Positions 1 through 46,606 of a stretch of DNA of 46,606 nucleotides are shown piece by piece. The translations under genes and the position numbers were made by a program. This DNA is from Myxococcota bacterium (GTDB lineage Bacteria; Myxococcota_C; UBA6777), in NCBI GenBank assembly GCA_023150835.1, contig JAKLKB010000003.1:1-46606 (forward strand), written 5' to 3'. The notes beneath the pieces were generated by a model. That model searched no databases. It was given only the letters and a program-made list of their open reading frames with translations, and was not told where the DNA came from. Each line of letters opens with the position of its first letter. Position 1 is the stretch's first letter.

Positions 1-38
1 ATCTTGATCGTGATCTCCAACTTTCCTTCGACTGCCAT
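1..38 (-). CDS. 5' end of an unidentified gene, cut by the window edge
   Basis: An ATG at 38-36 on the minus strand opens a frame that runs off the window and reads MAVEGKLEITIK. The start is supported by a strong AAGGAG ribosome binding site six bases upstream. The same frame stays open back to another ATG at 170-168, which would add 44 residues, but no Shine-Dalgarno sequence precedes that codon, so the shorter start is preferred. The gene follows the ribbon-helix-helix-like gene on the same strand and may be in the same operon. Twelve residues are too few to assign a family. Confidence 0.6.
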   Translation of the reverse strand, partial: MAVEGKLEITIK

Positions 39-62
39 CGTTGACTCCTTCGTTTGAAAAGA

Positions 63-79
63 TCTCGGTGAATCCGAGA
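63..79. promoter_or_regulatory. Small perfect inverted repeat ahead of the partial gene
   Basis: TCTCGG and CCGAGA flank a five-base spacer 25 bases upstream of the ATG at 38. It could be an operator or an RNA hairpin in the leader of the truncated gene. There is no T-run, so a terminator is unlikely. The role is unknown. Confidence 0.3.
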
Positions 80-183
80 ACACAGGGACTCTCCAAGCCC
101 CTTTGAGAAATGCGCCGACTTTGACACGGATCTCTCGGCCTTTACGCGCCGACCACGCACTTTGCTGCATGAATCAAACGGTG

Positions 184-906
184 CTAGAGCTTCCATAGTC
201 CGAAGCGTTGCAAAACATCCCGTATGAGTTCGGCGGGTGGGGTCTGGGTACGACGCATCAAGCGAGGGATGTTCTTTCTCTCGGTCGCATGGGCGCTTTT
301 GTCGCGAGCGCGTAACGGTTCCAGCCATTCCCGCACCGTCTTGGTTTCTCCGCCCACAGAGACCCGATAATCGAGACATTCCGCATCACTCCACGCGGAA
401 AAGCCCGTCCCGCCTTTAGGGTGCGTTACGGGTGCGCTCGTTGCGGCATTCTTCGATGGCGGTGACGATGAAGGCTGCGCGACGTTAGCCTCTTGGGAGG
501 TCGGGAATCCGCTCGATGGTTCCGCGTGTTGCGGCTCGGCAGGGGATGCCTGTTCTTCTGGTGGCGAGGACACAGGATCGCTTGTTCTTGGAGGTACAAA
601 AGACACGGATACACCCGACTGAATCGCTTGCTCAAATCTGGCCACAGCCTCCTCAAATCTCCCCATGCCTTCGATCCATGCAGACACCACAGATGGCAAA
701 GGTTCGGTGTGTTCATTGGGGTGCTTTTGCGGTGCAAACGCCGTGCAAAGGCACCACGCCACCACATCCGCTCTCGATACGCCCCATGCGTCCGCGTGAG
801 CTTTCAAAAGAGCCGAAGCTTGTGGGGGTAAGCGCAATGTGTGACTCTCTCGTTTGCCTTCCAAAGCGAGGTGCAGATCCGAGGGCTTGTTTTGTGTCGG
901 GTGCAT
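184..906 (-). CDS. Ribbon-helix-helix-like hypothetical protein with Pro/Ser-rich linker
   Basis: This is a 240-residue protein. The chosen ATG at 906 has AAAGGAG ten bases upstream; an in-frame start 14 codons earlier lacks a comparable site. The N-terminal third (LRLPPQASALLKAHADAWGV, then SRADVVAWCL) resembles the strand-helix-helix pattern of RHH DNA-binding proteins, but this is pattern reading and not a family match. Residues about 95-170 form a low-complexity linker rich in Pro, Ser, Glu and Ala. The C-terminal part (about 170-240) is a charged, compact-looking domain containing a DAECLDYRV segment and many Arg/Lys residues. It lies about 100 bp downstream of the DUF2493 gene on the same strand, so co-transcription is likely. 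It could be a plasmid- or phage-type accessory regulator. No specific function is claimed. Confidence 0.6.
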   Translation of the reverse strand: MHPTQNKPSDLHLALEGKRESHTLRLPPQASALLKAHADAWGVSRADVVAWCLCTAFAPQKHPNEHTEPLPSVVSAWIEGMGRFEEAVARFEQAIQSGVSVSFVPPRTSDPVSSPPEEQASPAEPQHAEPSSGFPTSQEANVAQPSSSPPSKNAATSAPVTHPKGGTGFSAWSDAECLDYRVSVGGETKTVREWLEPLRARDKSAHATERKNIPRLMRRTQTPPAELIRDVLQRFGLWKL

Positions 907-1008
907 AGCGGGTGCGCTCCTTTGTCCGTCGTTTCGCCAAAGCATCACGCATGCACCCTAACGCGGGTGCGCTTCTTTGGCAAGCCCCCATCGTCCCCCA
1001 AACCCCGC

Positions 1009-1368
1009 TCACACACGGAAGACAAAAACAGAAAGGCCCGATGCTTGGGCCATCTGGATCGTGTGCTGTGTACCCCGCGACCGACCATCCCACACCGCGA
1101 TCAACTGGCCCGCCTCTCCTGCATAGGCGACCATCTGTTGGTTGCGGCGTGGCCCTGCACTCCGTCCAAAACGCGACCAGTCGGGCAAAAAGCGACGCAC
1201 AGGTATCCAATGCAAGCGGGCGTACCGCTCTGCCAAACGATCCACCCCATACGCTCCACCCGATACCACCTCCGCGACGGAAAAGCCCGATGCTTCGATG
1301 GCGCGGCACACCACACCAAAGTCTCGGATGCTCCGCGAACCTGCGATGATCGTACGCTGCCCTACCAC
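1009..1368 (-). CDS. DUF2493 (SLOG-superfamily, YspA-like) protein
   Basis: The 119-residue product matches DUF2493 signatures: TIIAGSRS near the N-terminus, then SGGAYGVDRLAERYA, then DWSRFGRSAGPRRNQQM, and a Trp/Asp segment AVWDGRSRGT. Members of this Rossmann-like SLOG group are thought to bind nucleotides or nucleotide-derived ligands and are common on plasmids, phages and in defence islands; the ligand here is unknown. A GTG start at 1368 is chosen because GGAGG lies seven bases upstream. A longer GTG-initiated reading would start at 1410 but adds a Trp/Cys-rich stretch outside the domain. It is the first recognisable gene of a minus-strand group with the RHH-like gene downstream. The stretch upstream is the structured 1500-1730 region, which could be its leader. 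Confidence 0.85.
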   Translation of the reverse strand: MVGQRTIIAGSRSIRDFGVVCRAIEASGFSVAEVVSGGAYGVDRLAERYARLHWIPVRRFLPDWSRFGRSAGPRRNQQMVAYAGEAGQLIAVWDGRSRGTQHTIQMAQASGLSVFVFRV

Positions 1369-1375
1369 GACCCAA

Positions 1376-1380
1376 CCTCC
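1376..1380 (-). promoter_or_regulatory. Ribosome binding site fixing the GTG start of the DUF2493 gene
   Basis: GGAGG on the minus strand is spaced seven bases from GTG at 1368-1366. It decides between this start and an upstream GTG at 1410 with no comparable site. Confidence 0.6.
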
Positions 1381-1506
1381 CAAGCAAACGCACGCTGACC
1401 ACGCACCCACCGCAGGATGCGAAGGCTACACGCGCAAAAGCCCCGCTACACACACAGGGCGCACTGCCTGAGGGCAAAAAAAGAACTCTTCGGGCCACGA
1501 GCCGCA

Positions 1507-1570
1507 GTCTAGGGTTTGCCCGACCCTTGGGAGGGACACGCTTTTTTGCCTCAAAAAAGCTGCCCTAGAC
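1507..1570. ncRNA. Candidate three-way-junction RNA structure
   Basis: Three perfect stems nest in 64 bases. GTCTAGGG (1507-1514) pairs with CCCTAGAC (1563-1570). Inside it are CCCT/AGGG (1524-1527 with 1532-1535) and GCTTTTTT/AAAAAAGC (1540-1547 with 1553-1560). No open frame with protein-like composition covers the stretch. The T-rich hairpin alone could act as a terminator on either strand. The structure is predicted by eye and expression is not shown. Confidence 0.35.
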
Positions 1571-1603
1571 GGCCAGGCGAGGGGGCCGGTATACTTTTGA
1601 ACC

Positions 1604-1725
1604 CTCAGGCGAAGCCTTCTTTGTTCCGAGGGGTGGGCGGGCGGGTCATGGGCCGACGAATCGGGGAGGGGCTGGCCCGTCGCCGCCTGAGTGCAGGGCC
1701 AGCGCCGATGCGGTACCCCGACCCG
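1604..1725. ncRNA. Candidate structured RNA with possible pseudoknot
   Basis: GCTGGCCC (1671-1678) pairs perfectly with GGGCCAGC (1696-1703). The loop holds CGCCTGAG (1684-1691), which is fully complementary to CTCAGGCG (1604-1611), giving a potential pseudoknot. CCGA/TCGG closes a CGAA tetraloop at 1653-1664, and CGGGTC (1642-1647) can pair with GACCCG (1720-1725). The stretch is GC-rich, so some complementarity is expected by chance. No match to RNase P, tmRNA, 6S RNA or common riboswitch cores was recognised. Confidence 0.3.
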
Positions 1726-1798
1726 TGAGGAGGCCCTACCACCAAAAAGAGGCGAGCGCATGCGAAGCCACCCTATAGAGATCCCATACGAAGCCCCA

Positions 1799-2032
1799 GC
1801 GGGCCGAAGGCGCGGCGAAAACGAAGCCCAAAGGGCTGAGTCGCCGACCTTCGGCCCGCAACGGCGGAGAGTTGGGGAGATCGTGTATGAAGAGATCGAA
1901 GGTGTAGAGAACGGGTTCTTGTGCATCGCACGTGATCGTAAGCATCACAAAAACACGATGGCTGCGAAAGAATCAGAGAGGCTCACCGTAGCAGATCGGA
2001 GCGAACAAAAACACAAGCTACACAACGCACGA
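1799..2032. repeat. Family D structured repeat, copy 1
   Basis: The copy opens with a long hairpin. GCGGGCCGAAGG (1799-1810) pairs over 12 bp with CCTTCGGCCCGC (1848-1859). Inside are GGCGA/TCGCC and AGCCC-AAA-GGGCT. The body continues as a conserved tract of about 170 bases (GGTGTAGAGAAC, then TTGTGCATCGCACGTGATCG, then GAAAGAATCAGAGAGG). The downstream boundary is approximate. Confidence 0.65.
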
Positions 2033-2208
2033 AAACATCGGATGATTCGACAGTCTCGCAATGTTCAACGCCGACACACGCCACAGCGATCAACGTGAAC
2101 ACCCACAACGCCGAAGGGATGGGGCGTCCCTCGCATCCGTACGTATCACAAACCGCGATGAGAGCGGGTTAATCGCCCTGTTTCATCCAAACAGAGAGAG
2201 AGCTTCCA

Positions 2209-2440
2209 GCGGGCCTTCTGCGCGGCGAAAACGAAGCCCAAAGGGCTGAGTCGCCGACCAAGGCCCGCAACATCCGACTTACGGGGAGATCGAAAAGAAG
2301 GTGTAGAAATCAGGGTCTTGTGCGTCGTACGTGATCCAAAACCACGATGGTTGCGAAAGAATCAGACAGGCTCGCCGTAGCAAATCGGAACAAACAGAAG
2401 CACAAGCAGCGCAAGCTACGCAAGGAAACGCTTGTTGCGA
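2209..2440. repeat. Family D structured repeat, copy 2
   Basis: The order is the same as in copy 1. The outer helix is GCGGGCCTT (2209-2217) with AAGGCCCGC (2260-2268). It is still fully paired although the inner base pairs differ from copy 1, which is compensatory change. The inner GGCGA/TCGCC and AGCCC-AAA-GGGCT stems are unchanged. The downstream tract is diverged. Confidence 0.65.
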
Positions 2441-2499
2441 TATCAACACCGAAACAAGCGCAACGTTTCTTTCCAAACCACCACAACAACACACTCAAG

Positions 2500-2735
2500 G
2501 CGGGCCTTCTGCGCGGCGAAAACGAAGCCCGCAAGGGCTGAGTCGCCGACCGAGGCCCGCAACATCCGACTTACGGGGAGATCATATCTGGAAAGGTCGA
2601 AGGTGTAGAGAACGGGGCCTTGTGCATCGCACGTGATCGCGAGCAACACAAAGGTACGATGGATACGGAAGAATCAGAAAGGATCACCGTAGCAGATAGA
2701 AACAAACGGAAGCGAAAGCAGCGCAACCCCCCGTA
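2500..2735. repeat. Family D structured repeat, copy 3
   Basis: The outer helix is GCGGGCCTT (2500-2508) with GAGGCCCGC (2552-2560), eight pairs plus one T-G wobble. The inner stem AGCCC/GGGCT is now closed by GCAA, a GNRA tetraloop, on the plus strand. The conserved tract ends at the 3' end of brnA. Confidence 0.65.
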
Positions 2736-3056
2736 TTACGGTTCTGTACGCTCTTCTTTCTTCAGCGAAGCAAAGGCTTCTCCCACCAACTGTCCCAATT
2801 CGGCGCGCAAAAGCTCTGTCACTCCTTGCTTGATCAACCATTCCCGCAAGGCTCGGTTGATCAGGCTTTGGTATCCTCTTTCCCCTGCCCTCTTTTTGAA
2901 TTCCTCGATCAGTTCGCCATCCAAACGAATTGTGATCTTTGTTTTCCCGCTTTCTGCACGTCTTGCTTCTCGCTCTCGCAATCCCGTTTGTTTTTCCCGC
3001 CTTGGCGCAGTTTCCCGCATCCATGCCTCGTAATCAACTTCTTTGTTCGTACTCAT
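2736..3056 (-). CDS. brnA: BrnA-type antitoxin (ribbon-helix-helix)
   Basis: The 106-residue product has a charged N-terminal arm and then the RHH core KTKITIRLDGELIEEFKKRA followed by GYQSLINRALREWL, the usual BrnA arrangement. BrnA neutralises the BrnT ribonuclease and, with it, typically represses their shared promoter. The ATG at 3056 lies inside the last 23 bases of brnT, so the genes overlap and are probably translationally coupled, toxin first, as in other BrnT/BrnA loci. The C-terminus (about 80-106) is longer and more acidic/basic than the bare RHH fold. Assignment rests on the RHH pattern and the neighbour. Confidence 0.85.
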   Translation of the reverse strand: MSTNKEVDYEAWMRETAPRREKQTGLREREARRAESGKTKITIRLDGELIEEFKKRAGERGYQSLINRALREWLIKQGVTELLRAELGQLVGEAFASLKKEERTEP

Positions 3057-3315
3057 CTACCCACCTTCCCGTCGCTTCAAACGCAGTGATGATTCGGCAC
3101 AACGGCAACTCTTCGTCGCTGTACACCACAACCAAGAGCCGCCCTGTTTCCGTCTGGCCCAGCCATATCCAACGCTCTTCTTCCCATTGCGCTTCATCGG
3201 CTTGTTCAAAACCATTCGAATCTTCGAGCGCGTTGACAACTTCGTAGAACATCACATCGTGCTTTTTCTGCACTTTTCGGTACTTCTCTTCATCCCACAC
3301 ATACCCCACGTCCAT
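3034..3315 (-). CDS. brnT: BrnT-type ribonuclease toxin
   Basis: The 93-residue product begins MDVGYVWDEEKYRKVQKKHD. It matches the BrnT pattern of an aromatic-Trp-Asp start, a Lys-rich helix and a KH motif, followed by MFYEVVNALED. The second half (GRLLVVVYSDEELPLCRIIT, then AFEATGRWVDEYEQRS) matches the BrnT beta-sheet and C-terminal helix carrying RII and YE residues. BrnT proteins are RelE-fold ribonucleases that inhibit translation. Start 3315 is fixed by AAAGGAGG ten bases upstream; earlier in-frame codons read into low-quality sequence. It overlaps brnA by 23 bases. Confidence 0.85.
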   Translation of the reverse strand: MDVGYVWDEEKYRKVQKKHDVMFYEVVNALEDSNGFEQADEAQWEEERWIWLGQTETGRLLVVVYSDEELPLCRIITAFEATGRWVDEYEQRS

Positions 3316-3410
3316 TCTTTCTGAACCTCCTTTGCGATGGACAAATGTACATACAACATATGCACCACCAAAGCAAAACGTCAACGACGCTTGTCGAAAA
3401 GAACCCAAAG

Positions 3411-3441
3411 CGGGCCGAAGGCGCTTGCTTGTCGACGCAAG
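3411..3441. repeat. Fragment of family D hairpin arm plus small stem
   Basis: GCGGGCCGAAGGCGC (3411-3425) repeats the left arm of family D copy 1 without its partner arm. It runs into CTTGC/GCAAG, a small inverted repeat. It lies between brnT and the parD relic and probably marks an old copy. Confidence 0.4.
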
Positions 3442-3484
3442 AGATGACAAAGATTAGCCGTTTTTGTTATCAAAAGAGATCTCT

Positions 3485-3568
3485 ATGAACGTATCACTCG
3501 CCCCCGATCTGGAAAAGTTCATTGAAAAAAAACTCGAAACGGGCCTGTATAGCTCGGCCTCTGATCGG
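3485..3568 (+). pseudogene. Truncated parD-type antitoxin gene
   Basis: From ATG 3485 the frame reads MNVSLAPDLEKFIEKKLETG and then LYSSASD, which is a typical ParD/CopG-like antitoxin N-terminus. The homology stops around 3565-3568, just where family members continue with the VxREALR helix. The frame then runs into unrelated Cys-rich sequence and the family A element. No parE toxin gene follows. This is best read as the relic of a second toxin-antitoxin locus beside brnTA. Confidence 0.7.
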
Positions 3569-3608
3569 GGCGCAGGGTGTGAGACCCTCTGTTGTTCGTC
3601 TCTGTGTA

Positions 3609-3720
3609 GGAGTTACGCAGTTGAAAAGGAAACCCCTGAGATGTCAGCACATTGTAGGGGCGGTTCGCGAACCGCCCGCGCCCGAACATGGGCCTTTTTC
3701 GTATCCAACCGCGTAAGTCC
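3609..3720 (+). mobile_element. Family A MITE-like element, copy 1, with target duplication
   Basis: This 112-bp element has ends GGAGTTACGCAGTT and AACCGCGTAAGTCC, near-perfect inverted repeats. Its core contains the palindrome GGGCGGTTCGCGAACCGCCC with a neighbouring GGGCCTTTTTCG. It is flanked by an exact 10-bp direct repeat TCTCTGTGTA (3599-3608 and 3721-3730), the expected trace of transposition. It has no coding capacity. Confidence 0.85.
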
Positions 3721-3732
3721 TCTCTGTGTATA

Positions 3733-3880
3733 GAAGTGACGCCGTTGCAAAAAAAAGCCGTGCTCGCGGACGCCCAAGCGACAGAGTCATTCGCCTTGAA
3801 AAACCTGCGATCTCTTCGCCGATACAGGGTCCATAGAGCCGCGCTCCCTTGTGGGGCGTGGGGTGACACCCCACCAAACA
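3733..3880 (+). mobile_element. Family C element, degenerate copy
   Basis: The copy carries the family C landmarks in order: CAAGCGACAGAGTC, GATCTCTTCGCC, GGGTCCATAGAGC, CTCCCTTGTGGGG, and the palindrome GTGGGGTGACACCCCAC. It starts directly after the family A element. The outer ends are poorly preserved. Confidence 0.6.
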
Positions 3881-3915
3881 AAAAGCAAAAGAAAAAACAA
3901 ACAAAGAACACCGAT

Positions 3916-5175
3916 TCACCGCAAAAACACGCGCTCACCCCAAGGACAAGCGAAGTCACCCGCGCAGGTGAGAACCCACAACACAGGCAAAACGGGCGGA
4001 GATTCGGGGAAAGGGCCGAATCCATCGGTAAAATAGACGACACCTTCGGGACGATGCTGGCGGAGGAAGTCGCCTTGAAAGGGAGGGCGAAGGTCGGTGC
4101 CACCGCGCCCCATGACGGAGCGCAAAGGCCCGCCTTTGTAGGTGGAGACGCGATGGATGATCGCATCGCATTCAACGAGCAAGATCGTGGAGAGCGAGAC
4201 GAGGTGTTGGAGTTGTGTGCTGATGGCGAGGAGTTCTTGGGTCGAGATGCTTGCGGAGGTATCGATGACCACGAGCAGACGGGGTTTTTCGCCTTGAGAG
4301 ATCAAGCGCCGTCGGCCCGGGATCAAGCCGACGTGTTGGGGAAAGCGTCGGTTGGGGGTATCGTAGCGATGGATCGGCTTGCGCAGGCGACTGGCAAAGA
4401 TCTGCAACGCGGCCTTCCAATCCATCGAGCCTTTGGGAAATTGGGAAGGATGGACTTGAGCGAGCATCTCTTGGAGGTAGGCGGGTTCGCGGCCTGCGAG
4501 GCGATGGTGAGAGGGCTGTTGTTTGGCTTCTTCAGCGACAGCTTCAAGGATCTTTTCGACGGCACGCTCACGAAGGAGCATCGAGGGCAAGTGTCGGCCA
4601 AGAGCAGAAGAATTCTCTCCGACGGCATCAGCCTCACCTTCGGCATCGCAGACGATCAGCCACAGATGGCTATCCATCAGGGCTTTGAGTTTGGATTCCG
4701 GGTCTTTGCCTTCGGCGAGAGCCTTCACCAAGCAGTCATAACGGGTCATGGTGCTTTGATGGGGTCGGATGCCGTATTCATAAAAGCCATCAATGGTCAT
4801 CGGATGACCCGGCAAAGGCTCTTTGATGTATTCGTTGGCGGATATCTCCATCGCGACGGTCATCAGGGGCGCAAAGGCGACATCGAAGAACTTGGTGTGG
4901 CTGGTGTGTCCCAAGACGACGTGATGGATCTCGTGCAACAAAACGCCTGAAAGATACGGAAGACGCGCAGGGTTAGAGAAGTACGAAAGCGAGACGTGCA
5001 GATACAAACGACCTTGGCTTTCGGAAACGCCCATCACTTCGACGCTTTCATCGGCAAGAATGGTCATCCTTGCCAACACCGCTACATACAACGGATAGCG
5101 TTGTAAAAACCCCATCGGGCGGAGCGTTTGAAAGAACCAATCTTGCGGTACGGCTTGCGGTGTGGTTTGTGACAT
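3916..5175 (-). CDS. VWA-like domain protein with zinc-metallopeptidase-like N-terminus
   Basis: A 419-residue protein. Residues 81-90 are HEIHHVVLGH, an HExxH zinc signature with a following GH, in the N-terminal metallopeptidase-like domain found in this VWA-like family (COG3864/DUF2201 type). The C-terminal third has a MIDAS-like DTSAS at about 305-309, a TD pair at about 360-361 and YFTDGFG later, typical of a von Willebrand A fold. Proteins of this type pair with a MoxR AAA+ ATPase. The partner is the next gene upstream on the same strand, but 549 bp of repeats separate them. The pair probably acts as a chaperone-like or metal-insertion module on an unknown substrate. The start ATG 5175 is the first of the frame. 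Confidence 0.8.
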   Translation of the reverse strand: MSQTTPQAVPQDWFFQTLRPMGFLQRYPLYVAVLARMTILADESVEVMGVSESQGRLYLHVSLSYFSNPARLPYLSGVLLHEIHHVVLGHTSHTKFFDVAFAPLMTVAMEISANEYIKEPLPGHPMTIDGFYEYGIRPHQSTMTRYDCLVKALAEGKDPESKLKALMDSHLWLIVCDAEGEADAVGENSSALGRHLPSMLLRERAVEKILEAVAEEAKQQPSHHRLAGREPAYLQEMLAQVHPSQFPKGSMDWKAALQIFASRLRKPIHRYDTPNRRFPQHVGLIPGRRRLISQGEKPRLLVVIDTSASISTQELLAISTQLQHLVSLSTILLVECDAIIHRVSTYKGGPLRSVMGRGGTDLRPPFQGDFLRQHRPEGVVYFTDGFGPFPESPPVLPVLWVLTCAGDFACPWGERVFLR

Positions 5176-5724
5176 AGCGACTATCCAAACGATTGAGGCG
5201 TCACGCGAAATCCGCCTATGGTGTGATCGACATCTGTAGGGGCAGCCCCCTGTGGCTGCCCGACCACAGGGCGTTTACAACTTGTGACCGCTATCATAAA
5301 GTCTTTGCTTGCCAAAGTGTGGCTGCCCGACCACAGGGCGTTTACAACGGATCGCATCGACCCTTTGTGTACACTTCTCTCGGAACTCGTATGGCGCAGT
5401 ACTCCGAGTCTCATAAGTAAGTATCACTAAGTTTCTTCAGCTTTCGCGCCCGAAGAACGGGTTCGTTCAAAACAGATGGCGATGAAGAGGTCACCGACGC
5501 AACAGATCGAGGGCAGGCACGGGGGCCTGCCCCTACGAAACACCGTGTGATTTCCAACACGTAGGGGCAACCATGTGTGGTTGCCCTTGCTGAAATGTGT
5601 TGCCTCTTGATGCCTCTCTCATGGCGTTGGTTTGAACGGACCCCGAAGAACCTTGCTGCTCAAGCACCAAAGTTACAAAAATCAAGCGATACTGACTTAC
5701 CAACCAACACCGAACAAGAGGTGC
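5176..5724. repeat. Repeat-filled gap between the VWA and MoxR genes
   Basis: No gene is seen in this 549-bp stretch. Besides the family B copy it contains two further hairpins: GGGCAGGC/GCCTGCCC near 5511-5533, and GGGCAACCA/TGGTTGCCC near 5563-5586, a perfect 9-bp stem. All share the GTAGGGGC flank seen in the family B core. The region downstream of 5600 shows no recognisable signal. Confidence 0.6.
5203..5393 (+). mobile_element. Family B element, degenerate expanded copy
   Basis: The left end ACGCGAAATCCGCC and the right end CGGAACTCGTAT resemble the family B inverted ends. The core has the GTAGGGGCAGCCCCCTGTGG stem typical of the family. A 30-bp segment beginning GTGGCTGCCCGACC occurs twice (about 5254 and 5320), making this copy longer than the 115-bp standard. 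Confidence 0.5.
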
Positions 5725-7035
5725 CTATCCAAGCAGTCCGAGGTCTTTGAGGTCTTTTGCAAAGCTGTGCAACATGCGCTCGGGAAGGGCTTTGCAGATC
5801 TCCAAGAGGTCGCGAAGGGCTAGGCGGACGGAGTTGTTTTTGCGAAGCATCTGGAGCTTTTCGTGATGGCGAAAGAAGGCGATGGTTGCGCGGAAAAACA
5901 AGCCCAACCAATGATCGTGGCGTTCTTTAACCCATGCGCGGAGGGTCTTGGCGGCGGAGGACGTCTTGAAGTTGCCTTCAAGCAGCGCATCGGGCGGATA
6001 CAAGGACGGCAACAAAGCGAAGGCCGAAGGATTTTTGAAGAGAGCTTCTTGCAACGATTCACGGGAATCCCCGGGCAGCGCCTGCAAAAGGGAATGGATC
6101 GAAGAAGAAGAGAGGCGCTTTTGATCGAGGCGCAAAGTGATCTCAGCGGGTGCTTGCAGCAAAGGGCGCAAGCGTTGGCATAGCTCATCGACTTGATCGG
6201 TCTTTCCGACGTCGATCCAGCCCGCCAAACGCGCCAAGACAGCAGGATCTTTGTCTGCCGAAGCCAGCCAGAGATCGGGATCAAAGAGATCTTCTTCGCT
6301 GCCGATATGCTGCATCTCAGGCCGTGCAAGCAAGACATCGACCCAAGAAGGCGGAAGATATCCACCCAAAAGCTCCGCCAGAAAAGAGCGATCAGCACGA
6401 TCCATCGGCGAAAGCCCCGCCAAAAGGCGCGAAGCATACGTCCATGTACGCGGTGGTACGGTCTCAAAGAAGCGATCGTGATCACGCGCCATCCCCAAGA
6501 TCGCCCGATGAATCCCCGCATCGACGGCCCACGCAAGCCAATGCGTGCGATCTGCATAAACACGAACTTGCAGAAATCGCGCACGCAGCGCAGGATCGAG
6601 CGGTGTGACATGATAATCTTCTCCTTCGGGGTTGATCGCAGCACAAGTCGACCAGCCTTCTGGGAGAGCGTAGCTATGGAGCTTTCGAGCGGTGAGTAGC
6701 TGGAGTGCGGGTTGCTGCATATAACGCTCGGCGCGATTGAGCTCTTCAAGCATCAACACACCTGCCCCATCTTGCGGCAAGATCGCAGGAGCCGCATACA
6801 CGGTGCGCCCATCTTGGATCTGCGGAAGACCCACCAGATCAGGTGGCTCCAACAAGCTCAGATCCAACACGCAACAACCGATCCCCAACTGGCGCGCTGT
6901 CTCCTGCAAGATCTCGCTCTTTCCTATCCCCGTAGCGCCTTCCAACAACACAGGCAAACGCGCTTGATACGCCGCCTTTAACAAACGAACCAGTCTCGCC
7001 CCAACCGGCAACGATACCATCCACTTCGTCTCCAT
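5725..7035 (-). CDS. MoxR-type AAA+ ATPase
   Basis: A 436-residue ATPase. Walker A is GATGIGKS at residues 33-40, Walker B is VLMLEELNRAE at about 93-103, and a sensor-1 Asn lies in AAINPEGED near 135. The loop DLVGLPQIQDGRTVYAAPAI between the Walker boxes and the ALRARFLQV segment fit the MoxR clade. The C-terminal 200 residues are helical and unassigned. MoxR ATPases work with VWA proteins in protein maturation or stress functions; the downstream gene encodes such a protein. The ATG at 7035 is preceded by an AGGAAGGA site. The gene runs divergently from the Septu-like pair. Confidence 0.85.
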   Translation of the reverse strand: METKWMVSLPVGARLVRLLKAAYQARLPVLLEGATGIGKSEILQETARQLGIGCCVLDLSLLEPPDLVGLPQIQDGRTVYAAPAILPQDGAGVLMLEELNRAERYMQQPALQLLTARKLHSYALPEGWSTCAAINPEGEDYHVTPLDPALRARFLQVRVYADRTHWLAWAVDAGIHRAILGMARDHDRFFETVPPRTWTYASRLLAGLSPMDRADRSFLAELLGGYLPPSWVDVLLARPEMQHIGSEEDLFDPDLWLASADKDPAVLARLAGWIDVGKTDQVDELCQRLRPLLQAPAEITLRLDQKRLSSSSIHSLLQALPGDSRESLQEALFKNPSAFALLPSLYPPDALLEGNFKTSSAAKTLRAWVKERHDHWLGLFFRATIAFFRHHEKLQMLRKNNSVRLALRDLLEICKALPERMLHSFAKDLKDLGLLG

Positions 7036-7093
7036 CCACTTCTATCCTTCCTCTTCTTGATAAGCGTCCGTCTTGTTGTGTTGGGTTTATTTT

Positions 7094-7228
7094 ATGGGGC
7101 GAGGTACCAAACCCCGCAAGGGACTATCGCCCCTTGACCCCATATTGGCGGAAGAACAAAAGCGTTTCAAACCCACAGCGCTGCCGCTTGGGGTGGCGCG
7201 AACACGGGTTTTTTGGCCACTACACCAC
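7094..7228 (-). mobile_element. Family C element, copy in minus orientation
   Basis: Read on the minus strand it has GTTTTTTGGCC-type sequence, AACACG, an AAGCG(A/G)CAG landmark, GGGGTCAAGGGGCG and CCTTGCGGGGTTTGG. The ends are decayed. It occupies most of the divergent promoter region between the MoxR and ptuA-like genes. Confidence 0.55.
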
Positions 7229-7240
7229 TTCGGTGCGGAT

Positions 7241-7320
7241 CCTTGACAGACCAAATCAAGACAACGACTCTGTCGCTTGGCCATTCACAAACACGGCTTT
7301 TTTCAACCGTGCAAGTCCGA
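7241..7320 (-). mobile_element. Family C element, second partial copy
   Basis: The landmarks ACGACTCTGTCGCTTGGCC and ACACGGCTTTTTT followed by a CAAGTCC end match one half of family C. It is adjacent to the copy at 7094-7228. The region carries a frame open into the ptuA-like gene, but that sequence is element-derived. Confidence 0.5.
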
Positions 7321-7358
7321 AGAAGATCGAAAAAAACGAAAAAACGGAAAGTCCACCG

Positions 7359-9353
7359 ATGAGCGCATACTACGCATCTCTCAGCAAAGCACCGTGGACG
7401 CTCGTCTACCGCGCACAACTGCCTGAGGACTTCAACGAATTCCTTGTTGCTCTCCCCAACGGCGGCCCCGAATCCAAAGACCCGATCGACTGGCGATTTC
7501 TCGAAGAAGGCGAAGATCGCTCACTCCCGCAAGGCTATCTTCCCTTCCATACACTCCACAACACAGCGATCCAACCCATCGAAGCAGCCCAACCCATCGA
7601 AGCAGCCCAACCCATCGAAGCAGCCCAACCCATCGAAGCAGCACAACCCATCGAAGCAGCACAACCCATCGAGGCAAAACGCGGCTTTGTTCCGCAAGAT
7701 CGACCACGTGGCCTTCGACATTGGGCCAACGTGCTGCTCCGAAAAGAAACCTACCGTGTTGTAGAGTTCTACCTTCACAAAAACGAAACACGCTTGATCG
7801 CGGGAAAAGCCCTCTCTGTTTTTGTTTTGGAGCCAATGCTTCCAAAGAGCCTCTTTCCCTCCGATGATACAGAGCGATACGAGGGGCTTTCGGTGGGTTC
7901 GTGTCTTTCGTTTGAAGATGATCGGCTTTGGTACATCTGCGCGTTTGAAACGGCGTCTTTGAACGAGCCGCTACGCGTACACTGCCGTTTGTTGCAACTT
8001 GGGCTAAACCTCGTCCAGATCGGGAACTATCGGGGATTTCCATCTCTGTCCGTCTGCTTTTCTTTTCCCTGCACCGTGATCGTTGCTCCCAACGGCGCAG
8101 GAAAAACCGCCTTCTTAGACGCCACCGCCAGCCTACTGCGCACGTTGTTAGATGACATCGAAGGCAAGGAAAAACGGCCGATCCTTCAACCATTCGACAC
8201 ACGCCGCACACAAAGCCCACAACACGCGATGGAGCCTGTCTTTCCAACAACGTTGCTGGCCCTTTACGCTTGGCCGAACGAATGGAGCCGATGGGGGCTT
8301 GAAAAAACTTCCGAAGACACGGATCACGCCATTCCTCGGCGAAGAACTTGGGATGCGAACGTGCTCGCTACAGCCCATCACCTGCGGCATGCCGTTCAGA
8401 ACGATCTTTTGGACGCAAGCCGCACTCCCACAACGCTTCCTGTGTTCGCTTATTACGGGACGCAACGCTTGTGGGACACGCGGCAGATCGCCCCAAGAAA
8501 AAACAAAGATCCGACTCCAAATGCCCGACTGCGCGGCTATCAAGACTGTTTGCATTCCTCTGCACGATATGCGTCGTTTGTGGACTGGTTTCGGCGCTAC
8601 GCATCAGAAGCGCAGTTTCGCCCCAATTCTCCGCATCAACCGAAAGAACGATTGGAATGCGTACGCAACGCGATTCGGCACGTTCTTGCTCCTCAAGGCA
8701 TCGAAGATATCGCATGGGACTTTGTTGAAGAAACAGTCGTTGTGCAACATCGCACTCAGGGGACTCTTCCTGCGGATGCGATGAGCGACGGTATCCGCAC
8801 AATGCTTGGGCTTGTGGGCGATCTAGCGCATCGCGCAGTGCGACTGAATCCGCACCTCGGTAAAGAGGCGGCCAAACAATCCGACGGACTGGTCTTGATC
8901 GATGAAGTCGATCTACACCTCCACCCCGACTGGCAACAACATATCCTCGCGCTGTTGTTCGCGGCGTTCCCCCGCCTCCAATTTGTGGTGACCACACACA
9001 GCCCACAGGTGCTTTCGACCATCCATGCCGACGCCATCCGCGTCCTTTCTGTAGACGAAGAAGGAGCCGTACACGTCCTCACGCCGACCCAACAAACACG
9101 CGGAGTTGAAAGCCCCGACGTGATGGCCTCGGTGATGAGGATCGATCCGCTGCCTCCAGTACCCGAGGCATACTGGATACAAGAATACCGCGAATTAGCC
9201 GAACAAGGCTCCGCCGATACACCAGAAGCCCAAAGAAAAAGAGAACGGATCGAAAAGCACTTTGGCTCCCAACATCCGCTGTTGCTAGGGATCGATCGCC
9301 TGCGACGATTCCAACAATTCAAACAGCGCCGCGCATCCAACACCGAACAATAA
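7359..9353 (+). CDS. ptuA: PtuA-like AAA ATPase of a Septu-type defence pair
   Basis: The 664-residue product is an ABC/SMC-like AAA ATPase. Walker A (VAPNGAGKTAFLD) is at about 242-254; Walker B and D-loop (LVLIDEVDLHLHPDWQQ) are at about 511-527; a switch His lies in VVTTHSPQVLSTIHAD. The downstream neighbour encodes an HNH protein of the PtuB type, which together suggests a Septu anti-phage system in which PtuA oligomerises with the PtuB nuclease. The start at 7359 is chosen because earlier in-frame sequence is family C repeat. Oddity: residues about 70-107 consist of six tandem PIEAAQ-type hexapeptides inside a long N-terminal region (about 230 residues before Walker A). The protein is longer than typical PtuA. 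No reverse transcriptase gene lies upstream, so it is not a retron-linked version. Confidence 0.8.
   Translation: MSAYYASLSKAPWTLVYRAQLPEDFNEFLVALPNGGPESKDPIDWRFLEEGEDRSLPQGYLPFHTLHNTAIQPIEAAQPIEAAQPIEAAQPIEAAQPIEAAQPIEAKRGFVPQDRPRGLRHWANVLLRKETYRVVEFYLHKNETRLIAGKALSVFVLEPMLPKSLFPSDDTERYEGLSVGSCLSFEDDRLWYICAFETASLNEPLRVHCRLLQLGLNLVQIGNYRGFPSLSVCFSFPCTVIVAPNGAGKTAFLDATASLLRTLLDDIEGKEKRPILQPFDTRRTQSPQHAMEPVFPTTLLALYAWPNEWSRWGLEKTSEDTDHAIPRRRTWDANVLATAHHLRHAVQNDLLDASRTPTTLPVFAYYGTQRLWDTRQIAPRKNKDPTPNARLRGYQDCLHSSARYASFVDWFRRYASEAQFRPNSPHQPKERLECVRNAIRHVLAPQGIEDIAWDFVEETVVVQHRTQGTLPADAMSDGIRTMLGLVGDLAHRAVRLNPHLGKEAAKQSDGLVLIDEVDLHLHPDWQQHILALLFAAFPRLQFVVTTHSPQVLSTIHADAIRVLSVDEEGAVHVLTPTQQTRGVESPDVMASVMRIDPLPPVPEAYWIQEYRELAEQGSADTPEAQRKRERIEKHFGSQHPLLLGIDRLRRFQQFKQRRASNTEQ
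7569..7680 (+). repeat. In-frame 18-bp tandem repeat in the ptuA-like gene
   Basis: About six copies of CCCATCGAAGCAGCCCAA encode PIEAAQ repeats, with only synonymous or minor changes (CCC/CAC and GAA/GAG variants). Near-identity suggests recent expansion by slippage or recombination. Confidence 0.9.
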
Positions 9354-9364
9354 AGAGACCGCAG

Positions 9365-10024
9365 ATGCACAAACTCGACCGCGAGAGCATTCCTGTTCCG
9401 ATGTGCCTCGCACACTACAAACACGGAGCAGATCACTGGAAAGACGTCTCTTCTGCCGACAAACAGACGATTCGCGAGGGCCTCCAACAGATGCAGGCAG
9501 GTTTGTGCGCCTATTGCGAAAGTGCTCTCAGCCAACTTTACCAACACATCGAACATTTCCGCCAACAAGCGCACTTTCCTCAATTCGCCTTCCGATGGAA
9601 CAACCTCTTTTTGTCCTGCGACCAACAGGACTCCTGCGGAAGATACAAAGACAAACAACCTTTCCATTCCTACAAGCACGAAAACTTACTGGATCCTTGC
9701 GTGGACGATCCTGACGCTTTCCTGTCTTTTACTTCGGACGGAGCCATCCACCCAAGAAAAAACCTCGGAGCAAAACAAAGACAACGAGCCGAAGAAACGC
9801 TGCGCATCTTTGGATTAGACGCAAATTGGGGCAGGCTTCGGAGGATGCGCCAACAAACCCTCAAAGGCTATCAACTTCAGAAGGGGTTCACAGACATGAT
9901 CGAGGATCTCGAAGCGTTGACAGAAGAAGAAAGATCCGAATATCTCTCCGAAGAGATTGCCGCGATCCGCAACCATCCATTCTGTACAACGATCCGTCAT
10001 TTTCTCGAAGGCTGTCTCGAATAG
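9365..10024 (+). CDS. ptuB: PtuB-like HNH endonuclease
   Basis: The 219-residue product has the signatures of PtuB / TIGR02646-type HNH proteins: CAYCE (Cys48, Cys51), HIEHFR (about 61-66), then FRWNNLFLSC and CGRYKDK. These would form the metal site and catalytic HNH core. It starts 11 bp after the ptuA-like stop and is clearly in one transcript with it. In Septu systems the nuclease is held by the ATPase until phage infection and then cleaves nucleic acid. The C-terminal half is helical and charged (EALTEEERSEYLSEEI). The length fits the family. Confidence 0.85.
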   Translation: MHKLDRESIPVPMCLAHYKHGADHWKDVSSADKQTIREGLQQMQAGLCAYCESALSQLYQHIEHFRQQAHFPQFAFRWNNLFLSCDQQDSCGRYKDKQPFHSYKHENLLDPCVDDPDAFLSFTSDGAIHPRKNLGAKQRQRAEETLRIFGLDANWGRLRRMRQQTLKGYQLQKGFTDMIEDLEALTEEERSEYLSEEIAAIRNHPFCTTIRHFLEGCLE

Positions 10025-10109
10025 AACCGCACCTCCCCAAAAAGACCGTGAACAGGGGGAGAGAGCAGATGCCAAACGCGCCGAATCCGCAACATCGAAG
10101 GAGACGTTG

Positions 10110-13100
10110 ATGACGAAAGACTCTAGCCCGCGCAACATCGCCCCTCAAGACTTTTTCGCAACAGGCGGGGTCTGGCGTAGCCTTGATCTGCGTTGGGAAG
10201 TCGGGCAAGTCCTCAAGGATCGCTACCGCCTACTTGAGCAGATCAATCGCGGTGGGATGGCGGATATCTGGAAAGCCTTTGATCAAGAAGCCGAACGCAT
10301 CGTCGCGATCAAGCGCCTCGGCGAAGAACTCTTGCGTGAAGAAGCCGCCCAACAGCGCTTTTTGCGCGAGATCCAAACACTCAGCCAACTGGATCATCCC
10401 GATATCGTCCGTCTCTACGACCTTTCGCCCGAAGGGATGTTCTTTGTCATGGAATACCTCGAAGGCAAGGATCTACGGCATCTATTGAACGAGCAGCGCA
10501 GCTTGCCTCTGCACGATGCGCTAGAGATCTTCGCGAAGATGGCGGATGTTCTCGTCTTTACACACCAAAAAGGATTGATCCACCGCGATCTTAAACCCGA
10601 AAATGTGTTTTTGCATCCGCCCTATCCTTGGGGCGTAAAGCTGCTTGACTTTGGCATCGTCTACACGATGGAAGGCACACGCTACACCGCAACGCTTTCG
10701 CGCCTTGGGACGGCCTATTACATGGCTCCCGAACAACTCCATCCCGGCCCTTCGATCACCGAAAAAGCCGATGTGTATAGCTGCGGTCAGATGCTTTATG
10801 AAGCTCTGAGCGGTCGCGTCGTCCAAGCCAAAGCACCGCAACTCGACAAAGTATTCCGCCAACGCATCGAACAAGGCCAGCTTCCGCCGAGGGTGCTTCC
10901 CGAGGCGCTTCGGCCTGTTGCGATGGAGATATTGACCGAGCTTCAAACGTGGATCGATCGGGCCTTGGAATACGAACCCGAAGAGCGCTGCGCCATGAGC
11001 GAACTTGCTGACGCGCTCAAGGCATTCCATCAACGCTACACCGAGGCTCGGCAAAACCAAGCAGGGACGCACAAAGCCGCGATCTTGCGAACGCTTGCAA
11101 GCAACGAAAAAGCGGCCCCGCTGCGCGAACATCTCGAAGAAGTCTGCACGATGTATCCCGAATCGACATTGCTACGGGATCTTTCGATGCAGCTTCAAGA
11201 AGGCATCCAAGCAAGCGATGCCCTTGCCGCGCAACTCCAACACGCCGAACCACCGCTCGATCTGGAAGATCGACGCCAACGATGGAAAGATGCTGCCGAA
11301 CAAGCCCACTATCCCGCGATCTTTTCGAACCACACCTACGCCCAAGGCATCAAAGCCGCGTATGCTGCGCTGATGGAAGCTCTCAAAGAAAACAAGCGCC
11401 TGATCGAACAGCGCGGCCCGCTCCATGCCCGCGAGATCTGGCAAACCCACCAGACCCACGCCAAGACATGGCGCGCACATGACGCCTATCTACAAAGTCT
11501 GCTCGCACAGATGCAAAGCGTCCCCACCTTGATCCGAAAACTCGCAGACATCGAGAACACAGAACTGTCCCCTGAGCAACGTGAACAAAGCTACCAGATC
11601 GCGCAAACAGCCTTGCGTGCGCTCGGTCGCTCCGTCTTGCCGACGCTGATCGATGCGCTTTCCACCGAAGATCCAGCCCTTCGCAGCGGCCTGCTCCCCT
11701 GTCTCGCCTCATGGGGCGAGGACAGTCGGCCTCTTTTGCGCGAAGCCCTCCAAAGCCCACAAGCCCCCCTCCGCCAAGGCGCTGCTTCGGCCTTGGGCCA
11801 GCATCCTTCGATCCAAAGCGATGACTTCAAAGCCCTTGGGAAGCTGCTCGGCGATCCAGAAGAGCCGGTACGAATCGCTGCCGCTGAAGCCCTCGCTGCT
11901 CCGCACCAAAAAGCAGGTTTCGACGAACTGCTCGACCGCATCGACCCCAACCAGCCAGAACGCAGCATGGCCGTGTTGCATGGCCTCCGCTGCTACGCGA
12001 TGAACGATCCGCAATCCCTGTCCTCCTACCTCTCCAAGATCGCTTCCTTGCTGGAACCCGACCACCGCACGCTGCGAGAAGCCGCGCTCCAAACTCTCCT
12101 GTCTGCGGGAGAAGCAGGTGCGACCTTTTTGCTTGCCTGTGAAGAAGCGTTCCTCTCGCTGTTTTGGGAACAACGCTACCAAGCCGCTTTAGCCTTTGCG
12201 CGGTATGCCAAGCGGCATTGGACAAAGCTGCTCAAAACTTCTGACACCGACAACTGGTGTACCCAAGAAGCCCGACTGTTCGCACTGATCGAATACTTTG
12301 TCGAACATCCGCCCGCCCCTCACAAGATCTATCCTCTCGATACCAACGAGATCGTTGCCTTTGACAAAGCCGCAAGCATCGCTGCTTTGCTTTCCTTACC
12401 CACACAAAATCGAGATATCGTTGCGGCGCTCGGCAATTTTGATCGAGACGTGATGTTATCGCTCATCCACCGTTTGCAACAAAACTTCCCTATCGAAATA
12501 CGCCGAATGGCCGCCCAAGCCCTCGCCCAGATCGGCCCCCTTGCGTGGGAAGCTGCCGAACCCCTTTCTCAAATCGTCGCAAAACCCGATGATTCGGTGG
12601 AATTGCTCGTGGACACACTCAAAGCCCTTGCCGCCATGCAAACAGCCGCTTTTGATGCGCTCCCTCACGTCCGCACTTTGCTACAACATCCTCACGCCGA
12701 AGTATGCGATGCTGCAGTCAAAGCCATCACCGCCATCCACCATCCCTCTCGCTCGATGGATAGAGCCATCATGTTTTTTGTGGATCCGAAAAAGAAAGCC
12801 CTTTTTTCTTATTTATGGTCTATCGCTAAAGTCAACATCTCACGTGATTTTACAGAAGAAATCTGGCAAAACGTCGGCTTATCCACAAAACAACGAATCA
12901 AGGCACTCTTCAGCCTTTCTAAGAAAAGCAGGACAAAGGAATCTATCTACCCCAGACAGCACTTCTATCTGGGCTGGTTAAATCTAGATAGAAGTGCGAA
13001 TGCTCTGGACGCTGTACTTTTCCACGCAGGTCCACTGCGAACCGAAACGGTCAGCTTCTTGGCGGAACTCAAACCATCGGATGCTTTGTATGCGCCTTTG

Positions 13101-13226
13101 ATGCAGGCTCTTTCGGCGTTGGACGAAGATGCAACGATGCTGTTGCTGGGTAAGATCGAAAAGGCCGGAGATCGGGAGAGGATGAAAGAGATGATACAAA
13201 AAGCACGGAGATGGCGAGGCGAATGA
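10110..13226 (+). CDS. Hanks-type Ser/Thr protein kinase with C-terminal HEAT-like repeats
   Basis: A 1038-residue protein. The kinase domain (about 38-300) has a glycine-rich NRGGMA loop, catalytic Lys68 in VAIKRL, HRDLKPEN (Asp160), DFG (Asp180) and an APE motif near 206, so it should be active. Residues about 300-520 are helical. From about 520 to the end there are repeated helical units such as RALGRSVLPTLIDAL, PLRQGAASALGQHP and EPVRIAAAEALAAP, typical of PBS-lyase/HEAT repeats. No transmembrane segment is seen, so it is probably cytoplasmic. ATG 10110 has AAGGAG seven bases upstream. It lies 85 bp after ptuB on the same strand without an obvious terminator, so co-expression with the Septu-like pair is possible. 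It could equally be an independent signalling gene. Confidence 0.85.
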   Translation: MTKDSSPRNIAPQDFFATGGVWRSLDLRWEVGQVLKDRYRLLEQINRGGMADIWKAFDQEAERIVAIKRLGEELLREEAAQQRFLREIQTLSQLDHPDIVRLYDLSPEGMFFVMEYLEGKDLRHLLNEQRSLPLHDALEIFAKMADVLVFTHQKGLIHRDLKPENVFLHPPYPWGVKLLDFGIVYTMEGTRYTATLSRLGTAYYMAPEQLHPGPSITEKADVYSCGQMLYEALSGRVVQAKAPQLDKVFRQRIEQGQLPPRVLPEALRPVAMEILTELQTWIDRALEYEPEERCAMSELADALKAFHQRYTEARQNQAGTHKAAILRTLASNEKAAPLREHLEEVCTMYPESTLLRDLSMQLQEGIQASDALAAQLQHAEPPLDLEDRRQRWKDAAEQAHYPAIFSNHTYAQGIKAAYAALMEALKENKRLIEQRGPLHAREIWQTHQTHAKTWRAHDAYLQSLLAQMQSVPTLIRKLADIENTELSPEQREQSYQIAQTALRALGRSVLPTLIDALSTEDPALRSGLLPCLASWGEDSRPLLREALQSPQAPLRQGAASALGQHPSIQSDDFKALGKLLGDPEEPVRIAAAEALAAPHQKAGFDELLDRIDPNQPERSMAVLHGLRCYAMNDPQSLSSYLSKIASLLEPDHRTLREAALQTLLSAGEAGATFLLACEEAFLSLFWEQRYQAALAFARYAKRHWTKLLKTSDTDNWCTQEARLFALIEYFVEHPPAPHKIYPLDTNEIVAFDKAASIAALLSLPTQNRDIVAALGNFDRDVMLSLIHRLQQNFPIEIRRMAAQALAQIGPLAWEAAEPLSQIVAKPDDSVELLVDTLKALAAMQTAAFDALPHVRTLLQHPHAEVCDAAVKAITAIHHPSRSMDRAIMFFVDPKKKALFSYLWSIAKVNISRDFTEEIWQNVGLSTKQRIKALFSLSKKSRTKESIYPRQHFYLGWLNLDRSANALDAVLFHAGPLRTETVSFLAELKPSDALYAPLMQALSALDEDATMLLLGKIEKAGDRERMKEMIQKARRWRGE

Positions 13227-13249
13227 GGATGGGACGAGGTGTACCCCTC

Positions 13250-13310
13250 ATCCCCCCGCCCCCCTTCTCCCCGCTGTCGCGGAGGCGAAGGGGGAGAAAG
13301 AGGGCAGATC
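13250..13310. repeat. GC-rich inverted repeat after the kinase gene
   Basis: CCTTCTCCCC and GGGGGAGAAAG can form a stem around a 16-18-base loop 25-60 bases after the kinase stop. It resembles other CCTCCCC...GGGGAGG segments in the window (36966-37000, 37078-37115). It lacks a strong T-run, so its role as a terminator is uncertain. Confidence 0.4.
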
Positions 13311-13342
13311 AGGCGATCGTCTCGATTTCGTGAGCGGATGTA

Positions 13343-13507
13343 GAAGTGCGGCGCATTGGACAAAAAACCTCGTGCATTGGCCAAAAATCCCCGTGTTATC
13401 GGCACTTCAAGCGACAGAGTCGTTGGTTTGAAAAACCGCTGATCTGTTCGCCAACACGGGGTCAAGGGGCGGCAGTCCCTTGCGGGGTATGGGGCAGCGC
13501 CCCACAA
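13343..13507 (+). mobile_element. Family C element
   Basis: About 165 bp with the full set of landmarks: CCAAAAATCCCCGTGTTATC, CAAGCGACAGAGTCGTTGG, CGCTGATCTGTTCGCC, GGGGTCAAGGGGCGGCAGTC and ATGGGGCAGCGCCCC. The outer ends are weak. It accounts for most of the 343-bp gap between the kinase and tRNase Z-like genes. Confidence 0.65.
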
Positions 13508-13569
13508 AATCACCCCCTACCCAACCAATAAACCATCTCCCCTAAAAACTAATCCAACCCCAAAAGACC

Positions 13570-14595
13570 CTATACAACGGAGATATCCCAATGTTCGGGG
13601 AAGCGGGTATTGGGGAAGATAGCGCGGGCTTCGTCGAGCATGGCGAGCCATTCGGTGGGGGCGTAGCGACGGGAGAGATGGAAGAGGACGAGTTCTTGGA
13701 TCTGGGCGGCTTTGGCGAGTTCAGCGGTGAGTTGTGTGGTCATGTGGAAGTAAGCGCGGGCAAGGGAGAGATCAGCGTGGCAGTACTGTGATTCACAAAT
13801 GACGGTGCGGACGCCTTGGAGGGCGTTAACGAGGTGGGAGGAGGCGGCATCGTCGAGCAAGAAGTCGGTCAGGTAGGCGACGGAATCGCCGATGGTTTCG
13901 GTGAGGAGAGCGGCCCGAAGCTCGCCGAGAGTGAAGGTGCGTTCGCCGATGCTGATCTCGGCGGAAGCATCGCCGTCTTGGGGGATGGCTTTGATGCGCT
14001 GCATCCAAGGCCCGGGGCGAAGGCCCATTGCGCTCACGCGATCCATAGCGATGTTGCGTTTGGGTTGTTCACGGACGATATAAGCGAGGGTGGTGGTGCG
14101 GTGATCCATCGTTAGAGCGTCGATGGTGTAGGTTGAAGTATCGATGATACGGGTATTTGTGAGCGATAGAGGTTCTTCGGAGTGGGCGATGGCGAAGGCT
14201 TCGGCGAGTTGGTAGCGGGTGCGCAAGATGGCGGAGGGATGGACTTCGTGGACCCGCCAAGCGACATCTTCCATCTCGCAGTGGAGGTTCCACAAAAAGC
14301 CTTGGAAGCGGTGCTGGAGGATACGGGCCGTTTCAGGAGGCCCCCAGATCACGTTGGGACGGTTGTTTCGGCTGTAGAGGCATCGGAAAAAAGCATCAAA
14401 GCCAGCGATATGATCCATGTGCTGATGAGAAAACAGCAGGGCATCGACTTCGAGCAGCGAACCGAAGGGTACGGTCGCCAAGCATCCTTCGCCGCAATCA
14501 AACAACAACCGTGTGATCCCTTGTCCGCTATCGATCTCCATCCACAAAGCGTTGTCGGATTCGGGCTGCCCGAGGACTTGAATACGGATACTCAT
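13570..14595 (-). CDS. tRNase Z-like metallo-beta-lactamase-fold hydrolase
   Basis: The 341-residue product has an MBL zinc site FSHQHMDHIAGFDAF (HxHxDH at about 57-62). It also has a GPPET segment, an ESQYCHAD strand and a C-terminal LFHLSRRY. This layout is that of RNase Z (3'-tRNA endonuclease), whose members have HxHxDH, GPPxT and HFSxRY. ATG 14595 has AAAGGAG seven bases upstream; the preceding in-frame TTG is not favoured. It is somewhat longer than the usual short-form RNase Z (about 300-310). If it is the cell's tRNase Z it matures tRNA 3' ends. A different MBL hydrolase role cannot be excluded from sequence alone. Confidence 0.75.
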   Translation of the reverse strand: MSIRIQVLGQPESDNALWMEIDSGQGITRLLFDCGEGCLATVPFGSLLEVDALLFSHQHMDHIAGFDAFFRCLYSRNNRPNVIWGPPETARILQHRFQGFLWNLHCEMEDVAWRVHEVHPSAILRTRYQLAEAFAIAHSEEPLSLTNTRIIDTSTYTIDALTMDHRTTTLAYIVREQPKRNIAMDRVSAMGLRPGPWMQRIKAIPQDGDASAEISIGERTFTLGELRAALLTETIGDSVAYLTDFLLDDAASSHLVNALQGVRTVICESQYCHADLSLARAYFHMTTQLTAELAKAAQIQELVLFHLSRRYAPTEWLAMLDEARAIFPNTRFPEHWDISVV

Positions 14596-14880
14596 CAAAG
14601 CGCTCCTTTCGTATGGCTCGCCTTCCTCGCAAGGCGGCGATCAGCCGAAGCGCAGAGAAAGCGTAGATTGCAGCGCCTAGACGGTCGAAGCTTTGAAAAG
14701 TGCGCTTGCAGGAAAACCAACGCGATGGTATGTTGCGCCGTTCGGTGTAAGCGCGAACGCATACGCCGTATTGTTGGCGATTTTGCGCAAACAACGCACA
14801 CCGACGCATCGCATCTCACCGATGCAGTGCGACAAGCTCTGCTCGAAAACCAACCGTTGAGTTTTTTTGAACTACGGATA
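14596..14880. other. Gap upstream of the tRNase Z-like gene, with possible gene remnant
   Basis: No clear gene is seen. A plus-strand frame from about 14728 reads basic sequence ending HLTDAVRQALLENQPLSFFE before entering the family A element at 14881. It has no ribosome binding site and may be the remnant of a gene interrupted by the element. The minus-strand promoter of the tRNase Z-like gene should lie at the 14600 end. Confidence 0.3.
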
Positions 14881-14992
14881 GGACTTACGCAGTTGAAAAG
14901 GGAAGCCCTGAGATATCAGAACGTTGTAGGGGCGGTTCGCGAACCGCCCACGCCCGAACATGGGCCTTTTTCGTATAGAACTGCGTAAGTTC
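14881..14992 (+). mobile_element. Family A MITE-like element, copy 2
   Basis: Exactly 112 bp, from GGACTTACGCAGTT to AACTGCGTAAGTTC, with the same GGGCGGTTCGCGAACCGCCC palindrome in the core. Here the inverted similarity extends outward (CGGATA at the left, TATCCG at the right). The flanking direct repeat is not preserved. Confidence 0.85.
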
Positions 14993-15002
14993 TATCCGAA
15001 TA

Positions 15003-15168
15003 GGAGCGACGCAGTTGGCCCAAAAAACCCGTGTTCGCGGTGTTTCAAGCGACAGAGCCGTTGGTAAAAAAAACGATGATCTCTTCGCCCCTCTCGGAGT
15101 CAAGGGGCGACAGTCTATGGCGGGGCGTGGGGTGAAACCCCACAAACACCCTCCGACTTCGTAAGTCC
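15003..15168 (+). mobile_element. Family C element, full length
   Basis: The 166-bp copy has ends GGAGCGACGCAG and CTTCGTAAGTCC, degenerate versions of the family A ends. Internal landmarks are AACCCGTGTTCGCGG, CAAGCGACAGAGCCGTTGG, GATCTCTTCGCC, GAGTCAAGGGGCGACAGTC and GTGGGGTGAAACCCCAC. It begins 10 bp after family A copy 2. Its right end lies 39 bp upstream of the PlsC-like start codon, so it may supply promoter or leader sequence. Confidence 0.75.
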
Positions 15169-15207
15169 GACACGGAACAAATCGAGACAGAGGAAAGGGG
15201 AAACATC

Positions 15208-16098
15208 ATGCTCTCTCGGCTCTTTTTACTGTTGTCGTCGTTGCTGGTGGTGGTGATCAACATCATCTATCCGACGGTATGGTACACCTCGCTCAAGTTC
15301 TTTCAGTTTGTGTGGTGGTTGAGAGGAAAAGAGCTGCCGCGCACATACACCGATAAGTTTGCGACAGCGTGGGGGTTATTGCAGATCGGGGCGGCATTTC
15401 CCGTGAATCGAACGAAGATTCGGATGGAAGTCTCGGAGAAAGCGAAGGCATACGAAGGTCCGATGTTGGTGATGATGAACCATCAGTCGACGTTCGATAT
15501 CGCGGCGGCGTATTACACGCTGTGGAAGTTGGGTCGGAATCTGCGGTGGGTTTTGAAGAAAGAGCTGCTGAAAGTGCCGGCCATCGGGACCGCGTGCTAC
15601 GAGACGAAGTGTGCATTTGTGGATCGTACGGATCGAAAGAAGGCGGAAGAAGAGTTGTTGCGCTTTTCCAAGCAGATCGAAGAGGACGGTGTGAGCGCGG
15701 TGATCTTTGTGGAGGGGACGCGTGCGACGCCGAAAAAGATGGAGAAGTCGGATTACAGATATCAGTTGAATCCGAAGCCGATGGGGATATCGATCTTGCA
15801 TGAGCAGCTTCCACATTGGCCGATCTTGAGCGTGACACTCGACTGGGTGGGCAAGACAGGGACGACGATCTTTAACACGTCGATTTGGGGGGCGACCTTG
15901 CGGATCGATTGCCAACTCTTTATGCCAGACGAGATCCCAGCCGATCACGACGGCTTTGTAAAATGGTTGTTTGAGGTCGATTGGCCACGCCGAGAAGCCT
16001 TGATCGAGTCGTGGCGTCTCGAAGCAGGGCTTTTGCCCGCAGCCACCTCCCAAGACAACAAAGCACCCACCGAAGCCTCTGAGATGCACCGTGCTTGA
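15208..16098 (+). CDS. PlsC-like 1-acyl-sn-glycerol-3-phosphate acyltransferase
   Basis: The 296-residue product has an N-terminal membrane segment (residues 3-20). Acyltransferase block I is NHQSTFD (91-97, His92 and Asp97 as the HX4D catalytic pair) and block III is FVEGTR (Glu169). A later PILSVTLDW strand fits block IV. These are the hallmarks of PlsC-type lysophosphatidate acyltransferases, which act at the inner membrane in phosphatidic-acid synthesis. Start 15208 has AGGAAAGGGG 8-10 bases upstream. The gene ends one base before the convergent GDYXXLXY gene. The C-terminus (about 270-296) is polar and probably disordered. Substrate choice cannot be read from the motifs. Confidence 0.88.
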   Translation: MLSRLFLLLSSLLVVVINIIYPTVWYTSLKFFQFVWWLRGKELPRTYTDKFATAWGLLQIGAAFPVNRTKIRMEVSEKAKAYEGPMLVMMNHQSTFDIAAAYYTLWKLGRNLRWVLKKELLKVPAIGTACYETKCAFVDRTDRKKAEEELLRFSKQIEEDGVSAVIFVEGTRATPKKMEKSDYRYQLNPKPMGISILHEQLPHWPILSVTLDWVGKTGTTIFNTSIWGATLRIDCQLFMPDEIPADHDGFVKWLFEVDWPRREALIESWRLEAGLLPAATSQDNKAPTEASEMHRA

Positions 16099-16099
16099 T

Positions 16100-16714
16100 T
16101 TAGCGAGGAAGCGAGGAAGCGCTAGAGGGGCGAGATGACGCAGAGGATCGAGATGATGTGGAGGGTCGTGGTGGGGGCGACATGACGGGGGCTTGGGGGG
16201 GTTGAGCGGTGCGTGCGGATGGACGTTTGGGGGCTACGATGCGTCGAAGATCGTCGTTGCACAAGCCGACCAGTACGGCATTTCCAGCGGAGGTGACTTT
16301 TAATTCGGCGTAGCGTGCGCGGTCGTACCACGTTGCACGCCCTTCTTGAAAGAAGAACGATTCAGCACCGAGTTGGACGCGGTTTTTTCGGAACTTGTAT
16401 TGAAAGAAGATCTCGTTGGCAGCGAGCGTTTCGGAGCCGCTGTCGAGCCGACGAAAAGACCCGACACCTTGCGCATCGACGGAGAGAACCAAGCGACCGC
16501 TGGGTGGGAGCCTTTTGTGCTGACGTTCGGCTTGTTCGCTGATCTGATAGCGCAAGATCATGTAATCGCCTTGCATCAAAGATCGCGGATCGACGGGAGC
16601 CAAGCGCAAATAGACCGACTTCCCTTCGCGCAAAAGCTGCTCTTTTTGAAAGATCAGCCAGTTGGGGACCACCAAAGCGACGGCTGTTGCGACCCAAAAG
16701 ATCGTATTACGCAT
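16100..16714 (-). CDS. GDYXXLXY-motif membrane-anchored protein
   Basis: The 204-residue product has one N-terminal transmembrane helix (about 4-20) and the diagnostic GDYMILRY at 49-56. The rest is beta-rich (FFQYKFRKNRVQLGAESFFF). The final 40 residues are Ser/Pro/Arg-rich low complexity. ATG 16714 is chosen: GGAG is seven bases upstream and it overlaps the DUF4401 stop by eight bases (ATGCGTAA), indicating translational coupling. It is the third gene of a DUF2157-DUF4401-GDYXXLXY operon, a conserved trio of unknown function in many bacteria. Confidence 0.85.
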   Translation of the reverse strand: MRNTIFWVATAVALVVPNWLIFQKEQLLREGKSVYLRLAPVDPRSLMQGDYMILRYQISEQAERQHKRLPPSGRLVLSVDAQGVGSFRRLDSGSETLAANEIFFQYKFRKNRVQLGAESFFFQEGRATWYDRARYAELKVTSAGNAVLVGLCNDDLRRIVAPKRPSARTAQPPQAPVMSPPPRPSTSSRSSASSRPSSASSLPR

Positions 16715-17855
16715 GATGTTGCTCCTTGGCTGAGGCGGTGGAGGGGGCTTCAACAAAGCGAAGAAAACGGTACAAGCCCAACAAGATCAGGCCCGGGATC
16801 ATCAGCGCGAACGATTTGACAAGCAAAGTGACGTTCATGTTGTAGTAGTACGCGGAAAGAAAGAACAGCAACGCCACAACACTCAAGCCCATTAAAAAGC
16901 GGTCGCGCTCTGCAAAGCCCAAGGTTCCGAACAATCCAGCGATCAAGACGCCCGGGGTGTTGTAGGAAAAGCCGCAAAACAGAAGCATCCCAAATCCAAC
17001 GACCCAAACTTCGGTGCCAAGGGCCTTTTGCTCACGTTGCAACAAGCGCCACGCCACCCCCAACCACACCACCCCGATGCCCACAGCAGAAGGGATCCAC
17101 GACAAGACCCGAAACTTTCGGCTGACTTCTGGCAAGGCCGAAAAGATCAAGACACACACCAACGACACCGCGATACCGTTCCCAAGCACACTCCAAAGAT
17201 TCTCTTTCGTTCCCAACCAGCCGCGCTCTCCGAACCAAGGAAGAGACTCGTCGCCTTGAGAGTGGCCCGAACGCATCCACCAACAGATCGGAAGCAAGGC
17301 TGCGTACACGATCACCAAGACATGGATCGCGTGAGGTTGTTTCTGATGGATCACTCCAAACAGCGCAGTACTCCCAAATAGGACTGCCAAAAAACGCAGA
17401 ACGAGCGATGTGTTGAACAAAAACATCACGGTCTGCAAAACCACCACGATCAGTAAAAATTGAACGAGAGCATCGGAGCCTGACAACGATTTGGAAAGGC
17501 CAAAAAGCATCAAGATCTGACCGACGAGACTGGCCGCGATCATCAGTTGTTCAATGAAGTCACCGAGCCTTTGGCGCAACAAGTAGGCCGCCACAAGACA
17601 AGCCGCAGCGCCAAAAACAAAAGCTGCGCCGTGGTGTTTGTAGATCTCGGTGACTCCCAAAAAGATCGAGAAAAAGATCGCGGCGAGCCAAGCACCGATC
17701 CCTACCAAAAAGCGAACATACCAAGGAGTCGAATCGACCGCCTGCAACAGACGTTGTGAGAGCTTTTCTTCGGTCGCTGTATCCAAAAGCTGATGCTCGC
17801 GCCATCGCTCCAAAAGCTGCTGCCATCGTTTCTTTTCGTTATTTGGATTGGGCAT
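16707..17855 (-). CDS. DUF4401 family multi-pass membrane protein
   Basis: A 382-residue integral membrane protein with roughly ten hydrophobic helices after a charged N-terminus (about 1-45: NEKKRWQQLLERWREHQLLD and so on). The family call rests on helix layout, length and, above all, its place between the DUF2157 and GDYXXLXY genes. The ATG at 17855 has an AAAGGT site and overlaps the end of the DUF2157 gene by 17 bases. Function is unknown; the trio is presumed to form a membrane complex. Confidence 0.75.
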   Translation of the reverse strand: MPNPNNEKKRWQQLLERWREHQLLDTATEEKLSQRLLQAVDSTPWYVRFLVGIGAWLAAIFFSIFLGVTEIYKHHGAAFVFGAAACLVAAYLLRQRLGDFIEQLMIAASLVGQILMLFGLSKSLSGSDALVQFLLIVVVLQTVMFLFNTSLVLRFLAVLFGSTALFGVIHQKQPHAIHVLVIVYAALLPICWWMRSGHSQGDESLPWFGERGWLGTKENLWSVLGNGIAVSLVCVLIFSALPEVSRKFRVLSWIPSAVGIGVVWLGVAWRLLQREQKALGTEVWVVGFGMLLFCGFSYNTPGVLIAGLFGTLGFAERDRFLMGLSVVALLFFLSAYYYNMNVTLLVKSFALMIPGLILLGLYRFLRFVEAPSTASAKEQHHA

Positions 17856-18855
17856 GGTGATGTACCTTTCGCAACAAAAAGGCCGCAAGGGCCACTTCCG
17901 CGATCACAAGCAAGCTCAAAAAGAAAAAGGTCTCTAGCCCGTCTTTCATCCAGCGGCCTACAAACACCGTTGAAACCACCACAAAACTCAGGGCGACCCC
18001 CACCAACGCAAACAGATCTACGCGGCGGAGCGCATACACCCACACCAGCAGCGGCATTCCAAGGACATAACCAAGCACCCAAAAAGGCCGAAAATGCGGG
18101 AGTTCATCGTGCATATAGCGGCTTTCCGTGATGACGAGGACCATCGCCGTAGATAGAGCATACAGGATCACGATCAACAACATACGAGGCACCCATCTCA
18201 CGGGGGTTTGCAACCACGGAAAGCGACGAATAGAGAGGTATTCCCACACGGCCAAGGCCACCGCATTCATCGCCATCATCGCGGATAATGCGGAAAGTCC
18301 ACCCAGACGATCTGGGATGACTTGAGCGCAAAACAACACGACCGTCAAAAGAACCAACACCCACCACACAAACCACGCAGCCGCAAGACGGCTGATCAGC
18401 ACCCACCCAAACACCAACAAGAACCATCCCAAAAACAACGTGAAGGCATCAGCCCCTGTCTGATACGTCTGCCCATACACCGCCAACAGCGGCCCCACCA
18501 ACAAGATCGCCAGCAACAGCGAAGCCTGCCCTCCAAGCTTCTCCAATCCCCGCTGCCAAGCGATCAACGCCGCCCCAAGGATCGCGATCTCCAACAGGCC
18601 GAACTTCACAAAACGCCCCATATTGGCCCAGTTGTAAGCAAAGAAAAAGATCACCCCCGCCACCAACAAACCGATGCCTAAAAACAAAAACACATACGAC
18701 ACAAACGCCCGCCATGTGATCCACGACGCACGTTCTTTCCCGATCCATTCGAGCGCATCCGTATGCGCTTCTTTCGACAAAAGACCTTCTTTTTCAAAGG
18801 CATCCAACTGCTCTGCCTTCACTTCGGTTCGTAACGCCCATGCGATATCAGCCAT
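17839..18855 (-). CDS. DUF2157 family multi-pass membrane protein
   Basis: A 338-residue protein. Residues 1-50 form a soluble helical head (EQLDAFEKEGLLSKEAHTDA) typical of DUF2157, followed by about ten transmembrane helices. The first includes LGIGLLVAGVIFFFAYNWANM, the family's most recognisable segment. A GGAGGG site precedes the ATG. It leads the operon with DUF4401 and GDYXXLXY genes and itself follows the beta-propeller lipoprotein gene by 24 bases, so all four may be transcribed together. Biochemical function is unknown. Confidence 0.85.
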   Translation of the reverse strand: MADIAWALRTEVKAEQLDAFEKEGLLSKEAHTDALEWIGKERASWITWRAFVSYVFLFLGIGLLVAGVIFFFAYNWANMGRFVKFGLLEIAILGAALIAWQRGLEKLGGQASLLLAILLVGPLLAVYGQTYQTGADAFTLFLGWFLLVFGWVLISRLAAAWFVWWVLVLLTVVLFCAQVIPDRLGGLSALSAMMAMNAVALAVWEYLSIRRFPWLQTPVRWVPRMLLIVILYALSTAMVLVITESRYMHDELPHFRPFWVLGYVLGMPLLVWVYALRRVDLFALVGVALSFVVVSTVFVGRWMKDGLETFFFLSLLVIAEVALAAFLLRKVHHHAQSK

Positions 18856-18879
18856 CGCGTCTTCCCTCCGTTGTTGTCC

Positions 18880-21321
18880 TCAAGGAACGATCTTCCCAAA
18901 AAAGAGATCAAATCCCAAGGGCTTATCTTTTCCATCAAAACGAGCGCCTTGGTATTCGACAGCCCCATCAAATGACGCAGCATAAAAGAGGCTGTCTTCC
19001 CCATCCACAAAAAAAACAGGCAGGCTTTGCAGAAAAAGACCGAAATTTCCGCCGATCTTTTGAATCGAATCAACCCACGTCGGCTCTCCGCTCATGGAGA
19101 GGCGCGAAAGGAAAATACTTTCTCTTTGTGTGTTGAGTTCTTGTTTTCCAAAAGTCATCTTTTTTGCGAAACGGCCCGTCATGTGGGGATTTTCTTTGGA
19201 GTCCAACAGAATCCCCAACGCTTCACTGCCCGCCTCTCCAACAAATGCTTTGCTCCAAAGCGCTTTACCTTGCGCGTCGAGGCCGACAACAAAAGCGTGT
19301 GCGTCGCTCGTTGGAGCCAAATGTTCAGGCAAGAGATCGACTTGCAGCTTTCCTCGAAAAGAACCCGCCACAAACACCCGTCCATCCGAAGCAACAGCGA
19401 TTCCACCGAATCGATCGTTTTCCTTTCCACCCAACGCACGCAGCCAAACCACCGCGTGTTGCGCGTTTAATTTCATCACAAAGATATCCGTGTCGGTAAG
19501 AGACTTCGAGGTGACGATCTGAGATCCCTCAGCAAAAATGCTTTGGAATGCGCCCGCCAAAAAGAGATCACCATTGCGTGCGAGATGGAAGCGTGGCCGT
19601 TGCATCTCACTTTGAAATCCTCTGATGGACAAAGCTTTTCCTTCAGCATCAAACTTCGCCAAAAAAAACGTTTTTGTCAGACCCGCTGAAGCAGCGCACC
19701 TTGGAGCATTTGCGTCGGCTCCAAGCTTTGTCTCAGACCCCACAAACCCTCCCAAAAGCAACAGCGTCCCATCCTCCGCAAGTTGGAGTTGATAGGCTTC
19801 TTCTTGGCTTGTCGTTCCGTACGATCTCGCCCACAAGATCTGACCATCCCGATCGATCTTCAACAAAAAGAGGTCTGTCCCCCCCGCTGCTTGTAGGCGT
19901 TGGCCGCCCTCCAAAAGATCTGTCTTGTAAGCCCCTGCGATGTAGCAATGCTCCAAAGCATCACAAACCACGCCTGCTGCCTTGGCAAACCCTTGTGAAC
20001 GAAGATGTTTGCTCCATCCCACCGCGCCTTCTTGGTTGAAGCGGACGACAAACACATCACTCGATTCTGTAAGCGTACCCGACTGAAAACTATCTTTTCC
20101 AAGAATTACCTTCCCCGAAAAATCGCCCACAAAGACCAACGATCGAGACGATTTGAGATAGCCAAACCCCCTAGGGACGGCCTCTGGAACGATCGTGTCG
20201 GCGAGGTATTGCGTCTGCATCAAGTTCATCCAACTGCAATGCTTTTGTGGGCAAGAGCAAACCCCCTTCTGGCAAGTCTTTTGAAAAAAGCAGCGGTTCC
20301 CACACGCGCCACAATGCCCACGGTCGGTCTGTAGATTCGCGCACTGGCCGCCGCAATCCGTCGGAGAATCCACACCACAAGTACAACGTCCCCCACTACA
20401 GACCTCGCCTGATTCACAGGTTCGACCACAAGCCCCGCAATTACGGGCATCACTCAACACATTGAAGCAGCGCTCTCCACAACAAGCCTCTCCTTGGAGA
20501 CAATCGGCTTCCTCACGACATGGCTTAATCGGAGAGACACAGACCATCTTCCCTTCGTCCGTTTGTACAGGGATCTTTTGACCGACGCACTCGCTCCATA
20601 CCCCTTCTGCCAAGCAGGTCTGTATGCCCTCTTTACACCCCGACTGTCCGATGGTTTTGGTTGGCCCACCATAACACCGCTGCGTCGACTTCGATTCGCA
20701 GCGACAACCTTCGTCGATCAACCCGTTGCAATTGTTGTCCAAACCATCATTGCAACGTTCGGAGATGGACAAGATCTGATCCAGACAAGGCCCCCACAAA
20801 AAATCATCTGCACAATACTGATAACCTGCTTGGCAAATACCTGTATTTAACAAAGAAAGATTCCCAGAAAAGCAGCTTCTTTTTTCTCCCGGGGTCGCAC
20901 ACTGGCACGATGCGCTCAATTCATCGTTCTGGCCGTTACAATCGTTGTCAAGACGATCACACACTTCTTTTTGAGGCAAGATCTGCCCCAAGCAAGGTGA
21001 CCAGACCCCAGAAGAAAGGCAGATCTTCTTCCCGCCACGACAAAGCCCCACATCCAACGTGCCCGCAGGCCCTTCATAACAAGATTGTTCTTGTCCAGCC
21101 TCGCACACCGAGGACTGGCAACGACCGCTCAAGCAATAGACCAACGGGGCACTGGCAGCGCAATCGCTGTGTTGAGAACAAGGTCTTTCTGCTTTTTCTA
21201 GGCATCCAGAAAAACACATCCCACACAACAACACACCCAACCAACCCCACCGCAAAGCCGGTCCCAACCCTCGCAACAAGCCTCTTCCCAACACGCCCGA
21301 TCCAACATCTTTATTTGCCAT
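18880..21321 (-). CDS. Large lipoprotein with MopE-like Cys modules and SBBP-type beta-propeller repeats
   Basis: An 813-residue exported protein. A lipobox FSGC (37-40) follows a hydrophobic stretch, suggesting lipidation at Cys40. The N-terminal half is Cys-rich and includes two MopE-like modules (CDRLDNDCNGQNDE and CNDGLDNNCNGLIDE, Asp/Asn-rich and possibly metal-binding). They are followed by CGACG-type Cys motifs near 290-350. From about 370 to the end there are propeller-like blades (DVFVVRFNQEGAVGWSKHL; DLFLLKIDRDGQILWARSYG) typical of SBBP repeats. It is probably located at the outer surface or in the periplasm. The start ATG 21321 has a GGGGA site. The DUF2157 operon follows by 24 bases on the same strand. 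Confidence 0.8.
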   Translation of the reverse strand: MANKDVGSGVLGRGLLRGLGPALRWGWLGVLLCGMCFSGCLEKAERPCSQHSDCAASAPLVYCLSGRCQSSVCEAGQEQSCYEGPAGTLDVGLCRGGKKICLSSGVWSPCLGQILPQKEVCDRLDNDCNGQNDELSASCQCATPGEKRSCFSGNLSLLNTGICQAGYQYCADDFLWGPCLDQILSISERCNDGLDNNCNGLIDEGCRCESKSTQRCYGGPTKTIGQSGCKEGIQTCLAEGVWSECVGQKIPVQTDEGKMVCVSPIKPCREEADCLQGEACCGERCFNVLSDARNCGACGRTCESGEVCSGGRCTCGVDSPTDCGGQCANLQTDRGHCGACGNRCFFQKTCQKGVCSCPQKHCSWMNLMQTQYLADTIVPEAVPRGFGYLKSSRSLVFVGDFSGKVILGKDSFQSGTLTESSDVFVVRFNQEGAVGWSKHLRSQGFAKAAGVVCDALEHCYIAGAYKTDLLEGGQRLQAAGGTDLFLLKIDRDGQILWARSYGTTSQEEAYQLQLAEDGTLLLLGGFVGSETKLGADANAPRCAASAGLTKTFFLAKFDAEGKALSIRGFQSEMQRPRFHLARNGDLFLAGAFQSIFAEGSQIVTSKSLTDTDIFVMKLNAQHAVVWLRALGGKENDRFGGIAVASDGRVFVAGSFRGKLQVDLLPEHLAPTSDAHAFVVGLDAQGKALWSKAFVGEAGSEALGILLDSKENPHMTGRFAKKMTFGKQELNTQRESIFLSRLSMSGEPTWVDSIQKIGGNFGLFLQSLPVFFVDGEDSLFYAASFDGAVEYQGARFDGKDKPLGFDLFFGKIVP

Positions 21322-21480
21322 GAATTTCCCCGATGGTGGTTGCTCTTCTCAAAAAAAAGACCACTCTATGTTTTCCTGCCCTGCCTAGAAAACAGCAGGG
21401 AAGACGATTTGCTTCTTGGCATGACGGAACATACTCCCACATGCTTATCAAAAAAAGCCCAAAACTGCAAAGGACGATCT
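21322..21480. promoter_or_regulatory. Divergent promoter region
   Basis: These 159 bases separate the divergently transcribed lipoprotein and M16C peptidase genes, so both promoters should lie here. An AAAGGA site sits just before 21481. No clear -10/-35 pair or operator could be read with confidence. Confidence 0.4.
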
Positions 21481-24453
21481 ATGTCACGAGCGATCACCCC
21501 CGCCGCCACCCACGACGCCGAAACCGCCTTATACGGATTCCGTATCACCCAAGTGACCGTCATCGAGGACATCAAAGTCCGCGCTTATGAGGCCACGCAC
21601 GAAAAAACAGGCGCACAAGTCCTCCACCTCCACTGCAACGACGAAGAGAACTTGTTTTCCGTCGGTTTCCGCACCCCTCCCCCCGATTCAACGGGCGTTG
21701 CGCATATCCTCGAACACAGCGTTCTCGCAGGTTCCGAAACCTACCCAGTCAAAGATGCCTTCAATGAACTCGGCAAGCGCACCCTCAACACCTTTCTCAA
21801 CGCGATGACATGGCCCGATCGCACCGTGTACCCCGTGGCTTCGGCGGTTCGTGCAGACTACTTCAATCTTGCCCGTGTATACGCTGATCTGGTGTTTCAC
21901 CCGCTGCTGCGAAAAGAGACCTTGCTTCAAGAAGGCCACCATCTCGAACTCGCCGATCCAGACGATCCGAACAGCCCGTTGATCATCAGCGGCATCGTCT
22001 ACAACGAGATGAAGGGCGTTTATGCTTCTCCTGAAAGTCTTGCCTATCGCGCCATCCAGCAAGAACTTCTCCCCAACACTCCTTACGGACTCGATTCGGG
22101 CGGAGATCCCGACAAGATCCCCGATCTCACCTACGAGGCCTTTGTCGACTTTCACCGACGATACTACTCCCCCTCAAACGCCCGCTTTTTTCTCTACGGC
22201 GACGTACCGCTCGATCAAAACCTTGCCTTTCTTGCCGAAGTACTGGCTCCTTTTGAGCGCGTACGAGTGGACTCTTCTCTTCCTGCACAACCGCGATTTA
22301 AGGAACCACGCCAAGTCAACGAGTCCTATCCTGTCGGTGATGACGAGCCTTTGGAGAAAAAAACCTTTGTCTCGTTGTGCTGGTTGGTGGGCGAGACCGT
22401 CGATGTTTTGGATAACTTGTTGATGGAGATCGCGATCAACGCCATCTATGGGACTTCTGCGGGTCCGCTGCGCAAGGCTTTGGTGGACTCGAAGCTTGGT
22501 CAAGATCTCTTCCCTTCTTCGGGCTTTGACAACGATATCCGCGAAAGCATTACACACGTCGGACTGCGTGGAACCGATCCCCAAAAGGCCGAAGACATCG
22601 AAGCCTTGATCTTTTCAACGCTGCGCCAGATCGTCAAAGAAGGCATCGATCCTGCGTTGATCGAAGCAACCTTCCATCAGATCGAGCTTTACGGCAAGGA
22701 GATCAACCCACCTTTTCCGATCATGCTGATGATGCGCGCCAATCCACCGTGGTTTTTTGGCGGCGATCCCAAGTCTGGGCTGACCTTTTCGACCTTGATC
22801 GAACAAGCCCGCGCTGCCTACCAAGCCAAGCCGCGCCTGTTTGAAGAGATGTTGCGCGAGCGCCTTATCGAAAATCCCCATCGCATCCGCTTGATCTTGC
22901 AACCCTCCAACACGCTCGCCCAAGAAAAACAAGCCGCCTTCCAAGCCAAGATGGCTGAACGCAAAGCCCAACTCAGCCCCGCTGAGATCGAATCCATCCG
23001 CCAAGAAGCCCTTGCCCTCAAAGAGTCCCAAGAAGCGCCGCCCGATCCCGAAGCCCTCGCCACCCTCCCCCAACTCGACCTCCACGATATCCCTCGTGAT
23101 GTCCGAACCATCCCCACCCAGATCCACTCGCTCGAAGGGGTGGAGATCGTCGAACATCCGCTGTTTACGAATGGTCTTGTGTACGTCGGTCTATCTTTCG
23201 ATATGAGGGATATCGCCGAACAGCACATCCCCTATCTCCCGCTGTTTGGGCGCGCCACCGTAGGACTTGGGGCAGCGGGCTTCACCTACGATCAGATGGC
23301 CGTCCGTATCGCCCAACACACGGGCGGTTTTGGAGCAAGCCCCACCGTTGGCCGCCACCTCCACAACCACGCTCCCTTTCAGCGCGTCCTGCTTGATGGA
23401 AAGTTCCTCCCACGCAACACCGACGAATTCTTTTCTATCCTGACGGATCTGCTCACCGCCTCCAACACCCGTGAATACGAGCGCCTGCGCGATCTGATCC
23501 GCGCTGCTGCCAGTCAAGCGCACAGCCGATTGATCCCGAGCGGCCACAACTTCGCCTATCTACGGGCCGCCGCTGCCTTAGACTTCACCCACTGGCGGCG
23601 CGAACAATGGGAAGGCACCACACAGATCCAATTCCTCCAAGGTCTTGTTCGCCGTCTTGACGAAGAGACCGAAGCGATCGCTCTACACATCGCCGACCTC
23701 CAAGCCCAGATCTTTGTGCGCAACCGCTTGCAGATCCACATCGCCGCTGATCCAGAGATCCTTGACGAGATCCACCCCCGTCTATCGGCCTTCTTGCGCG
23801 ATCTCCCCGCAGGCTCCCACGCGATCCCCACACCACCACCTCATCTCGATCTGCCCCGTCACATCGGTGTAGAGATCCCCGCAGAAGTCAACTACGTCGC
23901 GCAAGTCCTCCAAATGCCCGATATGCTTGATGCACGCGCCCCTGCTTTCGAGATGCTGGCCGAAGTCCTTTCCAACGATCTGCTCTATCAAAAGATCCGC
24001 GTTCAAGGCGGAGCCTACGGCGGTTTCTCGTTCTACTCAGGCGACTCGGGCTTGCTTCCGATGATGTCCTACCGCGATCCCAATCTGATCGAAACCCTCC
24101 AAGTCTTCGCAAACGTCGCTGAATACGCCAACTCCGACGCCATCAACGACGAAGCCATCGACGCTTCCCGCCTCGGTGCGGTCGGTGCGCTCGACCGTGT
24201 GCTTGCCCCCAAACAACAACTGGATGCGGCTCGGCGGCGGATGCTGCTCGGTATCACAGACGAGGATCGCCGTCGCTTCCGTATCGGTCTCCTTGAAGTC
24301 GACGCTCACCAAGTCCGCCAAGCTGCCGCCCTTCTCACACAAGCCACACAACACGCCACCACCGCTGCCCTTGGCGCTCGTGCCCGTCTCGAAGAAGCCA
24401 ACGCCCGCCTGTCTTCTCCCCTCACCCTCGTCTCCATCTCACCCAAATCCTAA
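21481..24453 (+). CDS. M16C-family zinc metallopeptidase (PreP-like)
   Basis: The 990-residue product has the inverted zinc motif HILEH (75-79) within STGVAHILEHSVLAGSETYP, and GIVYNEMKGVYASP further on, both typical of M16C peptidases such as presequence protease. The length (about 1000) and the two-half layout also fit PreP. These enzymes degrade short unfolded peptides in a closed chamber. No signal peptide is seen on the chosen start. ATG 21481 has AAAGGA seven bases upstream; 47 earlier in-frame codons are Lys/Cys-rich and unlikely to be translated. The gene runs convergently into the macrodomain gene. Confidence 0.9.
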   Translation: MSRAITPAATHDAETALYGFRITQVTVIEDIKVRAYEATHEKTGAQVLHLHCNDEENLFSVGFRTPPPDSTGVAHILEHSVLAGSETYPVKDAFNELGKRTLNTFLNAMTWPDRTVYPVASAVRADYFNLARVYADLVFHPLLRKETLLQEGHHLELADPDDPNSPLIISGIVYNEMKGVYASPESLAYRAIQQELLPNTPYGLDSGGDPDKIPDLTYEAFVDFHRRYYSPSNARFFLYGDVPLDQNLAFLAEVLAPFERVRVDSSLPAQPRFKEPRQVNESYPVGDDEPLEKKTFVSLCWLVGETVDVLDNLLMEIAINAIYGTSAGPLRKALVDSKLGQDLFPSSGFDNDIRESITHVGLRGTDPQKAEDIEALIFSTLRQIVKEGIDPALIEATFHQIELYGKEINPPFPIMLMMRANPPWFFGGDPKSGLTFSTLIEQARAAYQAKPRLFEEMLRERLIENPHRIRLILQPSNTLAQEKQAAFQAKMAERKAQLSPAEIESIRQEALALKESQEAPPDPEALATLPQLDLHDIPRDVRTIPTQIHSLEGVEIVEHPLFTNGLVYVGLSFDMRDIAEQHIPYLPLFGRATVGLGAAGFTYDQMAVRIAQHTGGFGASPTVGRHLHNHAPFQRVLLDGKFLPRNTDEFFSILTDLLTASNTREYERLRDLIRAAASQAHSRLIPSGHNFAYLRAAAALDFTHWRREQWEGTTQIQFLQGLVRRLDEETEAIALHIADLQAQIFVRNRLQIHIAADPEILDEIHPRLSAFLRDLPAGSHAIPTPPPHLDLPRHIGVEIPAEVNYVAQVLQMPDMLDARAPAFEMLAEVLSNDLLYQKIRVQGGAYGGFSFYSGDSGLLPMMSYRDPNLIETLQVFANVAEYANSDAINDEAIDASRLGAVGALDRVLAPKQQLDAARRRMLLGITDEDRRRFRIGLLEVDAHQVRQAAALLTQATQHATTAALGARARLEEANARLSSPLTLVSISPKS

Positions 24454-24474
24454 CACCGCCTAAATCTTCTTCGA

Positions 24475-25152
24475 TCACCCGAGATCTTCTTCCTTGACAT
24501 CATACACAACGGGTTGTGCGCGATAATCTTGAAGTTTTTTCATCCCTTTGAGCGTGCGCGCCAGCACTTTTTGCATCACTTGGTAGTTTGGAAGCTGGTG
24601 GCGGCGAAAGAGTGCGTATCCGCTCCACATCAGCTGTGCGCAGATATCCACGGGAACTTGCCCAGTTTGCGCACCAAGCCCGGGGATGGCCACCGAACGG
24701 ATCGGATCTGCGGGGTGTTTGTCGTTGTGGATGTGGATGGCTTGAAACGCCGCAGCGCAAGCCAACGCAACATTGACGGTTCCGCTGATGTCTTGGGCGG
24801 ATTCGTTCATGGTAGGTGTGGAGATCAGATAGCGCGGGATCTCCGCCCCCGTCTCCACACAAGTCGCACAACCCACCGGCAAAAAGCCATCGAATTGTTC
24901 CGCGATCGCGAATTGTACGCGCTCTTGGATGATATCGCCAAAATGCTCCACCAACACCCGATCCAATCCCCCGTCCATCTCGCCATGCGAGTTGGTGGGC
25001 GTCACCCAAGCATCGACCTCTTGCCGCAAGATCGAACCGTGACGGATCTCCAACTCCAACTCATCCAACGTACCCTCTCGCGCCAAAAATACTTCGCGCC
25101 AAGCCTTCATCATCTCTCGGTTGAGATCGATCAACACCACTTTTGTTTTCAC
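24475..25152 (-). CDS. Macrodomain protein, probable ADP-ribose binding or hydrolysis
   Basis: The 225-residue product carries macrodomain loops: TPTNSHGEMDGGLDRVL (about 51-67), the NxxGxxDGG-type substrate loop, and AIPGLGAQTGQVP (about 154-166), the Gly-rich phosphate loop. ISGTVNVALACAAAF and a DII(Q/E)R segment also fit the fold. Macrodomains bind ADP-ribose and many remove it from proteins. The GTG start at 25152 is fixed by GGGAGG six bases upstream; an earlier in-frame start lacks this. It lies 76 bp downstream of the PARP gene on the same strand, so the two probably form a writer and reader/eraser pair. Hydrolase activity cannot be told from binding by sequence alone. Confidence 0.85.
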   Translation of the reverse strand: MKTKVVLIDLNREMMKAWREVFLAREGTLDELELEIRHGSILRQEVDAWVTPTNSHGEMDGGLDRVLVEHFGDIIQERVQFAIAEQFDGFLPVGCATCVETGAEIPRYLISTPTMNESAQDISGTVNVALACAAAFQAIHIHNDKHPADPIRSVAIPGLGAQTGQVPVDICAQLMWSGYALFRRHQLPNYQVMQKVLARTLKGMKKLQDYRAQPVVYDVKEEDLG

Positions 25153-25158
25153 CGCGAA

Positions 25159-25164
25159 CCTCCC
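25159..25164 (-). promoter_or_regulatory. Ribosome binding site fixing the GTG start of the macrodomain gene
   Basis: GGGAGG on the minus strand is spaced six bases from GTG 25152-25150. It is the strongest site near the N-terminus and lies inside the longer open frame. Confidence 0.6.
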
Positions 25165-25228
25165 TTCGGATCGGCCTTTCACGCCTCATCCATCCATGTC
25201 CGACACAGCCTCCACCGCACCGAACCGC

Positions 25229-26683
25229 TCAGTACCATACGCGACCACCGCGAAACTCCACAAGATACGCCAGTTTCTGCTGTTTCTCGTCGTATACCAC
25301 AAACTCATCGTCTTCGAATTCCGTCCCGCGAACTCCGTGACAACTATGATACCCCTTCGGTGGAGCCTTGATACCGTACGTGATCTCTTCGTATTGCTTG
25401 ACGTGACCCAGCGCAACTTGGGCGATCGCCATGATCGAAGTTCCTTTTTTTCCCGCCGAAGTATAGCCCGAACTCGTACAAGCAGCGTTCCCAAAATACA
25501 TACCGCTCCCCAACCACCCTTCGTCCGTACGACCCACACCAAGCTTCACCACCACCTTCGGCATCAAGAGACCCCGCGACAAGATCCCCACCCAGTTTTG
25601 GATCCGCGAGCCATGAAAAAGCAGTTGATCGTTTCCGATATCGGCCAGATAACGGGCCTCTTCTTCGGGACGCGACACTTTGTAGATCTGCAAGACTTCG
25701 ATATCGTCCGTATCCACTTGGCTTTCCAATACCAAATCCTTGATCTTTTTGTGCTCGCTGCTTTTCGCCTCGATCGCTTCGACAGAACAGCCCAAAGCGG
25801 CATACTCTTCTTCTTCCTTCGCCTCGTGCAACAAGCCGCTCTCACCGTTGACGCGCAACATATCCTTCATCAATTGCAACGTCTCTTGTTTGGTTTGGTA
25901 GTTGTTTAAATCGCGGATAATCGCGGCTTCAGCAGCTTCACGGCTCCGACCAAAACGGTGCGGGATCACGGTGTAAAAAGCACTTGATAAATCGCGCAAG
26001 GTTTCCGCCACTTTCGGCGTCTGCTTTTTCTTTTGGAGCTGTTTGTAGATATCACCAAGGATCGATTCTCCCTGCTCGATCTGTCCGATGGTGAGGACAC
26101 CAAGAGGCGTCTCGATACCATGCGCGGTCACTTTGGCCTGAACACGCGAAGTCAGCGCTCCCACCGCTTCGTCGTACAGATAACGCACCAAACCACGCAC
26201 GGTCTCCTCCAGTCGCGGCAACGAAACTTTCGGCTCAGCGGGCTTTTCAACCTCGTTCACTTCGATCCGCTGCAAGGTCTTTTCGTCGACCTCGCCGCTG
26301 CTGCTTCCTCGTGCTTTTTGTGAGCCGATCTTGCTGCTCGCCAACGCCACTTCGCGGTAGCCTTTGCGCGCCGAAGTCTTTTCTTTGTAGATCTGATCGT
26401 ACACCGCTTCCGCTTCGGGCTTGCTATCGAGATAACGACACTCTTTCTGCCCGCTGTCTGGATTGTTTTCCAAATCATCTGTGCGGCCATAATGCGTAAA
26501 AACCCGAAACGCTTGACCTTTTTTGATGGCTTTCGCGTGATGCAACTCGATGGCGTAATACTTGTTTCGATTGGTCTTGATATCCGTCACTTGCAACACG
26601 GCCTTCTTGAGGATCTCGAACTCTTCTGGATACTTCGGTTGCCCTGCGTCATCCCACTTCCACGTCACCACTCGAACCGCCAT
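25229..26683 (-). CDS. Bacterial poly(ADP-ribose) polymerase (WGR-like, PRD and ART domains)
   Basis: A 484-residue protein with the domain order of DNA-dependent PARPs. Residues about 40-130 resemble a WGR domain (YYAIELHH, FRVFTHYGRTDD), though the Trp of the motif is Tyr here. Residues about 155-290 match the helical regulatory domain, with PLGVLTIGQIEQGESIL and LSSAFYTVIPHRFG. The C-terminus is the catalytic ART fold with the H-Y-E triad: LLFHGSR (His357), GSGMYFG (Tyr396) and DDEFVVYD (Glu460). The Glu is the residue that permits polymer formation in PARP1-like enzymes. There is no zinc finger or BRCT domain. Start 26683 has AAAGGAG six bases upstream. The macrodomain gene follows on the same strand. 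PARPs are rare in bacteria, so horizontal transfer is plausible. Confidence 0.92.
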   Translation of the reverse strand: MAVRVVTWKWDDAGQPKYPEEFEILKKAVLQVTDIKTNRNKYYAIELHHAKAIKKGQAFRVFTHYGRTDDLENNPDSGQKECRYLDSKPEAEAVYDQIYKEKTSARKGYREVALASSKIGSQKARGSSSGEVDEKTLQRIEVNEVEKPAEPKVSLPRLEETVRGLVRYLYDEAVGALTSRVQAKVTAHGIETPLGVLTIGQIEQGESILGDIYKQLQKKKQTPKVAETLRDLSSAFYTVIPHRFGRSREAAEAAIIRDLNNYQTKQETLQLMKDMLRVNGESGLLHEAKEEEEYAALGCSVEAIEAKSSEHKKIKDLVLESQVDTDDIEVLQIYKVSRPEEEARYLADIGNDQLLFHGSRIQNWVGILSRGLLMPKVVVKLGVGRTDEGWLGSGMYFGNAACTSSGYTSAGKKGTSIMAIAQVALGHVKQYEEITYGIKAPPKGYHSCHGVRGTEFEDDEFVVYDEKQQKLAYLVEFRGGRVWY

Positions 26684-26796
26684 CGCCAACTCCTTTCGTT
26701 TCTCAAACACCGACAACGCCCTTCGCTCTGTCGTACGCTTGGCTCTCTTTCTTGACGCATCCTGACACACTCGCGTAAAAAATCAAATCCATAGAG

Positions 26797-26961
26797 GACT
26801 TACGCGGTGGGGTTTGTTTGGTGGGGTTTTACCCCACGCCCCACAAGGGAGCCCGGCTCCCTTGACCCCGCATTGGCGAAGAGATCACAGGTTTTTCAAC
26901 CAGACGACCCTGTCGCTTGAGCTTGTACGAACACGGCTTTTTTGGGCAACTGCGTAAGTCC
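26797..26961 (-). mobile_element. Family C element with family A-type ends
   Basis: 165 bp bounded by GGACTTACGC and GCGTAAGTCC. On the minus strand it carries the family C landmarks (AAAAAAGCCGTGTTCG, AAGCGACAGGGTCG, GATCTCTTCGCC, GGGGTCAAGGGAGC, CCTTGTGGGGCGTGGGG). It links families A and C through identical terminal sequence. It lies in the divergent promoter region between the PARP gene and the zinc-ribbon array. No other signal was recognised in the 457-bp gap. Confidence 0.75.
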
Positions 26962-27140
26962 TATCCTATATCGAGGATGACGTCAGCCCCACCAAAAGAA
27001 AAGGTCGATGCAGGCATCTTTTGGCGAATTACCCCTTGCGCTGCTCCGCCAATTTACGCAAGATTCAAACCCACCAAACGCCACTCCGAGAGAACCCAAA
27101 AGTCTACGCAATCCCCTCACTCCAAGCAAAGGAACCCACC

Positions 27141-27920
27141 ATGCAGATATCTTGTCCTAGCTGCAAAAATCCCGTGATGTTCGAAGATATCAATCACAAA
27201 AAACGAATCGCCAAATGCGCTTCTTGTCACGAAGTCTTTCGTTTTTCTGAAGATGACCTCACCACCACAAACTCCTCACACAAAGCCAACGAATTAGACA
27301 CTCCAGACGCCCAAGAAACAAAAGAGGAAAGTCACACAAAAGCCCCTCCAAGATCCGCCGATCCCTCTCAAGAACCCGCATTATTCGCCCTTCCTTCAGG
27401 CGTAACGCTCCAACGCGACGAGCAACAACTGCGCATCCACTGGCGTTGGTATACACCCGTGGCCTATCTCATGGTGTTCATCGGCATCGCTTGGAATGTC
27501 TCCCTGCTCTCGATGATCTGGAAAACATTCAGCGGTGATTTCATTGCTGAAGTCGTTCCGTGTTTTTTTCTTGTCTTTGGTTTCGGCCTAATCTACGCTG
27601 GCATCGTATTCCTCGTCAACGAAACCACGATCAGCGTCCAACACAAAACACTCTCCATCCGCCATACTCCTTTGCCTTGGTCGGGAAATCGTACCTTTTC
27701 TGTTGATGATCTCGAACAATTCTTCTGCAAACAACACATCTGCCGTAAAAAACGCGAAACATCGGTGGGCTACGGACTTTATGCCATCTCACGCAACGGA
27801 AAACAAATCGAGATCCTCAATGGCATCGAAGATCCCGAAAAAGTATGGTTCATCGAGCGAATTCTCGAAGAGCACCTTGGCATCGCCGATCAAAGAGTAT
27901 TCGGCGAATACAAGGGCTAA
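27141..27920 (+). CDS. Zinc-ribbon membrane protein, paralogue 1
   Basis: A 259-residue protein. An N-terminal zinc ribbon has two CxxC pairs (Cys5/Cys8 and Cys26/Cys29) in a CPSCKNPV...KCASCHEVF layout, of the kind seen in MJ0042-type ribbons. A charged, Ser/Thr/Pro-rich linker runs to about 90. Two transmembrane helices follow (about 112-134 and 142-166). The C-terminal cytoplasm-facing domain has TTISVQHKTLSIRHTPLPW and ends EEHLGIADQRVFGEYKG. The start at 27141 is preceded by CAAGCAAAGGAACCCACC, a leader shared by its two intact paralogues. Function is unknown. The fold suggests a membrane-bound sensor or scaffold. Confidence 0.8.
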   Translation: MQISCPSCKNPVMFEDINHKKRIAKCASCHEVFRFSEDDLTTTNSSHKANELDTPDAQETKEESHTKAPPRSADPSQEPALFALPSGVTLQRDEQQLRIHWRWYTPVAYLMVFIGIAWNVSLLSMIWKTFSGDFIAEVVPCFFLVFGFGLIYAGIVFLVNETTISVQHKTLSIRHTPLPWSGNRTFSVDDLEQFFCKQHICRKKRETSVGYGLYAISRNGKQIEILNGIEDPEKVWFIERILEEHLGIADQRVFGEYKG

Positions 27921-28034
27921 TACGAGATCCGCCTGTTGAGTGATCGTAAAAACGTAGGGGCAGCCCCCTGTGGCTGCCCAAGGATAGGGCGTCTGGGCGC
28001 TATCCTTCGAGCACAGATCACTCGGATTTCGTAT
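27920..28034 (+). mobile_element. Family B element, full length
   Basis: 115 bp with ends ATACGAGATCCG and CGGATTTCGTAT and inner inverted segments TGATC/GATCA. The core holds a GGGCAGCC/GGCTGCCC hairpin. It starts at the last base of the paralogue 1 stop codon. No target duplication is visible. Confidence 0.75.
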
Positions 28035-28119
28035 CAGAGGGTGTTTGCGAAATAGCGATATCTTTTGGACTGGTACACAGAAACATCGGAGGAATGGACG
28101 TCTTGTGATGTCCCCTCTT

Positions 28120-28214
28120 ATACGAAATCCGCCCGTTGAGTTATCGTAAAAATGTAGGGGCAGACAGGTGTGGCTGCCCAACCATCGGGCGGTTCGCGAA
28201 CCGCCCCTACATCA
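28120..28214 (+). mobile_element. Family B element, partial or hybrid copy
   Basis: The left end ATACGAAATCCGCCCGTTGAG and the GTAAAAATGTAGGGGCAG segment are family B. The right half switches to GGGCGGTTCGCGAACCGCCC, the core palindrome of family A, and the family B right end is missing. It looks like a recombinant or nested element. Confidence 0.55.
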
Positions 28215-28287
28215 TGCGATCATACATGACGCGGAGATATCGCGTTCAGATCTCGCTATGTTAGACACCCTCTAACCGATATCACGC

Positions 28288-28335
28288 TCGCATCGCCGAT
28301 CAAAAAGTATTCGGCGAATACAAGCGCCGATCGGC
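28288..28335 (+). pseudogene. 3' remnant of a zinc-ribbon paralogue
   Basis: GCATCGCCGATCAAAAAGTA and then TTCGGCGAATACAAGCGCC are nearly identical to the last codons of paralogue 1 (GIADQRVFGEYKG). No upstream coding region survives. It marks an additional, almost fully deleted copy between paralogues 1 and 2. Confidence 0.65.
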
Positions 28336-28397
28336 TCGACATCGAAAAAGAAACCCCCAAAGGACGAAGCAACCCACTCCAAGCAAAGGAATCCACC

Positions 28398-29243
28398 ATG
28401 CATCTCTCTTGTCCTAGTTGCAAAAATACCGTGATATCCGAAGATATCAACATCAACAAAATGATCGCCAAATGTGCTTCTTGCCAAGCCGTCTTTCGTT
28501 TTTCCGAAGACGACCTCGCCACCGCAAGCTCCCAACATAACACCAACGACCAAGAAGCCCCCATCAAGGAAGAAAGCACGGGTAGAGAACACAGTACAGA
28601 CTCGAATGACCCATCCCAAAAACGCCCCCAAGAACCCATGGTTGGGTTGTTTTGGTTGTCAGGCTTGATCGACTTATTTCAAAAATACCTCCAAGAGCCC
28701 GCCCAACCCGACGTCCTCGCAGGCGTAACGTTCCAACGTGACGAGCAACACCTGCGCATCCACTGGCGTTGGTTTCGGCCTGCCGCTTACTTCGTGGCGG
28801 GCGTTAGCTTGTTTGTGAACCTTTTCTTGATCTCTTGGATGAGAAACGTTGTGGGGAGTGGTTTGGGGGAAATCCTGTTTTCGTTACCTTTTTGTGTGGC
28901 GGGCGGGGGCCTTATCTTCTTGACCCTCGCTCTCTTCCTCAACGAAACCACCGTGACCGTCCAACACGGAAAACTCTCCATCCGCCACGCCCCGTTGCCT
29001 TGGTGGGGCAATCGCACCCTTCCCATCGAGGATCTCGAACAACTCTTCTGCAAAAAAAATCTCACACACAGCAAAGACGGTAAAACAGGCTTCTACGAAC
29101 TTCACGCCATCTTGCGCAACGGACAACAGATCACTCTACTTCAATACCACGAAGAACCCGAAAAAGTCTTATTCATCGAACAACTTCTCGAAGAACACCT
29201 CGGCATCGTCGATCAACCTGTACTCGGCGAATACAAGGGCTGA
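28398..29243 (+). CDS. Zinc-ribbon membrane protein, paralogue 2
   Basis: A 281-residue paralogue of the protein at 27141-27920. The CxxC pairs (CPSCKNTV, KCASCQAVF), RFSEDDLATA, VTFQRDEQHLRIHWRWF, two transmembrane helices (about 133-155 and 163-190), TTVTVQHGKLSIRHAPLPWW and the end EEHLGIVDQPVLGEYKG are all conserved. The linker between ribbon and membrane is longer and contains an insertion with MVGLFWLSGLIDLF. The start has the shared leader CAAGCAAAGGAATCCACC. Paralogue 3 starts 89 bp downstream on the same strand. Function is unknown. Confidence 0.8.
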   Translation: MHLSCPSCKNTVISEDININKMIAKCASCQAVFRFSEDDLATASSQHNTNDQEAPIKEESTGREHSTDSNDPSQKRPQEPMVGLFWLSGLIDLFQKYLQEPAQPDVLAGVTFQRDEQHLRIHWRWFRPAAYFVAGVSLFVNLFLISWMRNVVGSGLGEILFSLPFCVAGGGLIFLTLALFLNETTVTVQHGKLSIRHAPLPWWGNRTLPIEDLEQLFCKKNLTHSKDGKTGFYELHAILRNGQQITLLQYHEEPEKVLFIEQLLEEHLGIVDQPVLGEYKG

Positions 29244-29332
29244 TCGGCTCAATGCCCAGCAGAGACAGTCTAGAACAAACAAAACCCTACATCTCCCGCA
29301 ATTTCCCCTCAATCCAAGCAAAGGAGCCCACC

Positions 29333-30139
29333 ATGCAGATCTTCTGCCCCCACTGCAAAAATCCGATCAATTCTGAAGGCATCAACCTTGACAGGCTGAT
29401 CGCTAAATGTACTTCTTGCCGTGCTGTCTTTCGTTTTTCCGAAGACGAACTCGCCACGACAAGCCCCGAACGCGATGACAACAACCCAAAGCCTACCACG
29501 GCTCAAGACACAGAAGAAAACAGCCTCAGAAAAGGCCCTATCAACCGCCCTCAAAGACGTTCTCCTCGTATCCAAGAGCCGATCCCCCTCGATGTTCCCG
29601 AAGGCATGACGCTGCAACACGACGAACATTCTCTGCGTGTCCGTTGGCGCTGGTTTACGTTTGAAGCGAGCGCTGTCGCGCTTGTTTGCGCGCTCTTCGT
29701 CGGCGCGGCTCTGGCCCTCTACAACGAAACCAAGTCGAGTTACGCGTATGACTCTCTCTGGCCCATTCTGTTCTTAATCCTGTGCTTTCTCGGCGTAAGC
29801 ATGGCCCTTTTGTACTACTCTCTCGCACTTCTCATCAACGCCACCACCCTCACCATCCAAAACGGGCTGTTGTCTATCCAGCACGCCCCTTTGCCTTGGT
29901 GGGGCAACCGCACCCTTCCTGCCGAAGAATTCGAGCAGTTCTACTGCAAACAACGTGTCTCCCGCGGGAAATACCGCCTGTTCTTTACCTACGAACTCCA
30001 CGCCATCTTGCGCAAAAAACAACGAATTAAACTTCTCTCGGGAATAAGTGAGATAGAAAAAGTCTTATTTCTCGAACGACTCATCGAAGATCATCTCGGC
30101 ATTGTCGATCGACCTGTACTCGGTGAATTAGAACCTTGA
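29333..30139 (+). CDS. Zinc-ribbon membrane protein, paralogue 3
   Basis: A 268-residue paralogue with CPHCKNPI and KCTSCRAVF ribbons, RFSEDELATT, VPEGMTLQHDEHSLRVRWRW, two transmembrane helices (about 116-134 and 146-171), TTLTIQNGLLSIQHAPLPWW and RLIEDHLGIVDRPVLGELEP. The leader CAAGCAAAGGAGCCCACC sets the start at 29333. It is the most diverged of the three intact copies, especially in the membrane region. It is followed 47 bp later by a broken fourth copy. Confidence 0.8.
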   Translation: MQIFCPHCKNPINSEGINLDRLIAKCTSCRAVFRFSEDELATTSPERDDNNPKPTTAQDTEENSLRKGPINRPQRRSPRIQEPIPLDVPEGMTLQHDEHSLRVRWRWFTFEASAVALVCALFVGAALALYNETKSSYAYDSLWPILFLILCFLGVSMALLYYSLALLINATTLTIQNGLLSIQHAPLPWWGNRTLPAEEFEQFYCKQRVSRGKYRLFFTYELHAILRKKQRIKLLSGISEIEKVLFLERLIEDHLGIVDRPVLGELEP

Positions 30140-30186
30140 GCGGCAAGCCAAGTTCTACACAAGCTAAAGAAAGCACAGCAGGCACA

Positions 30187-30388
30187 ATGCAACACCTTTG
30201 TCCGATCTGCAAAACTCCCATGCGCCCCAAGATATCAACCCAGAGAAACAAACCGCACTTTTCCTAACGGCAACCAGACGGCACTCTTGGAAGGGGCGGA
30301 CGATCCTCAAATGATCCATTTCGTGAAATCGGTACTCGACGAACATCTCGATATCACCGATACGCCCGCACCCGACGAACACAAGGGC
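30187..30388 (+). pseudogene. Zinc-ribbon paralogue with internal deletion and frameshift
   Basis: ATG 30187 starts MQHLCPICKTPM, the first CxxC ribbon half of the family, but a stop follows at 30265. From about 30263 another frame reads PNGNQTALLEGADDPQ, continuing with HFVKSVLDEHLDITD and ending DEHKG, the family C-terminus. About 190-200 codons covering the second CxxC, linker and membrane helices are missing. Confidence 0.75.
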
Positions 30389-30545
30389 CGATCAACCCAA
30401 CGCTCGTTTGAATTGGACGATCGCTCCCGCGCCTCTTGCCAAGTTCACGTTTCGGCCTATGCTCAAACACCAACACGCGAAAGGCCGCGTTGACAAGAAG
30501 ACAACAGCTTCTTGCCAACGTCGCCTTTCCACATAATTACCGATA

Positions 30546-30657
30546 GGACTTACGCAGTTGAAAAGGGAAACCCTGAGATATCAGAACGTTGTAGGGGCGG
30601 TTTGCGAACCGCCCACGCCCGAACATGGGCCTTTTTCGTATCGAACTGCGTAAGTCC
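30546..30657 (+). mobile_element. Family A MITE-like element, copy 3
   Basis: Exactly 112 bp, with perfect 14-bp inverted ends GGACTTACGCAGTT / AACTGCGTAAGTCC. The flanking 10-mers ATTACCGATA and TATACCGATA agree in their last eight bases, an imperfect target duplication. It ends 30 bp upstream of the beta-CASP nuclease start, so it may affect that gene's promoter. Confidence 0.88.
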
Positions 30658-30687
30658 TATACCGATAAAAATAAAGGAAACGATCGG

Positions 30688-33531
30688 ATGAAACTGACTT
30701 TTTTGGGCGGTGCAGACGAAGTGGGAGCTTCTTGTACGCTGGTGGAGATCGCAGGAAAGCGGATCTTGGTGGATTGCGGCATCCGTATGAATCCACGTGA
30801 TGGCGATAGCCTACCGTGGCTTGCGCCGATCCAAGAGGGCGGTGGATTGGACGCGATCATCCTGACTCATGCGCACATGGATCACCTTGGCGCGATGCCG
30901 ATTATCCACCAAAGCTATCCCAACGTGCCGATTTATATGACTCCTCCGACGGTTGCCCTTTCGCAGATCCTTTTGCTCGACTCGCTCAAGATCATGCAAG
31001 GCAACTACGAGCGCGAAGGCGATATCCCCTTGTATCCGCCAAATGCCGCCGAAGGACTCTTGCAACAAGCGCGTCCCGTACACATGAAACAAGAGCTTCG
31101 GCTTTTTGATGGGAAACTGTCCGTCTTTTTCTTTCCTGCGGGCCATATCCTCGGAGCAGCCTGTGTCTACCTCGTTTCCAAAGAAGGCTCGATCTTGATG
31201 GGCGGCGATATCTCTTGCACCGACCAACTCACCATCCCCGGCCTCGAACTCCCCAAGATCCGCCCCGATGTTGTCGTCATGGAGTCCACTTACGGGGGAC
31301 GTTTGCACGCCAACCGCAAGGCCGAAGAAACACGCATCATCCAGCAAGTCCAAAAAGTCCTCGAACAAAAAGGAGCCATCCTCTTTCCCGCTTTTGCCAT
31401 CGGACGGGCGCAAGAGGTGATCTTGATCTTGTCGCGTGCGATGGAAAAAAAGCAGATCCCCGAAGCACCGATCTTTATCGACGGTATGGTCAAGCAAGTC
31501 TGCGGCATCTACCGCTCTTTCCCCGAATACTTGACCTCGTGGATGAAAAAGCGCACCGAGCGGCTCAGCGATCCCTTCTTCTTTGAAAAAGGTGCGGCGA
31601 TCCCCGTCTATTCGCCCCAAGAGCGCGAAAAAGCCGCCAAGCTCCGTCCTGCGATCTTTGTCTCTAGTTCAGGGATGCTCACAGGCGGTCCAAGCCCCTT
31701 TTACGCAAGCGAACTCGCCGAACACGAAAACTGCTGGATCGGCATCACAGGCTACCAAGACGAAGAAGCCCCGGGCCGTCGTATCCAAGAAGTCTTCAGC
31801 GCAGGAGGCGGCGAACTCGACCTGTACGGAAAGCGCGTCAAACTTCGCTGTGGCGTCGGCACATACGGACTCAGCGCACACGCAGATACCTCGCAGATCG
31901 TTTCTGTGCTCCATGCCCTCGCACCCCGCGAGATCTTCTTGGTTCACGGAGATGAAAAGGCCCGTGAAGCCCTTCAAACGGCCTTGATCCAAGCAGGAAC
32001 CGAAAACGTCCACCTCCCCCACATCGGCGAAGAAAACGAACTCAAGGGGACGGCAGGGGGATATCTTTGGCGAGAACGCCGCCAACATCACCCTGCCTAC
32101 AAAGCTGCCGCCGAAAAAGCCCGTACAGGCCGCGATGCCGAGATCGAGTCAGGACCGCTCACCCACGCCAGTCTACTCCCACTCTCCACCCTCTTGCTCC
32201 AACGCGACGGCGCAAACCGCGCTTACACCGCAACCGAAGCGATGGAAGCATGGGGCTACCCTCCCGCCGCCATCACCAAAGCCGAAGTCGAGCGCATCAA
32301 CGAACTCTTGCGCGCCCCCGACGCTCCCTTCCGCGCTGACCGCAGCAACAAATACCTCTTCCGTGTCCGCGTCTTCCAAAACGACCCGCGCACCGCCATC
32401 GACAAAGCCAACGAAGCCTTCGATCACCTCGAACAAGCCCAAGCCCCCTCAAAAACCACGCTCCCCAAACCTTCACAAAACGCCGATCCATCGGCATCAC
32501 ACGAAACCATCTCCCAACGCCACACCCCTCCAACTGTCCGCCTCCCCCACAACAAGCGCAAAACCACCGCCCCCGCATCCCCCCTAGACATCGACCAATC
32601 CGACGATCTCCCCTCCAAACCTCTCCCCCAAGCCCGCGTGCTTCAAATCGTCGACGAACTCTTCCCGCCCCAAACCACCCTCTACAAACGCAGCATCACA
32701 CCCGGTCTTGATTGCATCACCCTCGCCTTTCACTTCCCACACACCGCCCAGCGCGTCTACCAAACCCAACTCCAACAACTCCGCGATCGCACCCGTTGGG
32801 CTGTCCAACTCCGTCCCCAACCCCACCTCCAAGCCCTCCAAGAAAAAGCCCTCGAACTCCTTGCGGGCCGATGGACTTTCGAGGGATCGATCCCTGTCCA
32901 CCTCGATCGCCTTGCGATCGTCTTGCCGATTACTGTACTCCCCGAACAACACGAAGACTTCGCCGCCATCCAACGCCAATTCACCCAAGAAACGGGCTTT
33001 TCTCTCGAAGCCAAAGACTACGTTGGACTTCTCCCACCTTCTCTTTCACCCACCTCTCTTTCTCACGAAGAACAACTCCACGGACTCCCCCAGTCCTCGG
33101 GCGCGATCCGTCTGGCGGTCGCCCAAAAAATGGAGATCAACGCCGCCTACCAGCACATCCGCGATACCTTTGCCTCCTTGCCACACAAACCCTACAAGAT
33201 CGGTCTAAAAGGAGGAACCTTTATCGAACTCGCCTTTGTTACTCCCAAAGTCGGCGCATTGTACCGAAATAAACTGGATCAAATTCAAGAAGAGATCGGT
33301 CGCATCATCCGTATTTATCCCCAAGCCAATCAGCACGAACTCAAAGGGCTTGCGCGACGCTTGCTTCCTGCTCCTTGGAACACCTTTCTCGCCAAAGAAC
33401 CCCAATACACGCACGGTCAAGACGTGATCCGTGTCGTCATGACTAGCGCCCCGCCTACCGAGATCCAAACCCTTGCCCAAAAACAATTTTACGAACAGAC
33501 GCTTTTTAAGTTAATCTTCTCCCTACGCTAA
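30688..33531 (+). CDS. Beta-CASP metallo-beta-lactamase ribonuclease (CPSF/RNase J-like) with long C-terminal extension
   Basis: A 947-residue protein. Motif 2 is THAHMDHLG (His61 to His66), motif 3 lies in PAGHILGA, and motif 4 is GGDIS (Asp174). Beta-CASP residues are visible in ESTYGG, SSSGMLTGGP, LSAHADT (His398) and LVHGDEKAR (His420). This places it with KH-less CPSF73/YSH1-like bacterial RNA-processing nucleases. Residues about 450-947 are an extension: a helical stretch, a Pro/Ser/Thr-rich linker (about 590-640) and then a charged repeat-like region (PHTAQRVYQTQLQQLRDRT; FVTPKVGALYRNKLDQIQEE) with no recognised family. The ATG at 30688 has AAAGGAA nine bases upstream. The extra frame upstream is family A element sequence. 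It probably acts on RNA; the extension may bind RNA or a partner. Confidence 0.85.
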   Translation: MKLTFLGGADEVGASCTLVEIAGKRILVDCGIRMNPRDGDSLPWLAPIQEGGGLDAIILTHAHMDHLGAMPIIHQSYPNVPIYMTPPTVALSQILLLDSLKIMQGNYEREGDIPLYPPNAAEGLLQQARPVHMKQELRLFDGKLSVFFFPAGHILGAACVYLVSKEGSILMGGDISCTDQLTIPGLELPKIRPDVVVMESTYGGRLHANRKAEETRIIQQVQKVLEQKGAILFPAFAIGRAQEVILILSRAMEKKQIPEAPIFIDGMVKQVCGIYRSFPEYLTSWMKKRTERLSDPFFFEKGAAIPVYSPQEREKAAKLRPAIFVSSSGMLTGGPSPFYASELAEHENCWIGITGYQDEEAPGRRIQEVFSAGGGELDLYGKRVKLRCGVGTYGLSAHADTSQIVSVLHALAPREIFLVHGDEKAREALQTALIQAGTENVHLPHIGEENELKGTAGGYLWRERRQHHPAYKAAAEKARTGRDAEIESGPLTHASLLPLSTLLLQRDGANRAYTATEAMEAWGYPPAAITKAEVERINELLRAPDAPFRADRSNKYLFRVRVFQNDPRTAIDKANEAFDHLEQAQAPSKTTLPKPSQNADPSASHETISQRHTPPTVRLPHNKRKTTAPASPLDIDQSDDLPSKPLPQARVLQIVDELFPPQTTLYKRSITPGLDCITLAFHFPHTAQRVYQTQLQQLRDRTRWAVQLRPQPHLQALQEKALELLAGRWTFEGSIPVHLDRLAIVLPITVLPEQHEDFAAIQRQFTQETGFSLEAKDYVGLLPPSLSPTSLSHEEQLHGLPQSSGAIRLAVAQKMEINAAYQHIRDTFASLPHKPYKIGLKGGTFIELAFVTPKVGALYRNKLDQIQEEIGRIIRIYPQANQHELKGLARRLLPAPWNTFLAKEPQYTHGQDVIRVVMTSAPPTEIQTLAQKQFYEQTLFKLIFSLR

Positions 33532-33557
33532 AAGCAGCCGACACGACAGCAGCGAGT

Positions 33558-33612
33558 CGCTGACAAAACCCCCGTGTTCGCGAGGCTTCAAGCGGAGCCA
33601 TCCTTTTATCCA
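33558..33612 (+). mobile_element. Fragment of a family C element
   Basis: CCCCCGTGTTCGCGAGGCTT followed by CAAGCGGAGCC, and CCAACTGCGTCG further on, match the left half of family C. It occupies part of the 112-bp gap between the beta-CASP and glycosyltransferase genes. Confidence 0.45.
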
Positions 33613-33643
33613 ACTGCGTCGATTTTGAGAGGGAGAAACCACA

Positions 33644-34843
33644 ATGCGAATTTTGTATGGCGTCGTCGGCGAAGGCATGGGCCACGCCACCCGTAGCAAG
33701 GTGGCTTTGACACACCTACTCTCCAAAGGACACGATATCGAGGTCGTGGTCTCGGGCAAAGCACACAAGTTTCTCCAAGATAGTTTCGCACAACACCCGC
33801 GCATCCGCATCCGTGAGATCCAAGGACTCACACTCGCCTTTCGGGAAAATGAGATGGATCTCGGTGGAACCGTCCTCGAAAACCTACTCAAAGCCCCCAG
33901 TAGCCTGCTGCACAACAGCCTCACCTACCTTGAGATGCAGTTCGACGGCTTCCAACCACAGGCCGTCATCAGCGACTTTGAGTCATGGGCCTACCTCTAC
34001 GCCGCCAACCACATGATCCCTTTTATCGGCATCGACAACCAACAAGTCATCAACCGTTGCGCTCACAACACCTACATCACCAACGACAACAGCCCCGAAT
34101 ACTGGATGACCAAGATCTTTACCAAGGCCAAACTGCCGGGCGCTTACCATTACCTCGCCACCAGCTTTTTCTTCCCACCCGTCAAAAAACCCCGCACCAC
34201 CTTGATCCCGCCGATCTTGCGACCCGAGATCCTCCAAGCCCAACGCGACCCCCACGATCACATCCTTGTCTATCCTTCCGCTGCTCTCCGAGGGCAGATC
34301 GTCCCGATTCTCCGCGATCTTCCCTACAACTTCCGCGTCTACGGTATGCCCGAAGCCAAGCAAGACGGCAACGTCCAACAGCAGCCCTTTTCCCAAACAG
34401 GCTTCATCGAAGACTTTCGCACCGCTCGCGCTGTGATCGCAGGTGGCGGATACTCCATGATGGGCGAAGCTGTCCACCTGCACGTCCCTATGTTTGCCGT
34501 CCCGATCAAAGGCCAGTACGAACAAGAGATCAACGTCCGCTATCTCAAACAGCTCGGTTATGGCGACTGGAGCTTCCAGATCGAACGCGACCGCCTCGCT
34601 CGCTTCCTTGATGATGTCCCTCGCTACACACAAAACCTCCAACGCCGCTACGTCCCCCGCGACAATCAAATGCTCTTTGGCTGCCTCGATGAACTCCTTC
34701 ACGCCATCTCTCTCAACGAACCTCCCCCCGCCACGCTCCAAAGCCCCGCCATGCGCAAATACCAAGGCCCCCTTCTTCCCGAAGAAAAATCAGGCGATAT
34801 CCCTTGGGATGAGATCGCCAACCCCTTGCTCGACACACCCTAA
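33644..34843 (+). CDS. GT-B glycosyltransferase (MJ1255/MurG-like)
   Basis: The 399-residue product starts MRILYGVVGEGMGHATRSKV, the Gly-rich N-terminal loop (GEGMGHATRS) of this MurG-like glycosyltransferase family. The second half has VIAGGGYSMMGEAVHLHVPM and PIKGQYEQEINVRYL, the nucleotide-sugar binding G-G-G and Q-x-E-Q elements of GT-B folds. DFESWAYLYAANHMIPFIGIDNQQ matches the conserved interdomain region. No signal peptide or transmembrane helix is seen. The acceptor is unknown; family members have been placed in glycolipid or polysaccharide synthesis. The start has GGGAG nine bases upstream. It lies 112 bp after the beta-CASP gene. Confidence 0.8.
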   Translation: MRILYGVVGEGMGHATRSKVALTHLLSKGHDIEVVVSGKAHKFLQDSFAQHPRIRIREIQGLTLAFRENEMDLGGTVLENLLKAPSSLLHNSLTYLEMQFDGFQPQAVISDFESWAYLYAANHMIPFIGIDNQQVINRCAHNTYITNDNSPEYWMTKIFTKAKLPGAYHYLATSFFFPPVKKPRTTLIPPILRPEILQAQRDPHDHILVYPSAALRGQIVPILRDLPYNFRVYGMPEAKQDGNVQQQPFSQTGFIEDFRTARAVIAGGGYSMMGEAVHLHVPMFAVPIKGQYEQEINVRYLKQLGYGDWSFQIERDRLARFLDDVPRYTQNLQRRYVPRDNQMLFGCLDELLHAISLNEPPPATLQSPAMRKYQGPLLPEEKSGDIPWDEIANPLLDTP

Positions 34844-34859
34844 TTCTTCACTTCACACA

Positions 34860-35025
34860 GGACTTTTGCTGTCAAACCCATGCGGTGGGGCGTTGCCCCA
34901 CGCCCCACAAGGGAGCGCGGCTCCCTTGACCCCGTATTGGCTGGACAAGCAGACGTTTTTCAAGCCAACGACGCTGCCGCTTGAACCTCCACGAACACGG
35001 CTTTTTTGGCGGCAAGTGACACTCC
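34860..35025 (-). mobile_element. Family C element flanked by a 13-bp direct repeat
   Basis: About 166 bp in minus orientation with the usual landmarks (AAAAAAGCCGTGTTCG, AAGCGGCAGCGTCG, GGGGTCAAGGGAGC, TTGTGGGGCGTGGGG). CTTCACACAGGAC occurs on both sides (34851-34863 and 35025-35037), consistent with target duplication. The right copy supplies the AGGA in front of the permease start codon. This shows that family C inserts into spacer DNA. Confidence 0.8.
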
Positions 35026-35044
35026 TTCACACAGGACGAACTCC

Positions 35045-36769
35045 ATGTCTCAACCTTCTTCGACAGCACCTACGCTTTTTTCCCGTGGCGACGTCAACGG
35101 ATTTTGGGCGCTTTTTGCCGACAACCTCGCCAACATGGTCATCATCAGCAGTATCTGTCTGGGCGTCTTTCAGATCCCCCACGCGATCGTCTTTGGTCGG
35201 ATCTTGCCGGGCTTAGGCGTTGCTCTCTTGGTGGGCCTTGCCTTTTACGCGTACCTTGCGCGGCGTCTCGCCGCCAAAGAGGGCCGCACAGACGTTACCG
35301 CCCTTCCTTACGGCATCTCCACACCTGTCCTCTTTGTTTACCTCTTCGGCGTGATGATGCCTGCCTATCTTGTGGGCTTAAAGGCAGGACTCCCCGCCAA
35401 AGACGCTGGCACCCAAGCATGGCAGATCGCGATGGCCGCCGCGCTTGTCGGTGGAATCATCGAAGCATCGGGGGCTTTGATCGGACCCTACCTCAAACGC
35501 ATCACTCCTCGCGCTGGAATGCTCGGAACTCTCGCAGGGATCGCGCTTGTTTATATCGCAACCGTCCCGCTCGCCGAGATCATGGAACACCCGCTTATCG
35601 GCTTTCCTGCGCTGATCATCGTCTTGATCGGACTGGTCGCTCATTACCGCCTACCTGCGGGTATTCCTGCCGGCTTGCTCGCTATCCTTGTTGGCGTTGT
35701 GATGGCCGCCGCTACGGGCCAGATCAAACCACCCACCCCAAACCAACCCACCCTCAGCTTACATCTGCCCTTTCCACTCTTTGACGACCTGATCATCGGC
35801 CTGCGCCTGTTGTTTGTGCAATTCCCCGCGCTGCTTTTGGCGATCATCCCGATCGAGATCTACAACTTCATCGAAACCATGAACAACGTCGAAAGTGCCG
35901 AAGCTGCGGGCGATCACTATCCTGTCCGAACCTGCCAATGGATGGACGGCGTCGGAACGATGGCCGGCGCGCTGTTTGGCGGGCCTTTCCCTACCACCGT
36001 ATACATCGGACATCCCGCTTACAAACGCCTCGGCGCTCGCAGCGGTTATGCACTCGCGGTCGGTCTCGTCTTTTTTCTGATCTCGATCTTCGGACTGATG
36101 GATCTTTTTCATCGATGGATTCCCGTCGCAGCCGTCGCTCCGATGCTTGTCTTTGTCGGCATCACCATCGCAGGGCAAGCCTTCCAAGCCGTCCCTGCAC
36201 GCCATGCTGTCGCCGTGGCCTTCGCCTTGATCCCTCACGTCTCCGATATCCTTGTCAAACGCATGGGCGGCGTCTTGCGCGAAACCAGCGGATGGCTCGC
36301 TCATCCCTCTGTCCCTGCGCTCCAAACCAAACTCGATGCCCTTCGCTCCGAAGCCCTTCATCCAGAACTCTTACAGCGCTTCCTCCAAAATGGCTATATC
36401 CACTACGAGGGCCAACTGATGCTCTCCAAAGGAGCTATCCTCGTCGGCCTGTTGTGGGGGAGCATCGTCGCTTTCCTCATCGACCGCAAAACCCACGAAG
36501 CAGCCGCCTTTTGCTTTGCTGCCGCTGCACTCACATTCTTTGGCATCATCCATATCCCCCAAGGCTTCGGCTTTTACCCCACACATCCCCTCGTCTACAG
36601 CTATCTGTTGCTTGCCCTCTGTTCCCTCGGACTGCGCTTCCTCCCCGAAGAACCCGCACCCGACACTCACGCCAACGAACCCCCTCCAAATCCCAAAAAT
36701 CGCCCTCCCAAAAATCGCCCTCCCAAAAATCGCCCTCCCAAAAATCGCCCTCCCAAAAATCGCCCTTGA
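35045..36769 (+). CDS. NCS2-type (xanthine/uracil permease-like) membrane transporter
   Basis: The 574-residue product has about twelve or more hydrophobic segments. Its motifs fit the NCS2/AzgA-like superfamily: an N-terminal FADNLANMVIISSICLGVFQ, TALPYGISTPVLFVYLFGVM, and IPIEIYNFIETMNNVESAEA, a region corresponding to the conserved QNxGxxxxT/ETxNN segment. Substrate is not predicted; the length is above that of typical uracil permeases. The last 30 residues are a Pro/Lys/Asn/Arg tail of five PPKNR repeats, absent from most relatives. The ATG at 35045 has AGGA eleven bases upstream within the direct repeat left by a family C insertion. Confidence 0.75.
   Translation: MSQPSSTAPTLFSRGDVNGFWALFADNLANMVIISSICLGVFQIPHAIVFGRILPGLGVALLVGLAFYAYLARRLAAKEGRTDVTALPYGISTPVLFVYLFGVMMPAYLVGLKAGLPAKDAGTQAWQIAMAAALVGGIIEASGALIGPYLKRITPRAGMLGTLAGIALVYIATVPLAEIMEHPLIGFPALIIVLIGLVAHYRLPAGIPAGLLAILVGVVMAAATGQIKPPTPNQPTLSLHLPFPLFDDLIIGLRLLFVQFPALLLAIIPIEIYNFIETMNNVESAEAAGDHYPVRTCQWMDGVGTMAGALFGGPFPTTVYIGHPAYKRLGARSGYALAVGLVFFLISIFGLMDLFHRWIPVAAVAPMLVFVGITIAGQAFQAVPARHAVAVAFALIPHVSDILVKRMGGVLRETSGWLAHPSVPALQTKLDALRSEALHPELLQRFLQNGYIHYEGQLMLSKGAILVGLLWGSIVAFLIDRKTHEAAAFCFAAAALTFFGIIHIPQGFGFYPTHPLVYSYLLLALCSLGLRFLPEEPAPDTHANEPPPNPKNRPPKNRPPKNRPPKNRPPKNRP
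36694..36768 (+). repeat. In-frame 15-bp tandem repeat at the 3' end of the permease gene
   Basis: Five copies of CCTCCCAAAAATCGC encode PPKNR, giving a basic C-terminal tail. The copies are almost identical, indicating recent slippage. Confidence 0.85.
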
Positions 36770-36797
36770 TTCGAGGCTTTCAGAGGTTCGGATCGAG

Positions 36798-36938
36798 TCG
36801 ACGCCATCGAAAAAGAAACGACGTGCTCGCACCATACCAAGCGAGAGAGTCGCCTGTGTGAAACACTTGTGTTCATTTCGCCAACACGGGGTCCATAGAG
36901 CCGCGCTCCCTTGCAGGGCGTGGGGCAGCGCCCCATAG
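36798..36938 (+). mobile_element. Family C element, degenerate copy
   Basis: Landmarks GAAACGACGTGCTCGC, AAGCGAGAGAGTCGCC, CATTTCGCCAACACGGGGTC, CATAGAGCCGCGCTCCC and GTGGGGCAGCGCCCCATAG are present. A short tail fragment of the same family (ATGGGGCAGCGCCCC) recurs near 37171-37191. Confidence 0.55.
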
Positions 36939-36965
36939 GCGTTAGGTGAAGCGGAGGAAAGCCCC

Positions 36966-37115
36966 CCACCCCGCCCTCCCCCGTGAACAGGGGAGGGAGC
37001 GAAAGTCGGAAGCATCGGGGATTTTGTTTTTTCATGACGCACGCTGTATGCACGACACGCAGACGCTGCCCGTTCCAACTTCCCCCCGTTCACGGGGGGA
37101 TTGAGGGGGGGCGAC
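36966..37115. repeat. Pair of CCTCCCC/GGGGAGG hairpins in inverted orientation
   Basis: GCCCTCCCCCGTGAACAGGG (36972-36991) runs into GAGGGAGC and forms a stem. CCCCCCGTTCACGGGGGG near 37081-37100 is its mirror version. Between them lies about 80 bp of unique sequence without a gene. This paired arrangement fits a composite or nested repeat. Confidence 0.45.
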
Positions 37116-37331
37116 AAAAGAAACGGCGATCAGGCTAGACTATCCGGTGTTTCCACCTTAACAAGGCGCGTATGGGGCAGCGCCCCACAAAGCAAACCCA
37201 AAAAGCTACTCCTCTTTGAGACCAGACCTCCGCTCAGCGGGTCGTAGCCTCGGCTCCATCCTGTTGTATCTGCATCCGGATCTCTGAAACGCCTTCCTCT
37301 TCCAACCACAACACACCTTGGGAGCGTCCCC
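37116..37331. other. Leader of the beta-helix lipoprotein gene
   Basis: After the family C tail fragment (37171-37191) no further repeat or gene is recognised. A GGGAG site lies at the 3' end, seven to eight bases before ATG 37332. Confidence 0.4.
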
Positions 37332-38666
37332 ATGCACAAGATCGGATTGTTTTTTGGTCTGCTTCTTTTGTTCTCCATCGCCGCTTGCGAATCGGTCCCA
37401 CCCACCCACGAACAAACCCCTGAAATCGTCCTCGAAGCGGCCCTCGAAGCCACCGCAGAGTCCGCCCCCACCGAAACCCCCTCCACAGAAAAAACCTCCG
37501 AAGCCAACACCGAACCAACTCCCCAAGAAGTCCCCCTCCCCACCGAGACTCCCGCAGATACCGCAAACGAACCCACCGCCGAAGCCACTTCGCCCCCCGA
37601 CGGCAGCATCCCTGAATCTACGCCCGAATCTACGCCCGAATCTACGCCCGAATCTACGCCCGAATCTACGCCCCCGACACTTCCACCCGCAGGAAACCCC
37701 AACGGCAAATGCGCCATACCCACAGAAGCTCAGACGGAAGACACCTCCAAACCCACGACTGTTGTCGGCACAGGAACCCCACAAAGCTGCACTTCCGATG
37801 CCTTTGTTAACGCCGTAGCCAAGGGCGGGATCATCACCTTCAATTGCGGTCCCAACCCCATGACGCTCACACTCACCCGCACCGCCAAGATCTTTAACGA
37901 CAAAGGCCCCAAGATCGTGATCGACGGTGGAAACAAGATCACCCTCAGCGGCGACGGAAAACACCGCATCCTTTACCAAAACACCTGCGACCAACAGCAA
38001 AAATGGACGACTTCTCACTGCCAAAACCAAGATCATCCCCAACTCACCGTACAAAACATCACCTTCATCAAAGGCAACGCCAAAAACCTCGACCCCTACG
38101 GTGGCGGCGCGATCTTTGTGCGCGGGGGCCGCTTCAAGATCATCAACGCCCGTTTCTTCAACAACCTCTGCGATGATACAGGCCCCGATGTCGGCGGGGC
38201 AGCCGTCCGCACCCTCAGCCAGTACAACAACCTCCCCGTCTACGTCGTCAACAGCACCTTTGGCGGTCGCACTGATCTCGGCAACGTCTGCTCAAATGGC
38301 GGTGGACTGAGCAGTATCGGCGTCTCTTACACGGTGATCAACAGCCTGTTCTCTCACAACCGCGCCATCGGCAACGGAGCCAACCCCGCCAAAGCCGGCA
38401 CCCCGGGCGGCGGTAGCGGCGGAGCCATCTACAACGACGGCAACACCTTCACGCTTTCCCTCTGCGGCGTTCACATCCACAACAACACCGCCAACGAAGG
38501 CGGCGGAGCCATCTTCTTCGTCAGCAACGACCGCTCTGGCAAACTGATCATCCAAGACTCTTTGCTCGAAAACAATCCTAGCAAAGGCTTTGAAACCAAA
38601 GGATATCCCGGCATCTTTGTACTCGCGAACGGTCCACCACAGATCACCAACTCCACTCTCAAATAA
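37332..38666 (+). CDS. Lipoprotein with right-handed parallel beta-helix domain
   Basis: The 444-residue product begins MHKIGLFFGLLLLFSIAACE, a lipoprotein signal with Cys19 in the lipobox. Residues about 20-120 are Glu/Pro/Thr-rich and disordered-looking, with five STPE-type repeats at about 95-118. The remainder has the periodic GGGAIF, GGAAV, GGGLSS and GGGAIFF turns of a parallel beta-helix (polymorphic outer membrane protein / choice-of-anchor type). It is probably a surface-exposed or periplasmic carbohydrate- or protein-interacting lipoprotein. GGGAG precedes the ATG. It is followed by the sigma factor operon on the same strand, with 151 bp between. Confidence 0.8.
   Translation: MHKIGLFFGLLLLFSIAACESVPPTHEQTPEIVLEAALEATAESAPTETPSTEKTSEANTEPTPQEVPLPTETPADTANEPTAEATSPPDGSIPESTPESTPESTPESTPESTPPTLPPAGNPNGKCAIPTEAQTEDTSKPTTVVGTGTPQSCTSDAFVNAVAKGGIITFNCGPNPMTLTLTRTAKIFNDKGPKIVIDGGNKITLSGDGKHRILYQNTCDQQQKWTTSHCQNQDHPQLTVQNITFIKGNAKNLDPYGGGAIFVRGGRFKIINARFFNNLCDDTGPDVGGAAVRTLSQYNNLPVYVVNSTFGGRTDLGNVCSNGGGLSSIGVSYTVINSLFSHNRAIGNGANPAKAGTPGGGSGGAIYNDGNTFTLSLCGVHIHNNTANEGGGAIFFVSNDRSGKLIIQDSLLENNPSKGFETKGYPGIFVLANGPPQITNSTLK
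37610..37676 (+). repeat. In-frame 15-bp tandem repeat (PESTP) in the beta-helix lipoprotein gene
   Basis: About four to five copies of CCCGAATCTACG-type units, with almost no changes, encode a Pro-Glu-Ser-Thr-Pro stalk between the lipid anchor and the helix domain. The copy number may vary between strains. Confidence 0.85.
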
Positions 38667-38817
38667 CACCCACGCCCCACCAACCCACGCCCCACAAACT
38701 CAACCACACCATCGCTGTCCATAAAAAGATTTCAAGATTTTTTGAGACCCGACGTACCCCCCACCGACTATCACGAGCAAGACGGCCCGTTTCCCACCAA
38801 AGGACGATACATCCATC

Positions 38818-39552
38818 ATGTGTCCCTTGACCTTGCCACCCATTGCACGCGAAAGTCACGCCCCTGCATGGCCCCCAAGCCACGCAGAGCAGCCACCGCT
38901 GTCCACTCTATTCACTCCTAGCGAGGGACTTGCAAGCGTGAAACCAGAAAAAACCCCGTCATGGGAAGAAGATGAAGAACTTGCCCGCCGACTCATTACT
39001 CGCGAGCGCCAAGCGTTTGATATCTTTTATCAAAGATACGCTCCTGTGCTTTTACGCCGCCTATATCGGATGACAGGAGATCGCCAGCAGGCTCAAGAAT
39101 TCTTACAAGAAGTCATGATCGAAGTAATCGAATCCTTACAAAACTACAGAGGCACAGGCGCGCTCGGTGCTTGGATCAATCGCATCGCCACCTTCATCAT
39201 GATCGACCACTTCCGACAAAAACAACGCCACGCGGGGTTTTGGGAGCGCTGGTCCAACCAACTCGCGTCGCTCCATGAACGCCCCACTCCTCTCCCGCAG
39301 CAAGCCATGGAAAGCGACGAGATGCGCGAACTTGTCCGCGCTCAGCTCGAATACCTCTCGCCACGCAAACGGATGGCTATCCTTCTGTGCGATATCGAAG
39401 GGCTTTCCCTTGAAGAAGCCAGCGAACAAATGGCTATCCCCGCAGGGACTGTCTCTTCGCGTTTGCATCACGGCAGGCGAGAACTCAAACAACGCATCAA
39501 GAATGAACTCAAACGACGCGGTTTAGCCGTAGAGGACGCCCTCCATGAATAA
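38818..39552 (+). CDS. ECF-type RNA polymerase sigma factor
   Basis: The 244-residue product has sigma region 2 in LYRMTGDRQQAQEFLQEV and LGAWINRIATFIMIDHFRQK, and region 4 in LSPRKRMAILLCDIEG then LSLEEASEQMAIPAGTVSSR. No region 1.1 or 3 is present, as in extracytoplasmic-function factors. The N-terminal 45 residues are not part of the fold; a GTG at 38938 is an alternative start. The stop overlaps the next gene's ATG by eight bases (ATGAATAA), so sigma and anti-sigma are translationally coupled. It probably activates a surface or envelope regulon, possibly the neighbouring lipoprotein and giant surface-protein genes. Confidence 0.88.
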   Translation: MCPLTLPPIARESHAPAWPPSHAEQPPLSTLFTPSEGLASVKPEKTPSWEEDEELARRLITRERQAFDIFYQRYAPVLLRRLYRMTGDRQQAQEFLQEVMIEVIESLQNYRGTGALGAWINRIATFIMIDHFRQKQRHAGFWERWSNQLASLHERPTPLPQQAMESDEMRELVRAQLEYLSPRKRMAILLCDIEGLSLEEASEQMAIPAGTVSSRLHHGRRELKQRIKNELKRRGLAVEDALHE

Positions 39553-40918
39553 GACACACCACGACAACACAACGCCGCCAACCTCTCCGCCTCGTGGACT
39601 CGAACGCTCCCCGTTATCGGACGCCGAAGAAGCGCAGATCTTACAACACGCTCGCGATCATGTATGGCAGCGCTATAGCCAAAATCTTGCACCACAAGCC
39701 AGAACTGAGCGAACCCGCCCGTACGACAAACCTCACAACGAGCCTCGTTCCGCCTTCGCTCCTTCGCGGCTCTGGCCGCTCGCTCCTGTCGCGGCCCTTG
39801 CTGCGGGGATGCTGCTCTGGTGGAAACCCTCGAAACCACCGACAGAACCGCTCTCCTTCCAAGGCGAAGCACGTATCGGAAACCGACCTTCTTCACAACA
39901 CACAAAAACGTCCTTCACACAACGCTCCCTTGCGCTGATCACCCAACAAAAGTCCGCCACCCTCCAAGCCGCAAAGCGTTGGCATATCACGATCGCCGCT
40001 CAAAGCGCCCTTGCCATCGAGCAGATCCATCCGCAACACCACCGCCTACAGCTTCGCAAAGGTGCGATCACGGTCGACGTCACCCCCCAACAGATCCAAC
40101 TCTTCGAGATCGCGTTGCCGCATCACCACATCCACGTCAAAGGAACCCGCTTTACTGTCGAGCGAACCCCTCGCGGATGGCATGTCGAAATGGAAACAGG
40201 ACGCATCGCCCTTGTCCCCGCAACTCCCCAACTCTCCGCAACTCCCCGCACTCCCGCACCGATCTTTTTACAACATGGCCAAGGGGCGCGTGTCGCCCAA
40301 TCCACCGGCAAGATCGAGACCTATCCACTCCCTCCAACCTCTCACCGCGATCCCTCCAAGCGCGTCGCATGGTGGCTCGCTCAAAACGCCCCACACATCG
40401 CCCTGCGTTGGTTGGCCGATCGCCTTGAACGCTACCCCAACGAAAAAGTCTTTTATGCGCGAAACCTCCAAGAGATCGCCGAATACTACCGCGCCAAAAA
40501 AGATATCCCCCGTGTCCTCTCGATCTTGGTCGATATCCACAAACGCGATATCCCCAATGAAAGCGAACTCGCTCTCCCCGAAGCCTTGGCCCTTTGCCGC
40601 ACCGTCGCAACCCATCCCGCTTGTATGCAAGTCTTCCAACTCTCCCTCCAACAAAAGAACCCCGGCCCCTTCGCCGAACATGCCCTCTTTTGGTTGGCCG
40701 TCGGCCTACACCAACAAGGCGCTTCTTCTCAAAAAGAAAGCAAGAAACTTCTGTGGCGTTATATCCAACAATTCCCCAACGGCGAGCATCTCCCTCGCGT
40801 CCTCGCGCTCTTGCAAAAAACCACCCCCTCCCATCAACTCTGTGCGTCCATCGCCAAACACCTCCCCAAACACAACCAACGGCCCACATGGTGGAATCGT
40901 CTATGCGCCCCGCGTTGA
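39545..40918 (+). CDS. FecR-domain anti-sigma regulator with TPR-like tail
   Basis: A 457-residue protein. There is a cytoplasmic head of about 75 residues, one transmembrane helix (LWPLAPVAALAAGMLLWW, about 76-93) and then a periplasmic FecR-like domain (LRKGAITVDVTPQQI, HVKGTRFTVERT, HVEMETGRIALVP). Residues about 280-457 are helical with TPR-like spacing (LERYPNEKVFYARNLQEIAE). This is the arrangement of transmembrane anti-sigma proteins that hold an ECF sigma factor and sense an outer signal. The start overlaps the sigma gene by eight bases. The following lipoprotein gene overlaps its end, so the three form one unit. Confidence 0.8.
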   Translation: MNKTHHDNTTPPTSPPRGLERSPLSDAEEAQILQHARDHVWQRYSQNLAPQARTERTRPYDKPHNEPRSAFAPSRLWPLAPVAALAAGMLLWWKPSKPPTEPLSFQGEARIGNRPSSQHTKTSFTQRSLALITQQKSATLQAAKRWHITIAAQSALAIEQIHPQHHRLQLRKGAITVDVTPQQIQLFEIALPHHHIHVKGTRFTVERTPRGWHVEMETGRIALVPATPQLSATPRTPAPIFLQHGQGARVAQSTGKIETYPLPPTSHRDPSKRVAWWLAQNAPHIALRWLADRLERYPNEKVFYARNLQEIAEYYRAKKDIPRVLSILVDIHKRDIPNESELALPEALALCRTVATHPACMQVFQLSLQQKNPGPFAEHALFWLAVGLHQQGASSQKESKKLLWRYIQQFPNGEHLPRVLALLQKTTPSHQLCASIAKHLPKHNQRPTWWNRLCAPR

Positions 40919-41781
40919 TCGTGGAATCGCCTACGCACCCCACGTTGCTCTCTGCTTATCGGATCTCACAAGACTTTCCTCCATCTCACACTCGTTCGCT
41001 TTTGTCTTTACGAGGTGCGCTTCTTTTTCTCTTCTTCTTTTTTCTCTACTCGTATGGCTGCGGTATGGAATCCATACAGCTTCTCCCAGACGGTTCTGCT
41101 CAAACGGAGACCGACCCAGACGCCTCTCCCAACGACAACCCCACCGACACCGAAGCCAGCCCAACCGAAGATCCACACCCCAAAGAAACCACCCCAGAAA
41201 CAGCCGTCGAACTCCCCCCCCCCGACGCCACTTGCCCCAACGCCCAAGGCGACGAGATCCAGATCTGGCTCTCCCCCAAAAAAGACAGCCTCTTCTTGAT
41301 CGGGAAAGCTGGAACACAAGGCGCTTCCGCTTCTGTACGTTTCGTGATGCCACCCTTTTGGGTGCCGACACCTTCCATCCTTTGGAGCGATGCCCAAGGA
41401 TTATTCGCAGCCAAGATCACACTCGATCTTCAAAACGATCAAGATATCTTCGTTCAAGCAGCGACGTGGTGTCGTAAATTCAATATCTCTTTGCTCGCAG
41501 ATCGTATGCGAGAACGCTACCTCGAATCCATCTCCATCCCGATCCTTCGCGTCGGCCAATCCACCACGCTCCGCTTCCGCTTGCTCGGTATCCCCGCATC
41601 CAATCCCGTCGCCTTCTCTTCTCACCCACAGATCGCACAGATCGAAAACGTCACCTCGCAACGCACCGCCCAAGAAACCCTTCTATCCGTCTCCGTCCGC
41701 GCACGCACCCAAGGCAGCTTTACCTTGCTTGTCTTCGATCCTTCCTCCCTTCCCTTTACCGTTCAACTCAACGTCGAATAG
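40903..41781 (+). CDS. Lipoprotein of the ECF/FecR operon, unknown function
   Basis: A 292-residue protein. The start at 40903, overlapping the FecR-like gene by 16 bases with GGTGGA upstream, gives a hydrophobic helix LLSLRGALLFLFFFFLYS and SYGC, a possible lipobox at Cys53. The signal region is unusually long for a lipoprotein, so the exact start is uncertain. After it comes a Glu/Thr/Pro-rich stretch (about 60-100) and then a globular beta-rich region with two Cys residues (about 105 and 190). No family was recognised. It could be the outer signal receiver or a target of the sigma factor. Confidence 0.65.
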   Translation: MRPALIVESPTHPTLLSAYRISQDFPPSHTRSLLSLRGALLFLFFFFLYSYGCGMESIQLLPDGSAQTETDPDASPNDNPTDTEASPTEDPHPKETTPETAVELPPPDATCPNAQGDEIQIWLSPKKDSLFLIGKAGTQGASASVRFVMPPFWVPTPSILWSDAQGLFAAKITLDLQNDQDIFVQAATWCRKFNISLLADRMRERYLESISIPILRVGQSTTLRFRLLGIPASNPVAFSSHPQIAQIENVTSQRTAQETLLSVSVRARTQGSFTLLVFDPSSLPFTVQLNVE

Positions 41782-41788
41782 CCTTCTT

Positions 41789-41903
41789 ATACGAAATCCG
41801 AATGATCTGTGATCGAAGGAGAGCGCCCAGACGCCCGATTGTTGGGCAGCCACAGGGGGCTGCCCCTACATTTTTACGCTCACACTACAGGCGGATCTCG
41901 TAT
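41789..41903 (-). mobile_element. Family B element, full length, minus orientation
   Basis: 115 bp from ATACGAAATCCG to CGGATCTCGTAT, the same length as the copy at 27920-28034 and in the opposite orientation. The GGGCAGCC/GGCTGCCC core hairpin is conserved. Confidence 0.75.
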
Positions 41904-41990
41904 TCTCTGCCGTTCCTTGCGCCGCCCCCCATACACGGCGCGTCACCGAGACTCACACTACAGGCGGATCTCGTATTCTCTGCCGTTCCT
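41879..41990 (+). repeat. Direct repeat duplicating the end of family B
   Basis: A 39-bp segment starting CTCACACTACAGGCGGATCT occurs at 41879-41917 and again at 41952-41990, a 73-bp period. The rest of the 345-bp gap to the giant gene holds its leader and an AAGGAG site; nothing else is recognised. Confidence 0.75.
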
Positions 41991-42126
41991 GCCCACACGA
42001 AATTGTTTGAAGATGTCGGCGCGTCTCGCGACAAGACTTCTCGCCCGTGTTTGTCTTTTGCATCATCATCCAAAGGGCTTTGTCATCTCCATTCATCGTC
42101 TCATGGGTCATTTGTAAGGAGTTTTC

Positions 42127-45100
42127 ATGTGTACACAACGAACCATTCTTCGCCTTTTTGGCACACGCATCAAAGAAATACTGATGGCGTGTCTGCTGGC
42201 CTTGGTCGTTTTTCTCGGGTGGGGAAAACAAGCAAGCGCTCAAAATTGCAGTGGAAATCAAAAAGCCGATGTTCTCTTGCTGCTTGATCAGTCTGGATCG
42301 ATTAGCAACGACAAAGCGTGGGACGATGCGATCGGAAATCTTTTGGATAAGTTCTCTGCAAACATCCGATTTGGTCTGATGTTTTATCGCGCAACAGGCG
42401 TTCTCGAAGTGGCCATCGCAGACAACAACGTCGCCGCGATCAAAGCCAAACTCGCTGCATCCAAACCTTCGGGACCAGCGCGTTTTCGCCAAGCGATATT
42501 GGACGCCACAGCCTACTGGGTTCAACACATCACCGCCGATCCCACCAGCACCCGCGCTCGCTACACCTTCCTGATGACCGACGGCGGCTCCAACGACGGA
42601 AGCCCTGTCCCCGAGATCACCGCACTGCGCAACCTCAAAGTGGGAGCACAAACCTACGATATCAAAACCTTCGCCGTTGGCTTCGGCAACACCATCGCCC
42701 AAACCGAACTCGACGGCTACGCCATCCCGGGCGGTACCACCAAAGGCTATCTTGCGACCACTGCCGCTGCCCTCGTCCAAGCCCTCGAAGATATCGCCAA
42801 ACAGATCGGAACCGAGGTCTGCGACGGCATCGACAACGATTGCGACGGCCAAATCGATGAAGGTCTGACCCAAGCTTGTTATTCTGGCCCCGCCGGAACA
42901 CAAGGGATCGGAGGTTGTAAGGGAGGCACCCGAAGCTGCACCAACGGGGCTTATGGGGCTTGCGTCGGCGAAGTCGTCCCCACCACCGAAGTTTGCGACA
43001 ACACCGACAACAACTGCGACGGAAAAGTAGACGAAACCTTTACCGACATCGGACAATCCTGCACCGTCGGCGTCGGCGCTTGTTTGCGCACAGGCGTCAA
43101 GATCTGCAACGCTGCAAAGACGGCCACTGCTTGCTCTGTGCAAGCAGGAACTCCCGCAGCATCCGAGACCTGCGGCAACAATATCGACGACAACTGCGAC
43201 GGACGCACCGACGAAGGCTGCGGAACAACCTGTACTGATGGACAAAAACGCGCTTGCTATACCGGCCCTTCGGGAACCGCAGGCAAAGGCATCTGCAAAA
43301 ACGGCGAACAAACCTGTACAGGCGGAAACTGGGGCAACTGTGTTGGACAGGTCTTGCCCGGCGTCGAAACCTGCGATGGGATCGACAACAACTGCAACGG
43401 AACGATCGACGAAAACCTCGCCCAAGCCTGTCGAACGGCCTGTGGCAGCGGTACCGAGACCTGTAGCGGCGGAAAATGGGCCAATTGCACCGCACGCCAA
43501 CCAAGCCCCGAAGTTTGCGGAAACAACGTCGACGACGACTGCAACGGCCAAGTCGACGAAGGATGCTCAGGCTTCTGCAAAGAAGGCGAGACCAAAGCCT
43601 GCTACAGCGGCCCCGCAGGAACGGCAGGAAAAGGCGACTGCAAGACGGGAACACAGACGTGTACCAACGGCGCATGGGGTGCTTGTACAGGCGAAATCCT
43701 CCCAACCACCGAAGTCTGCGATGGCAAAGACAACAACTGCGATGGGAGCATCGACGAAGGCGTCCGTCGCGCTTGCAAGACCGCTTGCGGCGATGGATTC
43801 GAAAACTGCACCAACGGCGCGTGGGGCAAATGCTCCGCCCCTGAACCTTCTCCCGAAGTCTGCGACGGCAAAGACAACGATTGCAACGGCAAGATCGACG
43901 AACACAAAGACTGCAAATGCAACGACCAAAGCAAACGCCCCTGTTATAGCGGCCCCGCAGGCACCGAAGGCGTTGGACCTTGCAAAGCTGGCGAACAAAC
44001 CTGCGCGGACGGTGTATGGAGCGCTTGCGTCGGTGAACGCAAACCCGCCGAAAAAGAGCTTTGCGGCAACAACGCAGACGACGATTGCAACGGCAAGATC
44101 GACGAAAATTGCGGAACACAGTGCAAAGAAGGCGAAGAACGCGCTTGCCAAGCCCTTTGTGACGCCGGAAAACAAAAGTGCGTCAACGGCAACTGGGAGC
44201 TTTGTGTCGGAACTCTCAAACCCACCATCGAGATCTGCGACGGCAAAGACAACGACTGTGACGGCCTGATCGACGAAGACCTGATCCGCTCTTGTTCCAC
44301 CGCTTGCGGAACAGGCGTCCAAAAGTGCGAAGGCGGAAAACTCGGACCCTGCCTTGCTCGCCAACCCGAAGCCGAGATCTGCGATGGACTCGACAACAAC
44401 TGCGACGGAAAAGTTGATGAGGGCGCACAATGCCCCAATGGGGCCACTTGTACCGACGGGCAATGTCCCAATGCTTGCCGAAACAGCGAATGTCCGACAG
44501 GAAAAGTCTGCACCAACGGCTTCTGTGTTTCTAAAACTTCTTGTGCAGATATCACTTGCAAAGACGGACAGTTCTGCCAAGGCGGCGTTTGCGTCGAGAC
44601 ATGCAGCGTCCTCCAATGCCCCGCAGGACTCACTTGTTGGAAAGGCCAATGTGTCGCTCCCGACTGTTACGCACTTGGCTGCCCAAGCAACCAGATCTGC
44701 GTGCGCGGCCAATGTATCACGGACCCTTGCGCAGGAGTCCAATGTCCCGCTGGTGCCGCTTGTTCCAAAGGCCAATGTGTCGCGCCTTGCAGCCCTGCTT
44801 GTGCGACAGGCGAGACTTGCAACAACGGAAAGTGCGAAAAAGACCCCTGTTCGGGGGTTTCCTGTAAAGCAGGCGAGATCTGCTTTGTTGGCCAATGCCT
44901 CGGCGATCCTTGCAAAGACGTCACTTGTCCTGCAGGCCGCGTTTGCGTCAATGGCGGTTGTACCGAAGATCCTTGCGAGCTAGTCCGCTGCCCAAGCGGC
45001 CTTGGCTGCAAAAACGGCCAATGCGAAGACCTCTGTAAAAATGTAAGCTGTGACGCTGGAAAAGCTTGTAAAGACGGAAAATGTGTCGAGAACAATTGCT

Positions 45101-46095
45101 ATAACCTCGGATGCAAAGACGGCGAACGTTGCCGACAAGGCAAGTGCGAAGCCGATCCTTGTAAGTCTGTTTCGTGCGACGCCAACGCCTTTTGCCGTGA
45201 CGGAAAGTGTATCCCTTCCTGTGCCACAGTCCAATGCACCGCTGCACAACGTTGCGTCGATGGGACTTGCGAAGCTGATCCTTGTGTCGCAGCCCAATGC
45301 TCGGGCGGCCAGATCTGCATCGCAGGCCAATGCAAAGACGATCCTTGCAAAAACGTCACTTGTTCCAACGGCCAAGTGTGCAACACAGAAGGCAAATGCG
45401 CCGATGACCCCTGCGCAGATATCCAATGCCCCACAGGTGCGGCTTGCCAAGCAGGACAATGCGTCGACGCCTGCAAAAGTGTGAAATGCCCTGACAACTT
45501 TGTCTGCAAAACAGGCATCTGTGTGGAAAAGAACTGTTATAGCGAAGGTTGCAAAAGCGGCGAGCGTTGCCGACAAGGCAAGTGCGAAGCCGATCCTTGC
45601 CTCAGCAAAACTTGTCCAAACGGCAGTTTCTGCCGAGACGGAGACTGCGTAAAGTCCTGTGCGGGTGTTTCTTGCGACAGCGGCAAACGCTGCAAGGACG
45701 GCGTTTGCGTGGATGACCCCTGCAAAGACGCTGCCTGTGGCCCCCAACAGTTCTGCAACCAAGGCACTTGCCAATCCAACCCTTGCACACAGATCGTCTG
45801 CGGCAAAAACCAAACGTGCGACCCACTCAAAGGCACTTGTACCGACGATCCTTGCGCAGATATCAAATGCCCTGACAAACAGGTCTGCGAAAACGGCCAA
45901 TGCACCGCCAATACCACCGTCGATCCCAAAAACGACGAAAAGACCATCGGTGATGGCGGCCCCAACGACGGAACCAGCGAAGAAGGCGCTGCTCCGGTCG
46001 GTTGCGGATGCTCGACCCAATCCACCGAACCGATGTACTGGCTGTTTGCTTTGTTGCTGCTCGTCGGGCTACGCAGACGCCGTCTGACGGCCTGA
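42127..46095 (+). CDS. Giant secreted VWA, MopE-module and Cys-repeat protein with MYXO-CTERM-like anchor
   Basis: A 1322-residue surface protein. A signal peptide (about 1-38) is followed by a VWA domain with MIDAS DQSGSIS (about 54-60) and FLMTDGGSNDG. Ten Cys/Asp modules of the CDGxDNxCDGxxDE type (MopE-like, possibly metal-binding) run over about 235-780. Next come 23 Cys-rich units of roughly 20 residues (C-x4-C-x4/5-C-x4-C). Units 10-14 and 17-21 are more alike than the rest, which indicates a seven-unit super-repeat. The C-terminus has GCGCSTQS, a hydrophobic helix and GLRRRRLTA, a MYXO-CTERM-type sorting tail. AAGGAG lies five bases before ATG 42127. It is probably an adhesin or matrix protein anchored at the cell surface. 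The extreme Cys content suggests many disulfides. Confidence 0.88.
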   Translation: MCTQRTILRLFGTRIKEILMACLLALVVFLGWGKQASAQNCSGNQKADVLLLLDQSGSISNDKAWDDAIGNLLDKFSANIRFGLMFYRATGVLEVAIADNNVAAIKAKLAASKPSGPARFRQAILDATAYWVQHITADPTSTRARYTFLMTDGGSNDGSPVPEITALRNLKVGAQTYDIKTFAVGFGNTIAQTELDGYAIPGGTTKGYLATTAAALVQALEDIAKQIGTEVCDGIDNDCDGQIDEGLTQACYSGPAGTQGIGGCKGGTRSCTNGAYGACVGEVVPTTEVCDNTDNNCDGKVDETFTDIGQSCTVGVGACLRTGVKICNAAKTATACSVQAGTPAASETCGNNIDDNCDGRTDEGCGTTCTDGQKRACYTGPSGTAGKGICKNGEQTCTGGNWGNCVGQVLPGVETCDGIDNNCNGTIDENLAQACRTACGSGTETCSGGKWANCTARQPSPEVCGNNVDDDCNGQVDEGCSGFCKEGETKACYSGPAGTAGKGDCKTGTQTCTNGAWGACTGEILPTTEVCDGKDNNCDGSIDEGVRRACKTACGDGFENCTNGAWGKCSAPEPSPEVCDGKDNDCNGKIDEHKDCKCNDQSKRPCYSGPAGTEGVGPCKAGEQTCADGVWSACVGERKPAEKELCGNNADDDCNGKIDENCGTQCKEGEERACQALCDAGKQKCVNGNWELCVGTLKPTIEICDGKDNDCDGLIDEDLIRSCSTACGTGVQKCEGGKLGPCLARQPEAEICDGLDNNCDGKVDEGAQCPNGATCTDGQCPNACRNSECPTGKVCTNGFCVSKTSCADITCKDGQFCQGGVCVETCSVLQCPAGLTCWKGQCVAPDCYALGCPSNQICVRGQCITDPCAGVQCPAGAACSKGQCVAPCSPACATGETCNNGKCEKDPCSGVSCKAGEICFVGQCLGDPCKDVTCPAGRVCVNGGCTEDPCELVRCPSGLGCKNGQCEDLCKNVSCDAGKACKDGKCVENNCYNLGCKDGERCRQGKCEADPCKSVSCDANAFCRDGKCIPSCATVQCTAAQRCVDGTCEADPCVAAQCSGGQICIAGQCKDDPCKNVTCSNGQVCNTEGKCADDPCADIQCPTGAACQAGQCVDACKSVKCPDNFVCKTGICVEKNCYSEGCKSGERCRQGKCEADPCLSKTCPNGSFCRDGDCVKSCAGVSCDSGKRCKDGVCVDDPCKDAACGPQQFCNQGTCQSNPCTQIVCGKNQTCDPLKGTCTDDPCADIKCPDKQVCENGQCTANTTVDPKNDEKTIGDGGPNDGTSEEGAAPVGCGCSTQSTEPMYWLFALLLLVGLRRRRLTA

Positions 46096-46161
46096 ACCCG
46101 ACTCGTTCTCTTCACGCATCAGGATGTATGCGAAACAAGCATTGAGGAAAAAAAGAAAAAC

Positions 46162-46542
46162 ATGAAACAATTTGGAAGAATGTTCGTGTTTCTGTGGATG
46201 ATGGCCCTTGGCGTACTGGCCTGCGGCACACCCGCTGACAAAGCAGGTGTGGGTGCATCTTGCAAACAAGACACCGATTGCAAACAAGAAGGCCAAAAAT
46301 GCCTCACCCAATTTAAGCAGGGATACTGCGGCATCGCAAACTGCACCAAAAGCGCCGATTGCCCGCAAGGTTCAGCGTGCATCACCCACACCGACGCAAA
46401 GAACTATTGCTTCCGCATCTGCGCCGACAAACCCGAATGCAACGTCAACCGCCCCACCGACGCCGAGTCCAACTGCTCAGCCAACGTCACTTTTGTAAGC
46501 GGCGAAAAAGGCATCAAAGCCTGCATCCCTCCCGCTGGTTGA
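46162..46542 (+). CDS. Small Cys-rich lipoprotein
   Basis: The 126-residue product starts MKQFGRMFVFLWMMALGVLA with Cys21 in a VLAC lipobox. The mature part has about ten further Cys residues in CKQDTDCKQEGQKC and CTKSADCPQGSAC patterns, like the Cys-rich units of the giant upstream gene. It starts 66 bp after that gene and may be co-transcribed. It is likely a surface lipoprotein of the same matrix. No family was recognised. Confidence 0.75.
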   Translation: MKQFGRMFVFLWMMALGVLACGTPADKAGVGASCKQDTDCKQEGQKCLTQFKQGYCGIANCTKSADCPQGSACITHTDAKNYCFRICADKPECNVNRPTDAESNCSANVTFVSGEKGIKACIPPAG

Positions 46543-46606
46543 TAACGTCTACTCACGATATCACCGATACCACCGCCCGCAAACGCGAAAAACCTCCCGC
46601 CGGTTG
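46543..46606. other. Downstream flank, no feature recognised
   Basis: The last 64 bases after the lipoprotein stop contain no recognisable gene start, terminator or repeat. Confidence 0.4.

What the first reader, a model, noticed from the sequence alone, without database searches (positions are those of the whole stretch)
24475..26683. PARP with full H-Y-E triad paired with a macrodomain protein
A DNA-dependent-type PARP (WGR-like, regulatory and ART domains) is rare in bacteria. Here it is followed 76 bp later on the same strand by a macrodomain gene with its own strong ribosome binding site. The ART site has His, Tyr and the polymerase-type Glu. The two together suggest a complete ADP-ribosylation writer and reader/eraser module, possibly in DNA-damage response or phage defence. 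The WGR motif has Tyr instead of Trp, so DNA-break sensing may differ.
Basis: partly seen in the sequence, partly recalled or inferred. Interest (0 to 1): 0.85.

Follow-up and report, generated by a model that had tools for sequence, protein, structure and literature searches.

The report
Bacterial PARP4-type enzyme with macrodomain partner
A bacterium of the Myxococcota type carries a conserved two-gene set: an enzyme that looks like the human vault enzyme PARP4 but keeps a DNA-break-sensing front end, followed by a macrodomain protein that probably handles its ADP-ribose mark. This is unusual because bacterial PARPs generally resemble PARP1 and have no such partner.

Summary
Window 25229-26683 (-) encodes a 484-aa WGR-regulatory-ART PARP with H357-Y396-E460. 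76 bp downstream, 24475-25152 (-) encodes a macrodomain protein. Both are under strong purifying selection. The pair is also adjacent in a sister species and in a second genus with different flanking genes (PARP 62%, macrodomain 55% identical). None of ~90 other prokaryotic or viral PARP loci scanned has a macrodomain nearby.

Two readings need correction. Tyr in place of Trp in WGR is the usual bacterial form. H-Y-E does not imply polymer synthesis here: the catalytic domain belongs with human PARP4, not PARP1, by E-value, tree and AU test. It shares PARP4's altered acceptor site (T403 for PARP1 K903; E457-D458 for L985-Y986), held to restrict PARP4 to single ADP-ribose; all 86 other PARPs compared keep K.

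Best explanation: a DNA-end-responsive mono-ADP-ribosyltransferase whose product is removed or read by the macrodomain. PARG occurs in exactly the PARP-bearing relatives, so polymer synthesis is not excluded. Defence is unsupported. The genome also encodes a major-vault-protein homologue; a bacterial PARP4-vault link is possible but unproven. New variant of a known kind.

The parts
25229..26683 (-). PARP4-type ADP-ribosyltransferase, 484 aa (WGR - helical regulatory domain - ART)
   Evidence: Pfam WGR, PARP_reg, PARP all above cut-off; PDB best hit human PARP4 8e-47; AlphaFold model pLDDT 78, best fold match PARP4 8sx1 Z 31.1 over 302 residues, and PARP1-DNA 4dqy Z 28.7 over 389 residues spanning WGR-HD-ART
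26348..26605 (-). WGR domain (residues 27-112), with N40-K41, Y65-G66-R67, K102 and K107-G108-Y109
   Evidence: G66, R67 and Y109 in 87/87 other PARPs; N40, K41 and K102 invariant in alignments
25856..26212 (-). helical (autoinhibitory) regulatory domain, residues 158-276
   Evidence: PF02877 7e-17
25250..25762 (-). ART catalytic domain, residues 308-478
   Evidence: PF00644 5e-29; 49.6% identical to human PARP4 over 127 aligned ART positions against 34.5% to PARP1
25613..25615 (-). catalytic His357
   Evidence: aligned with PARP1 H862
25496..25498 (-). catalytic Tyr396
   Evidence: aligned with PARP1 Y896
25475..25477 (-). Thr403 in place of the acceptor-site Lys (PARP1 K903, PARP4 T484)
   Evidence: K in all 86 other readable PARPs
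25310..25315 (-). Glu457-Asp458 at the acceptor-site positions L985-Y986 of PARP1 (E544-D545 in PARP4)
25304..25306 (-). catalytic Glu460
   Evidence: aligned with PARP1 E988
24475..25152 (-). macrodomain protein, 225 aa (Macro2-like fold)
   Evidence: PF01661 9e-10; AlphaFold pLDDT 86, best match yeast YMR087W 1njr Z 17.9 over 187 residues; dN/dS 0.05
24991..24993 (-). Asn54 of the ADP-ribose loop (MacroD2 Asn92 position by motif)
   Evidence: invariant in alignment A2; MacroD2 Asn92 role
24961..24963 (-). Asp64 of the G-G-x-D motif (MacroD2 Asp102 position by motif)
   Evidence: invariant in A2 and A4; MacroD2 Asp102
25159..25165 (-). Shine-Dalgarno AGGGAGG of the macrodomain gene
26690..26696 (-). 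Shine-Dalgarno AAAGGAG of the PARP gene

Best explanation
A chromosomal stress-response pair. The PARP binds DNA ends through its WGR domain; this relieves the helical domain, and the ART domain transfers single ADP-ribose units (mono-ADP-ribosylation) to itself or nearby targets. The macrodomain protein encoded directly downstream binds or removes that mark or its breakdown product. A separate PARG on the same contig clears ADP-ribose linkages elsewhere. Shown here: domains, triad, PARP4-type catalytic clade and acceptor site, conserved WGR contact residues, conserved pairing, PARG co-occurrence. Inferred: co-transcription, DNA-end activation, mono rather than poly product, eraser or reader role, and the cellular stress served.
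For: The catalytic domain groups with human PARP4 (100/98 support; 100/99 with the acceptor-site columns removed), and a clade of human PARP1-4 excluding the window PARPs is rejected (AU p 0.004). Acceptor site PARP4-like: T403 and E457-D458; 86/86 other PARPs keep K. K903A turns PARP1 output from poly to mono, and PARP4 is mono despite H-Y-E (PMC10711553). WGR contact residues are kept, whereas PARP4 has Phe-Leu-Leu at the WGR motif. Pair adjacency in two genera with different flanks; no intrinsic-terminator match in the 76-bp gap. Related macrodomains (49-56% identical) in actinobacterial plasmid records are fused or adjacent to an ART protein (for the L049 locus the ART was not domain-tested).
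Against: No biochemical data. PARG occurs in the same three genomes as the PARP and not in the two without it, which would fit polymer metabolism. The human PARP4 branch is long (1.7 changes per site) and only one eukaryotic PARP4 could be included. YMR087W, the closest macrodomain fold, is reported to lack de-MARylation activity. No shared regulatory site was found upstream of the PARP between genera.
Confidence: 0.55

Rival explanations
1. A true DNA-dependent poly(ADP-ribose) polymerase forming a full PAR cycle with PARG (chain cleavage) and the macrodomain (terminal unit removal), as proposed for Herpetosiphon.
For: H-Y-E triad; PARG with GGG-X7-QEE in exactly the three PARP-bearing genomes of the family; the Herpetosiphon PARP makes long PAR on DNA (PMC4245714).
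Against: Acceptor-site Lys, Met and Leu-Tyr all replaced, Lys and Leu-Tyr in the PARP4 manner. Bacterial PARG usually occurs without PARP and also acts on RNA-ADP-ribose. The PARG pattern is 3/3 against 0/2 related genomes, p 0.1.
Confidence: 0.25
2. A toxin-antitoxin or anti-phage module: ART toxin neutralised by the macrodomain, as in DarTG.
For: The ART-macrodomain two-gene layout resembles DarTG; weak DarG profile hit (E 0.0013); PARPs of the general family are carried by jumbo phages and large plasmids.
Against: Autoinhibited architecture, strong purifying selection, ordinary neighbours (presequence-type M16 protease, beta-CASP nuclease), no PADLOC hit for the PARP. The genome has a genuine DarTG elsewhere.
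Confidence: 0.1
3. The PARP works with the bacterial major-vault-protein homologue as a minimal vault-PARP system.
For: PARP4-type catalytic domain; 966-aa MVP-like protein in the same genome and a homologue in the sister species, matching solved MVP over 554 residues at 5e-19.
Against: The third PARP genome (86% complete) lacks MVP, one relative has MVP without PARP, the two genes are on different contigs, and the PARP lacks PARP4's BRCT, VIT, vWA and MVP-interacting parts (484 aa). TROVE (TEP1-type) is absent.
Confidence: 0.06

Closest known systems
Human PARP4 (vault PARP, clade 5) catalytic region
   Same: HD-ART sequence (35% over 302 residues by structure), RTDxGxLGSGxYF and FEDDEF segments, Thr at the K903 position, H-Y-E
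   Different: Keeps YGR and the DNA-contact residues in WGR; lacks BRCT, VIT, vWA and MVP-interacting parts; bacterial; paired with a macrodomain gene
Bacterial clade-1-like PARPs (Herpetosiphon aurantiacus, Clostridioides difficile CD160)
   Same: WGR-HD-ART layout, Y in YGR, KGY motif, H-Y-E
   Different: The bacterial and phage PARPs compared here are only 21-33% identical overall and keep acceptor-site K (and nearly all M); no macrodomain neighbour found. The named Herpetosiphon and C. difficile records themselves were not fetched
Yeast YMR087W (Macro2-type ADP-ribose-1''-phosphatase)
   Same: Best fold match of the macrodomain, Z 17.9, 26% identity, Asn and Asp of the loop
   Different: Its His145 position is Ser in the window protein (alignment)
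DarT-DarG toxin-antitoxin
   Same: ADP-ribosyltransferase gene followed by macrodomain gene
   Different: Transferase is PARP-type with WGR and HD, not DarT; macrodomain only distantly DarG-like

Membership tests
DNA-dependent PARP (PARP1/2/3, clade 1) | WGR-HD-ART architecture | tested here: met
   4dqy aligned over residues 1-481
DNA-dependent PARP (PARP1/2/3, clade 1) | catalytic domain groups with PARP1/2/3 | tested here: not met
   groups with PARP4
DNA-dependent PARP (PARP1/2/3, clade 1) | acceptor-site Lys (K903), kept in PARP1, PARP2 and PARP3 | tested here: not met
   T403
DNA-dependent PARP (PARP1/2/3, clade 1) | activation by DNA breaks | not testable with these tools
   only WGR contact residues could be checked: present
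PARP4 / vault PARP (clade 5) | PARP4-type catalytic domain and acceptor site | tested here: met
PARP4 / vault PARP (clade 5) | BRCT, VIT, vWA and MVP-interacting regions | tested here: not met
   484-aa protein with only WGR, PARP_reg and PARP
PARP4 / vault PARP (clade 5) | association with major vault protein | tested here: inconclusive
   MVP homologue in genome and sister species, not in G002
Macrodomain (Pfam Macro) | macro fold matching the Macro profile | tested here: met
MacroD-type mono-ADP-ribosylhydrolase | loop Asn and Asp (Asn92/Asp102 of MacroD2) | tested here: inconclusive
   N54 and D64 at the same spacing and invariant, but the best fold match is Macro2-type
DarTG toxin-antitoxin | DarT-family transferase upstream of DarG | tested here: not met
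   no DarT hit for the PARP, weak DarG hit; the genome's real DarTG is elsewhere
Microbial PARG | GGG-X6-8-QEE in the partner gene outside the window | tested here: met
   GGGFLGGSQAQEE, PF10021 5e-51

The most novel reading that the evidence does not exclude
The PARP4 (vault PARP) catalytic type exists in bacteria with a working DNA-end sensor, together with a full-length major-vault-protein homologue, and the vault-PARP association predates eukaryotes or moved between bacteria and eukaryotes; here the mono-ADP-ribose mark is handled by a dedicated macrodomain.
Probability: 0.08. Interest if true: 0.9.

Novelty: new variant of a known kind. Interest (0 to 1): 0.6.

Why it matters
[quoted passage not shown] A bacterial enzyme joining a PARP1-like DNA sensor to a PARP4-like active site lets the mono/poly question be tested with one residue (T403) in a single 484-aa protein, gives a tractable PARP4 relative, and supplies a rare conserved PARP-macrodomain gene pair. 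The vault-protein homologue in the same genome makes a bacterial vault-PARP hypothesis directly testable.

Tried and rejected
Defence-system reading: PADLOC gave nothing for the PARP and a weak DarG hit only; neighbours are not a defence island. Search for macrodomains next to other PARPs: none in about 90 plasmid, phage, viral and unnamed-family PARP loci with the family profile, which does detect generic macrodomains. Shared upstream regulatory site between genera: none visible. TEP1-type TROVE domain: absent in the five relatives. Viral scan with the single PARP or macrodomain sequence: no relatives. Genome-contig scan with the single PARP: only the sister species. Search for window-type PARPs in the 8-genome phylum of another MVP-bearing genome: none, which shows little. 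An early residue count with a wrong column offset was discarded and redone.

Full report
What is there. Two genes on the minus strand: a 484-aa PARP (26683 to 25229) and, after 76 bp, a 225-aa macrodomain protein (25152 to 24475), each with its own Shine-Dalgarno sequence. Pfam places WGR at residues 27-112, the regulatory domain at 158-276 and the catalytic domain from 308, all above cut-off; the second protein is a Macro domain. This is the only PARP found in the 7.6-Mb genome. The window is contig C70 of that genome.

Is it more than chance? Between the window and the sister species dN/dS is 0.08 for the PARP and 0.05 for the macrodomain, so both are maintained proteins. In a second genus (G002) the PARP is 62% and the macrodomain 55% identical, again adjacent on one strand, while the flanking genes are different: MerR regulator, peroxidase and histidine kinase instead of the M16 presequence-type protease and beta-CASP nuclease. 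Two other family members lack both the PARP and a close macrodomain orthologue. A profile of this macrodomain family, which also detects generic macrodomains, found none near about 90 other PARPs on plasmids, phages, viral contigs and an unnamed 6-Mb family that I take to be Herpetosiphonaceae. The pairing is therefore a trait of this lineage rather than of bacterial PARPs in general.

What kind of PARP? The sequence best matches human PARP4 among solved structures (8e-47, against 5e-25 for PARP1). Over the ART domain it is 49.6% identical to PARP4 and 34.5% to PARP1. In a tree of 24 PARPs the three window-type PARPs join human PARP4 with 100/98 support. With the acceptor-site columns removed, other viral PARPs added and a long-branched row dropped, support is 100/99. 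Holding human PARP1-4 together is rejected with p 0.004 in both data sets. The caution is that human PARP4 is a long branch and is the only eukaryotic PARP4 available here. The AlphaFold model (pLDDT 78) matches PARP4 8sx1 best (Z 31.1), with PARP1/2/3 at 28-30; the margin over the best PARP3 rows is about 1, so fold alone does not decide. PARP1 bound to DNA (4dqy) matches along the whole WGR-HD-ART length.

Mono or poly? H-Y-E is present but does not decide. PARP4 has it and is a mono-transferase; its acceptor site is altered at K903 (T484), L985-Y986 (E544-D545) and M890 (N471), and K903A converts PARP1 from poly to mono output (PMC10711553). The window PARP has T403, E457-D458 and W390 at these places. 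All 86 other readable prokaryotic and viral PARPs have K at that position; the scan pattern that fetched the viral ones fixed neighbouring positions, including the M/W one, but not this one. I therefore predict mono-ADP-ribosylation. Against this, a microbial PARG with the GGG-X7-QEE signature is found in the three PARP genomes and not in the two without, which would fit polymer. The sample is five related genomes (p 0.1), and bacterial PARG has other known substrates and mostly occurs without PARP, so I keep poly as the main rival.

DNA sensing. Tyr is the common bacterial form (PMC5966428; 76 of 87 here). G66, R67 and Y109 are universal in that set, and N40, K41 and K102 are invariant in two alignments. 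Human PARP4 by contrast has lost the WGR residues. The window enzyme thus combines a PARP1-like WGR with a PARP4-type active site; that it is activated by DNA ends is inferred, not shown.

The macrodomain. Its model (pLDDT 86) matches yeast YMR087W well above the rest (Z 17.9 against 15.3). YMR087W is described as a Macro2-type enzyme acting on ADP-ribose-1''-phosphate without de-MARylation (PMC6397177). However, the protein has Asn54 and Asp64 at the spacing of MacroD2 Asn92 and Asp102, invariant across the alignment. Its nearest relatives outside the family, 49-56% identical in four Actinobacteria plasmid records, lie in or beside a protein with an arginine-type ART domain (shown by Pfam in three of them) and, in the one case searched, a uracil-DNA-glycosylase-like domain. 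A link to ADP-ribosyltransferases has therefore arisen in two settings, which supports a role on ADP-ribosylated products; eraser against reader cannot be settled here.

Vault connection. The genome encodes a 966-aa major-vault-protein homologue (shoulder domain 8e-18, match to solved MVP over 554 residues at 5e-19), and the sister species has the counterpart. Across 386 sampled genomes, MVP-shoulder matches occur in 7 and full PARP in 4, with 3 shared. Two of those three are sister species and the third has a short MVP-like protein, so this is suggestive at most. Within the family the two genes do not track each other. No previous report of a bacterial PARP4-type PARP was found in the papers searched; the deltaproteobacterial PARPs of PMC5966428 and Plesiocystis (PMC4245714) could not be tested and may belong here.

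Verdict. Real, conserved and unusual: a bacterial PARP4-type enzyme with a dedicated macrodomain partner. New variant of a known kind; the mechanism is inferred.

Noticed in passing
G000:C216:27402-30302 (L072:5403-8303, +); also L070, L071, L074:5670-8216: A 966-aa major vault protein homologue (MVP shoulder plus vault repeat) in the window's genome, with counterparts in its sister species and another relative.
   Followed up: partly
L047:4971-7376; L048:4980-7437; L050:3058-5648: In Actinobacteria plasmids the closest outside relatives of the macrodomain are fused or adjacent to a protein with an arginine-type ART domain and (searched in one) a uracil-DNA-glycosylase-like domain: a possible DNA ADP-ribosylation and base-excision module.
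   Followed up: partly
G000:C70:78666-79526 (L057:4667-5527, +): Microbial PARG with GGG-X7-QEE on the same contig as the window, present only in PARP-bearing relatives.
   Followed up: yes
L060:3344-5151 (G000:C87): A clear DarT-DarG operon elsewhere in the same genome (PADLOC 6e-64 and 3e-139).
   Followed up: yes
window 27021-30139 (+): Three tandem paralogous proteins beginning with a CPxCKN...CASC zinc-ribbon-like motif, divergently oriented from the PARP; also present in the sister species; no Pfam hit for the first.
   Followed up: no
L021:3992-5923 (Xanthomonas phage XacN1): Jumbo phage PARP gene directly followed by a von Willebrand A domain gene; human PARP4 also contains a vWA domain.
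   Followed up: no
G004:C4:41353-51591 (L054, L074): In a relative without PARP, a distant macrodomain relative and the MVP homologue lie about 10 kb apart.
   Followed up: no
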